Source: a bacterium
GTDB lineage: Bacteria; Desulfobacterota; Binatia; HRBIN30; CADEER01
Length of the DNA: 64,000 nt
NCBI GenBank assembly: GCA_019637795.1
Contig: JAHBUY010000002.1
Coordinates: forward strand, 434,001 to 498,000
Reading direction: 5' to 3'
Below, one piece after another: positions 1 through 64,000 of this stretch (the first letter of the stretch is position 1; each line of letters opens with the position of its first letter). A program made the translations under genes and the position numbers. The notes under the pieces were generated by a model, which was not told the DNA's origin, did no database searches, and saw only the letters and a list, made by a program, of their open reading frames with translations.

Positions 1-2
1 AC

Positions 3-2036
3 ACGGAGGAGCTGGTTGGTCTCGTGCACCCGCCCTCTGCATCGATCCGCCTCGCGAAGCTCGATCGCGAGCGGCGGAAGACCAAGGCGGCGCCGGCGAC
101 GGTCGTTGGTCACGAGCTCCTCCTGGGCGAGAACCGGCATGCCGGCAAGGCCATGCCGGTCACTCTGAGTGCCGAGCAGCGCAGCCGGCACATATACCTG
201 ATCGGCGCCTCGGGCACGGGCAAGTCGACTCTGCTCTTGAATCTCATCGCGCAGGATCTTCGGAGCGGCCAGGGTATTGGCGTGCTTGATCCGCACGGCG
301 ACCTGATCGATGCCGTCCTCGGGCTCGTGCCTGCGGAGCGCTACGACGACGTGGTCCTTCTCGATCCGTCGGATGATCAGTTCCCGGTCGGGTTCAACAT
401 CCTCTCGGCGCACTCCGAGCTTGAGCGCACGCTCCTCGCCTCTGATCTGGCAGCGATCTTCCGGCGCTTCTCGACCTCCTTCGGCGATCAGATGCAGGCG
501 GTGCTCTCGAACGCCATCCTCGCCATCCTCGACAACGACCGCGGCGGCACGCTCCTCGACCTGCGCCGCTTCCTCGTAGAGAAGCCATTCCGCGACGAGT
601 ACCTCCGGAGCGTCACGGATCCGGAGATCCAGTACTACTTCCAGCGCGAGTTCTCGCTCCTCAAGGGCTCACCTCAGGCGCCGATCCTCACGCGCCTCAA
701 TACCTTCCTGCGCCCGAAGCCGATCCGCTACATGGTAGCGCAACGCGAAGGACTGGACTTCTCGACGATCATGAACGGCGGGAAGATCTTCCTCGCCAAG
801 CTCTCCCACGGACTGATCGGCGAGGAGAACTCGCATCTGCTCGGCGCGCTACTCGTCACCAAATTCCACCAGCTCGCGATGGGGCGGCAGGAGATGGCAG
901 CAGCCGGCCGGCGACCGTTCACGCTCTACATCGACGAGTTCCACAATTTCGTGACGCCGAGTGTTGCCTCGATCCTTTCCGCCGCACGGAAGTACCGGCT
1001 GGGGCTGGTTCTCGCCCATCAGGAGATGCGGCAGCTCTGGGACCAGGATGCAGCAGTCGGCAGCGCCGTCCTCACGAACCCCTGCACCCGGATCTGCTTC
1101 CGCGTCGGCGATTGGGACGCGAAGAAGCTCGCCGAGGGGTTTTCGTCGTTTACCGCGACTGATCTCCAGAGTCTCGGCGTCGGCGAAGCGATCTGCCGCG
1201 TCGAGCGGGCCGAGCATGACTTCACACTCACGACCCCTCCGCCGCCAACGGTGGAGCCGTCGGTTGCGGAGGCTCATCGCGAGGAGATCCTCCGCCGGTC
1301 GAGAGCGCGATACGCCAGACCCCGCGCCGAAGTCGAGGCGCTCTTGGATGCTGCACGGACCGAAGCACAGGCAGCAAATGTGCCGAACCGACCACCGCGA
1401 CCCGCCCCGATGGAACCGCCGCGGTCCGTGCCGTCGCAATCCGCGCCTGCTCCGACACTGACGCCGGTAGATACTCCGGTGCGTCCAAGTGCCGAGAAGA
1501 AGGCGCCGCCTTCTGCTGCCAGTTCCACGCCGCTGCTCGGTCGCGGAGGGCGCCAGCACAAGTATCTCCAGCATCTCGTGAAGCGACTCGCTGAGGACCG
1601 CGGCTACCGGGCGGTGATCGAGCAGCCGATCCTTGCCGGCGCTGGCAGCGTCGACGTGTCTCTGGAGAAGGGCGAGCGACGGATCGCCTGCGAGATCTCG
1701 GTCACGACCGAGACCGATCACGAGATCGACAACATCCAGAAGTGCCTGGCCGGCGGGTATGAAACGGTCGTGGCGCTCTCGTCGGATGCGAAGGTCGTTC
1801 GCCGACTCAAGGAACGCGCGGCACCCGTCCTCGGGCCGGAAACCTTCTCTCGTGTCCGCTTCCTGCAGCCGGAGGATCTGGTGCTCTTCCTCGACGAGCT
1901 CGCCGCCGGCGAGGCGAGCGGCGAAACGACGGTCCGTGGCTACCGAGTGAAACGGCGGTACCAGCCAGTCAGTCCGGAGCAAGCCGAGCTGAGGAAGCAG
2001 GCGATTGCGAAGGTGCTCGGGCGAACGCGCAGATAG
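3..2036 (+). CDS. VirD4/TraG-like conjugation ATPase with C-terminal nuclease-like domain (5' partial)
   Basis: A P-loop ATPase of the type IV secretion coupling-protein/HerA class, expected at the inner membrane to move or pump DNA. Walker A is GASGTGKST at nucleotides 204-230 and Walker B is LYIDEF near 926. The reading frame stays open to the left edge. The residues before the GTG at 24 resemble the linker that precedes the ATPase in longer relatives, so the true start is probably outside the window. After a Pro-rich linker (about 1370-1530) a C-terminal domain (about 1540-1920) carries GSVDV followed by ACEIS, resembling a PD-(D/E)XK core without the lysine. A second, shorter paralogue lies at 12007-13182. 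Confidence 0.8.
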   Translation, partial: TEELVGLVHPPSASIRLAKLDRERRKTKAAPATVVGHELLLGENRHAGKAMPVTLSAEQRSRHIYLIGASGTGKSTLLLNLIAQDLRSGQGIGVLDPHGDLIDAVLGLVPAERYDDVVLLDPSDDQFPVGFNILSAHSELERTLLASDLAAIFRRFSTSFGDQMQAVLSNAILAILDNDRGGTLLDLRRFLVEKPFRDEYLRSVTDPEIQYYFQREFSLLKGSPQAPILTRLNTFLRPKPIRYMVAQREGLDFSTIMNGGKIFLAKLSHGLIGEENSHLLGALLVTKFHQLAMGRQEMAAAGRRPFTLYIDEFHNFVTPSVASILSAARKYRLGLVLAHQEMRQLWDQDAAVGSAVLTNPCTRICFRVGDWDAKKLAEGFSSFTATDLQSLGVGEAICRVERAEHDFTLTTPPPPTVEPSVAEAHREEILRRSRARYARPRAEVEALLDAARTEAQAANVPNRPPRPAPMEPPRSVPSQSAPAPTLTPVDTPVRPSAEKKAPPSAASSTPLLGRGGRQHKYLQHLVKRLAEDRGYRAVIEQPILAGAGSVDVSLEKGERRIACEISVTTETDHEIDNIQKCLAGGYETVVALSSDAKVVRRLKERAAPVLGPETFSRVRFLQPEDLVLFLDELAAGEASGETTVRGYRVKRRYQPVSPEQAELRKQAIAKVLGRTRR

Positions 2037-2069
2037 GCTTGGGCTCACTTCTGCCAACGGGGGTATAAC

Positions 2070-3002
2070 ATGAACGAGTCGGAACTGGTCAATGCGATTC
2101 GCGAGGAGGCTAGAGATGTCAAACAGTGCTTCACCTCGTTCACCTTTCAGGGAATACTCTTTGCGAGCGCCGTATTCGGATTCATAATCAAATTCCAGCC
2201 GAAGCAGCCACTCGTCGGCATAGCAAGCGTCCTCGTCGTCTTCATCCTACTGACGATCGGCAGGATTGGAACATACAAATATGGAACTGCAAACCGCAAC
2301 GCGGGCTACGAACTTCACCTGTATCGAACCTTCCGCCTAGCTCCTGGAAGTGGTCGGGGCTGGCGGACCACGATGCGCGAAATCGGATGGGAAGAGGCTA
2401 TGCGAGCCTGGCGTGTAGTGCAGGGGACCGTTTTCGAAGAACTCTACGACACCGGTTCGCTCCGTCCGAACCGGTTGCGGCGTGAATACCGTGAACTGCC
2501 GAAAGAGGAGCGGTGGTTTGAACCGCGAGCTTTGGCGGAAAGCGGGGGCGCGACCTATTACCCGGGCAGCTATCTGCGCACGATGTTGAGCATCATTTAT
2601 ATCATGATCGCTGCTGCCTTTGTTCCGTTCTATTGGATGACGGTGCAATATCATCAGCGGGGTGATAACGCAGCCGCTTTGGCGTCACTGTTGATGAATG
2701 TAGGAATCTCTATTTTGGCGCTGGTTCGGTGCCTTCATCTGAACGTCCGGCTTGGAGCTCTAGAGCAGGGATTACTATCTATCCATTCATGCTCAATAGT
2801 ATGGCAGGCGGTGATCGTTGCGCACTTTCGCGCGCTTGATGAATTGAAATCCCGCGGCGATGATCGGCTCGTGTCTTATCGGGGATATACCGCCGCTCTG
2901 GGCCGCCAAGCGACAGATTTGAAGCGTCACGTGCTGAGGATCCACCAATGGATTGAAGGACCCATTGCCGCGACGACGGCACAGAACGCTACCTTTTCGT
3001 GA
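2070..3002 (+). CDS. Multi-pass membrane protein of unknown function
   Basis: The 310-residue protein has two hydrophobic segments near the N-terminus (about 27-42 and 48-66) and two or three more at about 170-190, 205-225 and 240-255, separated by a charged cytoplasmic-looking stretch. No catalytic motif was recognised. A GGGGG run precedes the ATG by about 6 bases. Codon use is more A+T-rich than the ATPase gene before it, which suggests separate acquisition as cargo. It converges with the zinc-ribbon gene that ends at 3029. Cargo membrane proteins of this size can be abortive-infection effectors, but nothing in the sequence proves that here. Confidence 0.65.
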   Translation: MNESELVNAIREEARDVKQCFTSFTFQGILFASAVFGFIIKFQPKQPLVGIASVLVVFILLTIGRIGTYKYGTANRNAGYELHLYRTFRLAPGSGRGWRTTMREIGWEEAMRAWRVVQGTVFEELYDTGSLRPNRLRREYRELPKEERWFEPRALAESGGATYYPGSYLRTMLSIIYIMIAAAFVPFYWMTVQYHQRGDNAAALASLLMNVGISILALVRCLHLNVRLGALEQGLLSIHSCSIVWQAVIVAHFRALDELKSRGDDRLVSYRGYTAALGRQATDLKRHVLRIHQWIEGPIAATTAQNATFS

Positions 3003-3028
3003 TTTGCTCGTTTGCCGCGGCCATGATG

Positions 3029-4234
3029 CTACGATCCTGGAGGGTCGCGAGTGGTCACAGCTACAGACTTACGACAGAGAAGGCCGATGTCCCTCGTCCG
3101 AGTCACAATAGTCGTCCCGGTTCGGTCAGTCCGCGTCGTCTCTGCAACCGTGTCTGGGAAAATGCTTCCCCTCTCGACCATTTTGGTACGATGGGTGCGC
3201 TGCCGCGAATTGGGCCGGTAGGTGTCCGCCGTGCGCCGGCGGAAGATGATGCCCTGTGAACCGTCCTGCGTCTTCCCGAGGACGTCACTGCTCTGGTTGT
3301 CGGTGGCGACGGCCACTCGCCTTGGCGAGATCAGCCCTTCGGTATCCATCGTCACCTCGGCTACCATCTCTCCACTGCGGCGGTTCCGCACGACGGCAAC
3401 CTTGTCGGTGAAGACAATGCCGCGCTGCTCGATTTCGGTTTCCAGGGCGAACGGGAGCTGGTCGCGGAGCGCACCGACGGCGCCTTTGATGAGCAGCGCG
3501 TCGTGCTTGCACTCGGGGCAGCGGCGGGGCAACTGGTAGCCGTTCTTCTTGCAGAAGATCTGGGTACCGGCCGAGATCACAAAGGTGTTGCCGCAGTCGG
3601 CGCACGAGACGCTCTGTGGCGCGACAGATTGCCAGCATTCCTTGTGGAAGCGCGGCGGCTTCTCCCATCCGCGATGGATGCGGAGAGTACGGTCGCACAG
3701 TTCGCACATCGTTTCCTTCCAGGCGCACTCCTTGTGGTACTCGGGGACTCGGTTCCAGTCGCGGTTCACGGGGATTGCGTGGCCGCAGTGCTTACACTCC
3801 ACCTCGTACCACTTGGCGGCCATCGCCACCCGACATTCCTTGTGAACCCGCGGCGGGTAATCCCAAGCGCGGTGTATCCGCATCGGCTCGCCGCAGATCT
3901 CGCAGTCGCGCTCGTACCAGGCGCACTCCGAGTGGTAGTCGGGAATCTGATCCCAGTCGCGGCAGACCCGCATTGTGCCGCCGCATTTTGCACACTCCTT
4001 CTCGTACCATCGGTCGGCAATGGCCTGACGGCAGTCGCGGCAATACTTCAGTTCGTGCTCCCACTCACGGCAGGCACGGAACGCGGCGCCGCATTGGCTG
4101 CACGCGATGTCGTACCAGAGGGCGGCGCGGCGCTCGCGACACGCTTTGCAGAACCGCGGCGGCCGATCCCAATCCTCGCAGATATGGAGGTCGTCGCCGC
4201 AGTCGTCGCAGGAGGTGGTGTACCACTGGGCCAT
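3029..4234 (-). CDS. Protein with seven tandem zinc ribbons
   Basis: The first 240 or so residues consist of seven consecutive units of about 31-39 residues. Most have the plan W-Y-x3-C-x2-C-G, then an Arg/Trp-Asp segment, a Pro, and a closing H/C-x3-C pair (for example ECAKCGGTMRVCRDWD). The seventh is longer and ends PRRCPECK. The C-terminal 150 residues have no cysteine-rich units but repeat a VAVVRN/VAVAT-like strand pattern. Zinc binding is inferred from the Cys/His spacing; the ligand could be nucleic acid or protein. It starts 13 bases after the stop of the beta-helix gene on the same strand, whose TGAGG may act as its ribosome site, so the two are probably cotranscribed. Confidence 0.75.
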   Translation of the reverse strand: MAQWYTTSCDDCGDDLHICEDWDRPPRFCKACRERRAALWYDIACSQCGAAFRACREWEHELKYCRDCRQAIADRWYEKECAKCGGTMRVCRDWDQIPDYHSECAWYERDCEICGEPMRIHRAWDYPPRVHKECRVAMAAKWYEVECKHCGHAIPVNRDWNRVPEYHKECAWKETMCELCDRTLRIHRGWEKPPRFHKECWQSVAPQSVSCADCGNTFVISAGTQIFCKKNGYQLPRRCPECKHDALLIKGAVGALRDQLPFALETEIEQRGIVFTDKVAVVRNRRSGEMVAEVTMDTEGLISPRRVAVATDNQSSDVLGKTQDGSQGIIFRRRTADTYRPNSRQRTHRTKMVERGSIFPDTVAETTRTDRTGTTIVTRTRDIGLLCRKSVAVTTRDPPGS

Positions 4235-4247
4235 CCGAGTGTTTGCC

Positions 4248-6269
4248 TCATCTACTCGCGCATCCGGCTAAGGCACTGCCCACCGCCGCGACCAGTTCAT
4301 CAACGGTCACAGAGCCACTCCCGTCACGGTCGACTGCCGCACACTGCGCGCTCCTGCGGTCTAAGGCCATGCCGACGGATAGGACAAGCTCTCCGATTGT
4401 GACTCGCCCGTCGCCGTTACAATCGCCGATACAGGGAGTTATGGGAGGAGTCTCTGTTGGGCGGATCGTCGGAGTGGCGGTCGAGTCGGGCGTCGATGAG
4501 GGCCGCGCGGTGTTCGTCGGAATGGCAGTTGACGTCGCTGATGGCGTTCGGGTCGCGGGTGGCGTATCGGTAGCGGTCGGGGTCGGTGTGGCGTAACCGA
4601 ACTCAAACGCTCCGATGTCCACGGCTGTTCCGAAGGGACGCATGTGTCCTTCGAGGTCGTCTGCGGGCGCGTTCTCTGAGGTGCCCGCGTCAATACAGGG
4701 AGAGTCCGGCATGAGTGAGTAGTCCTGACCGGTCGGATTCTGGAAACGTGGGTCGGCGCTGAAGTTGCCGCCGCCATCAGTGAACCGCCCAAATGTCGTA
4801 CCCACGTTAGACCGGGAGATCGTCACCTCCGCCAGATTGCCATCGCTATAGAAATCATCACCGTCGTTGCCAAAGAGGATACTGTTGGTAATGACAGCCG
4901 ACGTCTGTCCGGCCGAGGAGACGAAGAATGCCGCAGCCCCGCGGTTTCCCGTGACGGTATTGTTCACGAAACGCAGCTCTCCGGTTCCCTGGTCATAGAC
5001 ACGCAACGCATCCATCTCGTTGTCCGCCACCAGATTGTTGGTGAAGAATGCGGTGAGAGTTCCGGTGTTTTCGACCTGCAGGCCTCCATAGTTCTGAACA
5101 GCCGCATTGGCGGCGACGACTAGGTTCATCGTTCCATGGTTCGACACCCGTGCCACTGGCCCGAAATTGCCGCGCAGGCTGTTTTGACGAAGAAGTACAG
5201 ACGCGCGGCCCGAGCTGTTCAGAGTGACTGCCGGTGCCCCGGGGAGCCCAAGCACCTCTGGCCTGCCAGCTCCGATGATGGAGCTATCCTCAAGCTCGAC
5301 AGTCATCTCCGAATCGGAATCGGCGTCGCTATAGAGCGCGGTATTGGCGAAATCTAACACGCCTGGTCCCATGATCCCGATCGCGCGGCTATTGAGGAAC
5401 GCCAGGCGAATTCGAGCTCCGTTGACCCCACTCACCCATGCGCCAATCCCTCCGACCGGCACGTGGAGAAGCGCGTCAGTCATTTCGACATCCAAATGGC
5501 CCCGGATGGCGTAGCCGCACAGTTCCTGTGTGCCAGTACGGTCGGCCGAACGTATTTCGTCGCTCGACGATTGAAACCGCACCGTTGCTGATTCGGCGAC
5601 CGGGTTCAGGAACATCTCGCTTCCGCAGTTGCCGCGGGTGTTCAGCTCGAAATGATTGTTCCGGGAGGTCACCGTTATCGTGGCCTCGGTATCCGCGTTC
5701 ACCGCCAAGCCCCCGCCGCTGCGTGTCGCCTCGTTCTGCGTGAACAGGTTGCCGTCAAGAAGAAGGGTCACCGCAGATGAACTCTCCGCAACGGCGGAAA
5801 GACCACCACCGTAGTCTGCCAGATTGTCGGTGATCACGTTTCCGCGGAGAACCACATTGACCACGGTGCCGCTCCGAGCGTCGACCAAGACGCCGCCGCC
5901 ACTCGAGGGCTGTTCCGGAGAGCGAGCCGCTTGGCCATTGCGCAGCGTGAATCCCTGAATGGTCACCGAGGCGCCGTCTGTGATTGAGACCACGCTATCG
6001 CTGCCCTGGGCGTCTATCAGGGTCGCGTCGGGCCCATCGGTACTCTGCAGGATGAGTGTGCGCCCGCGCAGTGCGAGCGTCTCCCGGTAACTGCCAGGCT
6101 TTACGCGGATGGTGGTGTCGTCCGCCGCAGCGTCGATGGCGGATTGGATGGTGGGGAACTCCGTGGGAACCGTTACGGCCGGGCCGGGTGAAGCAGGCGC
6201 GGTATTCACTACGACGACGAGCTGAACGGCAATGCTGGCCCACAGCCGGACGACAAGCGGCATCTTCAT
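4248..6269 (-). CDS. Secreted right-handed beta-helix protein with dockerin-like EF-hand tail
   Basis: A 673-residue exported protein. It has an N-terminal signal peptide (about 1-26), a pectate-lyase-like parallel beta-helix recognised by IQSAIDAA and many N-G-N-x-A strand turns (about 40-560), then a Thr/Pro-rich linker (about 565-610). At the end are two EF-hand-like calcium loops, DCNGDGRVTIGEL and DRDGSGSVTVDEL, arranged as in dockerin or the short EF-hand tails common in some deltaproteobacterial surface proteins. The start is supported by GGAGGG five bases upstream of the first of two close ATGs. Likely a cell-surface or extracellular polysaccharide-interacting protein; no catalytic residues are assigned. 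Unusual cargo for a conjugative element. Confidence 0.8.
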   Translation of the reverse strand: MKMPLVVRLWASIAVQLVVVVNTAPASPGPAVTVPTEFPTIQSAIDAAADDTTIRVKPGSYRETLALRGRTLILQSTDGPDATLIDAQGSDSVVSITDGASVTIQGFTLRNGQAARSPEQPSSGGGVLVDARSGTVVNVVLRGNVITDNLADYGGGLSAVAESSSAVTLLLDGNLFTQNEATRSGGGLAVNADTEATITVTSRNNHFELNTRGNCGSEMFLNPVAESATVRFQSSSDEIRSADRTGTQELCGYAIRGHLDVEMTDALLHVPVGGIGAWVSGVNGARIRLAFLNSRAIGIMGPGVLDFANTALYSDADSDSEMTVELEDSSIIGAGRPEVLGLPGAPAVTLNSSGRASVLLRQNSLRGNFGPVARVSNHGTMNLVVAANAAVQNYGGLQVENTGTLTAFFTNNLVADNEMDALRVYDQGTGELRFVNNTVTGNRGAAAFFVSSAGQTSAVITNSILFGNDGDDFYSDGNLAEVTISRSNVGTTFGRFTDGGGNFSADPRFQNPTGQDYSLMPDSPCIDAGTSENAPADDLEGHMRPFGTAVDIGAFEFGYATPTPTATDTPPATRTPSATSTAIPTNTARPSSTPDSTATPTIRPTETPPITPCIGDCNGDGRVTIGELVLSVGMALDRRSAQCAAVDRDGSGSVTVDELVAAVGSALAGCASR

Positions 6270-6467
6270 GCTCCCTCCATGCGCGAGCGAACACGGACGG
6301 TGATCCTATCTGTGAGTCAGAGAGGTACCGCGTTTCCTTATTACTGGCAAGGACGAGTCTGTTTGGTAGACAGTCCTGGCGAGGTGTCACTGTTTCACCG
6401 CCTGTGGCCGCGCGCCCTCTGGTTCCCCGATCATGGTGGCTGACCGAGGCTCATGAGGAGGGCGGCG

Positions 6468-6788
6468 ATGGACGAGCGGGAACTATTGGGGAAGCGGATT
6501 CAGGAGCTACGGTTGGCGCGGCGCATCTCTCAGGAAGCACTTGCCGAACGAATGGGCGTGAACGCCAAGTACCTCGGGTTCATCGAGCAGGGCCGGGCGA
6601 ACCCGACGCTGGAAGTTCTCTTCAACGTCGCCCGTTCTCTTAAGGTCGAACCTGTCGACCTCTTCAACTACGCGTGGCTGAAGCTCTCAGACGCCGAAAT
6701 GCGTCGAAAAATCAAGGCACTTGCCGACCGGACGCAAGGCGAGCGGCTGCGGGAGATGCTGGCTTTGCTGAAATCGCGCGAGGCGTAA
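6468..6788 (+). CDS. XRE-family helix-turn-helix regulator
   Basis: A small DNA-binding protein with a typical XRE helix-turn-helix in the N-terminal 65 residues (KRIQELRLARRISQEALAER, then YLGFIEQGRANP) and a helical charged C-terminus of about 40 residues. The second ATG at 6468 is chosen because GAGGAGGG lies 5-6 bases before it, whereas the ATG at 6453 has no such site. It stands alone between the divergent beta-helix gene and the MerR-like gene, so it may repress one or both, or act as an element-maintenance regulator; its target is not visible. Confidence 0.85.
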   Translation: MDERELLGKRIQELRLARRISQEALAERMGVNAKYLGFIEQGRANPTLEVLFNVARSLKVEPVDLFNYAWLKLSDAEMRRKIKALADRTQGERLREMLALLKSREA

Positions 6789-6964
6789 TCGTCTCGCATC
6801 GTATCGACGGATCCGGGCCTCCTGTCGGCTTGATTACACGCTCGAAGCGCCGCCCTCGAGCGTACGACGACGGCACCGAGCACCGCGCGCAGCAAACGTC
6901 GCCCCCCGCGAGCAAGCAGTCCTCCTCCTGCCCCGATTGACCTTGGAAGGGGGCGCAAAAAATG

Positions 6965-6984
6965 GTATCGCGCATTAGCGATAC
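6965..6984. promoter_or_regulatory. Dyad (7+7) just upstream of the MerR-like gene
   Basis: GTATCGC, six bases, GCGATAC: a perfect 7-bp inverted repeat ending 8 bases before the ATG at 6993. Its position over the presumed start region suggests an operator, most simply for autoregulation by the MerR-like protein. No Shine-Dalgarno sequence separates it from the start codon. Confidence 0.55.
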
Positions 6985-6992
6985 TGGTTTTT

Positions 6993-7526
6993 ATGCCAAG
7001 AGCCGCAAACAGGAACGTTGTCGGAGCGGATGGGTTCGAGTTGCGAGAGGTCACTCGCCTCACGGAACTCTCGCCGGGAATGGTAGACTACCTCTGTCGA
7101 ATGGACATGGTGGTACCTCGGGGCCGCCGCGATCGCGGTAAGGGTCGACGGCGGCGATACACGTTCGCAGATCTGGTTCTGTTGCGGGTTCTTGGGCAGC
7201 TGCTGAAGTGCGGGGTAACAGTGGCCCGGCTCCGAAAAGCAATTCGCGCTCTGCGGGAGGAACACGACTTCGGTGACCCAAGGTCACTACCCGCGCAGAC
7301 CCTGATCACGGATGGCAGAACGATTTACCTCAAGAGCGGCACTACGCTCGAAGATCTCACCGCAGATGGACAATACGCGCTGGCATTTGTCCGGATCGAG
7401 TTAGTCTCAACAGATCTCCAGAAAACGATTGACGGCACCACACGCGCACGGAAGCGCACGCCCACAATAGCGCGCCCACGAGCGAGAGCGGCAGGTGCTG
7501 GTCAAAGTATCCGCACTGGGCCCTGA
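6993..7526 (+). CDS. MerR-like winged-helix regulator
   Basis: The N-terminal 80 residues form a MerR-type winged helix: REVTRLTELSPGMVDYLCR as the first helices, then RRRRYTFADLVLLRVL as wing and second helix pair. A middle segment (about 105-145) with TLITDGRTIYLKSG matches a small beta domain often attached to this kind of regulator. The C-terminal 30 residues are Arg/Pro-rich and disordered-looking. It lies directly upstream of, and in the same direction as, the NDT-like/AAA+/glycosylase operon, separated by a strong promoter at 7531. Inference: it controls itself through the dyad at 6965 and possibly the operon. The start has no clear ribosome site. Confidence 0.75.
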   Translation: MPRAANRNVVGADGFELREVTRLTELSPGMVDYLCRMDMVVPRGRRDRGKGRRRRYTFADLVLLRVLGQLLKCGVTVARLRKAIRALREEHDFGDPRSLPAQTLITDGRTIYLKSGTTLEDLTADGQYALAFVRIELVSTDLQKTIDGTTRARKRTPTIARPRARAAGAGQSIRTGP

Positions 7527-7530
7527 GGTG

Positions 7531-7559
7531 CTGTCAGCCTTCGCGTAAGGATGTATAAT
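7531..7559 (+). promoter_or_regulatory. Sigma70-type promoter of the NDT/AAA+/glycosylase operon
   Basis: CTGTCA at 7531-7536, a 17-base spacer, and a perfect TATAAT at 7554-7559. It begins 5 bases after the MerR-like gene stops and leaves a leader of about 120 bases before the ATG at 7689. It is the clearest consensus promoter seen in the element. Confidence 0.7.
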
Positions 7560-7645
7560 TAAACAGATGTTTTATCAACAATGCCAAAGGCCAACTGCCA
7601 TAATTCAAGTAGCTATTGGTCGGTTTCTTTTTGGCCAAATCGCTT

Positions 7646-7663
7646 GCACTAACGTTTTAGTGC
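7646..7663. promoter_or_regulatory. Inverted repeat in the operon leader
   Basis: GCACTAA-CGTT-TTAGTGC: 7-bp arms and a 4-base spacer, 26 bases before the start of the NDT-like gene and about 90 bases after the TATAAT box. It could be an operator or a small RNA hairpin in the leader. The leader also repeats TTGG/CCAA pieces around 7617-7637. Confidence 0.5.
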
Positions 7664-7688
7664 CTTTGGGCGATATCGAGGGACTGCC

Positions 7689-8297
7689 ATGATTACGGCG
7701 ACGGTTTCAGGAAGCTTTCATCGACACCTGCACGCGATCGAATCGGCGGTGCTCGAACTGACGGCTTTAGGGGTCCGCGTGCTTTCTCCGGCAGATCCCA
7801 GAATCGTTGGCGCGAACGGGGAATTTCTTTTCGTTGCCAGCGATCGAGTTCGGTCAGTACGGCTGGTGCAGGATCGACATCTACAGGCGATCGAGGCATC
7901 GGGTTTTCTCTGGCTGGTCGACCCGGACGGATACGTTGGCCAATCGGCATCGCTTGAGATTGGATTCGCGATCGCGCGCGGCATTCCGGTACTGAGCACG
8001 ACCCTGCCGTCCGACTTGACATTGCGCCAGTATGTGCACCAGGTATCCAGCGCACGCGCAGCACTCTCGATCGGCCGAGTCGCGTCGCCGACGTATCGGC
8101 GACAGCCGAATGGGTTCCTTATCGATCCACACGCGAGCATCGAACAGGCCCATGAAAGCCTGGAGCGCCTCTCCGATCATTTCGATACCGCGCGGCGAGA
8201 CCATTCGTATGACCCCGCCCACGATATAGAGCTAGAGTTTGGACTCCTCGCGGGATTTCTTCGTCGTTCGCCGGATGATGCTGAGCCATGGAGCTAG
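7689..8297 (+). CDS. Nucleoside 2-deoxyribosyltransferase-like protein
   Basis: The 202-residue protein has the Rossmann-like layout of the NDT/MilB family of N-glycosidases. A first strand and loop VSGSF (6-10) is followed by ALGVRVLSP (27-34), by WLVDPDGYVGQSASLEIG (75-92) with E90 in the position of the catalytic glutamate, and by ARGIPVL (96-102). In the family such enzymes cleave or exchange the base of a (deoxy)nucleoside or nucleotide; substrate here is unknown. The C-terminal 60 residues are helical and acidic. It is the first gene of a three-gene operon: the next gene starts 10 bases before its stop. The substrate might also be NAD-like, as in TIR-like relatives. Confidence 0.7.
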   Translation: MITATVSGSFHRHLHAIESAVLELTALGVRVLSPADPRIVGANGEFLFVASDRVRSVRLVQDRHLQAIEASGFLWLVDPDGYVGQSASLEIGFAIARGIPVLSTTLPSDLTLRQYVHQVSSARAALSIGRVASPTYRRQPNGFLIDPHASIEQAHESLERLSDHFDTARRDHSYDPAHDIELEFGLLAGFLRRSPDDAEPWS

Positions 8298-10237
8298 GTT
8301 TTGCCGCGCTCGAGGAGCTGAGGCGGTTCGTTGCTGAGATTCTTAAAGGACAGTCCGGCTCCCTAAGGCGGTACTTCAATCCCGACATACACGGGTTTCA
8401 GCACACCGGCGGCGAAAATAAGACCTCCCCGTCCATCGCCAGTACCGGCACCTGTGTGGTTGCGTTGCTGGCCACCGGGCGTTGGAACGACAAGGAGGCA
8501 CCGTGGCACGACGACGCCCCCGAACTCGCTGCCGCGATACTCTCAAAAGAGTGGACCAGTGCGGCGTTGGCCGCCAACAACGTGTTTAGCGTTGCATGGG
8601 TGCTTGAGACCATCACCGCCTTGGAGAATGCCGGGATAGACCTGCGCCTTGACGGAAAAGCCAAGCAACGGATCAGTCAAGCTGAGGAGATCCTCGTCGC
8701 TTCATTGGAGGATGGAAGTGCCGCAATCGAAGATTACCCCGCGTCAGCTTACGTAACGCAGCTGGCGGTCCGTGTGCTTGTGCGCCGCCAGAAGCTTGAG
8801 AACGCCGACCGCGTCCGGGAATGGGCACTTACCCAAATAACCATGCAAATCGCGCTGATTCTGAGTAAGAGCAGCGCATTGGATGTGTATACGCTCGCGT
8901 ATGCGACAATTCTTTTTGCAGCACTCTCTGAGCCTGCGAAGGTTTCGCCGCAGGAAAAGCGTATTGTAGATACTGCCATTGAGCAGCTCTTTGCGTCCCA
9001 ACTTCCAGATGGAAGCTGGCCACGAAGTCGGCCGTTGTTTCACTATCCGAGGGCGGGTAACGCCTACTGCTTTGAATACGAAATGCTAGTACAACTGCTC
9101 GAGACGTCGGCGTTGCAGGAAAACCTGTTGCGCCATATGCATTCCCTCAGAGACGCTGCATATGCACTTACCCGGAGCGCATTCCAGCTCGACGACGATC
9201 TCAACCGAGGGTGGGCTTCCGGCCATCATCCAAACTTAAAGGGACCGGAGTCATGGTCCACCGCATCGGTCTTCCACTTCCTATACTCGCTTGATCGTCT
9301 GATCGCGGAAGCAGTTCGGCGAGCGACCTTCACCTATTTGGATCGCGTCTACACCCAACCATCTAGGCCGAAGCCGACTTTCGCCGATTTCGCCCCACTT
9401 CTGTGGGATTCGGAGGTAACCTTCCCGGATGCGCACACGGAATCGCTTAAGAAAACTCTCTTCGAGCGTTTCGTCGAGCCTATAGCGCGAGGTGCCACAG
9501 AGGTCGAACTGGGCCGGCCACTGCCGAAAGGCACGAAGATGTCAGCCATATTGTTTGGCCCACCTGGAACATCCAAGACCCAGTTAGCTAAGCATATTTC
9601 TGAGTTTTTGGGCTGGCCACTTCTTGAGGTAGACCCGTCTCATTTGGTTCGCGAGGGAATGGATAGGATCCAAAAGGAAGCGAATGCGCTATTCAGCATG
9701 ATTGAGGCTGCGGAGCGTGTAGTCGTGTTTTTGGACGAATTTGATGAAATGGTGCGGGACCGTTCGGTCGCTGGATCAGAGGCGGAGTCCCGCTTCCTCA
9801 CAACGGCTATGCTGCCAAAGCTTAGCAGGATCAATGATCGGCGACGCGTGGTCTTTCTCCTGGCGACGAACTATATCGATAACTTCGATTTTGCGATCAG
9901 TCGTCCTGGGCGATTTGACGTTATTCTTCAGGTGATGCCGCCCACGACGAGCGAGAAGATGGCGAACCACAAGGATGTGGCGGACAAGCTACGGGGTCTC
10001 GGCATAAACTTGGGTACCGGTATCCATGATAAGTTGGCGGAGTTGACATTTGGTGAGTTCGAACGTCTCGCGGCGGACATACGATTGGCCTCTGACCAAC
10101 AAGCGGCAATCGCAGCTATAGAGTTGGCGCACGCGCAGTGTACTCTACAGCGACATTTGGGTGGGTCTTCTCCTCCAGCCGGCGACGAAACGTGGGCGGA
10201 ACGATCAAAGGCTCAGCATAGATACGTCCGGAGCTGA
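8288..10237 (+). CDS. AAA+ ATPase with N-terminal alpha/alpha-toroid (terpene-cyclase-like) domain
   Basis: Residues 1 to about 345 look like an alpha/alpha toroid of the squalene-cyclase/prenyltransferase type, with repeated LPDGSWPRSR (239-248) and GPESWSTASVFHFL (319-332) motifs. Residues 385-600 are a full AAA+ module: Walker A GPPGTSKT (424-431), Walker B VVVFLDEFDE (478-487), sensor ATN (526-528) and Arg finger RPGRFD (539-544), closest in look to the FtsH/ClpX-like or CDC48-like classic clade. The toroid may recognise a substrate while the ring remodels it. It overlaps the NDT-like gene by 10 bases and is followed after 2 bases by a DNA glycosylase, so the three products are probably made together. 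Confidence 0.75.
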   Translation: MELGFAALEELRRFVAEILKGQSGSLRRYFNPDIHGFQHTGGENKTSPSIASTGTCVVALLATGRWNDKEAPWHDDAPELAAAILSKEWTSAALAANNVFSVAWVLETITALENAGIDLRLDGKAKQRISQAEEILVASLEDGSAAIEDYPASAYVTQLAVRVLVRRQKLENADRVREWALTQITMQIALILSKSSALDVYTLAYATILFAALSEPAKVSPQEKRIVDTAIEQLFASQLPDGSWPRSRPLFHYPRAGNAYCFEYEMLVQLLETSALQENLLRHMHSLRDAAYALTRSAFQLDDDLNRGWASGHHPNLKGPESWSTASVFHFLYSLDRLIAEAVRRATFTYLDRVYTQPSRPKPTFADFAPLLWDSEVTFPDAHTESLKKTLFERFVEPIARGATEVELGRPLPKGTKMSAILFGPPGTSKTQLAKHISEFLGWPLLEVDPSHLVREGMDRIQKEANALFSMIEAAERVVVFLDEFDEMVRDRSVAGSEAESRFLTTAMLPKLSRINDRRRVVFLLATNYIDNFDFAISRPGRFDVILQVMPPTTSEKMANHKDVADKLRGLGINLGTGIHDKLAELTFGEFERLAADIRLASDQQAAIAAIELAHAQCTLQRHLGGSSPPAGDETWAERSKAQHRYVRS

Positions 10238-10239
10238 GA

Positions 10240-10815
10240 GTGCGTGCGGCAGAGGATTATTTGATTTCCAGGGATGTCGTACTCGGACGCATCATTCAGG
10301 CTTCTACCGATCGTTGGAACCCCGATCGCACAGAGGACCCGATGTGGGGCTTGGTCCGCATCGTGATCGCTCAGCAGATATCGACAAGCGCGGCAACAAC
10401 TATCGCGCAGAGAGTTGCCCGGGCATATCCGGAGCTTCTCAGCGGTGATCGACCGCGAGAAGGAATGAGAAGGTCCCGCTTGCGGAAATGCGGGCTTTCC
10501 CCGCGAAAGGCGCATTGCTGTTGTCAGCTCGTCCAGCGCATGACTGCGGAGGACTTTTCAACAGGATCTGACGACGCCATGGACGCATTGAGCGGCGTGA
10601 GGGGCATCGGTCCGTGGACGAGAGACATGTTTCAGATATTGGTGTTACGAAAGCCCGATGTACTGCCACTGGGCGACGCGGGCCTGCTGCGCGCTGTTCG
10701 AGTACACTACGGTACTGAAATCGCCCTGCACACCTTGGCGGAAGCCTGGCGACCCTTCCGATCTGTAGCGTGTTGGTACCTCTGGCGTTCCCTCGGTAAC
10801 GTGCCCCTCGGCTGA
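10240..10815 (+). CDS. HhH-GPD DNA glycosylase, AlkA type
   Basis: A base-excision DNA glycosylase of the helix-hairpin-helix GPD superfamily. Signature regions are LVRIVIAQQISTSAA (38-52), the hairpin LSGVRGIGPWTRDMFQI (117-133) and the catalytic aspartate D146 in LPLGDAGLL. No Fe-S cysteines follow, so it is the AlkA/MPG-II rather than the MutY/Nth kind. At 191 residues it lacks the AlkA N-terminal TBP-like domain. The GTG start has GGAG eight bases upstream and follows the AAA+ stop by 2 bases. In this operon it more likely attacks modified foreign DNA than performs general repair; that is inference. Confidence 0.85.
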   Translation: MRAAEDYLISRDVVLGRIIQASTDRWNPDRTEDPMWGLVRIVIAQQISTSAATTIAQRVARAYPELLSGDRPREGMRRSRLRKCGLSPRKAHCCCQLVQRMTAEDFSTGSDDAMDALSGVRGIGPWTRDMFQILVLRKPDVLPLGDAGLLRAVRVHYGTEIALHTLAEAWRPFRSVACWYLWRSLGNVPLG

Positions 10816-10910
10816 CGGGTTTAGTTACAAACACCATGCGCCGGCGGTTAGCGTCGGCAGAGAAAGCGGAAGCTCGGATACTTTGACGTGGATCCTTTTC
10901 ATCGGAAATA

Positions 10911-10940
10911 GAAAACGCCCAACTCAAGAGTGGTTGGGCG
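10911..10940 (-). terminator. Intrinsic terminator after radC
   Basis: Read on the minus strand, CGCCCAAC, a 9-base loop and GTTGGGCG form an 8-bp stem followed by TTTTC. It begins just after the radC stop at 10947, and separates radC from the converging glycosylase gene. Confidence 0.75.
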
Positions 10941-10946
10941 TGGACT

Positions 10947-11636
10947 TCACCAGTACCCGTCGTCGACGAAGGAGACGTAGCGCCCTTTGCCGATCACTAC
11001 ATGGTCAAGGACGTGCACGCCGATGAGGTCGCCGACTTCACGCAGCCGGCGGGTGATGTCGAGGTCCTCCCGGCTTGGCGTGGGATCTCCAGACGGGTGG
11101 TTGTGAACGAAGATTACCGCAGCCGCGGCGTCGCGGACGATGCGCGAGTAGACGTCCCGCGGATGGACGATCGACGCGGTTAGTGATCCCTGACCTACGA
11201 CAGTGTCGCGGATCTTCCTGTGTTTGTTGTCAAGGAGCACGGCGATGAAGAACTCTACCGGCTCCGCAGCAAGCCGCTCGCGGTAGTGAGCATAGACATC
11301 GTACGCGCCCTTAAAGGGTTGGCCCGCCAGCCACTCGGTTTCGCCGTAACGCTTGGCGAGTTCAAATAGGGCGCCGAGCTTGAGCACGGCACGTTTGCGC
11401 ATGCCAGCTTCGCGCCAGTCGAGCGGGTGCGCAGCTGCTAGGCGGCGGAGATCACCATACTCGGCGAGCAGGCGTTCGAACCCTACTCGGGCCGGATCTC
11501 CGAGGATCGTTGCAAGTAGCTCGGCATCGCTCATGGCTGAGCACTCACCGAGCGATCTCGTTCGCCGCCGCGAGTGCACCGTGTCTTCGCTGTCTCTGAC
11601 GACGTCGCCATCGTGAGGTGGTTCTGCGGAGTCCAT
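10947..11636 (-). CDS. radC: RadC family JAB/MPN domain protein
   Basis: The protein has an N-terminal helix-hairpin-helix-like region (ECSAMSDAELLATILGDP) and a C-terminal JAB1/MPN metalloprotease-fold domain with FVHNHPSGDPTPSREDLD, giving the H-x-H-x10-D zinc site. RadC homologues are very common on conjugative elements; their biochemical role is still unclear, though deubiquitinase-like fold and DNA-related functions are proposed. The start at 11636 is chosen because its ATG shares one base with the TGA of the DUF2958 gene upstream and has GGAG eight bases before it. Longer in-frame extension to 11813 would read through the DUF2958 gene and is rejected. Confidence 0.9.
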   Translation of the reverse strand: MDSAEPPHDGDVVRDSEDTVHSRRRTRSLGECSAMSDAELLATILGDPARVGFERLLAEYGDLRRLAAAHPLDWREAGMRKRAVLKLGALFELAKRYGETEWLAGQPFKGAYDVYAHYRERLAAEPVEFFIAVLLDNKHRKIRDTVVGQGSLTASIVHPRDVYSRIVRDAAAAVIFVHNHPSGDPTPSREDLDITRRLREVGDLIGVHVLDHVVIGKGRYVSFVDDGYW

Positions 11637-11929
11637 CAGCGGCACTCCTTCAATGACTTCGGCGTCCAGTAGAGATCGCGTTCGACGCGTAGACCTCCGG
11701 GACCGCGGATCGCTTCCAACTCGTCGAGCGAAAAGTATCCCAGCTCGCGTTCGTGGCCGACGACGACGCCGAAGAACAGCCGCTCGTTGGGATCGTACTC
11801 CGAGGCGTACCAAGTCCAGCTCGTCCAGGGTGTGAAGAACTTAACCAGGGCCGGCGCTTCTTCGCCGCACTCCTCCTGGCTGTAGAGCTGCGGCACGGTT
11901 GCCGCGAGCTCGGGTGGAAGAAGTTCCAT
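11636..11929 (-). CDS. DUF2958 domain protein
   Basis: A 97-residue protein matching the DUF2958 family: LPPELAATVPQL at the start, VKFFTPWTSWTWYASEYDP in the middle, ELGYFSLDELEAIRGPGG and VERDLYW at the end. The family is small, of unknown function, and found mostly on plasmids and integrative elements. A strong GGAGGT lies 5 bases before the ATG. It is translationally coupled to radC (1-base overlap) and follows the coupling ATPase gene by about 77 bases on the same strand. Confidence 0.85.
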   Translation of the reverse strand: MELLPPELAATVPQLYSQEECGEEAPALVKFFTPWTSWTWYASEYDPNERLFFGVVVGHERELGYFSLDELEAIRGPGGLRVERDLYWTPKSLKECR

Positions 11930-12006
11930 GTGGGACCTCCGTCTCCGGTGCGCGAGGGAGTGAGTTCCCTCCGGGAAACCGCTGGTGGCGGGCTCCCCGA
12001 GAGATG

Positions 12007-13182
12007 TCAGTCCGGGAGGCGGAAGGTTCTGGCGGAGAACGGTGGCGACGGCACGCCGTCCACCATGAGCTTCAGGTAGATGTGCCGGTTCGGGAGGTTG
12101 ATCATGTCGAGCGCCGAGAAGGTCGGCCCGAACTCCTGGGCGAGCAGGTCGGCATCCTCCGGCCCGACGCGGAAGCTCATGATGGTTCCGGCGTTGCCGA
12201 GGATCGCTTCCCTGACCAGCGGATCAAGCTGCGCCAGGTACTGGTGCGCGAGCACGAGGCCAACGCCGTACTTCCTGAGTTCCGATAGCATGCCGGCGAG
12301 GCTCAACGTGGTGAACGCGTGGAATTCGTCCAAGTAGACGAAGAAGTCGCGGCGGTCGTCTTCGGCAACATCGCTCCGGCTCATGGCCGCAACTCCCAAG
12401 CTCGTCACGATGAGCGCGCCGAGGAGCGTCGCCGTATCCTCGCCGATTCTTCCCTTGGCGAGATTGACGAGCAGGATCTTCCCGTCATCCATGATCCGCC
12501 GGAGATCGAGCATCCGCTCGGCCCTGGTGAGAATGCGGTGGAGGAGCGGATTGGCGAGAAAGGCGCCGACTTTGTTCTGGATCGGAGCGATCGCTTCGAG
12601 CCGGAACTTTGCCGGGTACTTCTCGTACTCCTTGAGCCAGAAGGCTCGGACCGGCTGGCTGCGCACTGCGGTCATCGCATGCCGTCGGTAGTCGTCGTCT
12701 GAGAGCAACCGCATAGCATCGGCAATCGTGGCGTGGGGTTGGTCGAGGAGCGCCAGGAAGGTATTCCGCACGATGTGCTCAAGGCGCGGGCCCCACGAGT
12801 CAGACCAGAGTTTTTTCATCACTTCGAGGAGTCCTGAGGCGGCAAGGGGTCGCTTGACGATCGGCACGCCAGCCAACGGGTTAACGCCGTAGGGCTGCGT
12901 AGGATCGGGCGCATCGAGGTAAACGAGATCGCCACGTCGATGTGCGGGCAAATGGCGTACGATCCGCTCGACGAGATCGCCGTGTGGATCGAGAACCGCC
13001 AAGCCTTGGCCGTGCGCGGCGTCCTGACGGATGAGTGTTTCAAGCAGGGACGACTTCCCGGTGCCGGTCTGCCCGATCACATACATATGGAACCGCCGGT
13101 CGGCGGTCTTGATGCCAAAGAGCTGATTCGAGTCGCGGAAGTCGGTGCGGCCGATGAAGGTGAGGCGGTCGTGCGGAATCAT
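12007..13182 (-). CDS. VirD4/TraG-like ATPase (short form)
   Basis: A 391-residue P-loop ATPase related to the one at the left edge. RRFHMYVIGQTGTGKSSLLE carries Walker A (about 37-44), VLDPHGDLVERI follows as in all relatives, and FFVYLDEFHAFTTLSLAG holds Walker B. A TraM-recognition-like segment LVLAHQYLAQLDP comes after. Family members are annotated as type IV secretion DNA-binding proteins. It lacks the linker and nuclease-like tail of the first ATPase. The start matches the usual beginning of this family although only a poor GAGG lies before it. It shares a divergent promoter region with the SWIM-finger gene. Confidence 0.85.
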   Translation of the reverse strand: MIPHDRLTFIGRTDFRDSNQLFGIKTADRRFHMYVIGQTGTGKSSLLETLIRQDAAHGQGLAVLDPHGDLVERIVRHLPAHRRGDLVYLDAPDPTQPYGVNPLAGVPIVKRPLAASGLLEVMKKLWSDSWGPRLEHIVRNTFLALLDQPHATIADAMRLLSDDDYRRHAMTAVRSQPVRAFWLKEYEKYPAKFRLEAIAPIQNKVGAFLANPLLHRILTRAERMLDLRRIMDDGKILLVNLAKGRIGEDTATLLGALIVTSLGVAAMSRSDVAEDDRRDFFVYLDEFHAFTTLSLAGMLSELRKYGVGLVLAHQYLAQLDPLVREAILGNAGTIMSFRVGPEDADLLAQEFGPTFSALDMINLPNRHIYLKLMVDGVPSPPFSARTFRLPD

Positions 13183-13213
13183 CCCTCATCGTCGCCGGCG
13201 TCGCTGGTGCCAG

Positions 13214-13282
13214 AAAGACGGAGCCCTTTGTCGTGCGCGGCAACTCGCTCCGTCTTTGCCCCGTTCCTCCCTCGCTTACCGT
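13214..13282. promoter_or_regulatory. Dyad and promoter-like box between the ATPase and SWIM genes
   Basis: AAAGACGGAGC (13214-13224) and GCTCCGTCTTT (13247-13257) form a perfect 11-bp inverted repeat with a 22-base spacer. The right arm runs into TTTGCC, and TACCGT follows after 16 bases (13277-13282). The same right arm, the same TTTGCC and a TACGCT at the same distance recur at 22448-22485 before the primase gene, so this is probably a shared operator/promoter of the element. Confidence 0.6.
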
Positions 13283-13335
13283 GGAAGACAGTCCTTTGAA
13301 CGGACGGATTCCACAACCCAGAGGAGGAAATGGAG

Positions 13336-14178
13336 ATGATCCATGACGAAGCACGGGATGAGCGCGCCCATAACGCCGCGCTCGTAATCGCGGGGACCGC
13401 TGATGGTTTCCGCGTCCATGCTCCGGCAGAGCCGAGGAAGATCTACCTCGTCTCGGGCGTGCCAGAGGAGCTGCAGTGCAACTGTCCAGAGTTCGGGCTG
13501 CACCGCCGAGAACCCGGCTGGCGATGCCGGCACATTCTGGCTGTCCACGACCGCTTCTTCGGCGGCAGCGGTGCCGATCACGATCCGCATGCTGCGCGCG
13601 AGCGGGCTGCGATCCAGGACGAAGGAAGTCCGCAGAACGGCAACGGCACGCGTCCGCCAGGGGGCGCCGCCCAGATGCTCTTGAAGCGGAGTGCCAGCCC
13701 CGACGGACGGATCGACTCTTTGTCGGTCGAGTTCTCGTGTCCGGTCGACGACGTCCCATCAGGAACGATTCAAACGACGGCCCGGCGCATGCTCCAGCTC
13801 CAAGCGGCCATCATCAGCGAGTTCGTGAAGTCGCCGATGGAGCCAACGAACGGCTCTCAACCTGGGAACGGAACGCATCGGAACGGCTCGCGCAACGATC
13901 CGGTCCCGGCGCGTCTCCTCGCGATCGGCGGCATGCCCGGCAAGTGGGGCCGGCGACTCTTCATCACCGTCGATGTTGACGGCGAGACCACCCGCATCTT
14001 CGGCAACCGCAAGCAGCTCGGCGACGCCCTCGTCGCTGCCGGACACGCCGCCCTCGTGAGAAACATCGCCGAGGGCGTGAGCCTCAATGTTGGCTGCCGC
14101 GTCGTGGCCAAGCCTACCGATGACGGCCGCTATCTGAACATCGTCGAGGTGCATCCGGCAGAGGAGCGTCGCCAATGA
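13336..14178 (+). CDS. SWIM zinc-finger protein
   Basis: Residues 46-70 contain the SWIM motif C-x-C...C-x-H (LQCNCPEF, then WRCRHILAV), a small zinc finger seen in SNF2/Zn nucleases, transposases and RecA-loader partners, binding DNA or protein. A low-complexity Asn/Gly/Pro stretch follows. The C-terminal 85 residues (KWGRRLFITVDVDGETTRIF onward) look like a compact beta domain, possibly OB-like. The second ATG at 13336 is preferred over 13330 because GAGGAGG is 8 bases away. Its stop overlaps the start of the Fe-S nuclease gene by 4 bases, which suggests the two act as a pair in processing DNA. Confidence 0.75.
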   Translation: MIHDEARDERAHNAALVIAGTADGFRVHAPAEPRKIYLVSGVPEELQCNCPEFGLHRREPGWRCRHILAVHDRFFGGSGADHDPHAARERAAIQDEGSPQNGNGTRPPGGAAQMLLKRSASPDGRIDSLSVEFSCPVDDVPSGTIQTTARRMLQLQAAIISEFVKSPMEPTNGSQPGNGTHRNGSRNDPVPARLLAIGGMPGKWGRRLFITVDVDGETTRIFGNRKQLGDALVAAGHAALVRNIAEGVSLNVGCRVVAKPTDDGRYLNIVEVHPAEERRQ

Positions 14179-14981
14179 CGCTGGCCACTGATGACGTTGT
14201 CCCTTCGAGGCGCGCCGAGGCACTGCCCTATCTCTCGCACTCGCGGGTCGCGAAGTACCTGCACTGCCCGGAGCAGTACCGACTCTACTACGTGAAGGGA
14301 CTTCGCCGCCGCATTCCGGATGCGAGCTTGGTCTTCGGGCAGGTGGTCCACCAGGCGCTTGCCGGCCTCTTCCAGAATGGTGAGGACCCGGTGGATGCTT
14401 TCACCAAGCTCTGGACGGAAGTGGAGAGCGCCGATCTCGTCTACGGCGTGCGCGAATCATGGGCCAAGCTGAAGGACATCGGACGTACTTGCCTCCAGAG
14501 GTTTGTCGACGAGGAACTGCCCAAGCTCCAGGACGTGACTGCGAGCGAGAAGCCGTTCCGCCTCATGGTCACGAGTCTCTGTCTGCCCTTCGTCGGTGTG
14601 ATCGACCTCACCGCTCGCCTGAACCAGAAGCGAACCGTAATCGACTTCAAGACCGCGGCCTCAGGCTACCAGGAGCACGAAGCCACACTATCGGATCAGC
14701 TAACCGCCTACCAGCTTGCTGAGCCCGAGGCCGAGCAGAGCGCGCTCTGCGTGTTCGTGAAGACCAAGGAGCCGCGGATCGACTGGCTCGTCTCGGAGCG
14801 CCAGCCCGACCAGGTCCTCGAATACGTGGAGAAGGTGGAAATCATCGCCCAAGCGATCAGCGCCGGCTTCTTCTACAAGCGACCCGGTCGCTGGTGCAGC
14901 TACTGCGATTTCCTGCCGCTCTGTCTGGGCGACCAGGCGAAGGTCGAGGAGACCCTGGTCCAGGTTGCTCCTCGCCCGTGA
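14175..14981 (+). CDS. PD-(D/E)XK nuclease with 4Fe-4S cluster, RecB/Cas4-like
   Basis: The 268-residue protein starts with LSHSRVAKYLHCPEQYRLYY (first cluster cysteine). It has GVIDLTAR and TVIDFKTA as the catalytic D and D-x-K of the PD-(D/E)XK core, a later QLTAYQLA motif typical of the RecB nuclease family, and CSYCDFLPLC near the end. The four cysteines match the Fe-S staple of AddB, Cas4 and similar exonucleases. Such enzymes resect DNA ends. No helicase domain is attached. It overlaps the SWIM gene by ATGA and ends at a strong terminator, so the two form a complete transcription unit. Confidence 0.85.
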   Translation: MTLATDDVVPSRRAEALPYLSHSRVAKYLHCPEQYRLYYVKGLRRRIPDASLVFGQVVHQALAGLFQNGEDPVDAFTKLWTEVESADLVYGVRESWAKLKDIGRTCLQRFVDEELPKLQDVTASEKPFRLMVTSLCLPFVGVIDLTARLNQKRTVIDFKTAASGYQEHEATLSDQLTAYQLAEPEAEQSALCVFVKTKEPRIDWLVSERQPDQVLEYVEKVEIIAQAISAGFFYKRPGRWCSYCDFLPLCLGDQAKVEETLVQVAPRP

Positions 14982-14989
14982 AACACCAC

Positions 14990-15024
14990 GAGCCAGTTGG
15001 CGAAACGCCGCCTGGCTCTTTTTT
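14990..15024 (+). terminator. Intrinsic terminator after the SWIM-nuclease operon
   Basis: GAGCCAG and CTGGCTC form the outer stem, GGCG-AAA-CGCC an inner stem, and six Ts follow at 15019-15024. It begins 8 bases after the nuclease stop. Confidence 0.85.
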
Positions 15025-15106
15025 GTGGGATACAGGGCAGGGTCGCCAGCTCACAGTCCCTCGCTCCTGGAGAAGGATCGGTCCGTCGTGGTATTCCGGA
15101 ACGCCG

Positions 15107-17113
15107 ATGGACGAGAACTTTGTCTGGAGAATCCAGAGGAACACCTATCTTCCGAAGACCAAGGCGCTCGCGCCGCTCTTCGAAGCGGTGGTGAATTCTC
15201 TGCATGCCACCGAGGAGGCAGGGAACCCGTCCAATGCAACGATTGACGTGATGATCGACCGCGGAGCGCAGGCGTCGCTCATGCCAAACTCGCCGCCTCC
15301 CGACATCACCGGATTCACGATCCGCGACGACGGCATCGGCTTTACCGACGAACACTTCCGTTCCTTCAACACGACCGACACCGACCAGAAGGCGGCCAAG
15401 GGCGGGAAGGGTGTCGGTCGCCTTCTGTGGCTGAAGGCATTTGAGCAGGCTGCCGTCGATAGCGTCTTCATGAACGGCGCATCGACGTTCCTCCGGCGCC
15501 AGTTCCGGTTTGTTCTCCAATCCGATCCCGTACAGGGAGGCGAGCGCCCCGAGATGGCGGACGGCCCGCGGTCGACGACCGTTCGCTTGATCGGACTCCG
15601 CGAAGGTATGAGCGTACCCGCGCAGGCAGACACAATCGCTCGCCACCTGCTGGCGCACTGCCTGCTCTACCTTCTCGACGCCTCGTGCCCGCGGCTCACG
15701 GTGCGGGATACGTGGAATGGCGACTCGTTCTCATTGAACCAGATGCTGGCCGAAATGCTCGCCTCATCCGAAGGTGGCGAGTTTGACGTTCAGGACCAGA
15801 CGTTCGCCGTCCGGCTCATCCGCCTCCGTTCCCGGGACAGGAAGGCTCACGCGATCCACTACTGTGCGGACAACCGGCCAGTGGTTTCCGAAAAACTGGA
15901 CGCTCTTCTTGAGGACTTGGACGGCAATCTGCTCATGGACGGCGGAGCAGAGACCTGCGTTGCCGTGGCCCTGGTGTCGAGCAGGTATCTGGACGAGCGT
16001 GTGAATGCCGAGCGAACGGAGTTTACGATTCCCAAGAAGACGATCGACGGCAACCTTGGGATCAAGGATCTTTCCTGGATGGAGATCGAGGAGGCGGTGG
16101 CCAATCGTCTTTCGGAACTCTTGGCCGATGAGTTGAAAAGTCTGCGTCAGACCAAACTCCACGGCATCGTCGAGCGCATTCAGCAAACGGTGCCGGAGTG
16201 GCGTTACCTCACCGTCCATGCTGCGGAGCGCCTCGCCCGCCTTCCTCCCACTCTCTCCGATCCGAAGTTCGAAGCCGCTCTCTTCCAAGTGTCACGCGAA
16301 CTCATGGAGGACACCAGTCAGAAGGTGAAGGCCATTACGAGCCGTGACGGCGCGATGGCCGACGCGACAATCGAAGCCGACTACGCCCAGTTGATCGACA
16401 CGCTGACGGCTATCAATGAAAAGGACCTGGCCGAGTACGTCCGTCATCGGCACGCGATCCTTGACCTGCTCGACCAGGCTCTTCGTCGTCAACCAGATGG
16501 GAAGTTCGTCTATGAGGATCGGGTTCACCAGATCATCTGTCCGCGCTTCGCCACCTCCGACGACCCGGAACACCTCCGGCAGAACCTATGGCTCCTCGAT
16601 GAGCGGCTGAGCTACCATCGATTTCTGGCATCCGACTTGCCGATGTCTTCATTCGGTGATGTCGAAGTAGCTAGCAAGAAAAAGCCAGATATCTATATTA
16701 CGTTTGACGAGCCGGCAGTATTCGCTGAAGGTGAACGACCGTTCCATTCTGTGACTATCGTGGAGTTCAAACGGCCCGAGCGAAGCGATTACACCGAGAA
16801 GGACAATCCGGTGTGGCAGGTATATGAGTACATCGACCTGCTCCGAACCGGCACGGTGCTCGATCGTGACCAGCGTCCAATACACCTCGACGACGCGATC
16901 CGGTTCTTCTGCCATATTGTCGCCACCGTAAACCAGAAGCTGGTGCAGGCGGTTCGCGAGCTGGGCATCCGCCCTGGCATCGACCAGCGATTGCTTTCTG
17001 GATACAGCGAGAGCAGACGGGCGTGGGTTGAGATTGTCGACTACGATATGTTGCTCGCCAACGCCCGACTGAGAAACCGAATGCTCTTTCAAAAGGCCGG
17101 GCTTCCATCGTGA
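15107..17113 (+). CDS. GHKL-type ATPase fused to a PD-(D/E)XK-like nuclease
   Basis: The N-terminal third is a Bergerat (GHKL) ATP-binding fold: N box EAVVNSLHA (26-34), G1 box DDGIGF (74-79) and G2 box GGKGVGR (99-105), as in Hsp90, MutL and MORC proteins. A long helical middle follows. Near the C-terminus, KKPDIYITFD (D527) and TIVEFKRP (E553, K555) form a probable PD-(D/E)XK site. An ATP-gated nuclease is thus likely, a plan seen among defence and DNA-repair proteins. Start at 15107 is chosen because the GHKL fold begins right after it; the longer frame would overlap the previous gene and its terminator. No good ribosome site is visible. Confidence 0.75.
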   Translation: MDENFVWRIQRNTYLPKTKALAPLFEAVVNSLHATEEAGNPSNATIDVMIDRGAQASLMPNSPPPDITGFTIRDDGIGFTDEHFRSFNTTDTDQKAAKGGKGVGRLLWLKAFEQAAVDSVFMNGASTFLRRQFRFVLQSDPVQGGERPEMADGPRSTTVRLIGLREGMSVPAQADTIARHLLAHCLLYLLDASCPRLTVRDTWNGDSFSLNQMLAEMLASSEGGEFDVQDQTFAVRLIRLRSRDRKAHAIHYCADNRPVVSEKLDALLEDLDGNLLMDGGAETCVAVALVSSRYLDERVNAERTEFTIPKKTIDGNLGIKDLSWMEIEEAVANRLSELLADELKSLRQTKLHGIVERIQQTVPEWRYLTVHAAERLARLPPTLSDPKFEAALFQVSRELMEDTSQKVKAITSRDGAMADATIEADYAQLIDTLTAINEKDLAEYVRHRHAILDLLDQALRRQPDGKFVYEDRVHQIICPRFATSDDPEHLRQNLWLLDERLSYHRFLASDLPMSSFGDVEVASKKKPDIYITFDEPAVFAEGERPFHSVTIVEFKRPERSDYTEKDNPVWQVYEYIDLLRTGTVLDRDQRPIHLDDAIRFFCHIVATVNQKLVQAVRELGIRPGIDQRLLSGYSESRRAWVEIVDYDMLLANARLRNRMLFQKAGLPS

Positions 17114-17184
17114 TGATCGTTCCTTGACGGCCTCCGACTTCCGCCTCTTTACTGATCGGAGTCCCTCGAAGAGAACCCGATGGG

Positions 17185-17517
17185 ATGACCTATACGGAAG
17201 GGACGCTCACCGGCCCGACGGGCAACCAGGGCGTCCTGCGGTTTCTCGTGGACAGCGGCGCCGTCTACACGCGCGTTGCGCACAATGTTCGGAAGGCCCT
17301 CGATCTCACCCCGAAACGGACCGTCACCTTCAGTCTGGCCGACGGCACTCCGCTCCGAATATCACATCGCGCTTCCCCAGGCGACGGCCACACGCCGGTC
17401 ATCCTGGGCGAACCGGGCGGCGAGGCGCTCCTCGGGACCGTGACGCTCGAAGAACTCGGCCTCGTCCTTCATCCGTTCAAGCGCACGTTTGAACCGATGC
17501 GCATGCTCCTCGCCTGA
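17185..17517 (+). CDS. Retropepsin-like aspartic protease (small, with scarred middle)
   Basis: A 110-residue clan AA protease: FLVDSGAVYTRV contains the catalytic D-S-G (usually D-S/T-G), TFSLADGT and LLGTVTLEELGLVL fit the second half, and the end PMRMLLA is typical. Family members act as dimers. Between LADGT and GHTPVILGE the sequence is shorter than in relatives as I remember them, and the shifted frame there reads EYHIALPQ, which matches the expected family sequence. This points to two compensating frameshifts, so activity may be impaired. No strong ribosome site is seen; a perfect terminator follows. Confidence 0.7.
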   Translation: MTYTEGTLTGPTGNQGVLRFLVDSGAVYTRVAHNVRKALDLTPKRTVTFSLADGTPLRISHRASPGDGHTPVILGEPGGEALLGTVTLEELGLVLHPFKRTFEPMRMLLA

Positions 17518-17528
17518 CGGAGCACCAC

Positions 17529-17558
17529 GCCGCGACCCCGTGTCGCGGCTTTTTCTTT
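17529..17558 (+). terminator. Intrinsic terminator after the aspartic protease gene
   Basis: GCCGCGAC, loop CCCGT, GTCGCGGC: a perfect 8-bp stem at 17529-17549, followed by TTTTTCTTT. It stands 11 bases after the stop codon. Confidence 0.9.
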
Positions 17559-17609
17559 GCGAGCGAATCCTATCCGGAACGTCGGTCCGGGCACTGGCCA
17601 AGCTCAGTG

Positions 17610-19187
17610 TCACCAATTTCTTCTCCAGTTGCCTGCGCGTTGCCGCACCCATGTGAGGAGATCTCCCGCAAGCCGCCGCAGGTCTCCCTGAAAGATCGCC
17701 GCGAGGGAACCGAAAACGATAGCGGCGAGAACGCTCCACCAAAGCTGGTTGATGCTGACCTGCAGCGAGTACAGGGATGTCTTCAGGCTGAGCCGCCGTT
17801 CCACCCGGTCCTTCGCCAATTGCAGGCACCTCTCCAGTCTCGCCGACTGATTGTCCAGCTCCGTGAGATCCGCGCGGAGAACGCGGCTCGTATCGTAAGG
17901 GACGTTGGGACCCAAATTGTATCGTAGGGCCAGCTTGACGAACTGCGTCCACAGACCGGATTCCAAGAGGTGCGCACCGTGACGCTCGCGGAATCCTTCG
18001 GTCGCCGCCACGAAGTCATCGGCACCACGTCCCTTCTTCTCGAAGACCGGCACGTCGTCCAAGACCTTCATCATGTCACTGGTCTTCTCGCGAAAAATGC
18101 GAACGGCTGCCTCCAAGTTCTCTCCTTCCACCAGCCTTTCTTCGAGGTTGGTCTCAAGAGCCGCAATCGCGTCCCCCGACTCAGCCGATCGCAGGGCGCG
18201 CAGGTCGGCATCGAACGCGTCACACGAATACGCGCGCGCGGCGGCCTGATAGTGCGGGACGACGACGTGGAGGAAGAGAATGAACCGGGCCACGCGCTCT
18301 ATCTCGCGACTCAGTGGATTCTGGAGCATCCACACCGACCGCTGGGGGTCGGGCAGAATCGGGGGCTTGTTGGCAACGACTGCGCGGACGAGCTCCGATA
18401 GCTCGGGATGTGCAATGAACGTCTGGCCGTTGAACATAAAGTAGGCGTGATCGACGTGCGGGAGGACGCCCATCGAGACCAGATCGCTCGCCGTCCAGTA
18501 CTGTGTCATGTCCGCGCCGTCGTACTCGTGCATCAAGTACTCGAACTTCGTGGGGTCATCGATATGCGTTGCGAGCAGGAGAGGAATCTTCATGCTCGCA
18601 TACGGCTCGCGTAACGTCTTCAGCAGGATCGCCAGCGGAGAGTCTGCGAGAAAATTGGCCGACACAACCCCGAGAAGGCGCTTCGTCTCCTGCTGATAGT
18701 CCTCCCGATCGTGAAACGCATTCCTGTGGCGATCGGTGATCACGAGGACGAAGAGCGGGTAGCGACGGAGTTCAAGGTCAGGTTGGTCCTTCAGTGAGAA
18801 ACTCACCGACGGCCCCCAACTGTCTTCCGAATCGTGAACCGACTCCGGCACAACCAGATCGCTGGACCGTAGCCGTTCCCCCAGGAGTCGCCGGCCGTTT
18901 TCTTTGAAATCAAACGGGAAGCTTGGCGCCATGGCAAACCAGCGGTCGTAAGTGGTGCGGTCGCCAAAGACAGCCGGCCGGTCCAGACCGAACACATCGA
19001 GGCGCTCGATGTCGCCACCAATCTCCACGAGTTCTCCGTCGACCGTGCATGGCCACAGGGCGTAGACGACGCCGGGTGTTTGCGCGAAGAGATCGATATC
19101 AGACGCGGACTCCAGCGCTGTCCCTGTGACGCTGAACCCGCACGCGACCAGAAAACCAAGAACGGTGATAAGAGAAAGACGGCTCAA
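17610..19187 (-). CDS. Putative lipoprotein with C-terminal membrane helix, unknown function
   Basis: A 525-residue protein with a signal sequence ending in the lipobox LVAC (13-16), a large periplasmic-looking body, and one hydrophobic segment near the C-terminus (about 473-495) followed by basic residues. No known domain was recognised. The middle holds a charged helical stretch (about 330-390 and 430-465) that may form a coiled coil. It is divergently placed to the trypsin-like protease gene with about 77 bases between, an arrangement that suggests joint regulation. It could present a substrate or inhibitor for that protease; this is only suggested by position. Confidence 0.6.
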   Translation of the reverse strand: MSRLSLITVLGFLVACGFSVTGTALESASDIDLFAQTPGVVYALWPCTVDGELVEIGGDIERLDVFGLDRPAVFGDRTTYDRWFAMAPSFPFDFKENGRRLLGERLRSSDLVVPESVHDSEDSWGPSVSFSLKDQPDLELRRYPLFVLVITDRHRNAFHDREDYQQETKRLLGVVSANFLADSPLAILLKTLREPYASMKIPLLLATHIDDPTKFEYLMHEYDGADMTQYWTASDLVSMGVLPHVDHAYFMFNGQTFIAHPELSELVRAVVANKPPILPDPQRSVWMLQNPLSREIERVARFILFLHVVVPHYQAAARAYSCDAFDADLRALRSAESGDAIAALETNLEERLVEGENLEAAVRIFREKTSDMMKVLDDVPVFEKKGRGADDFVAATEGFRERHGAHLLESGLWTQFVKLALRYNLGPNVPYDTSRVLRADLTELDNQSARLERCLQLAKDRVERRLSLKTSLYSLQVSINQLWWSVLAAIVFGSLAAIFQGDLRRLAGDLLTWVRQRAGNWRRNW

Positions 19188-19264
19188 CGGCGTTGCCTCC
19201 CGGACAATCTTGAGCGAAATGGTGTAGCAGGTTTCGAGTGGCGAGAAGGGAGGTGGAGTCGGTC

Positions 19265-20116
19265 GTGCCGCGAATCGAGAACGTGGAGGACGCGGCGCTC
19301 GACGCCGCGCTGCGCTTCATCCGCAACCACACCTCACCACTCTTCCTCGACGGCGCGTTGGCAGGGTCGGGGACCTTCATCTCGTGGGATGATCAATTCG
19401 GCATCCTCACCGCGCACCACGTGCCGCACAACCCGTTGGACTCCGCCAGGCGCTTCGACTTTTCGGCAAGCAGTGGTCAGAAGCTCGGCTTGTCGCTCGT
19501 CGAGTACGCCCATCGTTTCGAGCTTGAGATGCGCTATCTCGGGGTGTCGGATATTGCCCTTCCGATCGACCCCGCCGATCCATGTCGGGGTCCCGACCTG
19601 GCGGTGATCCGCCTTGGCAACAAGGCGTCGGTCCAGGATATCGAAGCGCGTAAATCGTTCTATCGTCTCAGCTATCGAACTGCTGAACGCCTCGAAGCTT
19701 CGCTGCGCGCTGATGGGATCTTCGCCATCTGCGGTGCGGCGAAGGAAGAGGAACGTCAGGCCGAACCGGAACTCGGATTCAGCGAGGTCACCGTGGAGAA
19801 CCTGTGCACCTACTATGGGGGTCTTGTTCCACCGCACAGCCGCTGGTTCGAACGTGATGGGTACGAATACATCGAGATCGATGTCCGGTACCCTGGAGTT
19901 GAGGATCCTCCGAAGAAGTTCGGCGGCGTCAGTGGCGGTGGCCTTTGGCAGATTGCCGTGCAGCCTTGTCCCGACGATCCCACCCGCTTCGTCGTCTTCG
20001 ATGACCCGGTGCTCGCCGGGGTGGCGTTCTGTCAAGGCGTCGTTGATCCCTCCCGCGGATTTCTTCGGTGTCATGCGGGGGGAGTTCCCTACCGCCAAGT
20101 GCTCACCGGGCTGTAG
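19265..20116 (+). CDS. Trypsin-like serine protease
   Basis: A chymotrypsin-fold peptidase with all three catalytic residues in order: H52 in GILTAHHV, D110 in RGPDLAVIRL and S222 in GGVSGGGLW. The Ser motif differs from the classical GDSGGP but is usual in trypsin-like domains of bacterial conflict systems. No signal peptide is seen, so it is probably cytoplasmic. The GTG at 19265 is chosen because GGGAGGTG lies about 9 bases upstream; the GTG at 19238 lies before that site. It is divergent from a lipoprotein gene and is not attached to any recognisable sensor domain. Confidence 0.75.
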   Translation: MPRIENVEDAALDAALRFIRNHTSPLFLDGALAGSGTFISWDDQFGILTAHHVPHNPLDSARRFDFSASSGQKLGLSLVEYAHRFELEMRYLGVSDIALPIDPADPCRGPDLAVIRLGNKASVQDIEARKSFYRLSYRTAERLEASLRADGIFAICGAAKEEERQAEPELGFSEVTVENLCTYYGGLVPPHSRWFERDGYEYIEIDVRYPGVEDPPKKFGGVSGGGLWQIAVQPCPDDPTRFVVFDDPVLAGVAFCQGVVDPSRGFLRCHAGGVPYRQVLTGL

Positions 20117-20325
20117 TTATGCTCAATCGCGTTTGAGACAGGAGGAAGGTTCTGTTGCGATCGGATTACGTAGTTCGAGATATGCGGACCTTCAACGGAG
20201 GCTTCTTCGTCCTGAAGCGAGGTGTCCGAGACTAAGCTGCAAGTCGCGGTGATTCTGCCTCCGAATCCACGTCCCTGTGGCGCCACTAGCGCGATGGGCT
20301 ACGTCGCCGTGGGTATGACGACCCT

Positions 20326-22215
20326 CTATGCCGCCCTCGACAACTTCCTCCGTCTTTTCCTTCGGAAGAACCGCTCTACGCTCGATACATCTGGGAACAC
20401 CTCTCTGTTCAGGTCCCAGTAGTGCCACACGCACACCTTCCGGATGATGCGATCCCAGGTTCGAACGTCGTCCCGTAATCCCCGCCCAGTGGGACGAGCG
20501 AGCGCGCTCGCGTGATCTCGTCCAGTCGTAGCGCGAGAATCCGTAGGTTCGAGAGGGCCGCCAGGGTCGTCGTCCGCAACCTGAGATCCATCGAAGAAGG
20601 AGAAGGGCTCACGCGCGTCAATCCTGACCGTTTTCGCTTGGAGCCTCAGGTTCGAACCGACTTCGAGCACGAGAGCCTTCTTCTCTGGTGGAGCGCTTCT
20701 CTCGAAGCGGTTCTGCAGTCCTTGAGCCAGGGTGAAGGTTGCGAGGGCGCGGTGACGCGCGTCCGCAATCCGATTGTCGCGCAGCATGGCTGCTTGAAGG
20801 CGTTCCTTCCGTTTCACGAGAGCGGAGCGCTGAACCGCGTACTCCTCGTCGCTTAGCAGGCTGCCGTCGACATTGGCTGGCGACGTTTTCAACGCGAGAA
20901 GTTGCTGCAGCCGTGTCGTGGTCTCGCCGAGGGCCTGCCGGCGCGACTCGGAAGCGGCGACCGTGATCGCGGCGAGCTCCGCGCAGAGTTCGGGAGCCCT
21001 GCGGATCGCATACTCCTTGAGGGATTCGGGAATGGTGATCCGCCCAAGAAAGGCGGCGATCTGCTCCGCGATCTGATCTTCGGTGAGACTCCGTTCGGCG
21101 CATCGGGGAGTCTTCCGCCGCGTGCAGTGGTAGTAGGTGTAGATGAGGCGCTTCGCGTGCGGCATCTGTTCGATGCGCGCTGCGCAGGAGGGACAGCTCT
21201 CCTTGCCACGTAGAGAGAACTTCGTCCGGCATTGCGCGCAGATGAGCTGTTCCTTTTCCTCGGCGGTAACCGCCGCGCCGCAGGTTCCGCACTTCAAGAG
21301 GCCGGCGAAGGGGAACTGGCGCTTGCGGGCTCGCGGGTTACCTTTCCGACCCAGGCGGGCCTGCACGATTCGGAACTCGTCCTCCGAGATGATTGGCGTA
21401 TGGCGTCCCAGCCACCAGGCTCCGCTCCCTTGCGGGTACTCGAACCAACCGTAGTAAAAGGGATTCGTCAGAATGCGGTAGACGGTGCTTCGAGAGAGAG
21501 GCCGATTGCCGAGGCGGCGCATGCGTCGCGTGCGGAAACCCCATTCGTTGTTGGCGAGCTTCCAAATCTGGGGCGGCGTGTAGCGGCCACTGAGCGCCGC
21601 TTCCCAGATGCGCTTCACAAGTGGAAGGCGGACCGGATCGGTGACAATGCAAGTCTCGCCGTTCTCGGGAGAGCGCCAGTTCAGGTAGCCGAGCGGGGCC
21701 ACTGACGGGTACCATCCCTTTTCGAGCTTAGCTCGCAGGCCGCGCTTCACGTTGCGGCTCAGATCCTCGATATACTTCTGCGCCATGCCGAACTCGATGT
21801 ACATAAGGATGGTGTTGTCATCGGCCTGGCGGAAGCTTTGGGTCGGCGTCAAGATCTCTACCCCGTGCTGCTTCATCGACCAGATGACGGCACCGCCGTC
21901 GATGGGGTTCCTCGCCAGGCGGTCCAGCTTCCAGCAGATGACGCCATGCGCCTCGCCGCGATAGATTCGCTGCATCATCACGTTGAAAACCGGTCGGCCA
22001 GGTTCTTTGGCCGAGCGCGCCTCAGTCAGGACCTCGACAATGTCGAGCGACCGAGAGGAAGCAAGGCGGGCAAGTTCCGCCTGTTGCGATTCGATTGAGA
22101 GCACTTGGCGGTCTTCCGCCTCGGTCGATTTGCGGCAGTAAATGAAGAATCGTGGCATGTCATCGGAAATGGTTCTTGCCTCCTCATGGTAAGAGCGCAG
22201 TCGAATCGTTGTCAA
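20326..22215 (-). CDS. Large serine recombinase (second one)
   Basis: N-terminal resolvase domain with catalytic serine in [14 protein letters not shown] (S30 if counted from the TTG start), KLDRLARNP helix and [12 protein letters not shown]; then a recombinase domain and a zinc beta-ribbon (KCGTCG, ICAQC, CPSCA, YHCTRR). Such enzymes integrate and excise elements at att sites without tyrosine-type homology. The TTG start overlaps the stop of the small upstream gene. GAGGAGG is better spaced for an internal ATT codon, and an ATG lies 20 bases after it, so the true start is uncertain. The last 90 or so codons have weaker codon bias than another frame, hinting at a 3' frameshift. Confidence 0.85.
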
Positions 22216-22385
22216 AGTTCGACCTGTGGATCATCGACTAGGTCGACCGCATCGTGCAGGAGGAGCGCCACCAACCGCACCAGGCGCCCGGCGTGCTCGG
22301 TTGCCTCGCTTTCGGAGATTTCCCGTCCGAACTCGCGGGCGTAGATCTCCCGATATTCGCGGACCGCTTCTCGGCTCAGGTTCAT
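22212..22385 (-). CDS. Small acidic protein upstream of the serine recombinase
   Basis: A 57-residue protein, [20 protein letters not shown] at the start, followed by a [15 protein letters not shown] helix. It resembles the short conserved proteins of the E-F/Y-G-x-E-I/L-S-x-x-E-A type that sit near recombinase genes in varied bacteria. Two or three helices are predicted from the pattern, with an acidic tail. Its TGA shares two bases with the TTG start of the recombinase gene, so translation is probably coupled. Function unknown; a partner or regulator of the recombinase is possible. No ribosome site is seen before it. Confidence 0.6.
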
Positions 22386-22417
22386 CGGAACAGCGTACCC
22401 GTCCGCAGTGAGCGGGG

Positions 22418-22485
22418 AAGACGGCGGAATGTGCCGCCAGGTACATGCCGCTCCGTCTTTGCCTCGCTCGCTACTGCCGTACGCT
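22418..22485. promoter_or_regulatory. Second copy of the dyad/promoter box, upstream of the primase gene
   Basis: AAGACGGCGG (22418-22427) and CCGCTCCGTCTTT (22448-22460) form an imperfect dyad. TTTGCC overlaps the right arm (22458-22463), and TACGCT (22480-22485) follows after 16 bases. The layout matches the box at 13214-13282 base for base in the right arm. The primase ATG is 7 bases past TACGCT, so transcripts would have almost no leader. Confidence 0.55.
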
Positions 22486-22491
22486 GAGCCC

Positions 22492-23454
22492 ATGACACAC
22501 ATCGACGATTTGGCTGCAGTGGCCGTCGGCTTCCATGAAGCGCTGCCCGACCGCATCCGTGAGTATCTGAACGGTCGGGGCATCCCTGATGGCATCATCT
22601 CCCGATACCGCCTCGGCTGGAACGGGCGACGGATCACGATCCCGATCACGAACCGCGACGGAATCGTCTCCTTCTTCAAGCTCGCCAAGGACCCGGCGGA
22701 TGCGAGCGACGCTCCGAAAATGCTCGTGAACGCCGGTGGCTCAGTGGAGCTCTACGGCTGGGAACGAGTACTCGCGAAGACGAGCCCGCTCGTGATCTGC
22801 GAGGGGGAGTTCGACCGGCTGGTTTTGGAATCCCGTGGCTTTCCGGCTGTGACCTCGACCGGCGGCTGCGGCGTCTTCCGCAAGGAGTGGGCGAAGGAGT
22901 TTGCCGAGATCCGGGAGGTCTACATCTGCTTCGACAACGACGAACCGGGCCGTGACGGTGCTCAGCGGGTTGCGGAATTGATTCCGTACGCGAAGATCGT
23001 CCGCTTGACCGACGACGTTGGCCCCGCCGGTGACATCACCGACTTCCTCGTCCGCCTCGGACGCTCGAACGACGACTTCGTGGATCTCCTCAAGACGGCC
23101 GTGCCGGCGCAGAAGAGTTCGCGTCCGCCACGTGATCGGTCGCCCCGAGCTCACGAACCCGACTCTCCGCTGGCGCGGCGCGTCGCGCGTCTCAAATCAT
23201 CGCTCTCCATCGTCGAGGTGATCGAGCCCTACGTGACCCTCCGCATCGGCCACGGTGTGCTTCGCGGGCACTGCCCGTTCCACCAGGACGACACGCCGTC
23301 CTTCACCGTCTACCCGGCCACCGGCACCTTCCACTGCTTCGGCTGCCGCATACACGGCGATGCAATCAGGTTCCTCATGGAGGCGGCGCACCTCACCTTC
23401 TACCAGGCGCTCGAAGCGCTCGAATCTCACCAACGCCATGGCCGAGCAGCCTGA
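22492..23454 (+). CDS. Primase-like protein with Toprim first and CHC2 zinc finger last
   Basis: A 320-residue DnaG-related protein. Residues 98-185 form a Toprim domain with the acidic motifs VICEGEFD (E104) and YICFDNDEPGRDG (D148, D150). A basic Pro-rich linker (205-230) follows, then a CHC2-type zinc ribbon with ligands C261, H264, C282 and C285 and the strand GTFHCFGC. In cellular DnaG the zinc ribbon is N-terminal and Toprim is central, so the order is permuted and the DnaG N-terminal catalytic subdomain is not evident. It overlaps the ATPase gene downstream by 17 bases, giving an element-encoded replication pair. Confidence 0.8.
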   Translation: MTHIDDLAAVAVGFHEALPDRIREYLNGRGIPDGIISRYRLGWNGRRITIPITNRDGIVSFFKLAKDPADASDAPKMLVNAGGSVELYGWERVLAKTSPLVICEGEFDRLVLESRGFPAVTSTGGCGVFRKEWAKEFAEIREVYICFDNDEPGRDGAQRVAELIPYAKIVRLTDDVGPAGDITDFLVRLGRSNDDFVDLLKTAVPAQKSSRPPRDRSPRAHEPDSPLARRVARLKSSLSIVEVIEPYVTLRIGHGVLRGHCPFHQDDTPSFTVYPATGTFHCFGCRIHGDAIRFLMEAAHLTFYQALEALESHQRHGRAA

Positions 23455-24775
23455 GAAGACGGCGCGCGGGATCCCGTGCGTCTCGACGACCTTCGATGAC
23501 GGTTCTCTCGTCGAGATGGTCTACCGGCCCGAGGAGCGGCGGACGGCGTTCGTCGTTTGGCGCGATGACGGCTGGACCGAAGTGCCATACGTAGAGCGCG
23601 ACGGCGCTCGCCTCGTTCCCTATTCGCCGCGGAATAACCTGATCACCAACAGCGTCGTGGTCTTCCCGTCGGAACCGGCGGAGTATGGGAGCGTGGCCGA
23701 GCTCGTCGCCGAGGTGCAGGCGTACATCCACCGCTACATCGACCTCTCGCCGCTCTTCGAGCAGATCGCCGCCTACTACGTGCTCTTCACGTGGGTTTAC
23801 GATGCTTTCAATGAGCTGCCGTACCTCCGGGTCCGCGGTGACTACGGGAGCGGCAAGACCCGTTTTCTCCTCGTCATCGGCTCCCTCTGCTACAAGCCGA
23901 TCTTCGCGAGCGGCGCCTCGACGGTCTCACCGCTCTTCCGGCTTCTCGACACCTTCCGCGGCACGCTCGTCATCGACGAGAGCGACTTCCGGGTCTCGGA
24001 CGAACGCGCCGAGGTGGTGAAGATCCTGAACAATGGCAACGGGCGAGGCTTTCCCGTCTTGCGGAGTGAGCTCGCCGGCAAGGGCGAGTACGATCCGCGC
24101 GCATACCACGTCTTCGGGCCGAAACTTGTCGCCACGCGCGGCTTCTTCGAGGACCGCGCTCTGGAGAGCCGGTGCCTCAGTGAGGAAATGGGACAGCGCG
24201 AGCTGCGCGTCGACGTGCCGATAAGCTTGTCGCGCGGTGTCGCAGATGAAGCGCTCGCGCTTCGCAACAAGCTGCTCCTCTTCCGTTTCCGGAACCTGGC
24301 GAGGTGCGGTCCCGCCGACCAACTCATCGATCGCTCCATCGAGCCGCGCCTCAATCAGATCTTTGTTCCGCTCATGAGCGTGGTCGAAGATGCCGATGTC
24401 CGTGGCGACCTGAAGGAGCTGGCGCGGCAGTACCAGCTGGAGATGGTCGCCGATCGCGGACTGACGACGGAGGCTCAGGTGCTGGAAGTTGTCCGGGAAA
24501 CGCTGCTTGCAGCCGACGAACCTCACCTGGCGGTGAAAGACATCACTGCCCGTTTCGCCGAGCGCTTCGGCGATGAGTACGAGCGCAAGGTCACCGCCCG
24601 GTGGATCGGCGGCGTCCTGCGGCGGAAGTTGCGACTGCCGACCGAGCGTCGGCACGGGGCCTATGTTATCCCGCGCGAGGCGTTTCCGCAGATCGCGCGG
24701 CTCACCGAGCGCTACGGACTCGGGTCCGATCCGCCACCTGAACAGATTCCTGACCCTCTGGGGGACTTTGGGTGA
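23438..24775 (+). CDS. Helicase-like P-loop ATPase of the element replication module
   Basis: The 445-residue protein has Walker A GDYGSGKT (134-141) and Walker B TLVIDESD (176-183), with the DFR that follows as in DUF927/D5-like phage and plasmid ATPases. The N-terminal 90 residues form a beta-rich domain (ITNSVVVFPSEPAEYGS). The C-terminal 80 residues look like a winged helix (HLAVKDITARFAER, then ARWIGGVLRRKL). It probably unwinds DNA for the primase encoded just upstream, with which it overlaps by 17 bases; the start at 23438 is inferred from that overlap and family length. The last codons overlap the heptamer repeats. Confidence 0.7.
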   Translation: MAEQPEKTARGIPCVSTTFDDGSLVEMVYRPEERRTAFVVWRDDGWTEVPYVERDGARLVPYSPRNNLITNSVVVFPSEPAEYGSVAELVAEVQAYIHRYIDLSPLFEQIAAYYVLFTWVYDAFNELPYLRVRGDYGSGKTRFLLVIGSLCYKPIFASGASTVSPLFRLLDTFRGTLVIDESDFRVSDERAEVVKILNNGNGRGFPVLRSELAGKGEYDPRAYHVFGPKLVATRGFFEDRALESRCLSEEMGQRELRVDVPISLSRGVADEALALRNKLLLFRFRNLARCGPADQLIDRSIEPRLNQIFVPLMSVVEDADVRGDLKELARQYQLEMVADRGLTTEAQVLEVVRETLLAADEPHLAVKDITARFAERFGDEYERKVTARWIGGVLRRKLRLPTERRHGAYVIPREAFPQIARLTERYGLGSDPPPEQIPDPLGDFG

Positions 24776-24908
24776 CGTTGGGGGACTTTGCCGGGGCGAT
24801 GTGGTCGGCAGGCGCCGTCATTGCGGCGCCTTTCTCTCCCTCCCGAACGATCGTGCGCCCCCGCGGCTGATCCGTCGCTACGTCACCCTATGTCCCCCAA
24901 CGTCCCCC
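24760..24908. repeat. Two inverted triplets of a GGGKGAC heptamer with 10-bp period
   Basis: On the plus strand GGGGGAC, GGGTGAC and GGGGGAC start at 24760, 24770 and 24780. On the minus strand the complements GTCACCC, GTCCCCC and GTCCCCC start at 24882, 24892 and 24902. Each unit is exactly 10 bp from the next, so all lie on one face of the helix. The two triplets are inverted around a terminator hairpin, and share a perfect 13-bp inverted repeat, GACGTTGGGGGAC (24774-24786) and its complement (24892-24904). Iteron-like origin or a regulator array are the likely roles. Confidence 0.7.
24811..24837 (+). terminator. Intrinsic terminator after the primase-helicase operon
   Basis: GGCGCCG, loop TCATTG, CGGCGCC: a perfect 7-bp stem at 24811-24830, followed by TTTCTCT. 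It sits between the two heptamer triplets. Confidence 0.7.
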
Positions 24909-24938
24909 GGACTTGTCCGCCAAACCTCGGTGTCGCCG

Positions 24939-25946
24939 CTACTGATTTGGACCGACCACCACCCGAGCAACCGTGCTCCCGAGGTCGATCGATGGCGTTT
25001 CGAGCTGTCGACACCGTCCCATCTTGACTAGTTCGATCATGACTGCGCGGTGCGGCCAACTCGCCTCCGCCCTGACGGAGTCCGGCTGCAATTGCAACGA
25101 GTCCCGTTGTCTGGCCATCTCGTCGTAGCTTCTCCATTCCGCGGGCTCAGTGATGACGAGTTCGGATCCAAATTGGAGACCTTGCTTTGCGGCAAGCAGG
25201 TCGGTGTAGGCCGCTCGGGCGCGAAGGTTCGCTGCCTGGCGGTTCAATTCCTCGGAGTTATCTCGCTGCCGTCCTCGCCGGTCGTAGTAGGGAACGCTGC
25301 TGGCGAATCCCCGAAGGCCGATCTCGATCGGCTGATCAGGCCCGCCTGCGCACCGGTGGATCTCGGTCAGGAACGCCTTGATTCCTTCGCGCTGTTTGTC
25401 GGTTAGGCTCACGCCCTGGAAGAATGCCCCATTGTCCCAACCCGCCTTTCCAAAGAAGACGAGCGGGGCGAGCGATGCACGAATCTGTTCGGGCTGAGTC
25501 TCCAGGTAAATGACTGGTGCGGTGGTAGGAAGGTCCGGGATCTCGATGGGTGGGTGTTGATAGATGGCGAGTCCGAGGGTGAGGGCGAATGTGGCATAGG
25601 CCAGGCTTGTCGCATCGTCGAGGAAACTCCAGATCGCGGTACTCCTCAGAACAAATGCGGCGCTCTCGATCGCGAATTTCACGAGTCGCTCCAGGTTGAG
25701 CGCGATGGCGGCGACCGAGATCGCTGCTGCCGAGAGGCCTGCCGGGAGGTTGGGGAGGAGGTTGCCGGCCTGACCGGCAACAACGCCGAAGAGTTTGTTC
25801 GCGAGAACGTATCCAGCAAGGCCCGCCGTGCCGCCGACGAGAATGACAAACGCCGCGCGAGCAGTGAGGCCCGCCCATCCCTTGGTGCGTTCGCGGACGA
25901 TGACGCGCGTTCGGGAATCAGTTGTTGTAGGCGCCGTGTTGTCCAT
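24939..25946 (-). CDS. Membrane protein with OmpA-like periplasmic domain
   Basis: Residues about 28-50, 68-85 and 113-130 are hydrophobic and give an N-terminal membrane anchor with a few helices. Residues about 190-300 follow the OmpA/MotB pattern: IEIGLRGFASSVPY, then N-x-x-L-N-x-Q-A-x-x-x-R-A-x-A (EELNRQAANLRARAAY), which usually binds peptidoglycan. Such proteins couple inner-membrane complexes to the wall. The gene stands alone, facing away from the XRE gene; its 3' end lies 30 bases from the heptamer array. No clear ribosome site precedes the ATG. Function on the element is unknown; a role in mating-pair or envelope interaction is possible. Confidence 0.65.
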   Translation of the reverse strand: MDNTAPTTTDSRTRVIVRERTKGWAGLTARAAFVILVGGTAGLAGYVLANKLFGVVAGQAGNLLPNLPAGLSAAAISVAAIALNLERLVKFAIESAAFVLRSTAIWSFLDDATSLAYATFALTLGLAIYQHPPIEIPDLPTTAPVIYLETQPEQIRASLAPLVFFGKAGWDNGAFFQGVSLTDKQREGIKAFLTEIHRCAGGPDQPIEIGLRGFASSVPYYDRRGRQRDNSEELNRQAANLRARAAYTDLLAAKQGLQFGSELVITEPAEWRSYDEMARQRDSLQLQPDSVRAEASWPHRAVMIELVKMGRCRQLETPSIDLGSTVARVVVGPNQ

Positions 25947-26020
25947 CGCTGACGATCGGGTCGGACCCAGCTGTAAGTTTCACTGGATTGATGCCGTTCC
26001 TTGGCGCCCGTCGGCAAGGT

Positions 26021-26048
26021 GGGAAATTCCCTTACGGGATTTCCCTTA
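26021..26048. promoter_or_regulatory. Nested dyad and direct repeat in the divergent region before the XRE gene
   Basis: GGGAAAT (26021-26027) and ATTTCCC (26039-26045) are perfect inverted arms with CCC/GGG just inside, and TTCCCTTA occurs twice (26028-26034 region and 26041-26048). It lies between the divergent OmpA-like and XRE genes, so it may be the operator of the XRE protein. Confidence 0.45.
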
Positions 26049-26191
26049 TCGAGCGCGACTCCGTGGTGGTAGGCACGATCGCGACCGATGAAGCTGACTT
26101 GCCACTCTCGGCAACTTTCTCCGTCGTGACGGCCGCGCGTGCAGCGGTACGATGAAGAAAAGGTCTCACACAAACCAATCCCCATCGCTCT

Positions 26192-26551
26192 TTGAAAAAA
26201 CCATCAAGTCTTCCCAACTACCTCCGGATGCACCGCCGGCGGGCGGGGCTCACGCAGGCGGACATGGCGTACCTGCTCGGCGTGCAGTCGAGCGGAAAGG
26301 TCTCCCGCTACGAACGCTTCGCCCGCCGTCCAGCGTTGGAAACGGCAATGGCGTTCGAGGTCATTCTCGGCGTTCCCATCGTCGATCTCTTTGCCGGCGT
26401 TCGTGAAGACATCGAGCACGAAGTCAGGAAGCGGGCGCTTCGCCTCCGCCGGCGACTTCTGAGACGCCAGGCTCACCATCGGCCGCTTGCCGCGGTCGGC
26501 GCCATCCTCGACCGGTCCACCAAGGAGGTTACCTATGAACCGATCCGATGA
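26192..26551 (+). CDS. XRE-family helix-turn-helix protein
   Basis: A 119-residue protein whose first 75 residues are a helix-turn-helix of the NYLRMHRRRAGLTQADMAYL type, with KVSRYERFARRP as recognition part and FEVILGVPIVDLFAG closing the fold. The C-terminal part is Arg-rich. This exact type commonly precedes a RuvC-like gene on integrative elements, as here: the RuvC gene begins with the ATGA overlap at 26548. The start is a TTG without a good ribosome site; an ATG in another frame at 26152 leads nowhere. Likely a regulator of the RuvC gene or of the divergent OmpA-like gene. Confidence 0.75.
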   Translation: MKKPSSLPNYLRMHRRRAGLTQADMAYLLGVQSSGKVSRYERFARRPALETAMAFEVILGVPIVDLFAGVREDIEHEVRKRALRLRRRLLRRQAHHRPLAAVGAILDRSTKEVTYEPIR

Positions 26552-27102
26552 GACGCCGACACAGCAGGCGGCGCATCCTCGCGATCGATCCGACCCATCG
26601 CGGGTTCGGATACGTGGTACTCGAAGGGCCTGATCGTCTGGTCGACTGGGGCCTTTCCCAGTGGCGCAGCGGTGAAGGCACAGCTGCGATTAAGCGGGTT
26701 GGCGATCTCATTCGCCGGCTCGCCCCCGACGTGTTGGTCATCGAGGACACCAGTCACCGCGATTGCCGGCGCAGTCAGCGCGTGCGCCGTTTGCTTCGTG
26801 GCGTCGCCATTGCCGCAGCCAAGCTGGAGATCTGTACCCGTCTGCTGCCGGCCGCCGTCGTACGTGCACGGTTCGCGGCGCTCGGCGCCACGAACAAGGA
26901 CGCTGTCGCACGCATTCTCGCCGAGCGTTTTCCCGAGTTGGCGACGTTCCTTCCGCCTCCGCGGAAGCCGTGGAGGAGCGAGGACGAGCGCATGGCCATC
27001 TTCGATGCGCTCGCTCTAAGCCCTTATGCCGATTCCCGGTACGTCTCCACACGGTACCGCCATGGATCACGGTCCGCGTTACCGGGAACCCATTCGGGCT
27101 GA
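26548..27102 (+). CDS. RuvC-like RNase H-fold nuclease (3' end possibly altered)
   Basis: Residues 9-25 (RILAIDPTHRGFGYVVLEG, D14) and DVLVIEDTS (E66) match the first two acidic sites of RuvC/YqgF-type Holliday-junction nucleases, and SEDERMAIFDALAL (about 145-160) gives the third Asp region. After that the usual family ends within about 10 residues, but this frame runs on for 22 unrelated residues that overlap, in antisense, the end of the convergent membrane-protein gene. This suggests that the cargo block 27.0-29.05 kb was inserted into the tail of this gene. It overlaps the XRE gene by 4 bases and would act on branched DNA during element recombination or replication. Confidence 0.7.
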   Translation: MRRRHSRRRILAIDPTHRGFGYVVLEGPDRLVDWGLSQWRSGEGTAAIKRVGDLIRRLAPDVLVIEDTSHRDCRRSQRVRRLLRGVAIAAAKLEICTRLLPAAVVRARFAALGATNKDAVARILAERFPELATFLPPPRKPWRSEDERMAIFDALALSPYADSRYVSTRYRHGSRSALPGTHSG

Positions 27103-28361
27103 TCGAGGGCTAGGGTCCGCGCGGCCTGATAAGTTGCGAGGGCGGAAGGCGCTAGCATCCGCTCACCGCGCAACCGGGGTTCTCCGGGGAGTTGATGCGT
27201 CCTCACTGACAATAACGCGACGATCTGCAGACAGAGTTCCGCTTGTCTCGGCTTTGCTGATTCGGTGAGATCGGAGACAAGACGATAGCACTCTACCAAC
27301 GGCTCCCGTCTTCCGTACCGCCTCACGTTGCCATAGCTCAGGCAAATATGCATAACCGCATACAAGCACAACTCTATAACTTGCTGCGTTCCTGAACGCA
27401 TGTTGAGAGCCGCAATGAGGTCACAAAGCGTCCACAGAAACTCCTGACGAACAGCATCCAAGTCCCCCCACTCGCGGCGGAGGTTTGCCGTCCGTCTTAC
27501 AACATAATGAAGGATATGCAACGCGACCGTCACCTGATCGGGAATGCACCTCTCTCGACCGAGTATTAAAGCGATTTGTCCCCGGGCAACTTCCCATGAA
27601 AATCGGTGGCCACGAGTAAGACGCGAAGGTGTCCTTCCGAAGGGGACACCTGCCTGTCCGGCAATTCGTTTCAGCAGCAGCCGAACTAGAGAGATCAGTT
27701 GCACACGATCGCGGGCACCAACGGCACCCATAATGATCTCGTGGATAGCGCCGAGCGGGTCCTGCTCGCCATGCTGGTGGCCCCAAAGGATTAGGCGGTA
27801 CGCGACCGTCTGAGGGGAACCGACTTCAGGTGTTACATCGGCCAACCCGTAACGACGGATGCCCTTCGTTGTTATGCGTCGGGCTAATCTGGCAGCAAGG
27901 AGGTATGGGTCAAGGTTCTCAATTTGCTCGAGGGTCAAGGGGACAAGAAGCAAGATGGAGCTGATTGCGAGAACAATCTCACAATCAAGGTAGCGGTAGT
28001 CTTGAGCCGCAATAAAATAGTGCAGGGTGCTCAATAGATACACACCGAGGCTAATTCCCGAGATGAAACACAGTAAGACAAGCAATACAGTCGGGTTACG
28101 ATAGACCTGCGTTATAGTTCGTGAATAGTTTGGCCGGACAGCGAGTTGGGCGGTTATGAATACAACTGCAATCGTAATTCCCATGATCGCAGCTAAGCTC
28201 TGCACTAGAGTGCTTAGCAGATATAACGCAATCGTAAGAATCTCCGGTTGCGAAGGGGGCGGATCGAAGATGCGGAGCCGCCCTGTGATTATGGTGGTCG
28301 TGAGAAAGGCAAGCAGAAGGAAGGTTGCTGTGAGGAGAGCGCGACGTACGTGAAAGAGCAC
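27024..28361 (-). CDS. DUF2254-like membrane protein
   Basis: The 445-residue protein has four hydrophobic segments in the N-terminal third (about 8-28, 46-74, 93-114, 127-146), with the charged TAQLAVRPNYSRTI loop seen in DUF2254-type predicted membrane proteins. A soluble, helical C-terminal region of about 290 residues follows. No catalytic site is visible. The gene is more A+T-rich than the element backbone and lies with the YdcF-like gene on the minus strand, 27 bases apart, as a cargo pair. Its 3' end overlaps the last 79 bases of the RuvC-like gene in antisense. Function unknown; assignment to DUF2254 is by resemblance only. Confidence 0.55.
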   Translation of the reverse strand: MLFHVRRALLTATFLLLAFLTTTIITGRLRIFDPPPSQPEILTIALYLLSTLVQSLAAIMGITIAVVFITAQLAVRPNYSRTITQVYRNPTVLLVLLCFISGISLGVYLLSTLHYFIAAQDYRYLDCEIVLAISSILLLVPLTLEQIENLDPYLLAARLARRITTKGIRRYGLADVTPEVGSPQTVAYRLILWGHQHGEQDPLGAIHEIIMGAVGARDRVQLISLVRLLLKRIAGQAGVPFGRTPSRLTRGHRFSWEVARGQIALILGRERCIPDQVTVALHILHYVVRRTANLRREWGDLDAVRQEFLWTLCDLIAALNMRSGTQQVIELCLYAVMHICLSYGNVRRYGRREPLVECYRLVSDLTESAKPRQAELCLQIVALLSVRTHQLPGEPRLRGERMLAPSALATYQAARTLALDQPEWVPGNADRDPWRYRVETYRESA

Positions 28362-28388
28362 GCGTCGATCCTGCGCTACGAAATCGTT

Positions 28389-29054
28389 TTACTGATCAAG
28401 AGCCGTAAGAACCTGTCTTATCGTTGATGCAGCGGCCCTTACAGAAGCAGGTATGCACAACGCAGCTATATCGCCCTTGACAGAATAGCTGTCGAGGCGT
28501 TCCAGCTCTGCGACAAGGCGCTCTGCGAATTCATGCCGGGGGCGGTCGCAAAAGTGCAAAAGCGACCCCTGTGGCGGACAGCTTCTTGTTTGGACCTCGG
28601 GGTATTGTCTCAGAAATGTCGCATAGCAGCGGCGCATTAGGAAGGATTTGGCAACCAGGAGGGCAGTGGTTGGAATACGACCGGCTTGGCGCAATGTGCG
28701 CATGCCAAGAGAAACGTTTTGATAGGTGTTCGTTGCCGTGAGTTCGAGAATGACAGAGCCGGAAGGAACTCCCAGTTCAACCATTCGGTCGCGAAAGACG
28801 ATGGCTTCCGGCTTCGAGAATACTTCTTTGGTGAGGGCACCGGCATTTCCCGTTACAAGTACGATTGGCGCATAGTGCAGCGAATAGAGTTCTGCCGCCC
28901 TTGTCGGTACCGCCAAATCGAGACCGCCAAACACGAAGATTACATCGCTCGGCTGTGGCTGTTCGTTCAGAGCTAGGTAGTCCCAAACAGGACTGACCAA
29001 AGCTAAAAATTGCGCATCGTCTTCGAGTTGATGCGAGATCGCTCGTGTGGTCAT
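28389..29054 (-). CDS. YdcF/ElyC-like DUF218 protein
   Basis: The 221-residue protein has a Rossmann-like core of the DUF218 family: DVIFVFGG (37-44), PTRAAELY, PIVLVTGNAG (61-70), an acidic EAIVFRDRMVELGVP helix, then LELTATNTYQNV with the conserved T-x-x-N and TTALLVAKSFLMRR. E. coli YdcF binds S-adenosylmethionine and ElyC acts in envelope biogenesis; the precise reaction in this family is unclear. No signal or membrane segment is present here, so it is cytoplasmic. It lies just upstream of, and in line with, the DUF2254-like gene and is similarly A+T-rich. The 219 bases to its right show no gene. Confidence 0.75.
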   Translation of the reverse strand: MTTRAISHQLEDDAQFLALVSPVWDYLALNEQPQPSDVIFVFGGLDLAVPTRAAELYSLHYAPIVLVTGNAGALTKEVFSKPEAIVFRDRMVELGVPSGSVILELTATNTYQNVSLGMRTLRQAGRIPTTALLVAKSFLMRRCYATFLRQYPEVQTRSCPPQGSLLHFCDRPRHEFAERLVAELERLDSYSVKGDIAALCIPASVRAAASTIRQVLTALDQ

Positions 29055-29273
29055 ACAACTATTAGTCTAGGCGAAGTGGGAGTCGCGGTAAACGCGCGCC
29101 GCGGGGATTAGAGCCGCCATCTTTCATATTGACGGTGCAAATTGGAGGCGAAGAGGGTACCGGAGTCCTGGTGATTCTGTGTCGTACGGAAACGTCAGGG
29201 AGGTCCTCTTTAACCGTGGCCCAGGTGCAGCGCATAGTCATGCGTTTGAATCTACACCGCTTCCTATATGGAG

Positions 29274-30155
<882 letters not shown>

Positions 30156-30232
30156 AGACGGCTCACCTAACCCGCCCGCTTGACTAGCTGCAAGCCGCCG
30201 GCGCGAGGGCTGCCATCCAGCTGATCACGCTT

Positions 30233-30283
30233 GCCGCAGTTGGAGCGCCTGCGCGATACTCCGCTGCCCCCAAGGAGCGCTCC
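30233..30283 (+). promoter_or_regulatory. Possible promoter and palindromic ribosome site of the recombinase gene
   Basis: TTGCCG (30233-30238), 16 bases, GATACT (30255-30260) is a weak sigma70-like match. GGAGCGCTCC (30274-30283) is a perfect 10-bp palindrome directly before the ATG and contains the ribosome site GGAG; GGAGCGC also occurs at 30242. Protein binding or hairpin formation there could limit recombinase translation. Confidence 0.35.
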
Positions 30284-31798
30284 ATGGCAGTTGCAACTAC
30301 CGAGACCGCGCATACCCGAGCGGCAACGAGCACGGCAGTCGGTATCTGGGTCCGTGTGTCCACTGAGGATCAGGTCCGTGGCGAAAGCCCGGAGCACCAC
30401 GAGACGCGCGCCCGCTACTACGCCGAGTCGAAGGGGTGGTCAGTGCATGCGGTCTACCGCCTGGACGGCGTGAGTGGAAAAGACGTGCGGAGCCACGCCG
30501 AGTGCCAGCGGATGATGGACGATGTCCGCCACGGCAAGATCTCGGCGCTTGTCTTCAGCAAGCTCGCCAGGCTCGCGAGAAGCACCCGAGACCTACTCGA
30601 TTTCGCCGACTTCTTCCGAGAGCACGACGCCGACCTCGTGAGCCTCGAAGAGGCCATCGACACGTCAACGCCCGCGGGTCGGCTCTTCTACACGATGATC
30701 GCGGCAATGGCGCAGTGGGAGCGCGAGGAAATCGCTTCCCGTGTCGCGGCTTCGGTCCCTGTGCGCGCGAAACTCGGCAAGTCGCTCGGCGGCGCTGCAC
30801 CGTTCGGCTACCAGTGGCAGGGTCACCAGCTCGTGCCCGATCCGCACGAGGCACCGGTCCGCAAGCTCATGTGTGAGCTTTTCGTGGAGCATCGCCGAGT
30901 AGGAACCGTCGCCCGACTCCTGAACGATGCCGGCCACCGTACCCGTTCCGGCAAGCTCTTCGGGAAGACGACGGTGAAGCGGCTCCTCGGCGACCCGACC
31001 GCCAAGGGAGTGCACCGCCTGAACTACACCACGGCGCGTGGCGAAAGCGGTGTCATCCTGAAGCCGGAATCAGATTGGGTGCTGGCCGAGGTCGAACCGG
31101 TCATCTCCGAGGAGCTCTGGGAGCGCTGCGCCTCCCTTCTCACTGAGCGGGAGAAGACTGCCCGCCGGCCAGCCAGACGGCCTGTCCAGCTCTTCGCCGG
31201 CACCACCTTCTGTGCCTGCGGCCAGAAGATGTACGTGCCGTCGAACACGCCGAAGTACGTCTGCCAGAAGTGCCGCAACAAGATCCCCGTGGACGACCTG
31301 GAAGCCGTCTTCCAGGAGCAGCTTCGGAACTTCGTCTTCTCGCCAGACGATATTGCCGCTTTCCTAAGCAGCGCCGACGAGGGTATCGCCGAGCGGGAAC
31401 GGGAACTCAAGGTCCTGGACCAGGACGTCGCGGACCTCAGGCGACGCATGGGCCAGGTCATGCGGCTCTTCCTCGACGGCCAGCTCTCGAAGGATGGTTT
31501 CGGACGGGAGTATGGACCGCTCGAAGAGCGGCTCAAGCAGCTCGACGACCGCATCCCCGAGGTCCAGGGCGAGCTCGATTTCCTGAAGATCCAGCGGCTA
31601 TCGAGCGACGAGGTGCTCTCGGAAGCTCGCGATCTCTACAGCCGCTGGCCGGAGCTGGAGCGCGACGAAAAGCGCCGGATTGTCGAGGCAATCACGGATC
31701 GGATCACGATCGGGGAGGACGAAGTCCACATCGACCTCGCCTACCTCCCGTCTCCCTCCGAAGAACTGGCAACAAAGGCCCGAAACCTCTGTCGTTGA
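30284..31798 (+). CDS. Large serine recombinase/integrase at the attachment site
   Basis: A 504-residue serine integrase. The resolvase domain has the catalytic serine S26 in WVRVSTEDQVRG, FSKLARLARS and MAQWEREEI; a recombinase domain follows (PFGYQWQGHQLVPDP, then LLNDAGHRTRSG), then a zinc ribbon (FCACGQKMYV, VCQKCRNKIP), a coiled coil (about 365-430) and a C-terminal strand region. AAGGAG lies 7 bases before the ATG. It is the most probable integrase of this element because its last codons run into the broken moxR gene: the TGA stop is formed by bases that belong to the antisense of conserved moxR codons L85 and N86. Confidence 0.95.
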   Translation: MAVATTETAHTRAATSTAVGIWVRVSTEDQVRGESPEHHETRARYYAESKGWSVHAVYRLDGVSGKDVRSHAECQRMMDDVRHGKISALVFSKLARLARSTRDLLDFADFFREHDADLVSLEEAIDTSTPAGRLFYTMIAAMAQWEREEIASRVAASVPVRAKLGKSLGGAAPFGYQWQGHQLVPDPHEAPVRKLMCELFVEHRRVGTVARLLNDAGHRTRSGKLFGKTTVKRLLGDPTAKGVHRLNYTTARGESGVILKPESDWVLAEVEPVISEELWERCASLLTEREKTARRPARRPVQLFAGTTFCACGQKMYVPSNTPKYVCQKCRNKIPVDDLEAVFQEQLRNFVFSPDDIAAFLSSADEGIAERERELKVLDQDVADLRRRMGQVMRLFLDGQLSKDGFGREYGPLEERLKQLDDRIPEVQGELDFLKIQRLSSDEVLSEARDLYSRWPELERDEKRRIVEAITDRITIGEDEVHIDLAYLPSPSEELATKARNLCR

Positions 31799-31800
31799 GG
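31784..31800. other. Right attachment junction (attR or attL) inside moxR
   Basis: From 31791 rightward the sequence reads, on the minus strand, as moxR codons (V-Q-R-L-N-D). From about 31790 leftward it no longer does. The element-borne moxR differs at many third positions in the same codons, so this is not recombination between the two genes. The crossover, usually 2 bp for serine integrases, should lie between about 31784 and 31800; the exact pair cannot be fixed without the other end. Confidence 0.7.
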
Positions 31801-32051
31801 CGCTGCACGGTGTCGTAGACGTACAGGCCGTCGGCCGCCTTGGAGGTCGACTTGATGTGCCACGACAGCATCGGCATCGACAGGCCGTCGGCGACGTGGC
31901 GCGCCAGCACGGTCTTGCCGGTGCCGGGTTCGCCCTTCAGCAGCAGCGGCCGCTCGAGGGCGATGGCGCAGTTGACCGCGTCGACCAGCGGCTGCGACGC
32001 GATGTAGCCGGCCGTGCCCTGAAAGCGGAGAAACCCGTTGTCGGTGCTCAT
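31791..32051 (-). pseudogene. 5' fragment of the chromosomal moxR gene, cut by the element
   Basis: The first 87 codons of a MoxR-type ATPase, including Walker A GEPGTGKT, are intact from the ATG at 32051 to the conserved RLND. The frame then continues into the antisense of the recombinase gene as an unrelated tail to 31704. The sensor, Walker B and lid regions are therefore missing here and should lie beyond the left end of the element, outside this window. The fragment cannot be an active ATPase. Codon use is GC-rich like the chromosome and unlike the element copy, which supports its being the native gene. Confidence 0.9.
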
Positions 32052-32136
32052 TGGGGGTGGCCTAGCGTCCCCGGGGGGTGGGGTTCAAGGGCCCGTCGGC
32101 CGGGGGGCGCCACGGCGACGGTGGCGCCGCGCCGAG

Positions 32137-32859
32137 TCACTCCAACAGCCGCGCCCGCAGGCCGTCGAGCGCTTCGTCGCTGACGCCGGCGGCGCGGGCG
32201 TAGTCCCGCATCGACCCGTACGCCTCGCGCAGCCGGGTCAGCAGACCCGCCATGGTCTCCGGCTCGGCGTGCATGGTGTCGGGCGGCAGCGCGCTGAGCA
32301 TCTCGTAGTAGCCCTTGGTCGCCATCAGGCGCTCGACGATGGCGTCGAGATTCTCCTTGGTGGCGGCGTAGTCGGCGACGATGACCGCATCGGGCACGCC
32401 GAGCAGGCCGAGCAGCACGGCGGAGACCACGCCGGTGCGATCCTTGCCCGCCGCGCAGTGGTACACCGCCGGCGCATCGCTGGCAGCGAGCGCCGTCACC
32501 ACCCGGCCGATCGGCTCCTGCGCGAACTGCGCCAGGAGGAAGTAGCGATCGGTGAGGGTCATCTCCGAGGGCGCGCTCTTCACCGATTGGCCGTCGAACA
32601 GCGGCAGGTGGTGGAAGGCGACCGCCTCGTGCGCCAGCGGTCCGCGCCCCTCGGAGCGCAGCTCGGCGGTCGAGCGCAGGTCGATGACGGTGCCGAGCCG
32701 GATCTCCTCGCGCAGGTGCGCGACGTCCTGCCGGGTCAGGTGGTGCAGGGCATCGCTGCGGAACACCTGTCGCCAGCGGACGGCGCGCCCGTCGGCGGTC
32801 GGATAGCCGCCGAGGTCGCGGAAGTTGAGACAGCCTTCGAGATCGATGGTGCGGTTCAT
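32137..32859 (-). CDS. Tyrosine-protein phosphatase family protein (Y_phosphatase3)
   Basis: A 240-residue cysteine phosphatase. The N-terminal NFRDLGGYPTADGR motif (12-25) and the P-loop HCAAGKDRTG (134-143, C135 and R141) are diagnostic of the family that includes LipA of Listeria and PtpB of mycobacteria. Substrates can be phosphotyrosine or phosphoinositides. No signal peptide is visible. It precedes the native moxR fragment on the same strand by 85 bases, so it may have been part of the same operon before insertion. GC-rich and typical of the chromosome. Confidence 0.9.
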   Translation of the reverse strand: MNRTIDLEGCLNFRDLGGYPTADGRAVRWRQVFRSDALHHLTRQDVAHLREEIRLGTVIDLRSTAELRSEGRGPLAHEAVAFHHLPLFDGQSVKSAPSEMTLTDRYFLLAQFAQEPIGRVVTALAASDAPAVYHCAAGKDRTGVVSAVLLGLLGVPDAVIVADYAATKENLDAIVERLMATKGYYEMLSALPPDTMHAEPETMAGLLTRLREAYGSMRDYARAAGVSDEALDGLRARLLE

Positions 32860-32914
32860 GCGGGCGGGCGGCGCGCGGCGATCCGCCGACGGCGGATGGT
32901 CGACGGCGGTCTCC

Positions 32915-33610
32915 TCATTTGGCGTAGGTCCGATTCAGGTAGGCGACGATGTCCGCGGATTCGAACATCTCGCGGCCGGTGTTCGGGTCCGCCAGGTAGG
33001 GCACCATCATCGTGCCGGAGCGCTTCACGAACGCCTCGCGGCTGGGGCTGCCCTTGGCGACGTTGTGCAGATGATAGGGCAGCTCGAGGGCGCTCAGGCG
33101 CTCGCGCACCAGCCGGCAGAAGGGCGAGGCCTCGAAACTCCACAGCTCGAGCGGCCGCTTCGGCTGCCGCGCCGGCTCGTAGCGGCCGCCGATGCCCGGG
33201 CGGACGGCGCTGGCGGCGAACGACGACAGATCGGTGAGCGGCCCGAGGCGGAGCGGCAGCGGCACCTCGCCGTCGCCGTACTCGGCGAACAGGTAGGTGA
33301 CGATGTCGTCCGATTCGTAGAGCTCGCGCCTGGTGTTGGGGTCGACGAGGAAGGGGAACTGCGCCTTGCCGCCGCGCTCGGCGACCCGCTGGCGGAAGCG
33401 CGGGCCGCCCTTCGGGCACGGATAGACCATCGCCTCGAGGTCGAGCGCCGAGAGCGCCTCGCGCACCTTGCGGCAGTATGGGCAGGCTTCGAACTCGTAG
33501 AGCTCGAGGAGTCGGGCCGGGCGTTTGCCGAGCCGGCCGACGGACAGGCCGCCGCCCAGCCGGGCGGCCGAGGCGGCGAGCGAGGAGGCGACGTCGAGCG
33601 CGCGCAACAT
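32915..33610 (-). CDS. Tandem GST-N/glutaredoxin-like domain protein
   Basis: A 231-residue protein made of two thioredoxin-fold units of about 80 residues. The first has ELYEFEACPYCRKVRE with a C43-P-Y-C46 redox site, the second ELWSFEASPFCRLVRE with only one cysteine. Each ends in a D/E-S-x-D-I-V-x-Y-L motif, as in the N-terminal domain of glutathione transferases. Similar duplicated proteins occur in bacteria and plastids and may act in thiol redox or glutathione-dependent reactions. The start at 33610 is taken because the duplicated unit begins soon after it; the frame continues upstream only as antisense of the DUF4336 gene. Confidence 0.85.
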   Translation of the reverse strand: MLRALDVASSLAASAARLGGGLSVGRLGKRPARLLELYEFEACPYCRKVREALSALDLEAMVYPCPKGGPRFRQRVAERGGKAQFPFLVDPNTRRELYESDDIVTYLFAEYGDGEVPLPLRLGPLTDLSSFAASAVRPGIGGRYEPARQPKRPLELWSFEASPFCRLVRERLSALELPYHLHNVAKGSPSREAFVKRSGTMMVPYLADPNTGREMFESADIVAYLNRTYAK

Positions 33611-33646
33611 GCGCTGACCGTATCCAAGATGGACGAGGGGCGAAAG

Positions 33647-34345
33647 ATGATGGATGACGGCGGCATGGAGGCGTTGACCGCGCTGGCGCCCGATCTCTGG
33701 GTCGCCACCCGGCCGCTGCCGCTGATCGTCGGCGACATCGGCACTCGCATGACGGTCATCCGCCTGCGCGACGGCAGTCTGTTCCTGCACTCGCCGGTGG
33801 CGCTGGACGCGGCGACGAGGAGGGCCCTCGATGCGCTCGGCCCGGTGCGTGCCGTGGTGGCGCCGAGCCTCGTGCACCACTTCTTCGTCGGCGACTACCG
33901 GACCGCCTATCCGCAGGCGACGCTGTACGCGGCGCCCGGCCTGGAGAAGAAGCGCCGCGACGTGCCCTTCGGCGCCGTGCTCGACGACGAGCCGCCGCCG
34001 CAGTGGGCGGGACAGCTCGAGCAGCACGTGTTCCGCGGCGCCCCGATCATGAACGAGGTGGTGTTCTTCCACCCGCCGACCCGCACCCTGCTGCTCACCG
34101 ACCTCGCCTTCAACGTCACCCGGCCGCTCGCCGGCCGCGCCCGCGTGTTCCTCTGGCTCGTCAAGGCACGCGGCTTCGGCCCGCACCGCATCATCCGTCT
34201 CGGGGTGCGCGACCGCGACGCCGCCCGCTCGTCGCTCGAGCGCCTCCTGCAGTGGGACTTCGACCGCATCGTCGTCACCCACGGCGACGTGCTCGACAGC
34301 GGCGGCCACGCCGCCATGCAGTCGGCGTTCGCCTGGCTCTCGTGA
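33647..34345 (+). CDS. DUF4336 metallo-beta-lactamase-like protein
   Basis: About 232 residues, with the DUF4336 features: LWVATRPLPLIVGDIGTRMT near the start, VVAPSLVHHFFVGDY, LYAAPGLEKKRRD and IVVTHGDVL near the end. The fold is related to metallo-beta-lactamases, with His/Asp positions reduced; the function is unknown. Several ATGs are possible. The one at 33647 is chosen because GAGGGG is 8 bases upstream; 33629 and 33665 are alternatives. It is divergent from the GST-like gene, with 36 bases between, so both must share a very short promoter region. Confidence 0.8.
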   Translation: MMDDGGMEALTALAPDLWVATRPLPLIVGDIGTRMTVIRLRDGSLFLHSPVALDAATRRALDALGPVRAVVAPSLVHHFFVGDYRTAYPQATLYAAPGLEKKRRDVPFGAVLDDEPPPQWAGQLEQHVFRGAPIMNEVVFFHPPTRTLLLTDLAFNVTRPLAGRARVFLWLVKARGFGPHRIIRLGVRDRDAARSSLERLLQWDFDRIVVTHGDVLDSGGHAAMQSAFAWLS

Positions 34346-34365
34346 GCGCGGGCGGTCGCCCCGCC

Positions 34366-34833
34366 TCACGAACCCGGGAAGAAGATGGCGTCCTGCTGGC
34401 TGCGGTAGGTCTCGACCTCGGCGCCGCCGCCGTCGAGCTTCCACATCCGGTACGCCAGGCGCAGGTGCAGGCTGCCGCCGATGCGGCGCCGACGCAGCAC
34501 CGTCAGCCGGGTGAAGAAGCGCTCGCCGAGCAGCACCGGCGCCGAGTAGCGCGCCTCGCTGATGCGCACCCCGTGGCCGCGCCAGCCGGCGTCGATCAGC
34601 CCGCGCCGGCGCAGGAACACGCAGGCCGCCTGGCCGGTCAGCCCGATCACCAGCTCGCCCGGCAGGTGATGCGGCCACTTCGGGGTCGTCCGCTGCTCGC
34701 GCACGCCCGGATCGTCGAGGGTGAGCGTCTTCTCGAACACGCAGCCGTGCTCGTCCTCCTCGATCAGCGCGTCGAAGAGCACCGGCATCGGGGCGAGCGG
34801 ATCGAGCTCGCGGCGGGGAACGGGAAGACTCAT
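34366..34833 (-). CDS. Hotdog-fold-like protein (acyl-CoA thioesterase/dehydratase type)
   Basis: The 155-residue protein has the strand-helix-strand plan of a hotdog domain: PKWPHHLPGELVIGLTGQAACVFL as central helix after a His-containing loop, ISEARYSAPVLLGERFFTRL as the long strand, and RRIGGSLHLRLAYRMWK as the next. This is close to the MaoC/FabZ/PaaI superfamily. A substrate cannot be assigned. It converges with the DUF4336 gene (20 bases between the ends) and is separated from the DAHP synthase gene by a repeat. GC-rich chromosome-type codons. Confidence 0.6.
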   Translation of the reverse strand: MSLPVPRRELDPLAPMPVLFDALIEEDEHGCVFEKTLTLDDPGVREQRTTPKWPHHLPGELVIGLTGQAACVFLRRRGLIDAGWRGHGVRISEARYSAPVLLGERFFTRLTVLRRRRIGGSLHLRLAYRMWKLDGGGAEVETYRSQQDAIFFPGS

Positions 34834-34843
34834 GCGGAGTCCG

Positions 34844-34885
34844 TCACCATGGAGGCACGGAGGCAGACAGACGTCTCCGTGGTGA
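34844..34885. repeat. Short degenerate copy of the CACGGAG inverted repeat
   Basis: TCACCATGGAGGCACGGAG (34844-34862) and TCTCCGTGGTGA (34874-34885) are inverted and match the arms of the longer repeat at 52552-52708. It lies between the hotdog and DAHP synthase genes. Confidence 0.55.
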
Positions 34886-34890
34886 AGGAA

Positions 34891-38927
<4,037 letters not shown>

Positions 38928-38933
38928 GGACGC

Positions 38934-38963
38934 GCCGTGCCCCTGCTCCGGCAGGGGCACGGC
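38934..38963 (+). terminator. Strong hairpin after katG
   Basis: GCCGTGCCCCTGC, loop TCCG, GCAGGGGCACGGC: a perfect 13-bp stem with a 4-base loop, 7 bases after the katG stop. No T-run follows, so it may need Rho or act as an mRNA-stabilising end. Confidence 0.65.
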
Positions 38964-39036
38964 CATGCCCGACCGGGTGCGAGCCATAGTTGGCGTCGGT
39001 GGTGGAACCCGTGGCGTACTGCCAGCCCGCCCGCTT

Positions 39037-39747
39037 CTACAACAGGCGTCCGAGCAGCGCTGGCACGGCCTGTTCGACGCGCAGCGGCCGCGGCCCGAGG
39101 CTGACCGCGACGCACCCGGCGCGCGTGAGGGCCTCGATCTCGTAGGGGATGAAGCCGCCCTCCGGACCGATGGCGAGCGTGACGTGCGTGGCGACGCCGC
39201 GCGGGCACGCGCTGGCGGCCGGCGGATGCGCGACCAGGCCAAGCGATCCGGCGAGCAGCCCCGGCAGCTCGTCCTCGACGAACGGCTTGAAGCGGCGCCG
39301 CAGGGCGATGCGCGGCAGGACGGTGTCGCCGCCCTGCTCGAGCCCGAGCACGACCTGCTCGCGCAGCGCCGCCGGCGCCAGCGCCGGGCTCTCCCAGAAG
39401 CTCTTCTCGACCCGCCAGGTGTTGAGCAGGACGATGTCCTTCACGCCGAAGGCCGCCGCGCCCTGCAGCACGCGGCGCAGCGCTTTGGGCCGCGGCAGGG
39501 CCAGCAGCAGGCGGACCGCCGCTGGCGCCGGCGGCGCGGCGTCGAGGCGGATGGCGGAGAGGACCAGCGCCTCGTCATCGAGCGCGGCGACGATGGCCGT
39601 GCCGATTCCGCCGTCCAGCCGCCCGACGCGCAGGCGGTCGCCGACGGCGGCGCGGTGCACCGCGCGCACGTGCCGGGCCCGCCGGCCGTCGAGCCGCGCC
39701 TGGTCGGCGGCGAGAAAATCGTCGTCCTCGAGCAGCAGGAGATTCAC
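39037..39747 (-). CDS. rsmE: 16S rRNA (uracil1498-N3)-methyltransferase
   Basis: RsmE methylates U1498 of 16S rRNA. The N-terminal PUA-like domain has RRARHVRAVHRAAVGDRLRVG, and the C-terminal SPOUT knot has LAIGPEGGFIPYEIEAL and VSLGPRPLRVEQAVPALL. The last motif is altered from the usual LGxRILRxETA, so the fit is good but not perfect. The GTG at 39747 gives VNLLLLED, which matches the family start, and a 236-residue protein, close to the usual 240. A longer start at 39831 would run into the upstream lipoprotein gene region. Confidence 0.85.
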   Translation of the reverse strand: MNLLLLEDDDFLAADQARLDGRRARHVRAVHRAAVGDRLRVGRLDGGIGTAIVAALDDEALVLSAIRLDAAPPAPAAVRLLLALPRPKALRRVLQGAAAFGVKDIVLLNTWRVEKSFWESPALAPAALREQVVLGLEQGGDTVLPRIALRRRFKPFVEDELPGLLAGSLGLVAHPPAASACPRGVATHVTLAIGPEGGFIPYEIEALTRAGCVAVSLGPRPLRVEQAVPALLGRLL

Positions 39748-39839
39748 GGCGCGATCTTCCCATCGGCGCCGCGCGGCGTCGAACGGCGCGACGTCGAACG
39801 GTTGACACGCCGGCGCGGCGCGGCCTAGCACCGCAAGCC

Positions 39840-40355
39840 ATGCGCCGCGCCGCCGTGTTCCTGCTCGCCCTCGCCGCCGCCGCCTGCGGGCGCGGCAGTT
39901 ACACCGTCCAGCCGAACGGACCGGAGCGCGTCGACTACTCGCCGGCGGAACGGATCCGGGTGATGCTGCCGCCGGCGGGCTCGCAGGGCGACGAGGGCGG
40001 GCGCATCGTCTCCGGCCGCGTCGTGCAGGTGCTGCAGCAGACCCACGCCGACGTGCAACTGATCGCCAGCAGCGATCGCGCCGCGGCGCTCGCCGACGCC
40101 GCCGCGGCGCACGCGGCCTACCTCATCGCGCCGGCGGTGACCCTGTGGGTCGAGGGCCTGGCGCCGCCGTTCACCGCCGACCAGCTCGGCGTCCGCCTCG
40201 AGCTCATCGACGTCGCCACCGGCACGGTGGTCAACACCGCCACCTATTCCAACACCAGCTCCGTCTTCACCGTCAGCGAGGCTCCGCCCTCCTCCCTGCT
40301 CGACGCGCGCTTCGACGACGCCGTCCGCGCCCTCATCGGATCGGCGCGCCGCTGA
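39840..40355 (+). CDS. DUF4823-like outer-membrane lipoprotein
   Basis: The 171-residue protein has a signal peptide ending in the lipobox AAAAC (13-17). The mature part, with IRVMLPPAGSQG, VVQVLQQTHADVQLIA and VTLWVEG, resembles DUF4823 lipoproteins. Function is unknown; it probably sits in the outer membrane facing the periplasm. It is followed, 9 bases after the stop, by the large beta-barrel protein gene in the same direction, so the two may form a surface unit. It is divergent from rsmE. Confidence 0.7.
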   Translation: MRRAAVFLLALAAAACGRGSYTVQPNGPERVDYSPAERIRVMLPPAGSQGDEGGRIVSGRVVQVLQQTHADVQLIASSDRAAALADAAAAHAAYLIAPAVTLWVEGLAPPFTADQLGVRLELIDVATGTVVNTATYSNTSSVFTVSEAPPSSLLDARFDDAVRALIGSARR

Positions 40356-40364
40356 CGCGATCCG

Positions 40365-43007
40365 GTGGGCGCCGCGCGCTGCATCCTCGCGTTCGCCTGC
40401 GCGCTCGCCGCGGCGCCGCCGGCCGGCGCGGTGTCGTTGCGCCCCCAGTATGCCGTGCGCGCGACCATCGAACCGGCGGCGCCGCAGCTCGACGGCACCG
40501 TGGAAGTGGCGTTCACCAACCACGCCGCGCGCCCCCTCCACGACGCGGTCTTCCTGCTCTTCGCCAACCGCTTCGCCGCGCCCGACACCGACCTCAACGA
40601 CTTCACCCGCTCCCTGGTCTATCCCGACCTGGAGTTCCATCCCGGCGGGCTCGAGCTGCTCGAGGTGCGCGACGGCGGCGTGCCGACCCAGGTCACGCCG
40701 CTGCCGGTGGCCGGGCTGCCCGAGGGCACCTTCGTCAGCGTGGCGATCGCGCCGCTGGCGCCGGGCGAGACGCGGACGCTGACGCTCGCCTTCCGCACCA
40801 CCCTGCCACCGCGCTTCGGCACCTTCGGCGCCGTCGAGGACCAGCTCACGGCAATCGGCGGCTGGTATCCGTCGCTCGTCCCGCTCGCCGACGACGGCAC
40901 CTGGACGATCGCCTCGGCGCCGCCGCTCGCCGACTTCGACGTCACGCTCACGCCCGCCGCCGGCCTCGACGTCATCCTCAATGGCCGTTACCTGCCCGCC
41001 GGCGCGCCGCTCGTCCACGCCACCGTCCCCGCCGTGCACGACCTGACCCTGGTGGCGGCGCCGCGCTTCGCCAGCGCCGCCGCGCAGGCGGACGGCGCCA
41101 CCATCCGCTACTACTACCGCCCGCCGGCGCGCGGCCTGCGCATCGCCTTCGGACCGTCGCTCCCCGACGTCGTGCTCGAGACGTTGCGCACCATCGTCGC
41201 GCTGCGCCCGCCGGTCGTCCCGGCGCCGGCCGGCGAGCTGGTGGTGGTGGCGGCGCCGCTGCGCGTCGATCTCGACGCCAACGGCGAGGGCGACGTCATC
41301 GTCAGCGACAAGCTGCTCGAGCTGCAGAGCGCCGTGCGGCCGTTCCACGAGCTGCACCTGGCGCAGGCCGTGTACCAGGAGCTGCTGCGCCCGCAACTCG
41401 CCCGCCGCGAGTCGGCGCGCGACTACCCGTGGGTGAGCGAGGGCGTGTCGCGCCTGCTCGCCTACCGGTACATGGACGTGGTCCTGCCGGAGCGCCGCTC
41501 GGTCTACGACTGGATCGAGCTGTTCAACGTCTTCGCGATCGTCGACCGCTTCGAAGCGACGCCGAACATCGCCTTCACCGGCGCCTTCTTCGAGAACGCG
41601 AAGCAGGCGGACCCGATGCACGCCGAGGTGTGGAGCGTCACCGACGCGGGCCCGCCCGGGCGCGTCGTGCTCGGCAAGCTGCGGACGCAGGTGGGACCGG
41701 CGGCGTTCGATCCGCTGCTCGACCGCTGCCTCTCCGCGCCGCAGCCGCTGCGCGATTGCCTGGCGGCCGGCGCGCCGGACCAGCCGGTGGCGGCACGCCT
41801 CGAGACCTGGCTGGGCCCGTACCCGGCGATCGACTATCGGGTGGAACAGACGGCGTTCAACGTCCGCGAGGGCGACCGCTACCGCAACACGGTCGCCGTC
41901 CGCCGCGTCAGCTCGCGCCCGTTCCCCGAGCCGGTGACGATCCGCCTGCGCTCCATCGGCGGCGAGCACGTGGACGTGCAGTGGAAGAGTCCCGGCGACG
42001 TCGCCCTGGTATCGGCGACCACCGAGGGCCACGTCTACCAGGCGATCGTCGATCCCGATCGCCAACTGATCGACGACGACCGCGCCAACAATGCCTGGCT
42101 GCCGCGGCTGCAGGTGGTCGTCGACTCCGCCGACGTCGCGGTGACCTCCACCGAGTTCGCCATCGGCGCCCTGGCGCTGGCCCGCCTGCGCTACGACTAC
42201 TCCAAGGACGTCGGCCTCACCGCCTTCTACACCAACCGCGGCATCGGCTTCGCGGTCGGCCCCCGCCTGCACTGGGGCGAGCCGGTGGACAACGCGCGCT
42301 TTCGCCACAACCTCTACGGCTTCTACACCTTCACGTCGCTCGACCGCTCGTTCACCGACGATCGCCATCCCGACGTCCGCACCGGCGGCCAGCTCGGCGG
42401 CATCGGCGCCCGCTACGACTACACCAACGTCTTCTGGGGCGACGCGCCGACCAGCCAGCGCCGGCTGCGGCTGTTTGCCGACTGGTTCGACACGAATCTG
42501 GGCAGCGACTACGGCTACCTCGACTGGGGCTATCTCGCCTCCGCCACGCTGCCGCTCGGCACGCCCCGCACCGTCGCCGCCGCCGAGATCGTCAACGGCT
42601 TCAGCGAGCCCTTCAACAGCCTGGTGCCGAACCAGGGCCTCTACAGCCTCGGCGGCGAGCGCACCATCCGCGGCATCAGCGCCGAGGCGCAACTGGCGCG
42701 CAACGTCTTCGTGCTGCGCAGCGAGCTGCGCCAGGTGCTGACCCCGGATCTCGACTTCAACCTGCACGACATCGTCGTCCTGCGCCGCATCAGCACCCGC
42801 CTGCTCTTCGACACCGGGCAGACGAGCAATTCCGCCGGGCGCATCTACGACCTGCCCACCTGGGCGATGGGCGCCGGCGCCGGCATCGGCATCACCTACG
42901 ACTTCTTCGGCTTCTTCTCCGCCGCCGCCTACCTCGACCTCGCCACCCGCCTCGATCGGAACCAGGGCGACGTCCAGGTCCTCTTCGGCTCGGCGCAGTC
43001 GTTCTGA
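40365..43007 (+). CDS. Degenerate M1-peptidase-like domain fused to an outer-membrane beta-barrel
   Basis: An 880-residue exported protein with a signal peptide (about 1-22). Residues 25-270 resemble the N-terminal beta domain of M1 aminopeptidases. Residues 290-450 correspond to the peptidase core with PFHELHLAQAVYQELL and WVSEGVSRLLAY, but the canonical HExxH is missing. The last 300 residues have alternating hydrophobic strands (DYSKDVGLTAFYTNRGIGFA, then GGERTIRGISAEAQLARNV), a BamA-like GGxxxxRG motif, and end in phenylalanine as outer-membrane barrels do. So the barrel is anchored in the outer membrane with a pseudo-peptidase in the periplasm. Confidence 0.7.
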   Translation: MGAARCILAFACALAAAPPAGAVSLRPQYAVRATIEPAAPQLDGTVEVAFTNHAARPLHDAVFLLFANRFAAPDTDLNDFTRSLVYPDLEFHPGGLELLEVRDGGVPTQVTPLPVAGLPEGTFVSVAIAPLAPGETRTLTLAFRTTLPPRFGTFGAVEDQLTAIGGWYPSLVPLADDGTWTIASAPPLADFDVTLTPAAGLDVILNGRYLPAGAPLVHATVPAVHDLTLVAAPRFASAAAQADGATIRYYYRPPARGLRIAFGPSLPDVVLETLRTIVALRPPVVPAPAGELVVVAAPLRVDLDANGEGDVIVSDKLLELQSAVRPFHELHLAQAVYQELLRPQLARRESARDYPWVSEGVSRLLAYRYMDVVLPERRSVYDWIELFNVFAIVDRFEATPNIAFTGAFFENAKQADPMHAEVWSVTDAGPPGRVVLGKLRTQVGPAAFDPLLDRCLSAPQPLRDCLAAGAPDQPVAARLETWLGPYPAIDYRVEQTAFNVREGDRYRNTVAVRRVSSRPFPEPVTIRLRSIGGEHVDVQWKSPGDVALVSATTEGHVYQAIVDPDRQLIDDDRANNAWLPRLQVVVDSADVAVTSTEFAIGALALARLRYDYSKDVGLTAFYTNRGIGFAVGPRLHWGEPVDNARFRHNLYGFYTFTSLDRSFTDDRHPDVRTGGQLGGIGARYDYTNVFWGDAPTSQRRLRLFADWFDTNLGSDYGYLDWGYLASATLPLGTPRTVAAAEIVNGFSEPFNSLVPNQGLYSLGGERTIRGISAEAQLARNVFVLRSELRQVLTPDLDFNLHDIVVLRRISTRLLFDTGQTSNSAGRIYDLPTWAMGAGAGIGITYDFFGFFSAAAYLDLATRLDRNQGDVQVLFGSAQSF

Positions 43008-43118
43008 TCCGAGTCCGCGCCGCGCGCGCCGGGCAACGCTGGAGCCCGCCGCGTCCTGCACGCGCCGCGCGCAATGGCCTTCTTGCGGCTGTTCGCGCCG
43101 GTCGATTAAGGGAGGGGC

Positions 43119-43376
43119 ATGGATCGCGAGCAGCTCAAGCAGCGGTTGAAGGTGATGATCGTCGAAGGCCTCAAGCTGGAGGACAAGCGGCCGGAGGAGA
43201 TCGACGACGCGGCGCCGATCTTCGTCGAGGGCCTGGGGCTCGATTCCATCGACGCGCTCGAGCTCGTGGTCCTGGTGGAGGACAACTTCCACGTCACCAT
43301 TCCGGACGAGGACGTCGGCCAGCGCGCCTTCGCCTCGATCGATGCCCTGGCCGACTTCATCGCCAGCGCCGGCTGA
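43119..43376 (+). CDS. Acyl carrier protein
   Basis: An 85-residue ACP with the phosphopantetheine serine S43 in GLDSIDALELV. The pattern VIVEGLKLEDKRPEEID and FVEGLGLDSIDALEL is that of ACPs in aryl-polyene and similar type II systems rather than AcpP. GGGAGGGG lies just before the ATG. It opens a run of five genes in the same direction with very small or overlapping junctions: ACP, LolA-like, lipoprotein, RND exporter, CoA-ligase-like. It probably carries the growing acyl chain of the lipid exported by the following genes. Confidence 0.95.
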   Translation: MDREQLKQRLKVMIVEGLKLEDKRPEEIDDAAPIFVEGLGLDSIDALELVVLVEDNFHVTIPDEDVGQRAFASIDALADFIASAG

Positions 43377-43386
43377 GCCGCGGCGC

Positions 43387-44007
43387 ATGCGGTGGGGCGG
43401 CGGCGGGCTGCTGCTGTTGCTGCTGGCGGGCGCGGCGGGCGCGGCGCCGTGCGATTCCACCGCGACGTGTCTCGCGGCGCTGAACGCCGCGCAGGCGGCG
43501 ACGCGCAGCGTCGATGCCCGCTTCGTGCAGACCAAGCACGTGTCGCTGCTCGACCAGCCGCTGATCTCCACCGGCCGCTTCCGCTTCCGCCGCCCCGACC
43601 ACGTGCGGCTCGACATCGAGACCCCACGCCCGAGCACCATCCTCATCGCCGGCCGCGCGGTGACCATTCCCGGCCTGCCGCCCAGCGAGCAGCGCGCCCT
43701 CGCCGACAGTCCGATGGCGGCGATGTTCACCGAGCTCGGCGCGGTGTTCGCCGGCAACCTCGACCGCGCGCCGGCGCACTTCGCCATCGTCGCGCGCGCC
43801 GACGGCGACGACATCGAGGTGACGCTCACCCCGACCGCCCCCGACTTCCAGCGCCTGTTTCGCGCCATCACCCTGCGCTTCGCCGGCGCCGCGCCGACGG
43901 TGCGATCGATGCGCCTCGACGACGAGCTCGGCGACCGCCTCGAGGTCGAGCTGCGCGACGTCGCGTACAACGTCGATCTGCCGGATGCCCTCTTCGCCCA
44001 GCCGTGA
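43387..44007 (+). CDS. LolA-like outer-membrane lipoprotein carrier
   Basis: A 206-residue protein with a signal peptide (about 1-19) and the LolA fold: SVDARFVQTKHVSLLDQPLI, STGRFRFRRPDHVRLDIETP and the closing LELRDVAYNVDLPDALF. Homologues in aryl-polyene clusters shuttle lipid precursors through the periplasm. The ATG at 43387 is 11 bases after the ACP stop; the following gene overlaps it by 23 bases. Distinct from the housekeeping lolA by context, since it is joined to an ACP and an RND exporter. Confidence 0.85.
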   Translation: MRWGGGGLLLLLLAGAAGAAPCDSTATCLAALNAAQAATRSVDARFVQTKHVSLLDQPLISTGRFRFRRPDHVRLDIETPRPSTILIAGRAVTIPGLPPSEQRALADSPMAAMFTELGAVFAGNLDRAPAHFAIVARADGDDIEVTLTPTAPDFQRLFRAITLRFAGAAPTVRSMRLDDELGDRLEVELRDVAYNVDLPDALFAQP

Positions 44008-44725
44008 CCGGCGCCGAGCACGCGCCGCCGCCGTGCTGCTCGCCCTCCTGGCCGGCTGCCTCCGCCCGGCGAAGCCGCCGCCGGCGCCGCCCGGCGACCC
44101 GCTGACCGCCCTGCGCCAGCGCACCGCCGCGCTGCGGACGCTGCGCGCCGCCTTCGACGTCGTCGTCCACGTCGGCGCCGACGAGCGCCGCGCCACCGGC
44201 GTCCTGCTGGTGCGGCCGCCCGACGATGCGCGCATGCGCCTGGTCGCCCCCTTCGGCATGACCGTGTTCGACGGCCTGCGCACCGGCGGCCGGACGTACG
44301 TCACCGCGCCGCTGGCGTCGGGCGACGACCCCACCTCGCTGCGCGCCATGCGCTTCGGTCCCGGCGACTCGGTCCTCTTCGGCGCCGGCGCCGGCGCCTG
44401 TCGCGCCGCCGAGCCGCGCGACGGGCAGACGATCTACTGGTGCGGGGCGCCGCCGACCCGCTGGGTGGCGATCGATCCGGCCACCGCCACGCTCGGCGCC
44501 GAAGGCGAGACCGTCGACGGCGAGCCGCTCGTCACCTGGGCGTACTCCGATTACCGCCTGGTCGACGGCCAACCGCTGCCGTTCCGGATCCGCATCGACT
44601 ACCCGCGCGCGAACGTGACCGTCGACATCGCCGTCGAGCGCTACGAGGTGAACCCGCCGCTGCGCGACGACCAGTTCGTCCCGCCCCCCCAGGAGGACCG
44701 CGCCGCCGCGCGGCCGCCGGCATGA
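43985..44725 (+). CDS. LolB/DUF4292-like outer-membrane lipoprotein
   Basis: The 246-residue protein has a signal sequence ending in the lipobox LAGC (about 22-25). The mature part has RTLRAAFDVVVHV, VLLVRPPDDARMRLVAPFG and LPFRIRIDYPRANVTVDI, which fits the lipid-binding beta half-barrel of LolB/DUF4292 proteins. It overlaps the LolA-like gene at its start by 23 bases and the exporter at its end by ATGA, giving tight translational coupling. Likely receives the exported lipid at the outer membrane. Confidence 0.7.
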   Translation: MPSSPSRDRRRARAAAVLLALLAGCLRPAKPPPAPPGDPLTALRQRTAALRTLRAAFDVVVHVGADERRATGVLLVRPPDDARMRLVAPFGMTVFDGLRTGGRTYVTAPLASGDDPTSLRAMRFGPGDSVLFGAGAGACRAAEPRDGQTIYWCGAPPTRWVAIDPATATLGAEGETVDGEPLVTWAYSDYRLVDGQPLPFRIRIDYPRANVTVDIAVERYEVNPPLRDDQFVPPPQEDRAAARPPA

Positions 44726-47163
44726 GCGCGCCCCGCTGGGCGGCGCTCATCGAGCGTCACTACCGCGCCGTCCTCGTCGCCTCGTTGCTGCTCGGCGCGG
44801 CGGCGGCGCTGTCGCTGACGCGCCTGCGCCTCGACGTCGACGTGCTCGGGATGCTGCCGCGCGGCGAGCCGGCGTTCGACGACTTCAAGACCTTCGTCGC
44901 CGACTTCGGCGAGCTCGACGAGCTGCTCATCCTGGTCGACGGGCCGCGGCCGGCGCGCGAGCAGGTCGCCGCGGCGCTGACCGCGGCCCTGGCACGGGTC
45001 GACGGCATCGCGAGCGTCCAGGGGCGGATCGACACCGCGACCGCGGCGGAGGCGCTGCTCGGGCGCTATCTCGCCAACTACATTCCGCTCGCCGACCACG
45101 ACGAGCTGCGCCAGCGCCTGACGCCCGACGGCATCGCGGCGCAGCTCGCCGCCGACAAGGCGCTGCTGGCGGCGCCGTTCGACCTCAGCCTGGCGCGCGC
45201 CGTCAGCGAGGACCCGCTCGGGCTGCGCCGCATCGCCGGGCGCCACCTCGCGGCGGCGGCGGGTGACGCGCTGCCCGACCTCGCCGGCGGGTATCTGACG
45301 GCGCGCGACGGCGAGGCCCTGCTGCTCATTGCGCGCCCCACGGGGTCGGCGTTCGACGGCGCCTTCACCGCCCGGCTGCTCTCGGGGGTCGACCGCGCCA
45401 TCGCGACCGCGCGCGCCGCCGTGCCCGACGCGCCGGTCCGCGTCGCCCTCACCGGTAGCTACGTCTTCGCCCAGGAGGACGCGGCGACGCTGAAGGCCGA
45501 CATCCAGCGCTACACGCTGCTGTCCCTGCTCGGCGTGCTGGCGGTGTTCTGGTTCGGCTACGGCAATCTGCGCGTCCTGCCGTTCGTCGCCTACCCGCTG
45601 CTGCTGAGCACCCTGCTCGCCTTCGCCGTGTCGCTGCTGCTCTACGACCAGCTCAACGCTCTGTCGCTCAGCTTCGCCGCCATCCTCTACGGCCTGTCGA
45701 TCGATTCCGCGATCCACTTCTACGGCCGCCTGCTGGAGGCGCGGCAGCGCCACCCCGGCGAGGCGCGCGCCGCCATCGCCGAGACGCTCGCCAGCCTCGG
45801 CTGGGCGAACGTCGCCGGCTCCGGCACCACCGCGGCGGCGTTCCTGGTGATCGCGCTCTCCTGCCTGGCGGTGGTCCAGCAGCTCGGCATCCTGACCACC
45901 ATCGGCATGCTGATCACCCTCGGCGAGTTCTTCGTGCTCTACCCGGCGCTCGGCTTCCTGCTCCTGCGGCACGGCGCCGCCCTGCCGCCGGCGCGCGACA
46001 CGCCCCGCCTCGGCGCCTGGGCCGCCGCCGCCCAGCGCCGCGCCGCGCTGGTGCGCGGCATCCTGGTCCTGGTGGCGATCGGCGGCGTCCTCGGCGCGCT
46101 GCGGGTGCCGCTCGACCCGTCGCTGCGGCGCCTGCGCCCGACCGATTCGCCGGCGCTGCGCGTGCAGGAGGAGATCGCCGCCCGCTTCACCCGCTCCGAT
46201 CGCGCCGGCGCGGTGCTGGTGGCCGGCGCCGACACCGAGGCGGCGTTGGTCGCCGGCGAGGCGGTGGCGGCGCGCCTGCGCGCCTATCGCGACGAGGGCG
46301 TGCTGGCGAACCCGCAGACCATCGACGCGCTGCTGCCCTCGGCCGCGGTGCAGCGCCGCCGCCTGGCCGCGTACGATGCGCTGCCGCGCGACGCCGCGCT
46401 GGCCGCCCTCGACCCGGCGCTGCGCGCCGCCGGATTCGACCCCGCGCGCTTCGCCGGCTTCAAGGCCGCCTTCGCCGCCCCGCGCGACGAGATCGTCACC
46501 CTCGCGACCCCGGCGCTCGCTCCGTTCGCGCCGGTGATCGAGCGCCACGTCCGCGAGCACGCCGGCGGCGCCGCCATGGTCGCGAGCTACGCCGAGCCGG
46601 CGGCGGGACACGACTGGAGCGCCATCGCGACCCGCCTCCGCGCCGACCTGCCCGATCTGCCGCTCGCGGTGGCGGCGCGCTCGCTGCTCGAGGAGCGCCT
46701 GCGCGGCGTGCTCGAGCGCGAGCTGCTCGCCTTCATTGCCCTCGCCGTGGTCGCCAACTTCGCCCTGCTCGCGCTGGCGCTCGGCGACCTGCGTGATGCC
46801 GCCGCCGTGCTCGCGCCGGTGTTGCTGGTGGTGGTCGCCGTCTTCGCGCTGATGGCGGCCGGCGGCATGGCGGTGGATCCGGTCAATCTCGTGGTCACGC
46901 CGCTGCTGCTCGGGATCGGCGTCGACAACGGCGTCTACGTGCTGAACGCCAGCCGCGAGCTCGGCGGCGCCGGCCCGGCCGTGCGAAGCTGCGGCCGCGC
47001 CATCTGCGTCACCTCCGGCACCACCATCGCCGGCTTCGGCGTCCTGGCGCTCTCCACCTATCCACCGCTGGCGGCGCTCGGATCGCTGATGGTCGTCGGG
47101 CTCGCGCTCGCCCTCGCCGCCGCGATCGTCGCGCTGCCGGCGCTGATGCGGCGGACGGGTTGA
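44722..47163 (+). CDS. RND-superfamily exporter (MMPL/HpnN type)
   Basis: An 813-residue inner-membrane transporter. A first membrane helix (18-35) leads to a periplasmic loop, then a block of five helices (about 265-420) with LSLSFAAILYGLSIDSAIHFYGRLLEA. The plan is repeated: a second loop, and five helices at about 670-810 with VNLVVTPLLLGIGVDNGVYVL. The GxDxxI/V motif in helix 4 of each half carries the proton-relay Asp. MMPL and HpnN members export lipids or hopanoids. It overlaps the lipoprotein gene by 4 bases and lies in the ACP/LolA cluster. Confidence 0.9.
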   Translation: MSAPRWAALIERHYRAVLVASLLLGAAAALSLTRLRLDVDVLGMLPRGEPAFDDFKTFVADFGELDELLILVDGPRPAREQVAAALTAALARVDGIASVQGRIDTATAAEALLGRYLANYIPLADHDELRQRLTPDGIAAQLAADKALLAAPFDLSLARAVSEDPLGLRRIAGRHLAAAAGDALPDLAGGYLTARDGEALLLIARPTGSAFDGAFTARLLSGVDRAIATARAAVPDAPVRVALTGSYVFAQEDAATLKADIQRYTLLSLLGVLAVFWFGYGNLRVLPFVAYPLLLSTLLAFAVSLLLYDQLNALSLSFAAILYGLSIDSAIHFYGRLLEARQRHPGEARAAIAETLASLGWANVAGSGTTAAAFLVIALSCLAVVQQLGILTTIGMLITLGEFFVLYPALGFLLLRHGAALPPARDTPRLGAWAAAAQRRAALVRGILVLVAIGGVLGALRVPLDPSLRRLRPTDSPALRVQEEIAARFTRSDRAGAVLVAGADTEAALVAGEAVAARLRAYRDEGVLANPQTIDALLPSAAVQRRRLAAYDALPRDAALAALDPALRAAGFDPARFAGFKAAFAAPRDEIVTLATPALAPFAPVIERHVREHAGGAAMVASYAEPAAGHDWSAIATRLRADLPDLPLAVAARSLLEERLRGVLERELLAFIALAVVANFALLALALGDLRDAAAVLAPVLLVVVAVFALMAAGGMAVDPVNLVVTPLLLGIGVDNGVYVLNASRELGGAGPAVRSCGRAICVTSGTTIAGFGVLALSTYPPLAALGSLMVVGLALALAAAIVALPALMRRTG

Positions 47164-47197
47164 CAGCTCGCGCGACGGGTGGCCTGTCTGACCTTCC

Positions 47198-48574
47198 GTG
47201 TCCGCCGTCGTGAACGTCCCCCGCGATGAGGTGCTGCGCGCCGCCGTCGAGCGCGCGCGCCGCAGCCCGTTCTACGCCACGCATCTCGCCGGCCACACCC
47301 TGCGCGGCCGCGCCGACCTCGCCAGCCTGCCGCTGACGCGCAAGACCGACCTGCGCGACGCCACTCCGTTCGGCATGCTGGCGGTGCCGCCGCACCGCGC
47401 CTGGCACTACCACGAGACCAGCGGCACCACCGGCGAGCCGATCTCCACCTGGTGCGGGCTCACGGAGCTGCGCGCCATGGCGGCGATCGTCCAGCGCATG
47501 GTGCCGGAGCTGGCACGCGAGACCATCCTGCTGAACCGCTTCCCGCTCTTCGCCCCGGTCTCGTTCGTGTTCGAGGAGGCGCTGCGCCAGGCCAACGCCT
47601 GCCACATCGCCGCCGGCACCATGAGCTGGGACGTGCCGTTCGGTCGCGCCGTCGACTTCATCCGCCGCCTCGGCGTCACCGCCATCTCCAGCCTGCCGCT
47701 CGAGCCGGTGCTGCTGCACGACCTGGTGACCGACGCCGGCCTCGACCCGGCCGAGGTCTTCCGCACCGTGCAGGTCGTGTTCTGCGGCGGGGCCGTGCTG
47801 CCGCCGGCGCTGCGCCGCATCATCGAGCACGACTGGCAGGCGCGGGTGGTCGAGATCTACGGCTCGAACGAGACCATGCTGATGGGCGTCGGCTGCCCGC
47901 GCGGGCGCCTGCACCTCTGCAACGAGCTGCTCGAGCTCGAGGTGCTGGATCCGCGGACGCACGCGCCGGTCGCCGCCGGCGCGCGCGGCGTGCTCACCAT
48001 CACCAGCCTGGTGCACGAGGTGATGCCGTTGGTGCGCTACGTCACCGGCGATCTGGTGCGCCTCGATCCGGCCGGCTGCGACTGCGGCCACGGCGGCCCG
48101 GTGGGCGAGGTGTTCGGGCGCGCCGGCGACGAATTCACCTATGGCGACCGCGCCACCACGCCCTACGAGCTGCTCGACGCCGCCTACGACTTCGCCGATC
48201 GGCTCGGCACGCGCGTCTTCTTCGTCCTGGCGCGGCCGCGCACCATGCACCTGCTGGTCGAGGTGCGCGACCCCTCGACGGCGCGCGACGCCGCCGCCGA
48301 ACGGGCCCTGCGCGAGCGCCTCGGCGTGCCGCTGGTCATCGAGTACCTCGGCCACAACGAGGTGCTCGACCGCAGCGCCCTGTACCGCGGGCCGAAGATC
48401 TACAAGCCGTCGGTGATCAGCGACTGGCGCGGCGACGGACGCAAGACCATCACCATCATGGAAGCCCTGCTCGAATGGCCGCGCTACGACCTGCGCACCC
48501 TGCTCCACCTCGGCCGCCGCCAGTTCCGCAACGCCCGCCGCCGCTCGCGCCTGGCGAAGGAGGATCGGGGATAG
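47198..48574 (+). CDS. Phenylacetate-CoA ligase-like adenylate-forming enzyme
   Basis: A 458-residue ANL-family enzyme of the PaaK type. YHETSGTTGEPISTW is the ATP-binding P-loop (A3), VEIYGSNET the A5 motif, VRYVTGDLVRLD the A7 region, and a CDCGHGG segment follows. A short C-terminal domain ends in basic residues. Such ligases activate aryl or acyl acids as CoA or load them on ACPs. It starts with GTG 35 bases after the exporter stop, continuing the cluster, and may supply the aromatic starter of the product; that role is inferred from context. Confidence 0.85.
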   Translation: MSAVVNVPRDEVLRAAVERARRSPFYATHLAGHTLRGRADLASLPLTRKTDLRDATPFGMLAVPPHRAWHYHETSGTTGEPISTWCGLTELRAMAAIVQRMVPELARETILLNRFPLFAPVSFVFEEALRQANACHIAAGTMSWDVPFGRAVDFIRRLGVTAISSLPLEPVLLHDLVTDAGLDPAEVFRTVQVVFCGGAVLPPALRRIIEHDWQARVVEIYGSNETMLMGVGCPRGRLHLCNELLELEVLDPRTHAPVAAGARGVLTITSLVHEVMPLVRYVTGDLVRLDPAGCDCGHGGPVGEVFGRAGDEFTYGDRATTPYELLDAAYDFADRLGTRVFFVLARPRTMHLLVEVRDPSTARDAAAERALRERLGVPLVIEYLGHNEVLDRSALYRGPKIYKPSVISDWRGDGRKTITIMEALLEWPRYDLRTLLHLGRRQFRNARRRSRLAKEDRG

Positions 48575-48605
48575 CGCACCGCGCCCGCGGACGCCCGTCC
48601 TCGGG

Positions 48606-49128
48606 TCAGGATCCGGTCAGGGCGCGCAGGCCGTCGAGCACGGGCCAGACCTCGACGCCGTTGTCGAAGCGCTGGCGTCGATCGCCGCGATAGAGGATCC
48701 ACAGTCGCACCGGCTTGCGGTCGCCGGCCACCGCGCGCAGCGACAGCAGGCCGCGCGTATCCGCGGGCCCCACCTGCCGGCCGTGCTTGATCTCGACGCT
48801 TGCGGGCGCTCGATCCCGTCAGGATGAAGCGCGGAGCCGGCGAGCGGTCGATCAGCGACTGAATGGTATTGAGGAGCGACGGCAGCCGCTGAACCTCGTC
48901 GACGACGACCAGCCGTCGTGGCGGCCCGGCGGCGAGCTCACGGCGCAGGCGCGCCGGATCCTTGGCATACGACAGGTACTCCGCCTCATCGGCGAGATCG
49001 ACGTAGAAGTCCGGGTCCAGGGAGCGGCAGAGAGTCGACTTGCCGACCTGCCGCGGCCCGAGCAGCAGCACGCTCTTGCGGCCCGCGGCGATGCGCGCGC
49101 GGAGCAGTCGGTCTCGCATGTGGGGCAT
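48606..49128 (-). pseudogene. Broken AAA_14/DUF4143 ATPase
   Basis: From the ATG at 49128, VLLLGPRQVGKSTLCRS (Walker A), LVVVDEVQRLPSLL (Walker B) and RFILTGSSARK follow normally. Immediately after, the sequence shifts to another frame that reads SVEIKHGRQVGPADTRGLL down to the stop at 48606, which is the C-terminal part of DUF4143 proteins. The whole middle (about 200 residues of the usual 380-400) is missing, with a frame change at about 48800. Hence an internal deletion has destroyed the gene. It is oriented opposite to its neighbours. Confidence 0.8.
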
Positions 49129-49376
49129 ATACGTCGTAAATGACCCACCTGCCACCTGCGCGGTCGGCGGTGCGTTTCCACACCCCTTCTCTGCGACGGC
49201 GCGTCGACCGACCGCGGGACGCTGACGGGATCGCACCCCCGTGCAGAGCGACGCGGCGATCGCGCTTGGTTGCAAAATCCTCCCGCTCCGTGATGGTCGT
49301 GGCGGCATCCGGCTCATCGGGAGTCGGTGCCGCGCGGGTCGCGCGCGGCCAATGCCAGTCTTCTGGGGGGAACCGG

Positions 49377-50342
49377 ATGATCCGATTCGATCGTAGTGTG
49401 CGCATCGCCGTCGCGGCAGCGGTGGCCCTGCTGGCGGCCGGCCGCGCGCCGGGGTTGAGCGCGGCCGACAAGTGCGAGGCGGACAAGCTCAAGCGCGCCG
49501 CCCTGTACGGCGCCTGCCGGCTCAAGGCGGAGTCGCAGGCGGTGAAGAAGGCGCTGCCGGCCGACTACACCAAGTGCGATGCCAAGCTCGGCCCCAAGTG
49601 GACGGCGGCGGAGACGAAGGCTGGCGGCCTGTGTCCGACCAACGGCGACCTCGCCATCATGCAGGGGTTCATCGGCCAGCATGCCGACGACGTCGCGACG
49701 GCGCTCGGCGGCGGCGGCCTGCCGACCTGTCCCGCCGACCTGGCGACCTGCGGCAACGATCTCGCCGCCTGTCAGGCGGAGCCGAGGGGCCAGCGGACCA
49801 AGACCCGACAGACCACCTGCTACAACGGCTCCGGCGGCGTCATCCCCTGCGCCGGCACCGGCCAGGACGGCGAGGTGCAGGCGGGGCTGACGGCGAGTTT
49901 CTCGGACAACGGCGACGGCACGGTGACCGATCAGCGCACCGGTCTGACCTGGGAGAAGTTGAGCGACGACGGCAGCGTCCACGACAAGGACACGTACGAG
50001 ACGTGGGTCGATGCCTTCGCCAAGATCGACGCCCTGAACAGCGCGGTCTTCGCCGGCCACGCCGACTGGCGCCTGCCGAACGTCAACGAGCTGCAGAGCC
50101 TGGTGGACTACGGCGCCGGCGGCAGCCCGTGGGTGCACGCGCCGCTCAACGCCGGGTGCATGGCTGGATGCACCGTCCTCACCTGCTCGTGCACGGTGAC
50201 GGGCGACTACTGGACGTCCACCACCGTCGGCAACGCCACGACCAACGCCTGGATCGTGGGCTTCGGCTCCGGTGGCGTCATTCCCGTGTTGAACAAGAAC
50301 GGCTACGCTGCCATCCGCGCCGTGCGCGGCGGCGGCTCATGA
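49377..50342 (+). CDS. Secreted DUF1566/Lcl-type protein with cysteine-rich N-terminus
   Basis: A 321-residue exported protein with a signal peptide (about 1-29). A Cys-rich helical region (ADKCEADKLKRAALYGACRLK) is followed by Cys-containing linkers, and a C-terminal DUF1566 domain begins FSDNGDGTVTDQRTGLTWEK and includes HADWRLPNVNELQSLVDY and GDYWTSTTV. DUF1566 resembles C-type-lectin/FimH-like adhesion domains. Proteins of this plan occur in many copies in some deltaproteobacterial genomes and are presumed surface or secreted adhesins. GGGGGGAACCGG precedes the ATG. Confidence 0.85.
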   Translation: MIRFDRSVRIAVAAAVALLAAGRAPGLSAADKCEADKLKRAALYGACRLKAESQAVKKALPADYTKCDAKLGPKWTAAETKAGGLCPTNGDLAIMQGFIGQHADDVATALGGGGLPTCPADLATCGNDLAACQAEPRGQRTKTRQTTCYNGSGGVIPCAGTGQDGEVQAGLTASFSDNGDGTVTDQRTGLTWEKLSDDGSVHDKDTYETWVDAFAKIDALNSAVFAGHADWRLPNVNELQSLVDYGAGGSPWVHAPLNAGCMAGCTVLTCSCTVTGDYWTSTTVGNATTNAWIVGFGSGGVIPVLNKNGYAAIRAVRGGGS

Positions 50343-50412
50343 CCGGCGCGGCGGCGCCCTGGCTCGCCTCCGGCGCGCCGGGGGCGGACCCACAGCGAGG
50401 AGAACGACTCTG

Positions 50413-50787
50413 ATGATCGGCTACGTCACCATCGGCAGCACGGACCTGGATCGCGCCTGCGCCTTCTACGACGGCCTGCTGGCCCTCGTCGGCGCCCGGC
50501 AGCTCATGGGCCTGGACCGGATCAAGTTCTACGGCACCGGCATGGACAAGCCGATGCTCGCCGTCTGCATCCCGTACGACGGCAATCCGCACCAGGTCGG
50601 CAACGGCAACATGGTCGCCATCCCCGGCGGCTCGCGCGCGGGCGTCGACGCGCTCTATGCCAAGGCCATGGAGCTCGGCGCCACGGACGAGGGGCCTCCG
50701 GGCGAGCGCATGCCGGTCTTCTACGGCGCCTACGTGCGCGATCCCGACGGCAACAAGCTCTGCTTCTTCGACATGAAGCTCGGCTGA
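50413..50787 (+). CDS. VOC (glyoxalase/bleomycin-resistance) family protein
   Basis: A 124-residue vicinal-oxygen-chelate fold protein. IGYVTIGSTDLDRACAFYD opens the first beta-alpha-beta-beta-beta unit, and MPVFYGAYVRDPDGNKLCFFD closes the second, with the usual DPDGN turn and C-terminal acidic residue. Several metal-ligand positions of true glyoxalase I are missing, so the reaction is unknown. The gene stands alone, 70 bases after the DUF1566 gene, with GGAG before its ATG, and is followed by a long GC hairpin. Confidence 0.85.
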   Translation: MIGYVTIGSTDLDRACAFYDGLLALVGARQLMGLDRIKFYGTGMDKPMLAVCIPYDGNPHQVGNGNMVAIPGGSRAGVDALYAKAMELGATDEGPPGERMPVFYGAYVRDPDGNKLCFFDMKLG

Positions 50788-50793
50788 GCGCGC

Positions 50794-50840
50794 GGCGCCG
50801 CCCCGGGAGACGGGACCCACGGTCCCCCGGGGGCGGCGCC
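50794..50840. terminator. Long GC hairpin after the VOC gene
   Basis: GGCGCCGCCCC (50794-50804) and GGGGCGGCGCC (50830-50840) form a perfect 11-bp stem, with smaller inverted pieces (GGGACC/GGTCCC) inside. There is no T-run; it may be a Rho-aided or bidirectional terminator. Confidence 0.5.
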
Positions 50841-51002
50841 CCCGCCGGCGAGCGAACGATTCACACGACCGGCGCCCATTCCTCCGGCGATCCCGTGCGG
50901 CTCGGCGGCGACGGCGGCGGTCGGAAACGCGGTGGCTCCGAGCATCGTCCGGCTCTGCCGCCGTGACGCCTTCCTCGGCACGGCACGCCCCATCGAACGA
51001 TC

Positions 51003-51896
51003 GTGGACCCCCGCCCGCTGCTGATCATCGTCAACCCGGTCGCCCGCCGCGCGGCCCTGCCGGCCGGCGCGATGGTGCGCGAGACCGTCGGCGACGGCGC
51101 CGACGGCGAGCGCATCCGCGACTGGATCACGGCCCTGCGGCCGCGCGCGGCGGTGGCGGCCGGGGGCGACGGCACCGTGCGCGCGGTGGCCGGCGCGTTG
51201 ATGGACGTCCCGGCCGCGGCGCGACCGCCGCTCGGCGTGCTGCCCCTGGGCACCGCCAACAACGTCGCCCGCGGGCTCGGGCTCGGCAACGTCGCCATCG
51301 CCACCGCGGCGCTGCGCGGCGCGGCGCCGCGCCCGCTCGATCTCGGGCGCGCCAACGGCACCTGGTTCGTCGGCTCCTGCGCCGCCGGGATGGACGCCGC
51401 GATCCTCGCCGCCCGCAACCGCTGGCGTGCGCGCTGGCCGATCGGGCGCGCGCTCGGTGGCTACCCGCTCTACCTGCTCGCCTGCGCGGCCGGACTGCTG
51501 CGCCATCGCCCGGTGCGGGCCACCATCGCCTGCGACGACGGCGCGCCGATCGTGCAGGCGGTGCACGACCTGCTCATCCTCAACATCGCGCTCTATGCCG
51601 GCGAGTTCCGCTTCGACACCGCCGACCACAGCGCCGACGGCCGGCTCGACCTGCACGCCTTCGCCGACGCCGGCGCCTACGTGCGCGGCTTCGTCACCGC
51701 CTGGCGCCGCCACCTGGGCGCCGCCGTGCCGCCGCCGCCGCTGCGCCGCGTCGCGCGGCTCGAGGTCCGCTTCGCCGCGCCGACGCGCCTGCAGATCGAC
51801 GGCGAGGAAGGCGGCCTCACCGACGCGCTGGCGGTCGCGGTCGTGCCGGCGGCGCTCCGGGTCCTCGCGCCGGCCGCGGCGGCGCCCTCAGAATAG
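51003..51896 (+). CDS. Diacylglycerol/lipid kinase family protein (DagK/YegS)
   Basis: A 297-residue lipid kinase. IIVNPVARR at the N-terminus, the ATP site AAGGDGTVRAVAGAL (53-67) and LPLGTANNVARGLG (about 80-93) are signatures of the DAGK catalytic domain. The C-terminal half forms the beta-sandwich with LQIDGEEGG near the end. The family phosphorylates diacylglycerol, sphingosine or similar lipids. The start is a GTG with no strong ribosome site; the N-terminal region between strand 1 and GGDGT is shorter than usual. Its end overlaps the converging HAD gene by 9 bases. Confidence 0.9.
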   Translation: MDPRPLLIIVNPVARRAALPAGAMVRETVGDGADGERIRDWITALRPRAAVAAGGDGTVRAVAGALMDVPAAARPPLGVLPLGTANNVARGLGLGNVAIATAALRGAAPRPLDLGRANGTWFVGSCAAGMDAAILAARNRWRARWPIGRALGGYPLYLLACAAGLLRHRPVRATIACDDGAPIVQAVHDLLILNIALYAGEFRFDTADHSADGRLDLHAFADAGAYVRGFVTAWRRHLGAAVPPPPLRRVARLEVRFAAPTRLQIDGEEGGLTDALAVAVVPAALRVLAPAAAAPSE

Positions 51897-52529
51897 CGCC
51901 TCGACCGCGGCGACGATCTCGCGCGTCGACGCGAGCACGCGGTGCGCGCCCTCGAAGCGCCCGCCGCGGGTCATCCCGCGCGGCACGACGATGCAGCGCA
52001 CGCCGGCGGCGCGCGCCGCCGCCAGCCCGCGCTCGGAGTCCTCGATCGCCACCGCCTCGTCGGGACGGCAGCCCGCGCGCGCCAGCGCGGTGAGGTACGG
52101 ATCCGGGTGCGGCTTGCTGCGCGCGTAGTCGCGGTTGGTGATCGCGAACTCGAAGAATCGCAACAGGCCGCTGCCGGCGTGGATGACGTCGAAGTGCTCC
52201 GGGTTCGAGCTCGTCACCACCGCCAGCCGGGCGCGCGGCCGCAGCGCCTCCAGCACCTCGGCGATGCCGTCGAGCGGCGCCACGCCGGCCGACAGCAGCG
52301 CCGCGTAGCGCGCGTTGCGCCGCTGCCGCAGGATCTCGATCGCGGCGGCGTCGCAGCGGTCGCGCACCAGATCGAAGACGCTGCGCCCCTGGCGCAGGCT
52401 GAGATCGATGAACTGCGCCTCGCCGACCTCCACCCCGATGTCCGAAAGCACCTCGCGGGTCGCGGCGTAGTAGAGGTGCTCGGTATCCACCAGCACCCCG
52501 TCGTTGTCGAAGAAGATCGCTTTGACCAC
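51888..52529 (-). CDS. HAD-superfamily phosphatase (beta-phosphoglucomutase-like)
   Basis: About 213 residues. Motif I is IFFDNDGVLVDTE with the nucleophile in D-x-D, motif II AVVTSSN, motif III K in YARSKPHPDPY, and motif IV AIEDSERGLAAA. The helical cap lies between motifs I and II (C1 type), as in beta-phosphoglucomutase and phosphoglycolate phosphatases. Substrate unknown. The GTG at 52529 gives VVKAIFFDNDG, the usual start; the open frame continues upstream into the repeat and is not used. Confidence 0.9.
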   Translation of the reverse strand: MVKAIFFDNDGVLVDTEHLYYAATREVLSDIGVEVGEAQFIDLSLRQGRSVFDLVRDRCDAAAIEILRQRRNARYAALLSAGVAPLDGIAEVLEALRPRARLAVVTSSNPEHFDVIHAGSGLLRFFEFAITNRDYARSKPHPDPYLTALARAGCRPDEAVAIEDSERGLAAARAAGVRCIVVPRGMTRGGRFEGAHRVLASTREIVAAVEALF

Positions 52530-52551
52530 GCCTAGTCTCGATGAGACAAAA

Positions 52552-52708
52552 GACTCCTCACCAGGGAGGCACGGAGACACGGAGGGCTCGGTGCCATAGC
52601 GAAGGCGCGGGGCCTCTTCTCACTCCATTTCCAATGAACTTTGGGATGAACGCTGAGCGGTTTCGAGATCAGCACTCTCCGTGTCTCCGTGCCTCCGTGG
52701 TGAAAGTC
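52552..52708. repeat. MITE-like inverted repeat with CACGGAG arms
   Basis: The left arm (52552-52584) and the right arm (52677-52708) are inverted copies of about 30 bp built from GGAGGCACGGAGACACGGAG. About 90 bases lie between. The core contains no gene. A degenerate shorter copy occurs at 34844-34885, and similar CACGGAGACACGGAG repeats are widely seen in intergenic DNA of many bacteria. Located between the HAD and GNAT genes; the right arm is followed by TTTTTT. Confidence 0.75.
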
Positions 52709-52724
52709 TTTTTTCGAAGCAAGC

Positions 52725-53150
52725 CTAGATCGCCTTCCCCATGCTGATGCGCGGCTCCACCGCGTAGCCGAGCCGGGCGTAGAAGGCGACCACGGCGTCA
52801 TTGCCGGCGACGATCTGCAGGTTGATCTTCGGGCAGCCGCGGGCGCGCAGCGCCGCCTCGGCCGCGCCCATCAGCGCGGTCGCGATGCCGCGCCGGCGCG
52901 CCGCGGGCGCGACCGCCAGGTGGTACACCCAGCCGCGGATGCCGTCATAGCCGAGCGCCACGGCGCCGACGACGCGCCGCCCGCGCACCGCCGCCAGGAT
53001 GAGATCGTCCCGCCGCGCGCGCTTGCGGGCGAGGTAGGCGGCCGGCTGATTCCAGGCCCGCGCGTCGGGGAACACCGCCTCCCACAGCGCCCGCACGCCG
53101 GGGACGTCGGCCTCCTCGATGGCGCGGATGACCACCTCGCCCATCGCCAA
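52725..53150 (-). CDS. GNAT-family acetyltransferase
   Basis: A 141-residue N-acetyltransferase. YHLAVAPAARRRGIATALM contains the acetyl-CoA pyrophosphate loop (R/Q-x-x-G-x-A), and INLQIVAGNDAVVAFYARLGY is the C-terminal strand-helix. It resembles YpeA, but the family is too broad to name a substrate. Start at 53150; a second methionine, two residues in, is an alternative. Oriented against the KS gene with about 117 bases between. Confidence 0.85.
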   Translation of the reverse strand: MAMGEVVIRAIEEADVPGVRALWEAVFPDARAWNQPAAYLARKRARRDDLILAAVRGRRVVGAVALGYDGIRGWVYHLAVAPAARRRGIATALMGAAEAALRARGCPKINLQIVAGNDAVVAFYARLGYAVEPRISMGKAI

Positions 53151-53267
53151 CGGCTACCGCGCCCATCCGCCGCATGCGACCGGATTCTCCACTCGTCGCG
53201 GATCCGGCTCCGCCCGCAGCGGCCGAGGCTGACAGTTGGCACGGCGCTCGATAAGGCTGGCGTAACG

Positions 53268-54470
53268 ATGCGGGCGTTTCTCACCGGCTGCGGCGCGGTG
53301 TCGCCGTTCGGCGGCGGCGTCGAGGCGTTGTGGACGGCGCTGTGCGAAGGGCGCAGCGCCGTCGCGCCGCTGCGCGGCATCGCCGTCGACGGTCTCGCCG
53401 GGGTGCTCGCCGCCGAGGTGCCGCCCGATGCGGTCGCGGCGTATCTCTCGCACCCGGAGCGCGCGCACCTGGAGCGCATCGACCAGCACGCGCTGGCCGC
53501 CGCGCGGGCGGCGCTGGCGGACGCCGGGCTCGAGCTCGGGGGCTGCGACCCGAATCGCATCGCGGTGGTGGTCGGCACGACGCTCGGCGCGATGCCGATC
53601 GGCGAGGGCTACCTGCGCGCCCGGCAGGGCGGCACGGCGTTCGACGCCCGGCGCCTCCTCGGCATGCCGTATGCCGCCACCGCGGCGCGCCTGGCGCGCA
53701 CCCTCGGCGTCCGCGGGCCGGTGCTCAGCCCGTCGATCGCCTGCGCCTCCGGGACGCTGGCGGTGGGGCTGGCGCGCGACCTCGTCGCCCTCGACCGCGC
53801 CGACGTCGTCCTCGCCGGCGGCGCCGAGGCGTTGTGCGAATTCGTCGTCGCCGGCTTCGCCTGCCTGCGCGCCACCACGGCGACGGCGGTGCGGCCGTTC
53901 GACGCCCGGCGCGACGGGCTGGCGCTCGGCGAGGGCGCGGCGCTGGTGGTGGTCGAGTCGGCACGGCACGCGGCCCGGCGCGGCGCGACGGCGGCGATCG
54001 AGGTCGCCGGCAGCGGCCTCTCCGCCGACGCGGTGCACATGACCGCGCCGGCGCGCGACGGCGCCGGGGCCGCGCGCGCCATGCGCGCCGCCCTCGCCGA
54101 CGCCGGTCTCGACGCCGACGCGGTGGACGTCGTCAGCGCCCACGGCACCGCCACGGTGTTCAACGACGCCATGGAGATGGCCGCCCTCGCCGCCGTCTTC
54201 GGCGATCATCGTCCACCGGTGAGCGGCATCAAGGGCGCCATCGGCCACACCCTCGCCGCCGCCGGCGCCTTCGAGGCGGTGCTCTGCGCCCGCGTGCTGC
54301 GCCACGGCGTCGTGCCGCCGACCGCCGGCTGCGAGGAGCTGGATCCGGCCTGCGCGCTCGACATCGTGCGCGGCGCGCCGCGGCGCGTGCGCGCGTCGGT
54401 CGCCCTGTCGACCTCGTCCGCCTTCGCCGGCAACAACGCCGCCGTGGTCCTGAGGCGCGATGAGCGCTGA
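53268..54470 (+). CDS. Beta-ketoacyl synthase (KS alpha)
   Basis: A 400-residue thiolase-fold condensing enzyme. The catalytic triad is complete: C159 in SIACASGTLAV, H292 in AHGTATVFND and H327 in KGAIGHTLAAAG. Other signatures are VVGTTLGAMP and FDARRDGLALGEGAA. It joins acyl and malonyl groups in type II fatty-acid or polyketide assembly. The next gene starts 11 bases before its stop and encodes a KS lacking the triad, so the pair is a KS/chain-length-factor heterodimer as in aryl-polyene or type II PKS systems. Confidence 0.95.
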   Translation: MRAFLTGCGAVSPFGGGVEALWTALCEGRSAVAPLRGIAVDGLAGVLAAEVPPDAVAAYLSHPERAHLERIDQHALAAARAALADAGLELGGCDPNRIAVVVGTTLGAMPIGEGYLRARQGGTAFDARRLLGMPYAATAARLARTLGVRGPVLSPSIACASGTLAVGLARDLVALDRADVVLAGGAEALCEFVVAGFACLRATTATAVRPFDARRDGLALGEGAALVVVESARHAARRGATAAIEVAGSGLSADAVHMTAPARDGAGAARAMRAALADAGLDADAVDVVSAHGTATVFNDAMEMAALAAVFGDHRPPVSGIKGAIGHTLAAAGAFEAVLCARVLRHGVVPPTAGCEELDPACALDIVRGAPRRVRASVALSTSSAFAGNNAAVVLRRDER

Positions 54471-55548
54471 CGTGGTCATCACCGGCTGCGGCGTCGTCTC
54501 GCCGCTCGCCTGCTCGGCAGCGGAGCTGGCGGGCCGCCTGGCCGCCGGCGAGCAGGCGGTCGATGGCGATGGGGCGCGGGTGGCCGAGATCCCGTTGACG
54601 GTCGTGCCGGCGGCGGCGCGATCCCGCATCGGGCGGCTCGACCGCGTCTGCCGGCTGACGCTTGCGGCGGCCTATCTCGCCGTCGACGATGCCGCGCTGC
54701 CGCTGCCACTGGCGGTGCCCGAGCGGGTCGGGCTGGTCTTCGGCACCGGCCTCGGCTGCCTGCTGAGCGACGCCGAGTTCTACGAGAAGGTGGTGGCGCA
54801 GGGGGCGCCGGCGGCGAGCCCGCGCGCCTTCGCCTACACCGTGTCGAGCGCCGCCGCCGGCGAGGTGTCGATCGCCCTCGGCATCCACGGGCCGAACGCG
54901 ACGCTGCACATGGGCATGGCGGCCGGCGCCGGCGCCCTCGGCCATGCCGCCGACCTCATCCGGCTCGGCCGCGCCGACGTCGTCATCGCCGGCGGCGCCG
55001 ACGCCCTCGACACGGCCCTGGTCGAGGCGCTGCGCGCCATGCGGCTGCTGAAGACGCCGGCGCGGTCGCGGCCCTTCACCGACGCGGTGCCCGGCGTGTG
55101 GCCGGGGGAGGGCGCGGCGATCGCGGTGCTCGAATCAGCGGACCACGCCGCGGCGCGCGGCGCGCCGGCGATCGCCCGCGTGCTCGCCCACGCCGCCGGC
55201 TTCGAGCCGACGCTGACCGGGCGGACCCGGGTCGCCGACGGGATTGCCGGCGTGCTGCGCCAGGCGATGACCGCGCCGCCCGACCTCGTACTGGCGAGCG
55301 CGCAGGGCACGCCGCTCGACGCCGTTGAGGCTGCCGCGCTCACCGCCGCCGGCGCCGGCGCGGCGCCCGTCATCGCGCCCAAGGCGCAACTCGGCGACGC
55401 CTTCGGCGCCAGCAGCGCGCTGGCGGCGGCGCTGGCGCCGTACCTCGCCGCGCGGCGCGTGCTGGTGAGTGCCGTCTGCCCCGCTGGCAGCGTCGGCGCC
55501 GTCCTGCTCGAGCCACTGGGAGCGCGGCTGGCCCGGCCGCCGCGCTAG
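54460..55548 (+). CDS. Chain-length-factor-like ketosynthase (KS beta)
   Basis: A 362-residue thiolase-fold protein with the same strand order as the KS upstream. Its active sites are changed: the Cys position is M153 (in LHMGMAAGAG), the first His motif reads ASAQGTPLD and the second KAQLGDAFGAS. It therefore cannot condense by itself and fits a chain-length factor or decarboxylating partner. It overlaps the KS gene by 11 bases. A hairpin lies 20 bases past its stop, marking the end of the operon. Confidence 0.85.
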   Translation: MSADVVITGCGVVSPLACSAAELAGRLAAGEQAVDGDGARVAEIPLTVVPAAARSRIGRLDRVCRLTLAAAYLAVDDAALPLPLAVPERVGLVFGTGLGCLLSDAEFYEKVVAQGAPAASPRAFAYTVSSAAAGEVSIALGIHGPNATLHMGMAAGAGALGHAADLIRLGRADVVIAGGADALDTALVEALRAMRLLKTPARSRPFTDAVPGVWPGEGAAIAVLESADHAAARGAPAIARVLAHAAGFEPTLTGRTRVADGIAGVLRQAMTAPPDLVLASAQGTPLDAVEAAALTAAGAGAAPVIAPKAQLGDAFGASSALAAALAPYLAARRVLVSAVCPAGSVGAVLLEPLGARLARPPR

Positions 55549-55567
55549 CTAGCGCATTGCCCGGCGT

Positions 55568-55584
55568 GGCACGGCACCCGTGCC
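55568..55584 (+). terminator. Hairpin after the KS/CLF operon
   Basis: GGCACGG, loop CAC, CCGTGCC: a 7-bp stem, 20 bases past the KS beta stop. A 14-bp palindrome GCGCTAGCTAGCGC (55542-55555) overlaps the stop codon. No T-run is present. Confidence 0.4.
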
Positions 55585-55655
55585 GCGGCTCGATGCGACC
55601 TCTGGCTGTCGCGCCGCGTTGGCGGACGGTGGGCGCCTGCTGGTAGGAGCGCGCG

Positions 55656-56696
55656 ATGGCGCTGATCGACGACGCTCCCCGTCAACTGCAGGCGATTCTC
55701 GACCTGCATGGCATCGAGGGAGAATGTTGTGAGGACCTCACTGGCGCGCAGCGCGCGGCGATCCTGACGACGCTCTACCAGATCCTCGACATCATCGACG
55801 CGAAGACGAACAGCGTCCTCACCATCAACATGATGGTCCTCACCGCGCAGGTGTTCCTGGCCGGTTCGTCCTTCGCGTCCGGGCTCCCGCGCGCCTGGCA
55901 GAGCGTGCTGCTCCTCGCCGTCGTGGTGCCACTGCTGGGCACGGGCTGGGCCCTCCTGGTCTTCCACGTCCAGGGCGGAACCTTCCTGCGCTGGCGCGGG
56001 GCGGGATGCACGTTGACGGACGGGAAGCGTGTCGGCGTCTCCAAGCACCTGGCGATGTGGAGTGAGTTTCGCAACCTGGCGCTGATCTGCGACCAGCGCT
56101 GCCGGCGACATGCGCGAATCCGCGCATGGACGATCGCCTCGGGGGTGGTGTTTCTGTCCACGATCCTGATCGTGGTGGCGAAAATCCTGTGTTTTGATAG
56201 CGTCGCCGCTGTGTCGTCCTCCGCTCCGGCGCGATCGGAACTCTTTGTCGGGCTCGCTGAGCTTCCGGCGGCCGATCGCCATCTCCTCGAGCGGGCGCGG
56301 GCGGTCTCGCGCCGCGCCTATGCGCCCTATTCCGGGTTCGGCGTCGGGGCCGCCGTGCGCACCCGTTCCGGCGCCGTGTACGCCGGAGCGAACATGGAGA
56401 ATGCCTCCTACGGGCTGACACTATGCGCCGAGACCTCGGCGCTGCTGCAGACCGTCGCGGCGGATGATTTCGCCGTCGAGGCGATCGCCATAGTCGGCGG
56501 GCGGTTGGACGGCGCCGGCGGGCCGGGGCGGCCGGTGACGCCCTGCGGTCGGTGCCGGCAATTGATCGTCGAAGCGGCACAGGTGGCGAACACCGATGTC
56601 CGCGTCATCGCCGCCAACGCCGACCTGAGCCGGGTCACGGTGCGGACGATCGGCGAGCTGCTGCCCGAGGCGTTCGGACCGCGCGATCTCGGCTAG
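55656..56696 (+). CDS. Membrane domain fused to cytidine deaminase
   Basis: One uninterrupted frame of 346 residues. Residues 1-180 hold three hydrophobic segments (about 54-76, 83-104, 157-177). The first is preceded by LDIIDAKTNSVLTINMM, resembling the D-x-K-x-x-x-x-L-T-I-N motif of Pycsar-effector (PycTM) and related membrane domains. Residues 195-340 are a complete homotetramer-type cytidine deaminase: AYAPYSGFGVGAAV, CAE (257-259) and PCGRC (296-300) for zinc. The deaminase part may originally have started at a GTG near residue 185. It lies alone between the KS operon and a minus-strand operon. Confidence 0.8.
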   Translation: MALIDDAPRQLQAILDLHGIEGECCEDLTGAQRAAILTTLYQILDIIDAKTNSVLTINMMVLTAQVFLAGSSFASGLPRAWQSVLLLAVVVPLLGTGWALLVFHVQGGTFLRWRGAGCTLTDGKRVGVSKHLAMWSEFRNLALICDQRCRRHARIRAWTIASGVVFLSTILIVVAKILCFDSVAAVSSSAPARSELFVGLAELPAADRHLLERARAVSRRAYAPYSGFGVGAAVRTRSGAVYAGANMENASYGLTLCAETSALLQTVAADDFAVEAIAIVGGRLDGAGGPGRPVTPCGRCRQLIVEAAQVANTDVRVIAANADLSRVTVRTIGELLPEAFGPRDLG

Positions 56697-56707
56697 CGCG
56701 CCGCGCG

Positions 56708-57715
56708 CTAGCCGCGCCGCAGCAGGGCGGCGGCGTTGTCGTGCAGGACCTTGCGGCGCAGGCGCTCGTTCCCCTCCGTCGCCATCAGCACCTTCGCGAT
56801 GCCGATGGCCTGGTGGTAGAAGGGCCAGTCGCTGCCGTAGACGACGCGATCGGGATCGGCGCGGGCGAGGATCGTCCGCACGTTGGCGAGCGACTGCCCC
56901 GACAGCTCCAGCCAGACGTTCGGGTAGCGGCAGGCGAGGTCGAGCGCCTGCTCCATCTGCAGCGCGCCGGCGTGGCCGAGGACGAAGCGGGTGCGCGGGT
57001 GGGTGGCGATCGGTTCCTCGTACAGCGCGACCTGCGAGCGCCGCCGGCCGCTCGCCAGCTCGATGCCGACCGGCCCGCAGTGCCACAGCAGCGGCAGGTC
57101 GCGCTCGCCGCACAGCCGGTAGAGCGCCATGGCGCGCGGATGGTTGGGCGCCATGAGCTGGACCGCCGGGTGCATCTTCACGCCGCGGGCGCCGTCGTGC
57201 GCCTGCTCGTCGAGGCGGACGCCGACGCGGTCGACGATCGGATGCACCGAGCCGAAGGAGATCAGGCGCGGCTGGCGCCGCGCCGCGTCCAGCGCGTGCG
57301 CGGCGTTGCGCGACAGGTACGGCAGGTCGATCGGCAAGAGCACCGAGTGGACGATGCCGAGCTCGTCCATCTCGCGCACCAGGTTCGGCACCGTGTGGGT
57401 GGCGCGCATGCCGCCGCGGCGCAGGCTGCCGAGGGTGAGATCGCGCTTCAGCGCCTGCAGCGCCGCGGGCGTGAAGTTGCGGTTCTGGTAGACCTCGAAG
57501 TCGATGGCGCAGCAGTCGGGCAGGTAGTGCTCGGTGCGCGGCGTCGGGCGCTGCAGGTCGACGCGCATCGGCAGCAGGTAGGCGAGGGCGATGTGCGCGT
57601 GCATGTCGATCACCGGTCCGACGGCGCGGTCGGAAACGACCAGGCGCCCGTCGTGGAGGTCGAACCACGGCAGGCGGGCGAGGTCGCGCAGGGTGGCGAA
57701 GACCAGCGGCGGCAT
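56708..57715 (-). CDS. Amidohydrolase-family metal-dependent hydrolase
   Basis: A 335-residue TIM-barrel hydrolase of the amidohydrolase 2 type. VIDMHAHIALAYL gives the first H-x-H metal pair, GVKMHPAVQLM and LLWHCGPVG later histidines, RFVLGHAGALQ and VVYGSDWPFY the closing His and Asp. Members act as decarboxylases or hydrolases on aromatic or lactone substrates. It overlaps the HD gene by one base (TGATG), so both are made from one message. GC-rich chromosome gene. Confidence 0.85.
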   Translation of the reverse strand: MPPLVFATLRDLARLPWFDLHDGRLVVSDRAVGPVIDMHAHIALAYLLPMRVDLQRPTPRTEHYLPDCCAIDFEVYQNRNFTPAALQALKRDLTLGSLRRGGMRATHTVPNLVREMDELGIVHSVLLPIDLPYLSRNAAHALDAARRQPRLISFGSVHPIVDRVGVRLDEQAHDGARGVKMHPAVQLMAPNHPRAMALYRLCGERDLPLLWHCGPVGIELASGRRRSQVALYEEPIATHPRTRFVLGHAGALQMEQALDLACRYPNVWLELSGQSLANVRTILARADPDRVVYGSDWPFYHQAIGIAKVLMATEGNERLRRKVLHDNAAALLRRG

Positions 57716-58965
57716 CAGGAGTGCTCGCTGGCGTGGCCGAAGACGGCGGCGGCGAGCGGCGCGGCGCGCTCGGCGAGCGCCGCCGGCACGAAGACGTAGA
57801 GCCGCCAGAGCTGGGCGTAGCGCTCCTGCAGGGCGCGGATCTCGGCGCTGCCGGCCTCGTCGGCGTCGTTGAGGGCGCCGAGGCCGCGGCTGGTGACGAC
57901 GCGCGCGCTCGCCTCCTTCATCACCGTCAGCGCCGGGCAGTACACGATCACCTCGCCCTCGGCGCAGCCGAGCTGCTCGGCGAGCAGGCGCTCGGCGGCA
58001 TGGCGTTCGGCGCGCGATTCGTGGAAGCGGCGCACCAGCGCGGCCCGCTGCGCGCCGTCGACCGAACGGGCCGACACCACGTAGCCGCGCTTCAGCAGAT
58101 CGCGGCGCGCCAGGCGCGCGGTCAGCGCCGCCGCGGCGGCGCCGCACGCCGCCAGGCGATCGAGCAGGGTCCAGTCGTTGAGCGCCAGCAGGTCGGGCTC
58201 GGCGAGCGCCCCCGTCGCGACCGCCAGCTCGACCGCCTTGGAGATCATCGCGCCGGCGGCGACCTTGGTGTGGTGGTAGTAGACGCGCTCGGTGAGGAAG
58301 TAGCGCATGCGCAGAAGCTGGATCACCTCCGAGCGGGCGTCGGGGCGGTCCATGCCGTGCTTGGCCATGCTCAGCGCCAGGTGGCCGTCGGCGACGGTGA
58401 AGTAGCGGAAGACGCGATCGTCGTAGTCGTGCGCCAGGCCGGTGAAGTAGGCGTCGCGACGCAGGTAGTCGAGGAGATCGGCATCGATGGTGCTCGCGAT
58501 CACCTCCGCCGCCCACGGCGGCAGGGCGCTCGGCGCGGCGCCCAGCAGGCCGGCGATCGGGGCGCGGATGCCGAGCCGGTCGAGGCCGGCGCCGAGCTCG
58601 CCGTCGAGCAGGCGGCCGAGCCGCGTGCCCTTGTCGTGGCGGGGAAACAGCCGCCGCTCGTCCTCGAGCGTGTGGCCGAAGGGAACGTGGGTGACGTCGT
58701 GCAGCAGGGTGCCGATCGCCACCAGCTCGGCGAGGTCGTCGGCAATCGCGACGCCGTCGCGCCGCAGGGCGGCGATGATGCGGTGGGCGAGGGCGCTGGC
58801 GCCGAGCGAGTGGTCGAAGCGGGTGTGCAGGGCGCCGGGGTAGACGTACGACGCGGTGCCGAGCTGTTTGATGCCGCGCAGCCGCTGCACGGCCGGCAGA
58901 TCGAGCACCGCCGCTTCGAGCGGGGTGAGCGAGAGGTCGCCGTGGACGGGATCGCGGATCAGCAT
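57715..58965 (-). CDS. HD-domain phosphohydrolase (dNTPase/SAMHD1-like)
   Basis: A 416-residue protein beginning with MLIRDPVHGDLSLTPLE, the usual start of HD proteins related to dGTP triphosphohydrolase. HTRFDHSLG holds the first His of the HD site, TLLHDVTHVPFGHTLEDE the His-Asp pair, and IDADLLDYLRRDAYFTG the last Asp. Such proteins cleave (d)NTPs. It is followed without a gap by the amidohydrolase gene, which has no known biochemical link to it. The gene before it on the same strand begins at 59443. Confidence 0.85.
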   Translation of the reverse strand: MLIRDPVHGDLSLTPLEAAVLDLPAVQRLRGIKQLGTASYVYPGALHTRFDHSLGASALAHRIIAALRRDGVAIADDLAELVAIGTLLHDVTHVPFGHTLEDERRLFPRHDKGTRLGRLLDGELGAGLDRLGIRAPIAGLLGAAPSALPPWAAEVIASTIDADLLDYLRRDAYFTGLAHDYDDRVFRYFTVADGHLALSMAKHGMDRPDARSEVIQLLRMRYFLTERVYYHHTKVAAGAMISKAVELAVATGALAEPDLLALNDWTLLDRLAACGAAAAALTARLARRDLLKRGYVVSARSVDGAQRAALVRRFHESRAERHAAERLLAEQLGCAEGEVIVYCPALTVMKEASARVVTSRGLGALNDADEAGSAEIRALQERYAQLWRLYVFVPAALAERAAPLAAAVFGHASEHS

Positions 58966-59014
58966 CGCCGACCATCCTAGCGCGGGCGGCGGGGTCCGCG
59001 GAACGCGCCGGGGA

Positions 59015-59443
59015 TCAGCGGCGCCGGCGCAACAGCCAGGCGGGACCGACGGTGGTGCCGAGGGCGACGGCGCAGTAGCCGAGGAAGCCGGCGGCGCCGA
59101 TGCGCCGCAGCGCCGCGGGATCGGTGGTGGAGCCGCTGAGCCGCTGGCCGACGCGCTCCAGCTCGCCGGGATTGGTCACCGTCCAGGCGACGAGGTTGAC
59201 CGCCACATACGCGGCGTAGGCGGTGATGAGCGGCAGCGCCCAACGGTGCAGGGCCACCAGCGCCAGGCCGGTGACGAGCATGAAGAGCCCGATCGCCGCC
59301 GCCGGCAGGAAGGCGGCGCGGCCGTGCAGGATCTGTCCGACGACCACCAGCGTCGCCTCGTCGCCCTGGAAGAGCTTGGCGAAGTTGGTGAGCGAGCGAA
59401 GGACGATCAGCACGCCGCAGAACCGGATGAACCCGTTCGCCAT
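59015..59443 (-). CDS. Small membrane protein with four helices
   Basis: A 142-residue protein with hydrophobic stretches at about 7-20, 40-62, 67-90 and 112-135 and short polar loops. It ends in four arginines. No family was recognised. The start at 59443 gives MANGFIRFCG, with AAGG about 7 bases before; the longer frame to 59509 has a polar extension without a ribosome site. It lies just upstream of the HD gene on the same strand, 49 bases apart. Function unknown. Confidence 0.7.
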   Translation of the reverse strand: MANGFIRFCGVLIVLRSLTNFAKLFQGDEATLVVVGQILHGRAAFLPAAAIGLFMLVTGLALVALHRWALPLITAYAAYVAVNLVAWTVTNPGELERVGQRLSGSTTDPAALRRIGAAGFLGYCAVALGTTVGPAWLLRRRR

Positions 59444-59565
59444 CGCCGCCTTATCCGCACAGGACGCACCGCCTGCGCAAGCCTTCCGTCCCGCGCCGCT
59501 CGGGCCCATCGGCGCGGTCGCGCGCCGGGTGAGTTTCGGTGCGTCCCCGTGGTAGAGGCTGCGCC

Positions 59566-59985
59566 ATGCGCTACCTGCACACGATGGTCCGGGTGACGAA
59601 CCTGGAAGAGTCGCTCGACTTCTACTGCAACAAGCTCGGGCTCAAGGAGCTGCGGCGGCACGAGGTGCCGCAGGGCCGCTACACGTTGGTGTTCCTCGGC
59701 GCCGACGAGAACCCCGACGCGCAGGTCGAGCTGACGTTCAACTGGGATCCCGAAGTCTACGGCGGCGGGCGCAACTTCGGCCACCTGGCCTATCTGGTCG
59801 AGGACATCTATGCCGTCTGCCAGCGCCTGATGGATCGGGGCGTGGTGATCAACCGGCCGCCGCGCGACGGCCACATGGCCTTCGTGCGTTCGCCGGACGG
59901 CATCTCGATCGAGCTGCTGCAGCGCGGCACGCCGCTGCCCCCTCGGGAGCCGTGGCAGTCGATGCCCAACACCGGGAGCTGGTGA
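59566..59985 (+). CDS. gloA: Lactoylglutathione lyase (glyoxalase I)
   Basis: A 139-residue GloA enzyme, which converts the hemithioacetal of methylglyoxal and glutathione to S-lactoylglutathione. [20 protein letters not shown] carries the first metal His, VELTFNW the Glu, [11 protein letters not shown] the second His and ISIELLQRG the last Glu, so all four metal ligands are present. The ATG at 59566 has GAGG 7 bases before. It is followed 1 base after its stop by a methyltransferase gene. Confidence 0.93.
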
Positions 59986-59986
59986 G

Positions 59987-61066
59987 ATGGCGAATGGGGA
60001 ACGCGATTTCGCGGAAGAGCTGGGCGACTTCGTCAAGCGCGTCTTCGACAACCTGAGCGGCCTGGTGGTTTCGGGGATGATCCACCTCGGCCACGAGCTC
60101 GGTCTGTACCGGGCGCTCGAGGGCGCCGGGCCGACGACCAGCGAGGCGCTGGCGGCGCGCACCGGGCTGCACGAACGGTGGCTGCGCGAATGGCTGCGCG
60201 GCCAGGCGGCGGCGGGGCTGCTCGAGTACGACGGCGCCGGCGGGTTCTCCCTCTCCGACGTCGGCGCGCTGGTGCTGGCGAACCAGGACAGCCCGGCATT
60301 CGCCGCCGGCAGCTTCGTCGCCCTGCCGGCGCAGCTCAACATTCTCACGCCGCTGCGCCAGTCGTTCGCCACCGGCATCGGCCTGCCGTACGACGCCTTC
60401 GGCTGCGAGGGCGCGCTCGGCATCGAGGGCATGCTGAAGCCGTGGTTCCGCACCATGCTGGTGCCGATCGCGCTGCCGCAGCTCGACGGCGTGGTCGCCA
60501 AGCTCGAGGCGGGCGCGGCGGTCGCCGACATCGGCTGCGGCACCGGCATCGCGGTGATCGAGATGGCCCGGGCGTTCCCGCGCTCGCGCTTCCGCGGCTA
60601 CGACATCTCGACCCACGCCCTGACCCACGCCGAGCGCTACAAGCGCGAAGCCGGCCTGACCAACGTCACCTTCCACGACCCGCGCGACGAGCCCCTGCCG
60701 GACGACGCCAGCCTCGACTTCGTCACCGCCTTCGACTGCCTGCACGACATGACCCACCCGCTCGACGCGATGCGCGCCGTGCGGCGGGCGCTGCGCCCGG
60801 ACGGCACCTGGCTGATCGCCGACATCAACGCCCGCCCGAGCTTCGAGGAGAACCTGCGCGACAACCCGATGGCGGCGATGATGTACGGGTTCTCGATCCT
60901 GAGCTGCCTGTCGTCGAGCCTCTCGGAACCCGGCGGCGCCGGGCTCGGCACGCTCGGCTTCCCGGAACCGGTGGCGCGCGAGATGACCGCGGCGGCCGGC
61001 TTCACGCGCTTCACCCGGCGCGATTTCGGCAATCCGGTGCAGGCCTATTACGAGGTGAGGCCCTGA
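59987..61066 (+). CDS. SAM-dependent methyltransferase with N-terminal winged helix
   Basis: A 359-residue class I methyltransferase. Residues about 45-95 form a winged helix (SEALAARTGLHERWLREWL). The SAM site is VADIGCGTGIAVIEMA (about 177-192), with the acidic strand GYDIS after it and DFVTAFDCLHDM as motif IV. The plan is that of the mycobacterial Rv2258c-like family. Substrate unknown. It starts 1 base after the gloA stop and is presumably cotranscribed. Confidence 0.85.
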   Translation: MANGERDFAEELGDFVKRVFDNLSGLVVSGMIHLGHELGLYRALEGAGPTTSEALAARTGLHERWLREWLRGQAAAGLLEYDGAGGFSLSDVGALVLANQDSPAFAAGSFVALPAQLNILTPLRQSFATGIGLPYDAFGCEGALGIEGMLKPWFRTMLVPIALPQLDGVVAKLEAGAAVADIGCGTGIAVIEMARAFPRSRFRGYDISTHALTHAERYKREAGLTNVTFHDPRDEPLPDDASLDFVTAFDCLHDMTHPLDAMRAVRRALRPDGTWLIADINARPSFEENLRDNPMAAMMYGFSILSCLSSSLSEPGGAGLGTLGFPEPVAREMTAAAGFTRFTRRDFGNPVQAYYEVRP

Positions 61067-61217
61067 GCGGCCGCGAATGCCGGCCGTCGCCGTGGCTCTG
61101 TTGAGCCACCGCGGCTGATCTGGGCCGCCACCGTTCCCGCCGTCTCGTCCATCGATCCCGACACGGCGGCGGGCGACGGCTGGCACGTCCATTGCCATAC
61201 GTCCAGGCGCAGGAGGC

Positions 61218-62261
<1,044 letters not shown>

Positions 62262-62624
62262 TCCCTCCCACCACCTCCCCCCATCGCGGGAACGCAGAGG
62301 CGACACGCACCCAGCGCGCGTCCTCCTCCCACGCGCGCACCCTCCCTCCCCGACACGCACGTCTCGTGCGCCCGCGATGATCGACGGCGCCCCGGCCCCC
62401 TCCCGGCCGGGGCGCCTTTTTTCTTTTCGCGCTTCGGCGGCGCGGCGTGCTGGCGATGTCTTCATCGCCGAGGAGCGCGGGGCCGGATCCGTGGACGGTT
62501 CAGGTTCCTTTCGCGCCATCCGGCCGGCTGCTTTGAGCCACCGCGTTTTCGATGGGCGCGCGTATCGCCGCACCGCCGGGTCCGTTCCGCACCTGGCACA
62601 ACCGTTGCCTTGGAGCATCGCGAC
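62262..62624. other. Intergenic stretch between the moxR and DUF58 genes
   Basis: These 363 bases hold no gene that I can support. The terminator at 62386-62422 lies near the middle. The part after it has no clear promoter; a GGAG ribosome site lies about 10 bases before the ATG at 62625. Separation of moxR from DUF58 by a strong terminator is unusual, since the two are normally cotranscribed. Confidence 0.6.
62386..62422 (+). terminator. Intrinsic terminator after the Bat-operon moxR
   Basis: GGCGCCCCGGCC, a 7-base loop, GGCCGGGGCGCC: a perfect 12-bp stem at 62386-62416, followed by six Ts. It is the strongest terminator in the chromosomal part. Confidence 0.9.
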
Positions 62625-63515
62625 ATGAATGCGCCGGCTCCCCATCCCGTATCGCTGCTCCGCAAGCTCGAGTGGCGGGTCCGCCACACCGCGGACTCGC
62701 TGCTCGGCGGCGAGTATCGCTCCGCCTTTCGCGGCCGCGGCCGCGAGTTCGACCAGGTCGTCCAGTACGAGTGGGGCGACGACGTCCGCGACATCGACTG
62801 GAACGTCACGGCGCGGCGCGGCGAGCCCTACCGCAAGAAGTACGTCGAGGAACGCGAGCTCACCCTCGTCCTGCTGTTCGACGACAGCCCGTCGTTGCAG
62901 TTCGGCTCCGGCGCGCGCAGCAAGCGGACCGCGGTGCTCGAGCTCGCCGGACTGCTGGCGCTGCTCTCGGCCGGCAACCGCGACCGCGCCGGCTTCTGGC
63001 ACGCCACGCCGGAGACCCATCTGGTGCGCGAGCCGGTGCGCGGCCGCACCGCGATCATCGAGACCGCGGCGCGCCTGTTCGCGCAGCCGATCCCGGACCT
63101 CGACCGCGGCGGCGAGGTGGCGATCGACTGGCAGCGCTTCTTCCTCGCCTTCCCGCGCCACAGCGTGGTGCTGTGGCTCGGCGACTTCGCGCCCCGCCCC
63201 ATGCCGCCCGCCTGGTCGGCGCTGCGCCGCCGCTACCAGATGGTCGGCGTGCGGGTCGAGGACGCCTGGGAGCGGGTGCTACCGGCGCGCGGCCGCATGA
63301 CCGCCGTCGACCCGGTGAGCGGCGCGCTGGTGCCGTTCGATCCCAGCTCGCGCGCCAGCCGCGCCCGCCACGCGATGTGGGTGCGGGCCCGCGACGCCTA
63401 CTTCAAGCAGCTCTTCCCGTCGCCGCTCGATTGCCTGACCGTCAGCACCGATGACGACCTGCTCGGCGCCCTGGTTCGATTCTTCCGCGCCCGCATGCAG
63501 GGGGTGAAGGGATGA
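62625..63515 (+). CDS. DUF58 protein of the Bat operon
   Basis: A 296-residue DUF58/VWA-like protein. GEYRSAFRGRGREFDQVVQY and VRDIDWNVTARRGEPY are the conserved DUF58 core, followed by TLVLLFDDSPSLQFG, a degenerate MIDAS-like D-x-S-x-S. Such proteins partner MoxR ATPases. The ATG at 62625 has GGAG about 10 bases before; a TTG 15 bases earlier is less likely. Its stop overlaps the batA start by ATGA. Confidence 0.92.
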   Translation: MNAPAPHPVSLLRKLEWRVRHTADSLLGGEYRSAFRGRGREFDQVVQYEWGDDVRDIDWNVTARRGEPYRKKYVEERELTLVLLFDDSPSLQFGSGARSKRTAVLELAGLLALLSAGNRDRAGFWHATPETHLVREPVRGRTAIIETAARLFAQPIPDLDRGGEVAIDWQRFFLAFPRHSVVLWLGDFAPRPMPPAWSALRRRYQMVGVRVEDAWERVLPARGRMTAVDPVSGALVPFDPSSRASRARHAMWVRARDAYFKQLFPSPLDCLTVSTDDDLLGALVRFFRARMQGVKG

Positions 63516-64000
63516 CGCCGGGTTGGACGCTCGCCACGCCCGCCTGGCTGCTGCTGCTCGCCGCGCTGCCGCTCATCGCCTGGCTGCGCGCCCGCCGCGG
63601 CCGGCCGGTGCTGGTGGTGCCATTCGTCAGTCAGTGGACCGGCCACGATCTCGTCACCCGGTCGCGCCTGCCGCAGGCACTGGTGCTCGCCGGCCTGGCG
63701 TTGATCGCCGTCGCCCTGGCGCGGCCGCAGCACGTCGACGAGCAGCGGCAGGTGACGCAGGACGGCTACGACATCGTCCTCGCCATCGATCTCTCCGGCA
63801 GCATGCTGGCCGAGGACTACGCGCGCGACGACGGAACGCGCATCAACCGCCTGCAGGCGATCAAGCCGATCATCGACGCCTTCATCCAGCGCCGCCCGAG
63901 CGACCGCATCGGCATCGTCCCCTTCGCCGGCCGCGCCTACACACTGGCGCCGCTCACCGCCGACCACGACTGGCTGCACCAGCAGGTGCGGCGGCTGAAG
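63512..64000 (+). CDS. batA: BatA-like VWA membrane protein (3' partial)
   Basis: The first 163 residues are visible; the gene runs off the right edge. It begins with a membrane helix (LATPAWLLLLAALPLIAWL), then a second (about 53-70), then the VWA domain with the MIDAS motif IDLSGSM in DIVLAIDLSGSMLAEDY. DRIGIVPFAGRAYTLAPLT follows as in BatA. The start overlaps the DUF58 stop. A VWA protein anchored in the inner membrane and acting with MoxR. Confidence 0.92.
   Translation, partial: MTPGWTLATPAWLLLLAALPLIAWLRARRGRPVLVVPFVSQWTGHDLVTRSRLPQALVLAGLALIAVALARPQHVDEQRQVTQDGYDIVLAIDLSGSMLAEDYARDDGTRINRLQAIKPIIDAFIQRRPSDRIGIVPFAGRAYTLAPLTADHDWLHQQVRRLK

Follow-up and report, generated by a model that had tools for sequence, protein, structure and literature searches.

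The window, a 64,000-nucleotide stretch of bacterial DNA, contains three tightly packed genes on the forward strand that encode an NDT-like protein (7689–8297, 202 aa), a toroid-AAA ATPase (8288–10237, 649 aa) and an AlkA-type HhH-GPD DNA glycosylase (10240–10815, 191 aa, GTG start). Their ORF coordinates give a 10-base overlap between the first two genes and a 2-base gap before the third, positions and spacing that agree with a preliminary description of this DNA, and such spacing implies co-translation of the three. Codon-position GC follows the pattern of real genes in all three ORFs (GC3 0.61–0.63), and the operon has a GC content of 57% versus 73% for the host. The MerR-like neighbour that had been described is also present: a MerR-type HTH protein, possibly a local regulator, is encoded on the forward strand at 6993–7526 (PF13411, E = 1e-6), and 162 bases separate it from the NDT-like gene downstream. 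The consensus promoter proposed for the operon fared less well, since the forward-strand site exists (CTGTCA-17-TATAAT at 7531–7559, 10/12 matches) but the region holds two promoter-like sites versus 2.1 expected from shuffled sequence, which is no excess over chance.

A 49.2-kb element of the serine-integrase type, inserted in the host moxR gene, carries the operon as cargo, and both ends of the element were located, so that the mobile element claimed earlier is borne out. A large serine integrase is encoded at the right end (30284–31798, forward strand; PF00239, E = 5e-32; PF07508, E = 1.2e-14), and the right junction bears the 5′ fragment of the interrupted moxR (31792–32051, reverse strand), whose 3′ fragment lies 49.2 kb away, to the left of the window. 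The split gene settles the boundaries, and joining the flanks of the element restores a 293-aa moxR ORF. The element itself carries a complete moxR copy (29274–30155, reverse strand) that is 88% identical to the split host gene. Weak matches aside, a scan of element genes revealed no known defence gene next to the operon.

The NDT-like protein has no direct Pfam or PDB match, and it is through its relatives that we predict a nucleoside/nucleotide N-glycosidase fold. Four of its eight aligned relatives match Nuc_deoxyrib_tr (PF05014; best E = 3e-8), and the closest, on a Miltoncostaea plasmid, shares 43% over 105 aa. The protein carries GS at residues 8–9, D62, DPDGYVG at 78–84 and E90, the last of these invariant in the alignment of its family. 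It appears to have the fold signature and the Asp/Glu pair in common with DNPH1/RCL and NDT (PF05014) but, unlike them, falls below Pfam detection; in our own alignment D62 and E90 correspond to D80 and E104, the catalytic pair of DNPH1 (PMC10603095). The earlier prediction of an N-glycosidase with E90 at the catalytic position is supported as regards the residue and the family of its relatives, but not by a direct domain match. A single-sequence AlphaFold model of the protein was uninformative (pLDDT 36). Searches of viral contigs and phages, like further viral scans, were empty, and 198 genomes of the host's own phylum yielded only the window copy.

The C-terminal module of the ATPase (about residues 408–600) is a classical AAA domain (PF00004, E = 4.7e-23) with Walker A at 424–431, Walker B at about 479–486, the sensor residue N528 and RPGRFD fingers at 539–544; Walker A, Walker B, sensor 1 and the arginine fingers are invariant in all nine toroid-AAA proteins that we found. 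A structure model of moderate confidence (mean pLDDT 64) confirms the N-terminal part, about residues 1–346, as the (alpha/alpha)6 toroid that had been suggested for it: in the model this part matches 2-epimerase (Z 18.7 over 318 residues, rmsd 4.4) and squalene-hopene cyclase (Z 17.3), both above the level of about Z 13 up to which fold matches between helical proteins call for caution. When the whole ATPase is compared by Foldseek, Cdc48-type proteins dominate the E-values, and the matches of the ATPase to PADLOC defence models are confined to the generic AAA domain. The most conserved toroid residues are D199, W244, G308-W309, S311 and T325.

The third product is a DNA base glycosylase, as claimed; it is placed in the HhH-GPD (AlkA) type by its match to PDB 2h56 (E = 8.6e-19 over residues 9–187), with a further match to NF007641 (E = 1.5e-7) and a Pfam HhH-GPD score of 23.8 bits, slightly below the cut-off of 26.2. 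Its HhH begins at residue 119 and D146 occupies the catalytic position. With the AlkA-type DNA-3-methyladenine glycosylase 2 it shares the HhH-GPD domain, the GIGPWT hairpin and the catalytic-position Asp (2h56), whereas it is short (191 aa), lacks the AlkA N-terminal domain and shares its operon with genes for an AAA and an NDT-like protein. Its nearest plasmid relatives sit in an R-M cassette.

Because a single-protein scan of genome contigs with the ATPase gave no match and an alignment scan returned mostly unrelated AAA proteins, membership of the toroid-AAA family was set by an N-terminal profile, the AAA domain alone being insufficient. A tblastn search of plasmids with the N-terminus gave no match. 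Nine members were found, several of them on plasmids or viral contigs; the family is absent from the sampled 385 alphaproteobacterial and 394 Bacteroidota-phylum genomes, and 395 genomes of the host's own phylum contain only the window copy. Such marked sparseness is usual for accessory genes that move horizontally.

In eight of the nine members a nucleotide enzyme is encoded directly alongside, in the same orientation; the remaining member is at the end of a contig. Four types of partner occur: the window NDT-like protein, a DUF4406 NDT-like protein, a PurZ-like protein, and ThyX with HIT and MazG. Since five of the nine members form one clade, we count four independent associations. At the verrucomicrobial locus (L023), the gene for a PurZ-like adenylosuccinate synthetase, which carries the Tyr-Gly-Ser of PurZ where PurA has Asp, overlaps the ATPase gene by 8 bases, and genes for a deoxynucleoside kinase and an AIPR protein are nearby. 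The small gene upstream of this pair has no detectable similarity to the MerR-type gene of the window, and homology between the two could not be shown. On a Parabacteroides plasmid (L005) the ThyX, AAA, HIT and MazG-type genes overlap or lie 1–3 bases apart. The context of this plasmid locus also includes DHFR. Five loci (L006, L007, L103, L104 and L105) have an AAA gene followed by the gene for a DUF4406-like NDT protein with a conserved second module; at L104 lambda-type portal and terminase genes flank the pair, which is encoded on the opposite strand, and this is a usual cargo site. The second module also stands alone beside dGTPases, and these match the PADLOC anti-phage dGTPase with E-values of 2.4e-117 or lower.

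The exact trio of the window was not found at any other locus, nor was the glycosylase linked to a toroid-AAA gene at the other loci found. The recurring unit is a toroid-AAA protein plus one of several nucleotide enzymes, to which the glycosylase has been added locally. The preliminary description would have counted a failure of the three families to co-occur elsewhere against its reading; the trio does fail in this way, whereas the pairing of an NDT-like protein with the AAA protein does recur, with the different, DUF4406 family. A profile comparison of DUF4406 with the window family gave no support for uniting them (hhalign probability 0.9%, E = 0.06), and we therefore handled them as two families.

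No described system with these parts was found in the open-access literature, and known defence families gave no match for the NDT-like protein or the glycosylase, in line with the earlier statement that no described defence system with this set was known. The closest likeness is to RADAR, which combines the AAA+ ATPase RdrA with the adenosine deaminase RdrB and so likewise places an AAA+ ring that bears an additional helical domain beside a mononucleotide-altering enzyme (PMC9994260). The extra lobe of RdrA is C-terminal and its ring has insertions of its own, whereas the window toroid precedes a CDC48-like AAA domain, and the window enzyme has a predicted N-glycosidase fold rather than that of a deaminase; at E ≤ 1 none of the three proteins matches a model of RdrA or of RdrB, and membership of RADAR was rejected. 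IetAS has a similar type of AAA domain (PADLOC IetA, E = 1e-16, AAA part only) but was rejected on a different N-terminal domain and on finding no subtilisin-like IetS or serine protease in the operon or the two adjoining genes. CBASS with TRIP13 (Cap6) was set aside because the TRIP13 model matches the AAA domain only and no CD-NTase or HORMA gene occurs among the neighbours scanned. An NDT-fold N-glycosidase serves in defence in Retron-Eco1-type effectors (Carabias 2024, as relayed in PMC12548924), to which the window protein would be similar as a candidate effector, although its partner here is an ATPase; neighbouring ORFs scanned by Pfam include no reverse transcriptase, and a retron was rejected. 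The DNA glycosylases Brig1 and Brig3 cut modified bases out of phage DNA, and Brig3 belongs to a two-gene operon (PMC11078745, PMC13160076), but Brig1 belongs to the UDG superfamily and Brig3 resembles AAG, and the HhH-GPD fold of the window glycosylase led us to reject this assignment as well.

The explanation that we favour, at a little under even chances, is that the operon encodes a mobile system which acts on nucleotides under AAA control and most likely serves against phages or mobile elements. The association of toroid-AAA proteins with nucleotide enzymes, their plasmid and prophage carriage, their rarity, the link of the DUF4406 partner's second module to dGTPases of anti-phage type, the GC content of the operon relative to the host and the RADAR precedent all speak for it. 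The AAA ring would hold or activate the neighbouring nucleotide enzyme, and the toroid would be a ligand sensor or a dock for the partner, with its conserved residues perhaps lining a pocket. Upon infection, the NDT-like enzyme could use E90 and D62 to hydrolyse the base off (deoxy)nucleoside monophosphates or to exchange it, and would so deplete or poison the pool for phage DNA synthesis, under a control logic that may resemble that of RADAR, an AAA+ ATPase with a mononucleotide-altering enzyme. The glycosylase would remove the matching abnormal base from phage DNA, or from host DNA as self-protection, or else act as an accessory repair enzyme. Weighing against defence are the lack of adjoining defence genes described above, the fact that the trio was not found at other loci and the usual role of AlkA-type glycosylases in repair; the ThyX-HIT-MazG-DHFR locus could be ordinary nucleotide metabolism. 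Also on this side of the balance are the two NDT-like families, which are not demonstrably one by profile comparison, and the clade of five, which leaves four independent associations.

The main rival is nucleotide sanitation and repair, in which the NDT-like enzyme would hydrolyse damaged or modified deoxynucleotides before they are incorporated, the glycosylase would act on the same or related DNA lesions and both would be regulated or remodelled by the AAA protein, so that the host is guarded against alkylation or modified nucleotides rather than phage. DNPH1 hydrolyses hmdUMP, and the hmU glycosylase SMUG1 acts on the same base in DNA, so that this pair covers one base in both pool and DNA; DNPH1 itself has the NDT fold, and its catalytic pair is the one aligned above with D62 and E90. 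On two Streptomyces plasmids, within what looks like a biosynthetic cluster, an NDT-family gene adjoins one for a glycosylase of the UDG superfamily, and AlkA-type enzymes are classic agents of alkylation repair. We nevertheless consider sanitation unlikely, if far from negligible, because it leaves unexplained the relatives with PurZ-like, ThyX and dGTPase-linked partners, the prophage location and the rarity. A distinctly less probable reading is that toroid-AAA proteins assist enzymes making non-standard deoxynucleotides (PurZ-like, ThyX-like or NDT-like base exchange) in modified-nucleotide biosynthesis or DNA marking, with the glycosylase policing the modified base. The product of PurZ is a 2-aminoadenine precursor, phage Z-DNA clusters pair PurZ with a MazG-fold enzyme in parallel to ThyX and MazG-type genes on the Parabacteroides plasmid, and base exchange is within the abilities of NDT enzymes. 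The Tyr-Gly-Ser of the L023 partner also fits, S23 being PurZ-specific in S-2L (PMC8342488). However, no modified-base polymerase, kinase or hydroxylase adjoins the window operon, and ThyX-HIT-MazG may be plain thymidylate metabolism. Least probable is that unrelated accessory genes with separate roles in salvage, protein remodelling and alkylation repair are chance neighbours on the element, for although the glycosylase is unlinked to toroid-AAA genes elsewhere and has plasmid relatives in an R-M cassette, the overlap and 2-base gap imply co-translation and the AAA protein recurs with a nucleotide enzyme in eight of the nine loci.

Returning to an anti-phage or anti-mobile-element module, we also put forward, as a doubtful but possible extension, that toroid-AAA proteins are an undescribed mobile immune class in which a shared ATPase sensor-controller works with interchangeable deoxynucleotide-altering enzymes, and that the window glycosylase would let both the nucleotide pool and the DNA bases be attacked. 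The enzymes of such a class would comprise NDT-like, PurZ-like, and ThyX with HIT and MazG, together with DUF4406 NDT-like proteins that add a phosphotransferase-like module. PurZ is known from phages, where it serves to rewrite the phage's own DNA, so that a PurZ-like partner in a bacterial chromosome would be striking by itself. The toroid-AAA N-terminus offers a search handle for a family missing from the PADLOC library used here. If the reading is right, these proteins would represent a second AAA-driven nucleotide-altering strategy beside RADAR, in which the ATPase is conserved, the enzymes are swappable and each enzyme predicts a chemical effect on the nucleotide pool that could be tested.

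The preliminary description proposed a new defence operon of an NDT-like gene (7689-8297), a toroid-AAA ATPase gene (8288-10237) and an AlkA-type glycosylase gene (10240-10815). Its observation was sound and its idea is supported in part only. The three plus-strand ORFs are present with the claimed 10-base overlap and 2-base gap; their GC3 is 0.61-0.63, with codon-position GC like that of expressed genes, and operon GC is 57%, compared with 73% on the host side and 61-62% in the remainder of the element that the window covers. The promoter-like site (7531-7559) is suitably positioned, but such sites are no commoner in the region than in shuffled sequence. Carriage on a mobile element was borne out. 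The window spans C2:434001-498000 of a 6.16 Mb assembly. The host moxR is split into a 3' part (residues 86-293; C2:415978-416601) and a 5' part (residues 1-91; C2:465779-466051), and joining the element flanks regains a 293-aa ORF that is 88% identical to the element's own moxR copy. The element measures 49.2 kb (window about -17404 to 31792) and has a large serine integrase at its right end; it also encodes another serine recombinase (20326-22215), along with two TrwB/VirD4-like ATPases (24-2036 and 12007-13182). The operon is thus carried as cargo on an integrative element.

Other cargo includes, left of the window, a large polymorphic toxin-like gene (L172:6391-13374; C2 about 420391-427374) whose 2327-aa RHS/TcdB-middle/SpvB-type product has a Tox-REase-7 domain at its C-terminus. 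Overlapping genes at 13330-17113 encode a SWIM zinc finger protein, a Cas4-like PD-(D/E)XK nuclease and a GHKL ATPase of 739 aa that appears nuclease-like at its C-terminus (VEFKRP); together they may form a further uncharacterised DNA-processing or defence set.

The operon's ATPase matches PF00004 at residues 421-549, has Cdc48/VAT/AFG2 types as nearest solved relatives and retains intact nucleotide-binding and finger motifs. Alignment with VAT indicates that the aromatic residue of the VAT second domain is missing from its pore-loop stretch (VDPSHLVREGM). Protein threading may be absent. In a structural model (pLDDT 64), residues 1-346 form an (alpha/alpha)6 toroid matching cellobiose 2-epimerase (Z 18.7) and squalene-hopene cyclase (Z 17.3); QLPDGSW at 238-244 is reminiscent of the terpene cyclase QW motif.

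A profile built only on the toroid region, to which generic AAA domains are invisible, picked up nine members, the window's included, and every member with a readable neighbour adjoins a nucleotide enzyme on the same strand, of four partner types. Beside the window's trio, these are adenylosuccinate synthetase, whose gene and the AAA gene share an 8-base overlap and have deoxynucleoside kinase and AIPR genes downstream (L023, Verrucomicrobia); ThyX, followed by AAA, HIT, MazG-type and then DHFR genes (L005, Parabacteroides plasmid); and a DUF4406-like NDT protein after the AAA gene on Rhizobium and Sinorhizobium plasmids (L006, L007) and viral contigs (L103, L104, L105), the L103 partner having no Pfam match and being assigned by alignment with the others. 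The Mycolicibacterium member (L024) ends at a contig edge. In the ATPase tree, L023 is the closest relative of the window protein, and the NDT-like pairings fall on separate deep branches; as the two NDT-like families are also not detectably one, two origins of the pairing are probable.

The L023 synthetase begins GGQYGSEGKGK, with Ser, as in the PurA-like 7vf6, where canonical PurA has Asp. Because S-2L PurZ has S23 after Y21-G22, among residues unique to PurZ (PMC8342488), this bacterial gene looks PurZ-like. Downstream of the pair, adjoining the kinase gene, L023:8855-11761 encodes a protein of 968 aa that combines a PHP domain with a kinase-like P-loop at its C-terminus.

Signs of defence include the position of the L104 pair, which is flanked by lambda-family portal and gpA terminase genes and encoded on the strand opposite to them, a usual site for cargo. 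In the Rhizobium-type partner, the module after the NDT domain is better conserved (46-57%) than the NDT domain itself (29-38%); it has no Pfam match and ends in GxTSHIADVxRKAxxPA, which resembles the PEP synthase His domain. Alone, this module adjoins dGTPases (PADLOC matches, E=1.7e-124 and 2.4e-117), after a phage-type integrase at L186:1462-4440 and, at L190:3605-6347, with the dGTPase adjoining a cytosine methylase; at L188, L189, L191 and L192 it sits amid phage genes.

A direct database search with the window NDT-like protein gave no match. Relatives occur on plasmids of Miltoncostaea (43% identity over 105 aa), Nostoc and Streptomyces, and 4/8 aligned relatives match Nuc_deoxyrib_tr; the best PDB match of the profile, an N-deoxyribosyltransferase, falls short of significance (E=0.23). 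E90 is invariant in the alignment, within GxxxxxEIG, and D62 is invariant in the three closest relatives. By our alignment, D62 corresponds to the Asp of the DNPH1 catalytic pair D80/E104 (PMC10603095). On the Miltoncostaea plasmid (L009:2613-4651), the nearest relative follows a RadA-like ATPase gene after 8 bases, another ATPase and NDT-like pair. The glycosylase is of AlkA type (2h56, E=8.6e-19 across nearly the full length), with HhH and the catalytic-position Asp; its closest plasmid relatives (42.5%) lie within SacI-type restriction-modification cassettes, where on Aeromonas and Comamonas plasmids (L167, L168) a SacI-family restriction endonuclease, an adenine methylase and the glycosylase are combined.

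During infection, the AAA+ ring of RADAR can govern an enzyme that alters mononucleotides (PMC9994260). For the window, the sequence, anatomy, associations and mobility are observed; the interaction, trigger, substrates and outcome we infer by this analogy: the toroid-AAA protein would sense infection or a metabolite and turn on its neighbour, here an N-glycosidase that would act on deoxynucleotides, and the corresponding base in DNA would be the target of the glycosylase. The chief alternative, nucleotide sanitation, has the support of the DNPH1/SMUG1 precedent and of NDT-plus-UDG gene pairs on two Streptomyces plasmids. On these (L180:504-3381 and L181), methyltransferase, UDG-superfamily glycosylase and NDT-family genes stand in a row in an apparent biosynthetic cluster, perhaps for self-resistance to a base-modifying product. 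We read the locus as a candidate for the known kind of AAA-controlled, nucleotide-targeting systems, as a new variety of it, with a defence function about an even call.

Among sampled genomes, toroid-AAA proteins occurred in 1/395 of the window's own phylum (its own), 1/241 Verrucomicrobia (the L023 member), 0/385 of the alphaproteobacterial class and 0/394 Bacteroidota, the phylum of a Chlorobiaceae genome; the last two samples contained no known member, and their zero counts therefore limit the frequency only loosely. This near-absence fits accessory, horizontally moved genes, and the novelty is, rather than the trio, a rare ATPase family travelling with nucleotide-altering enzymes.
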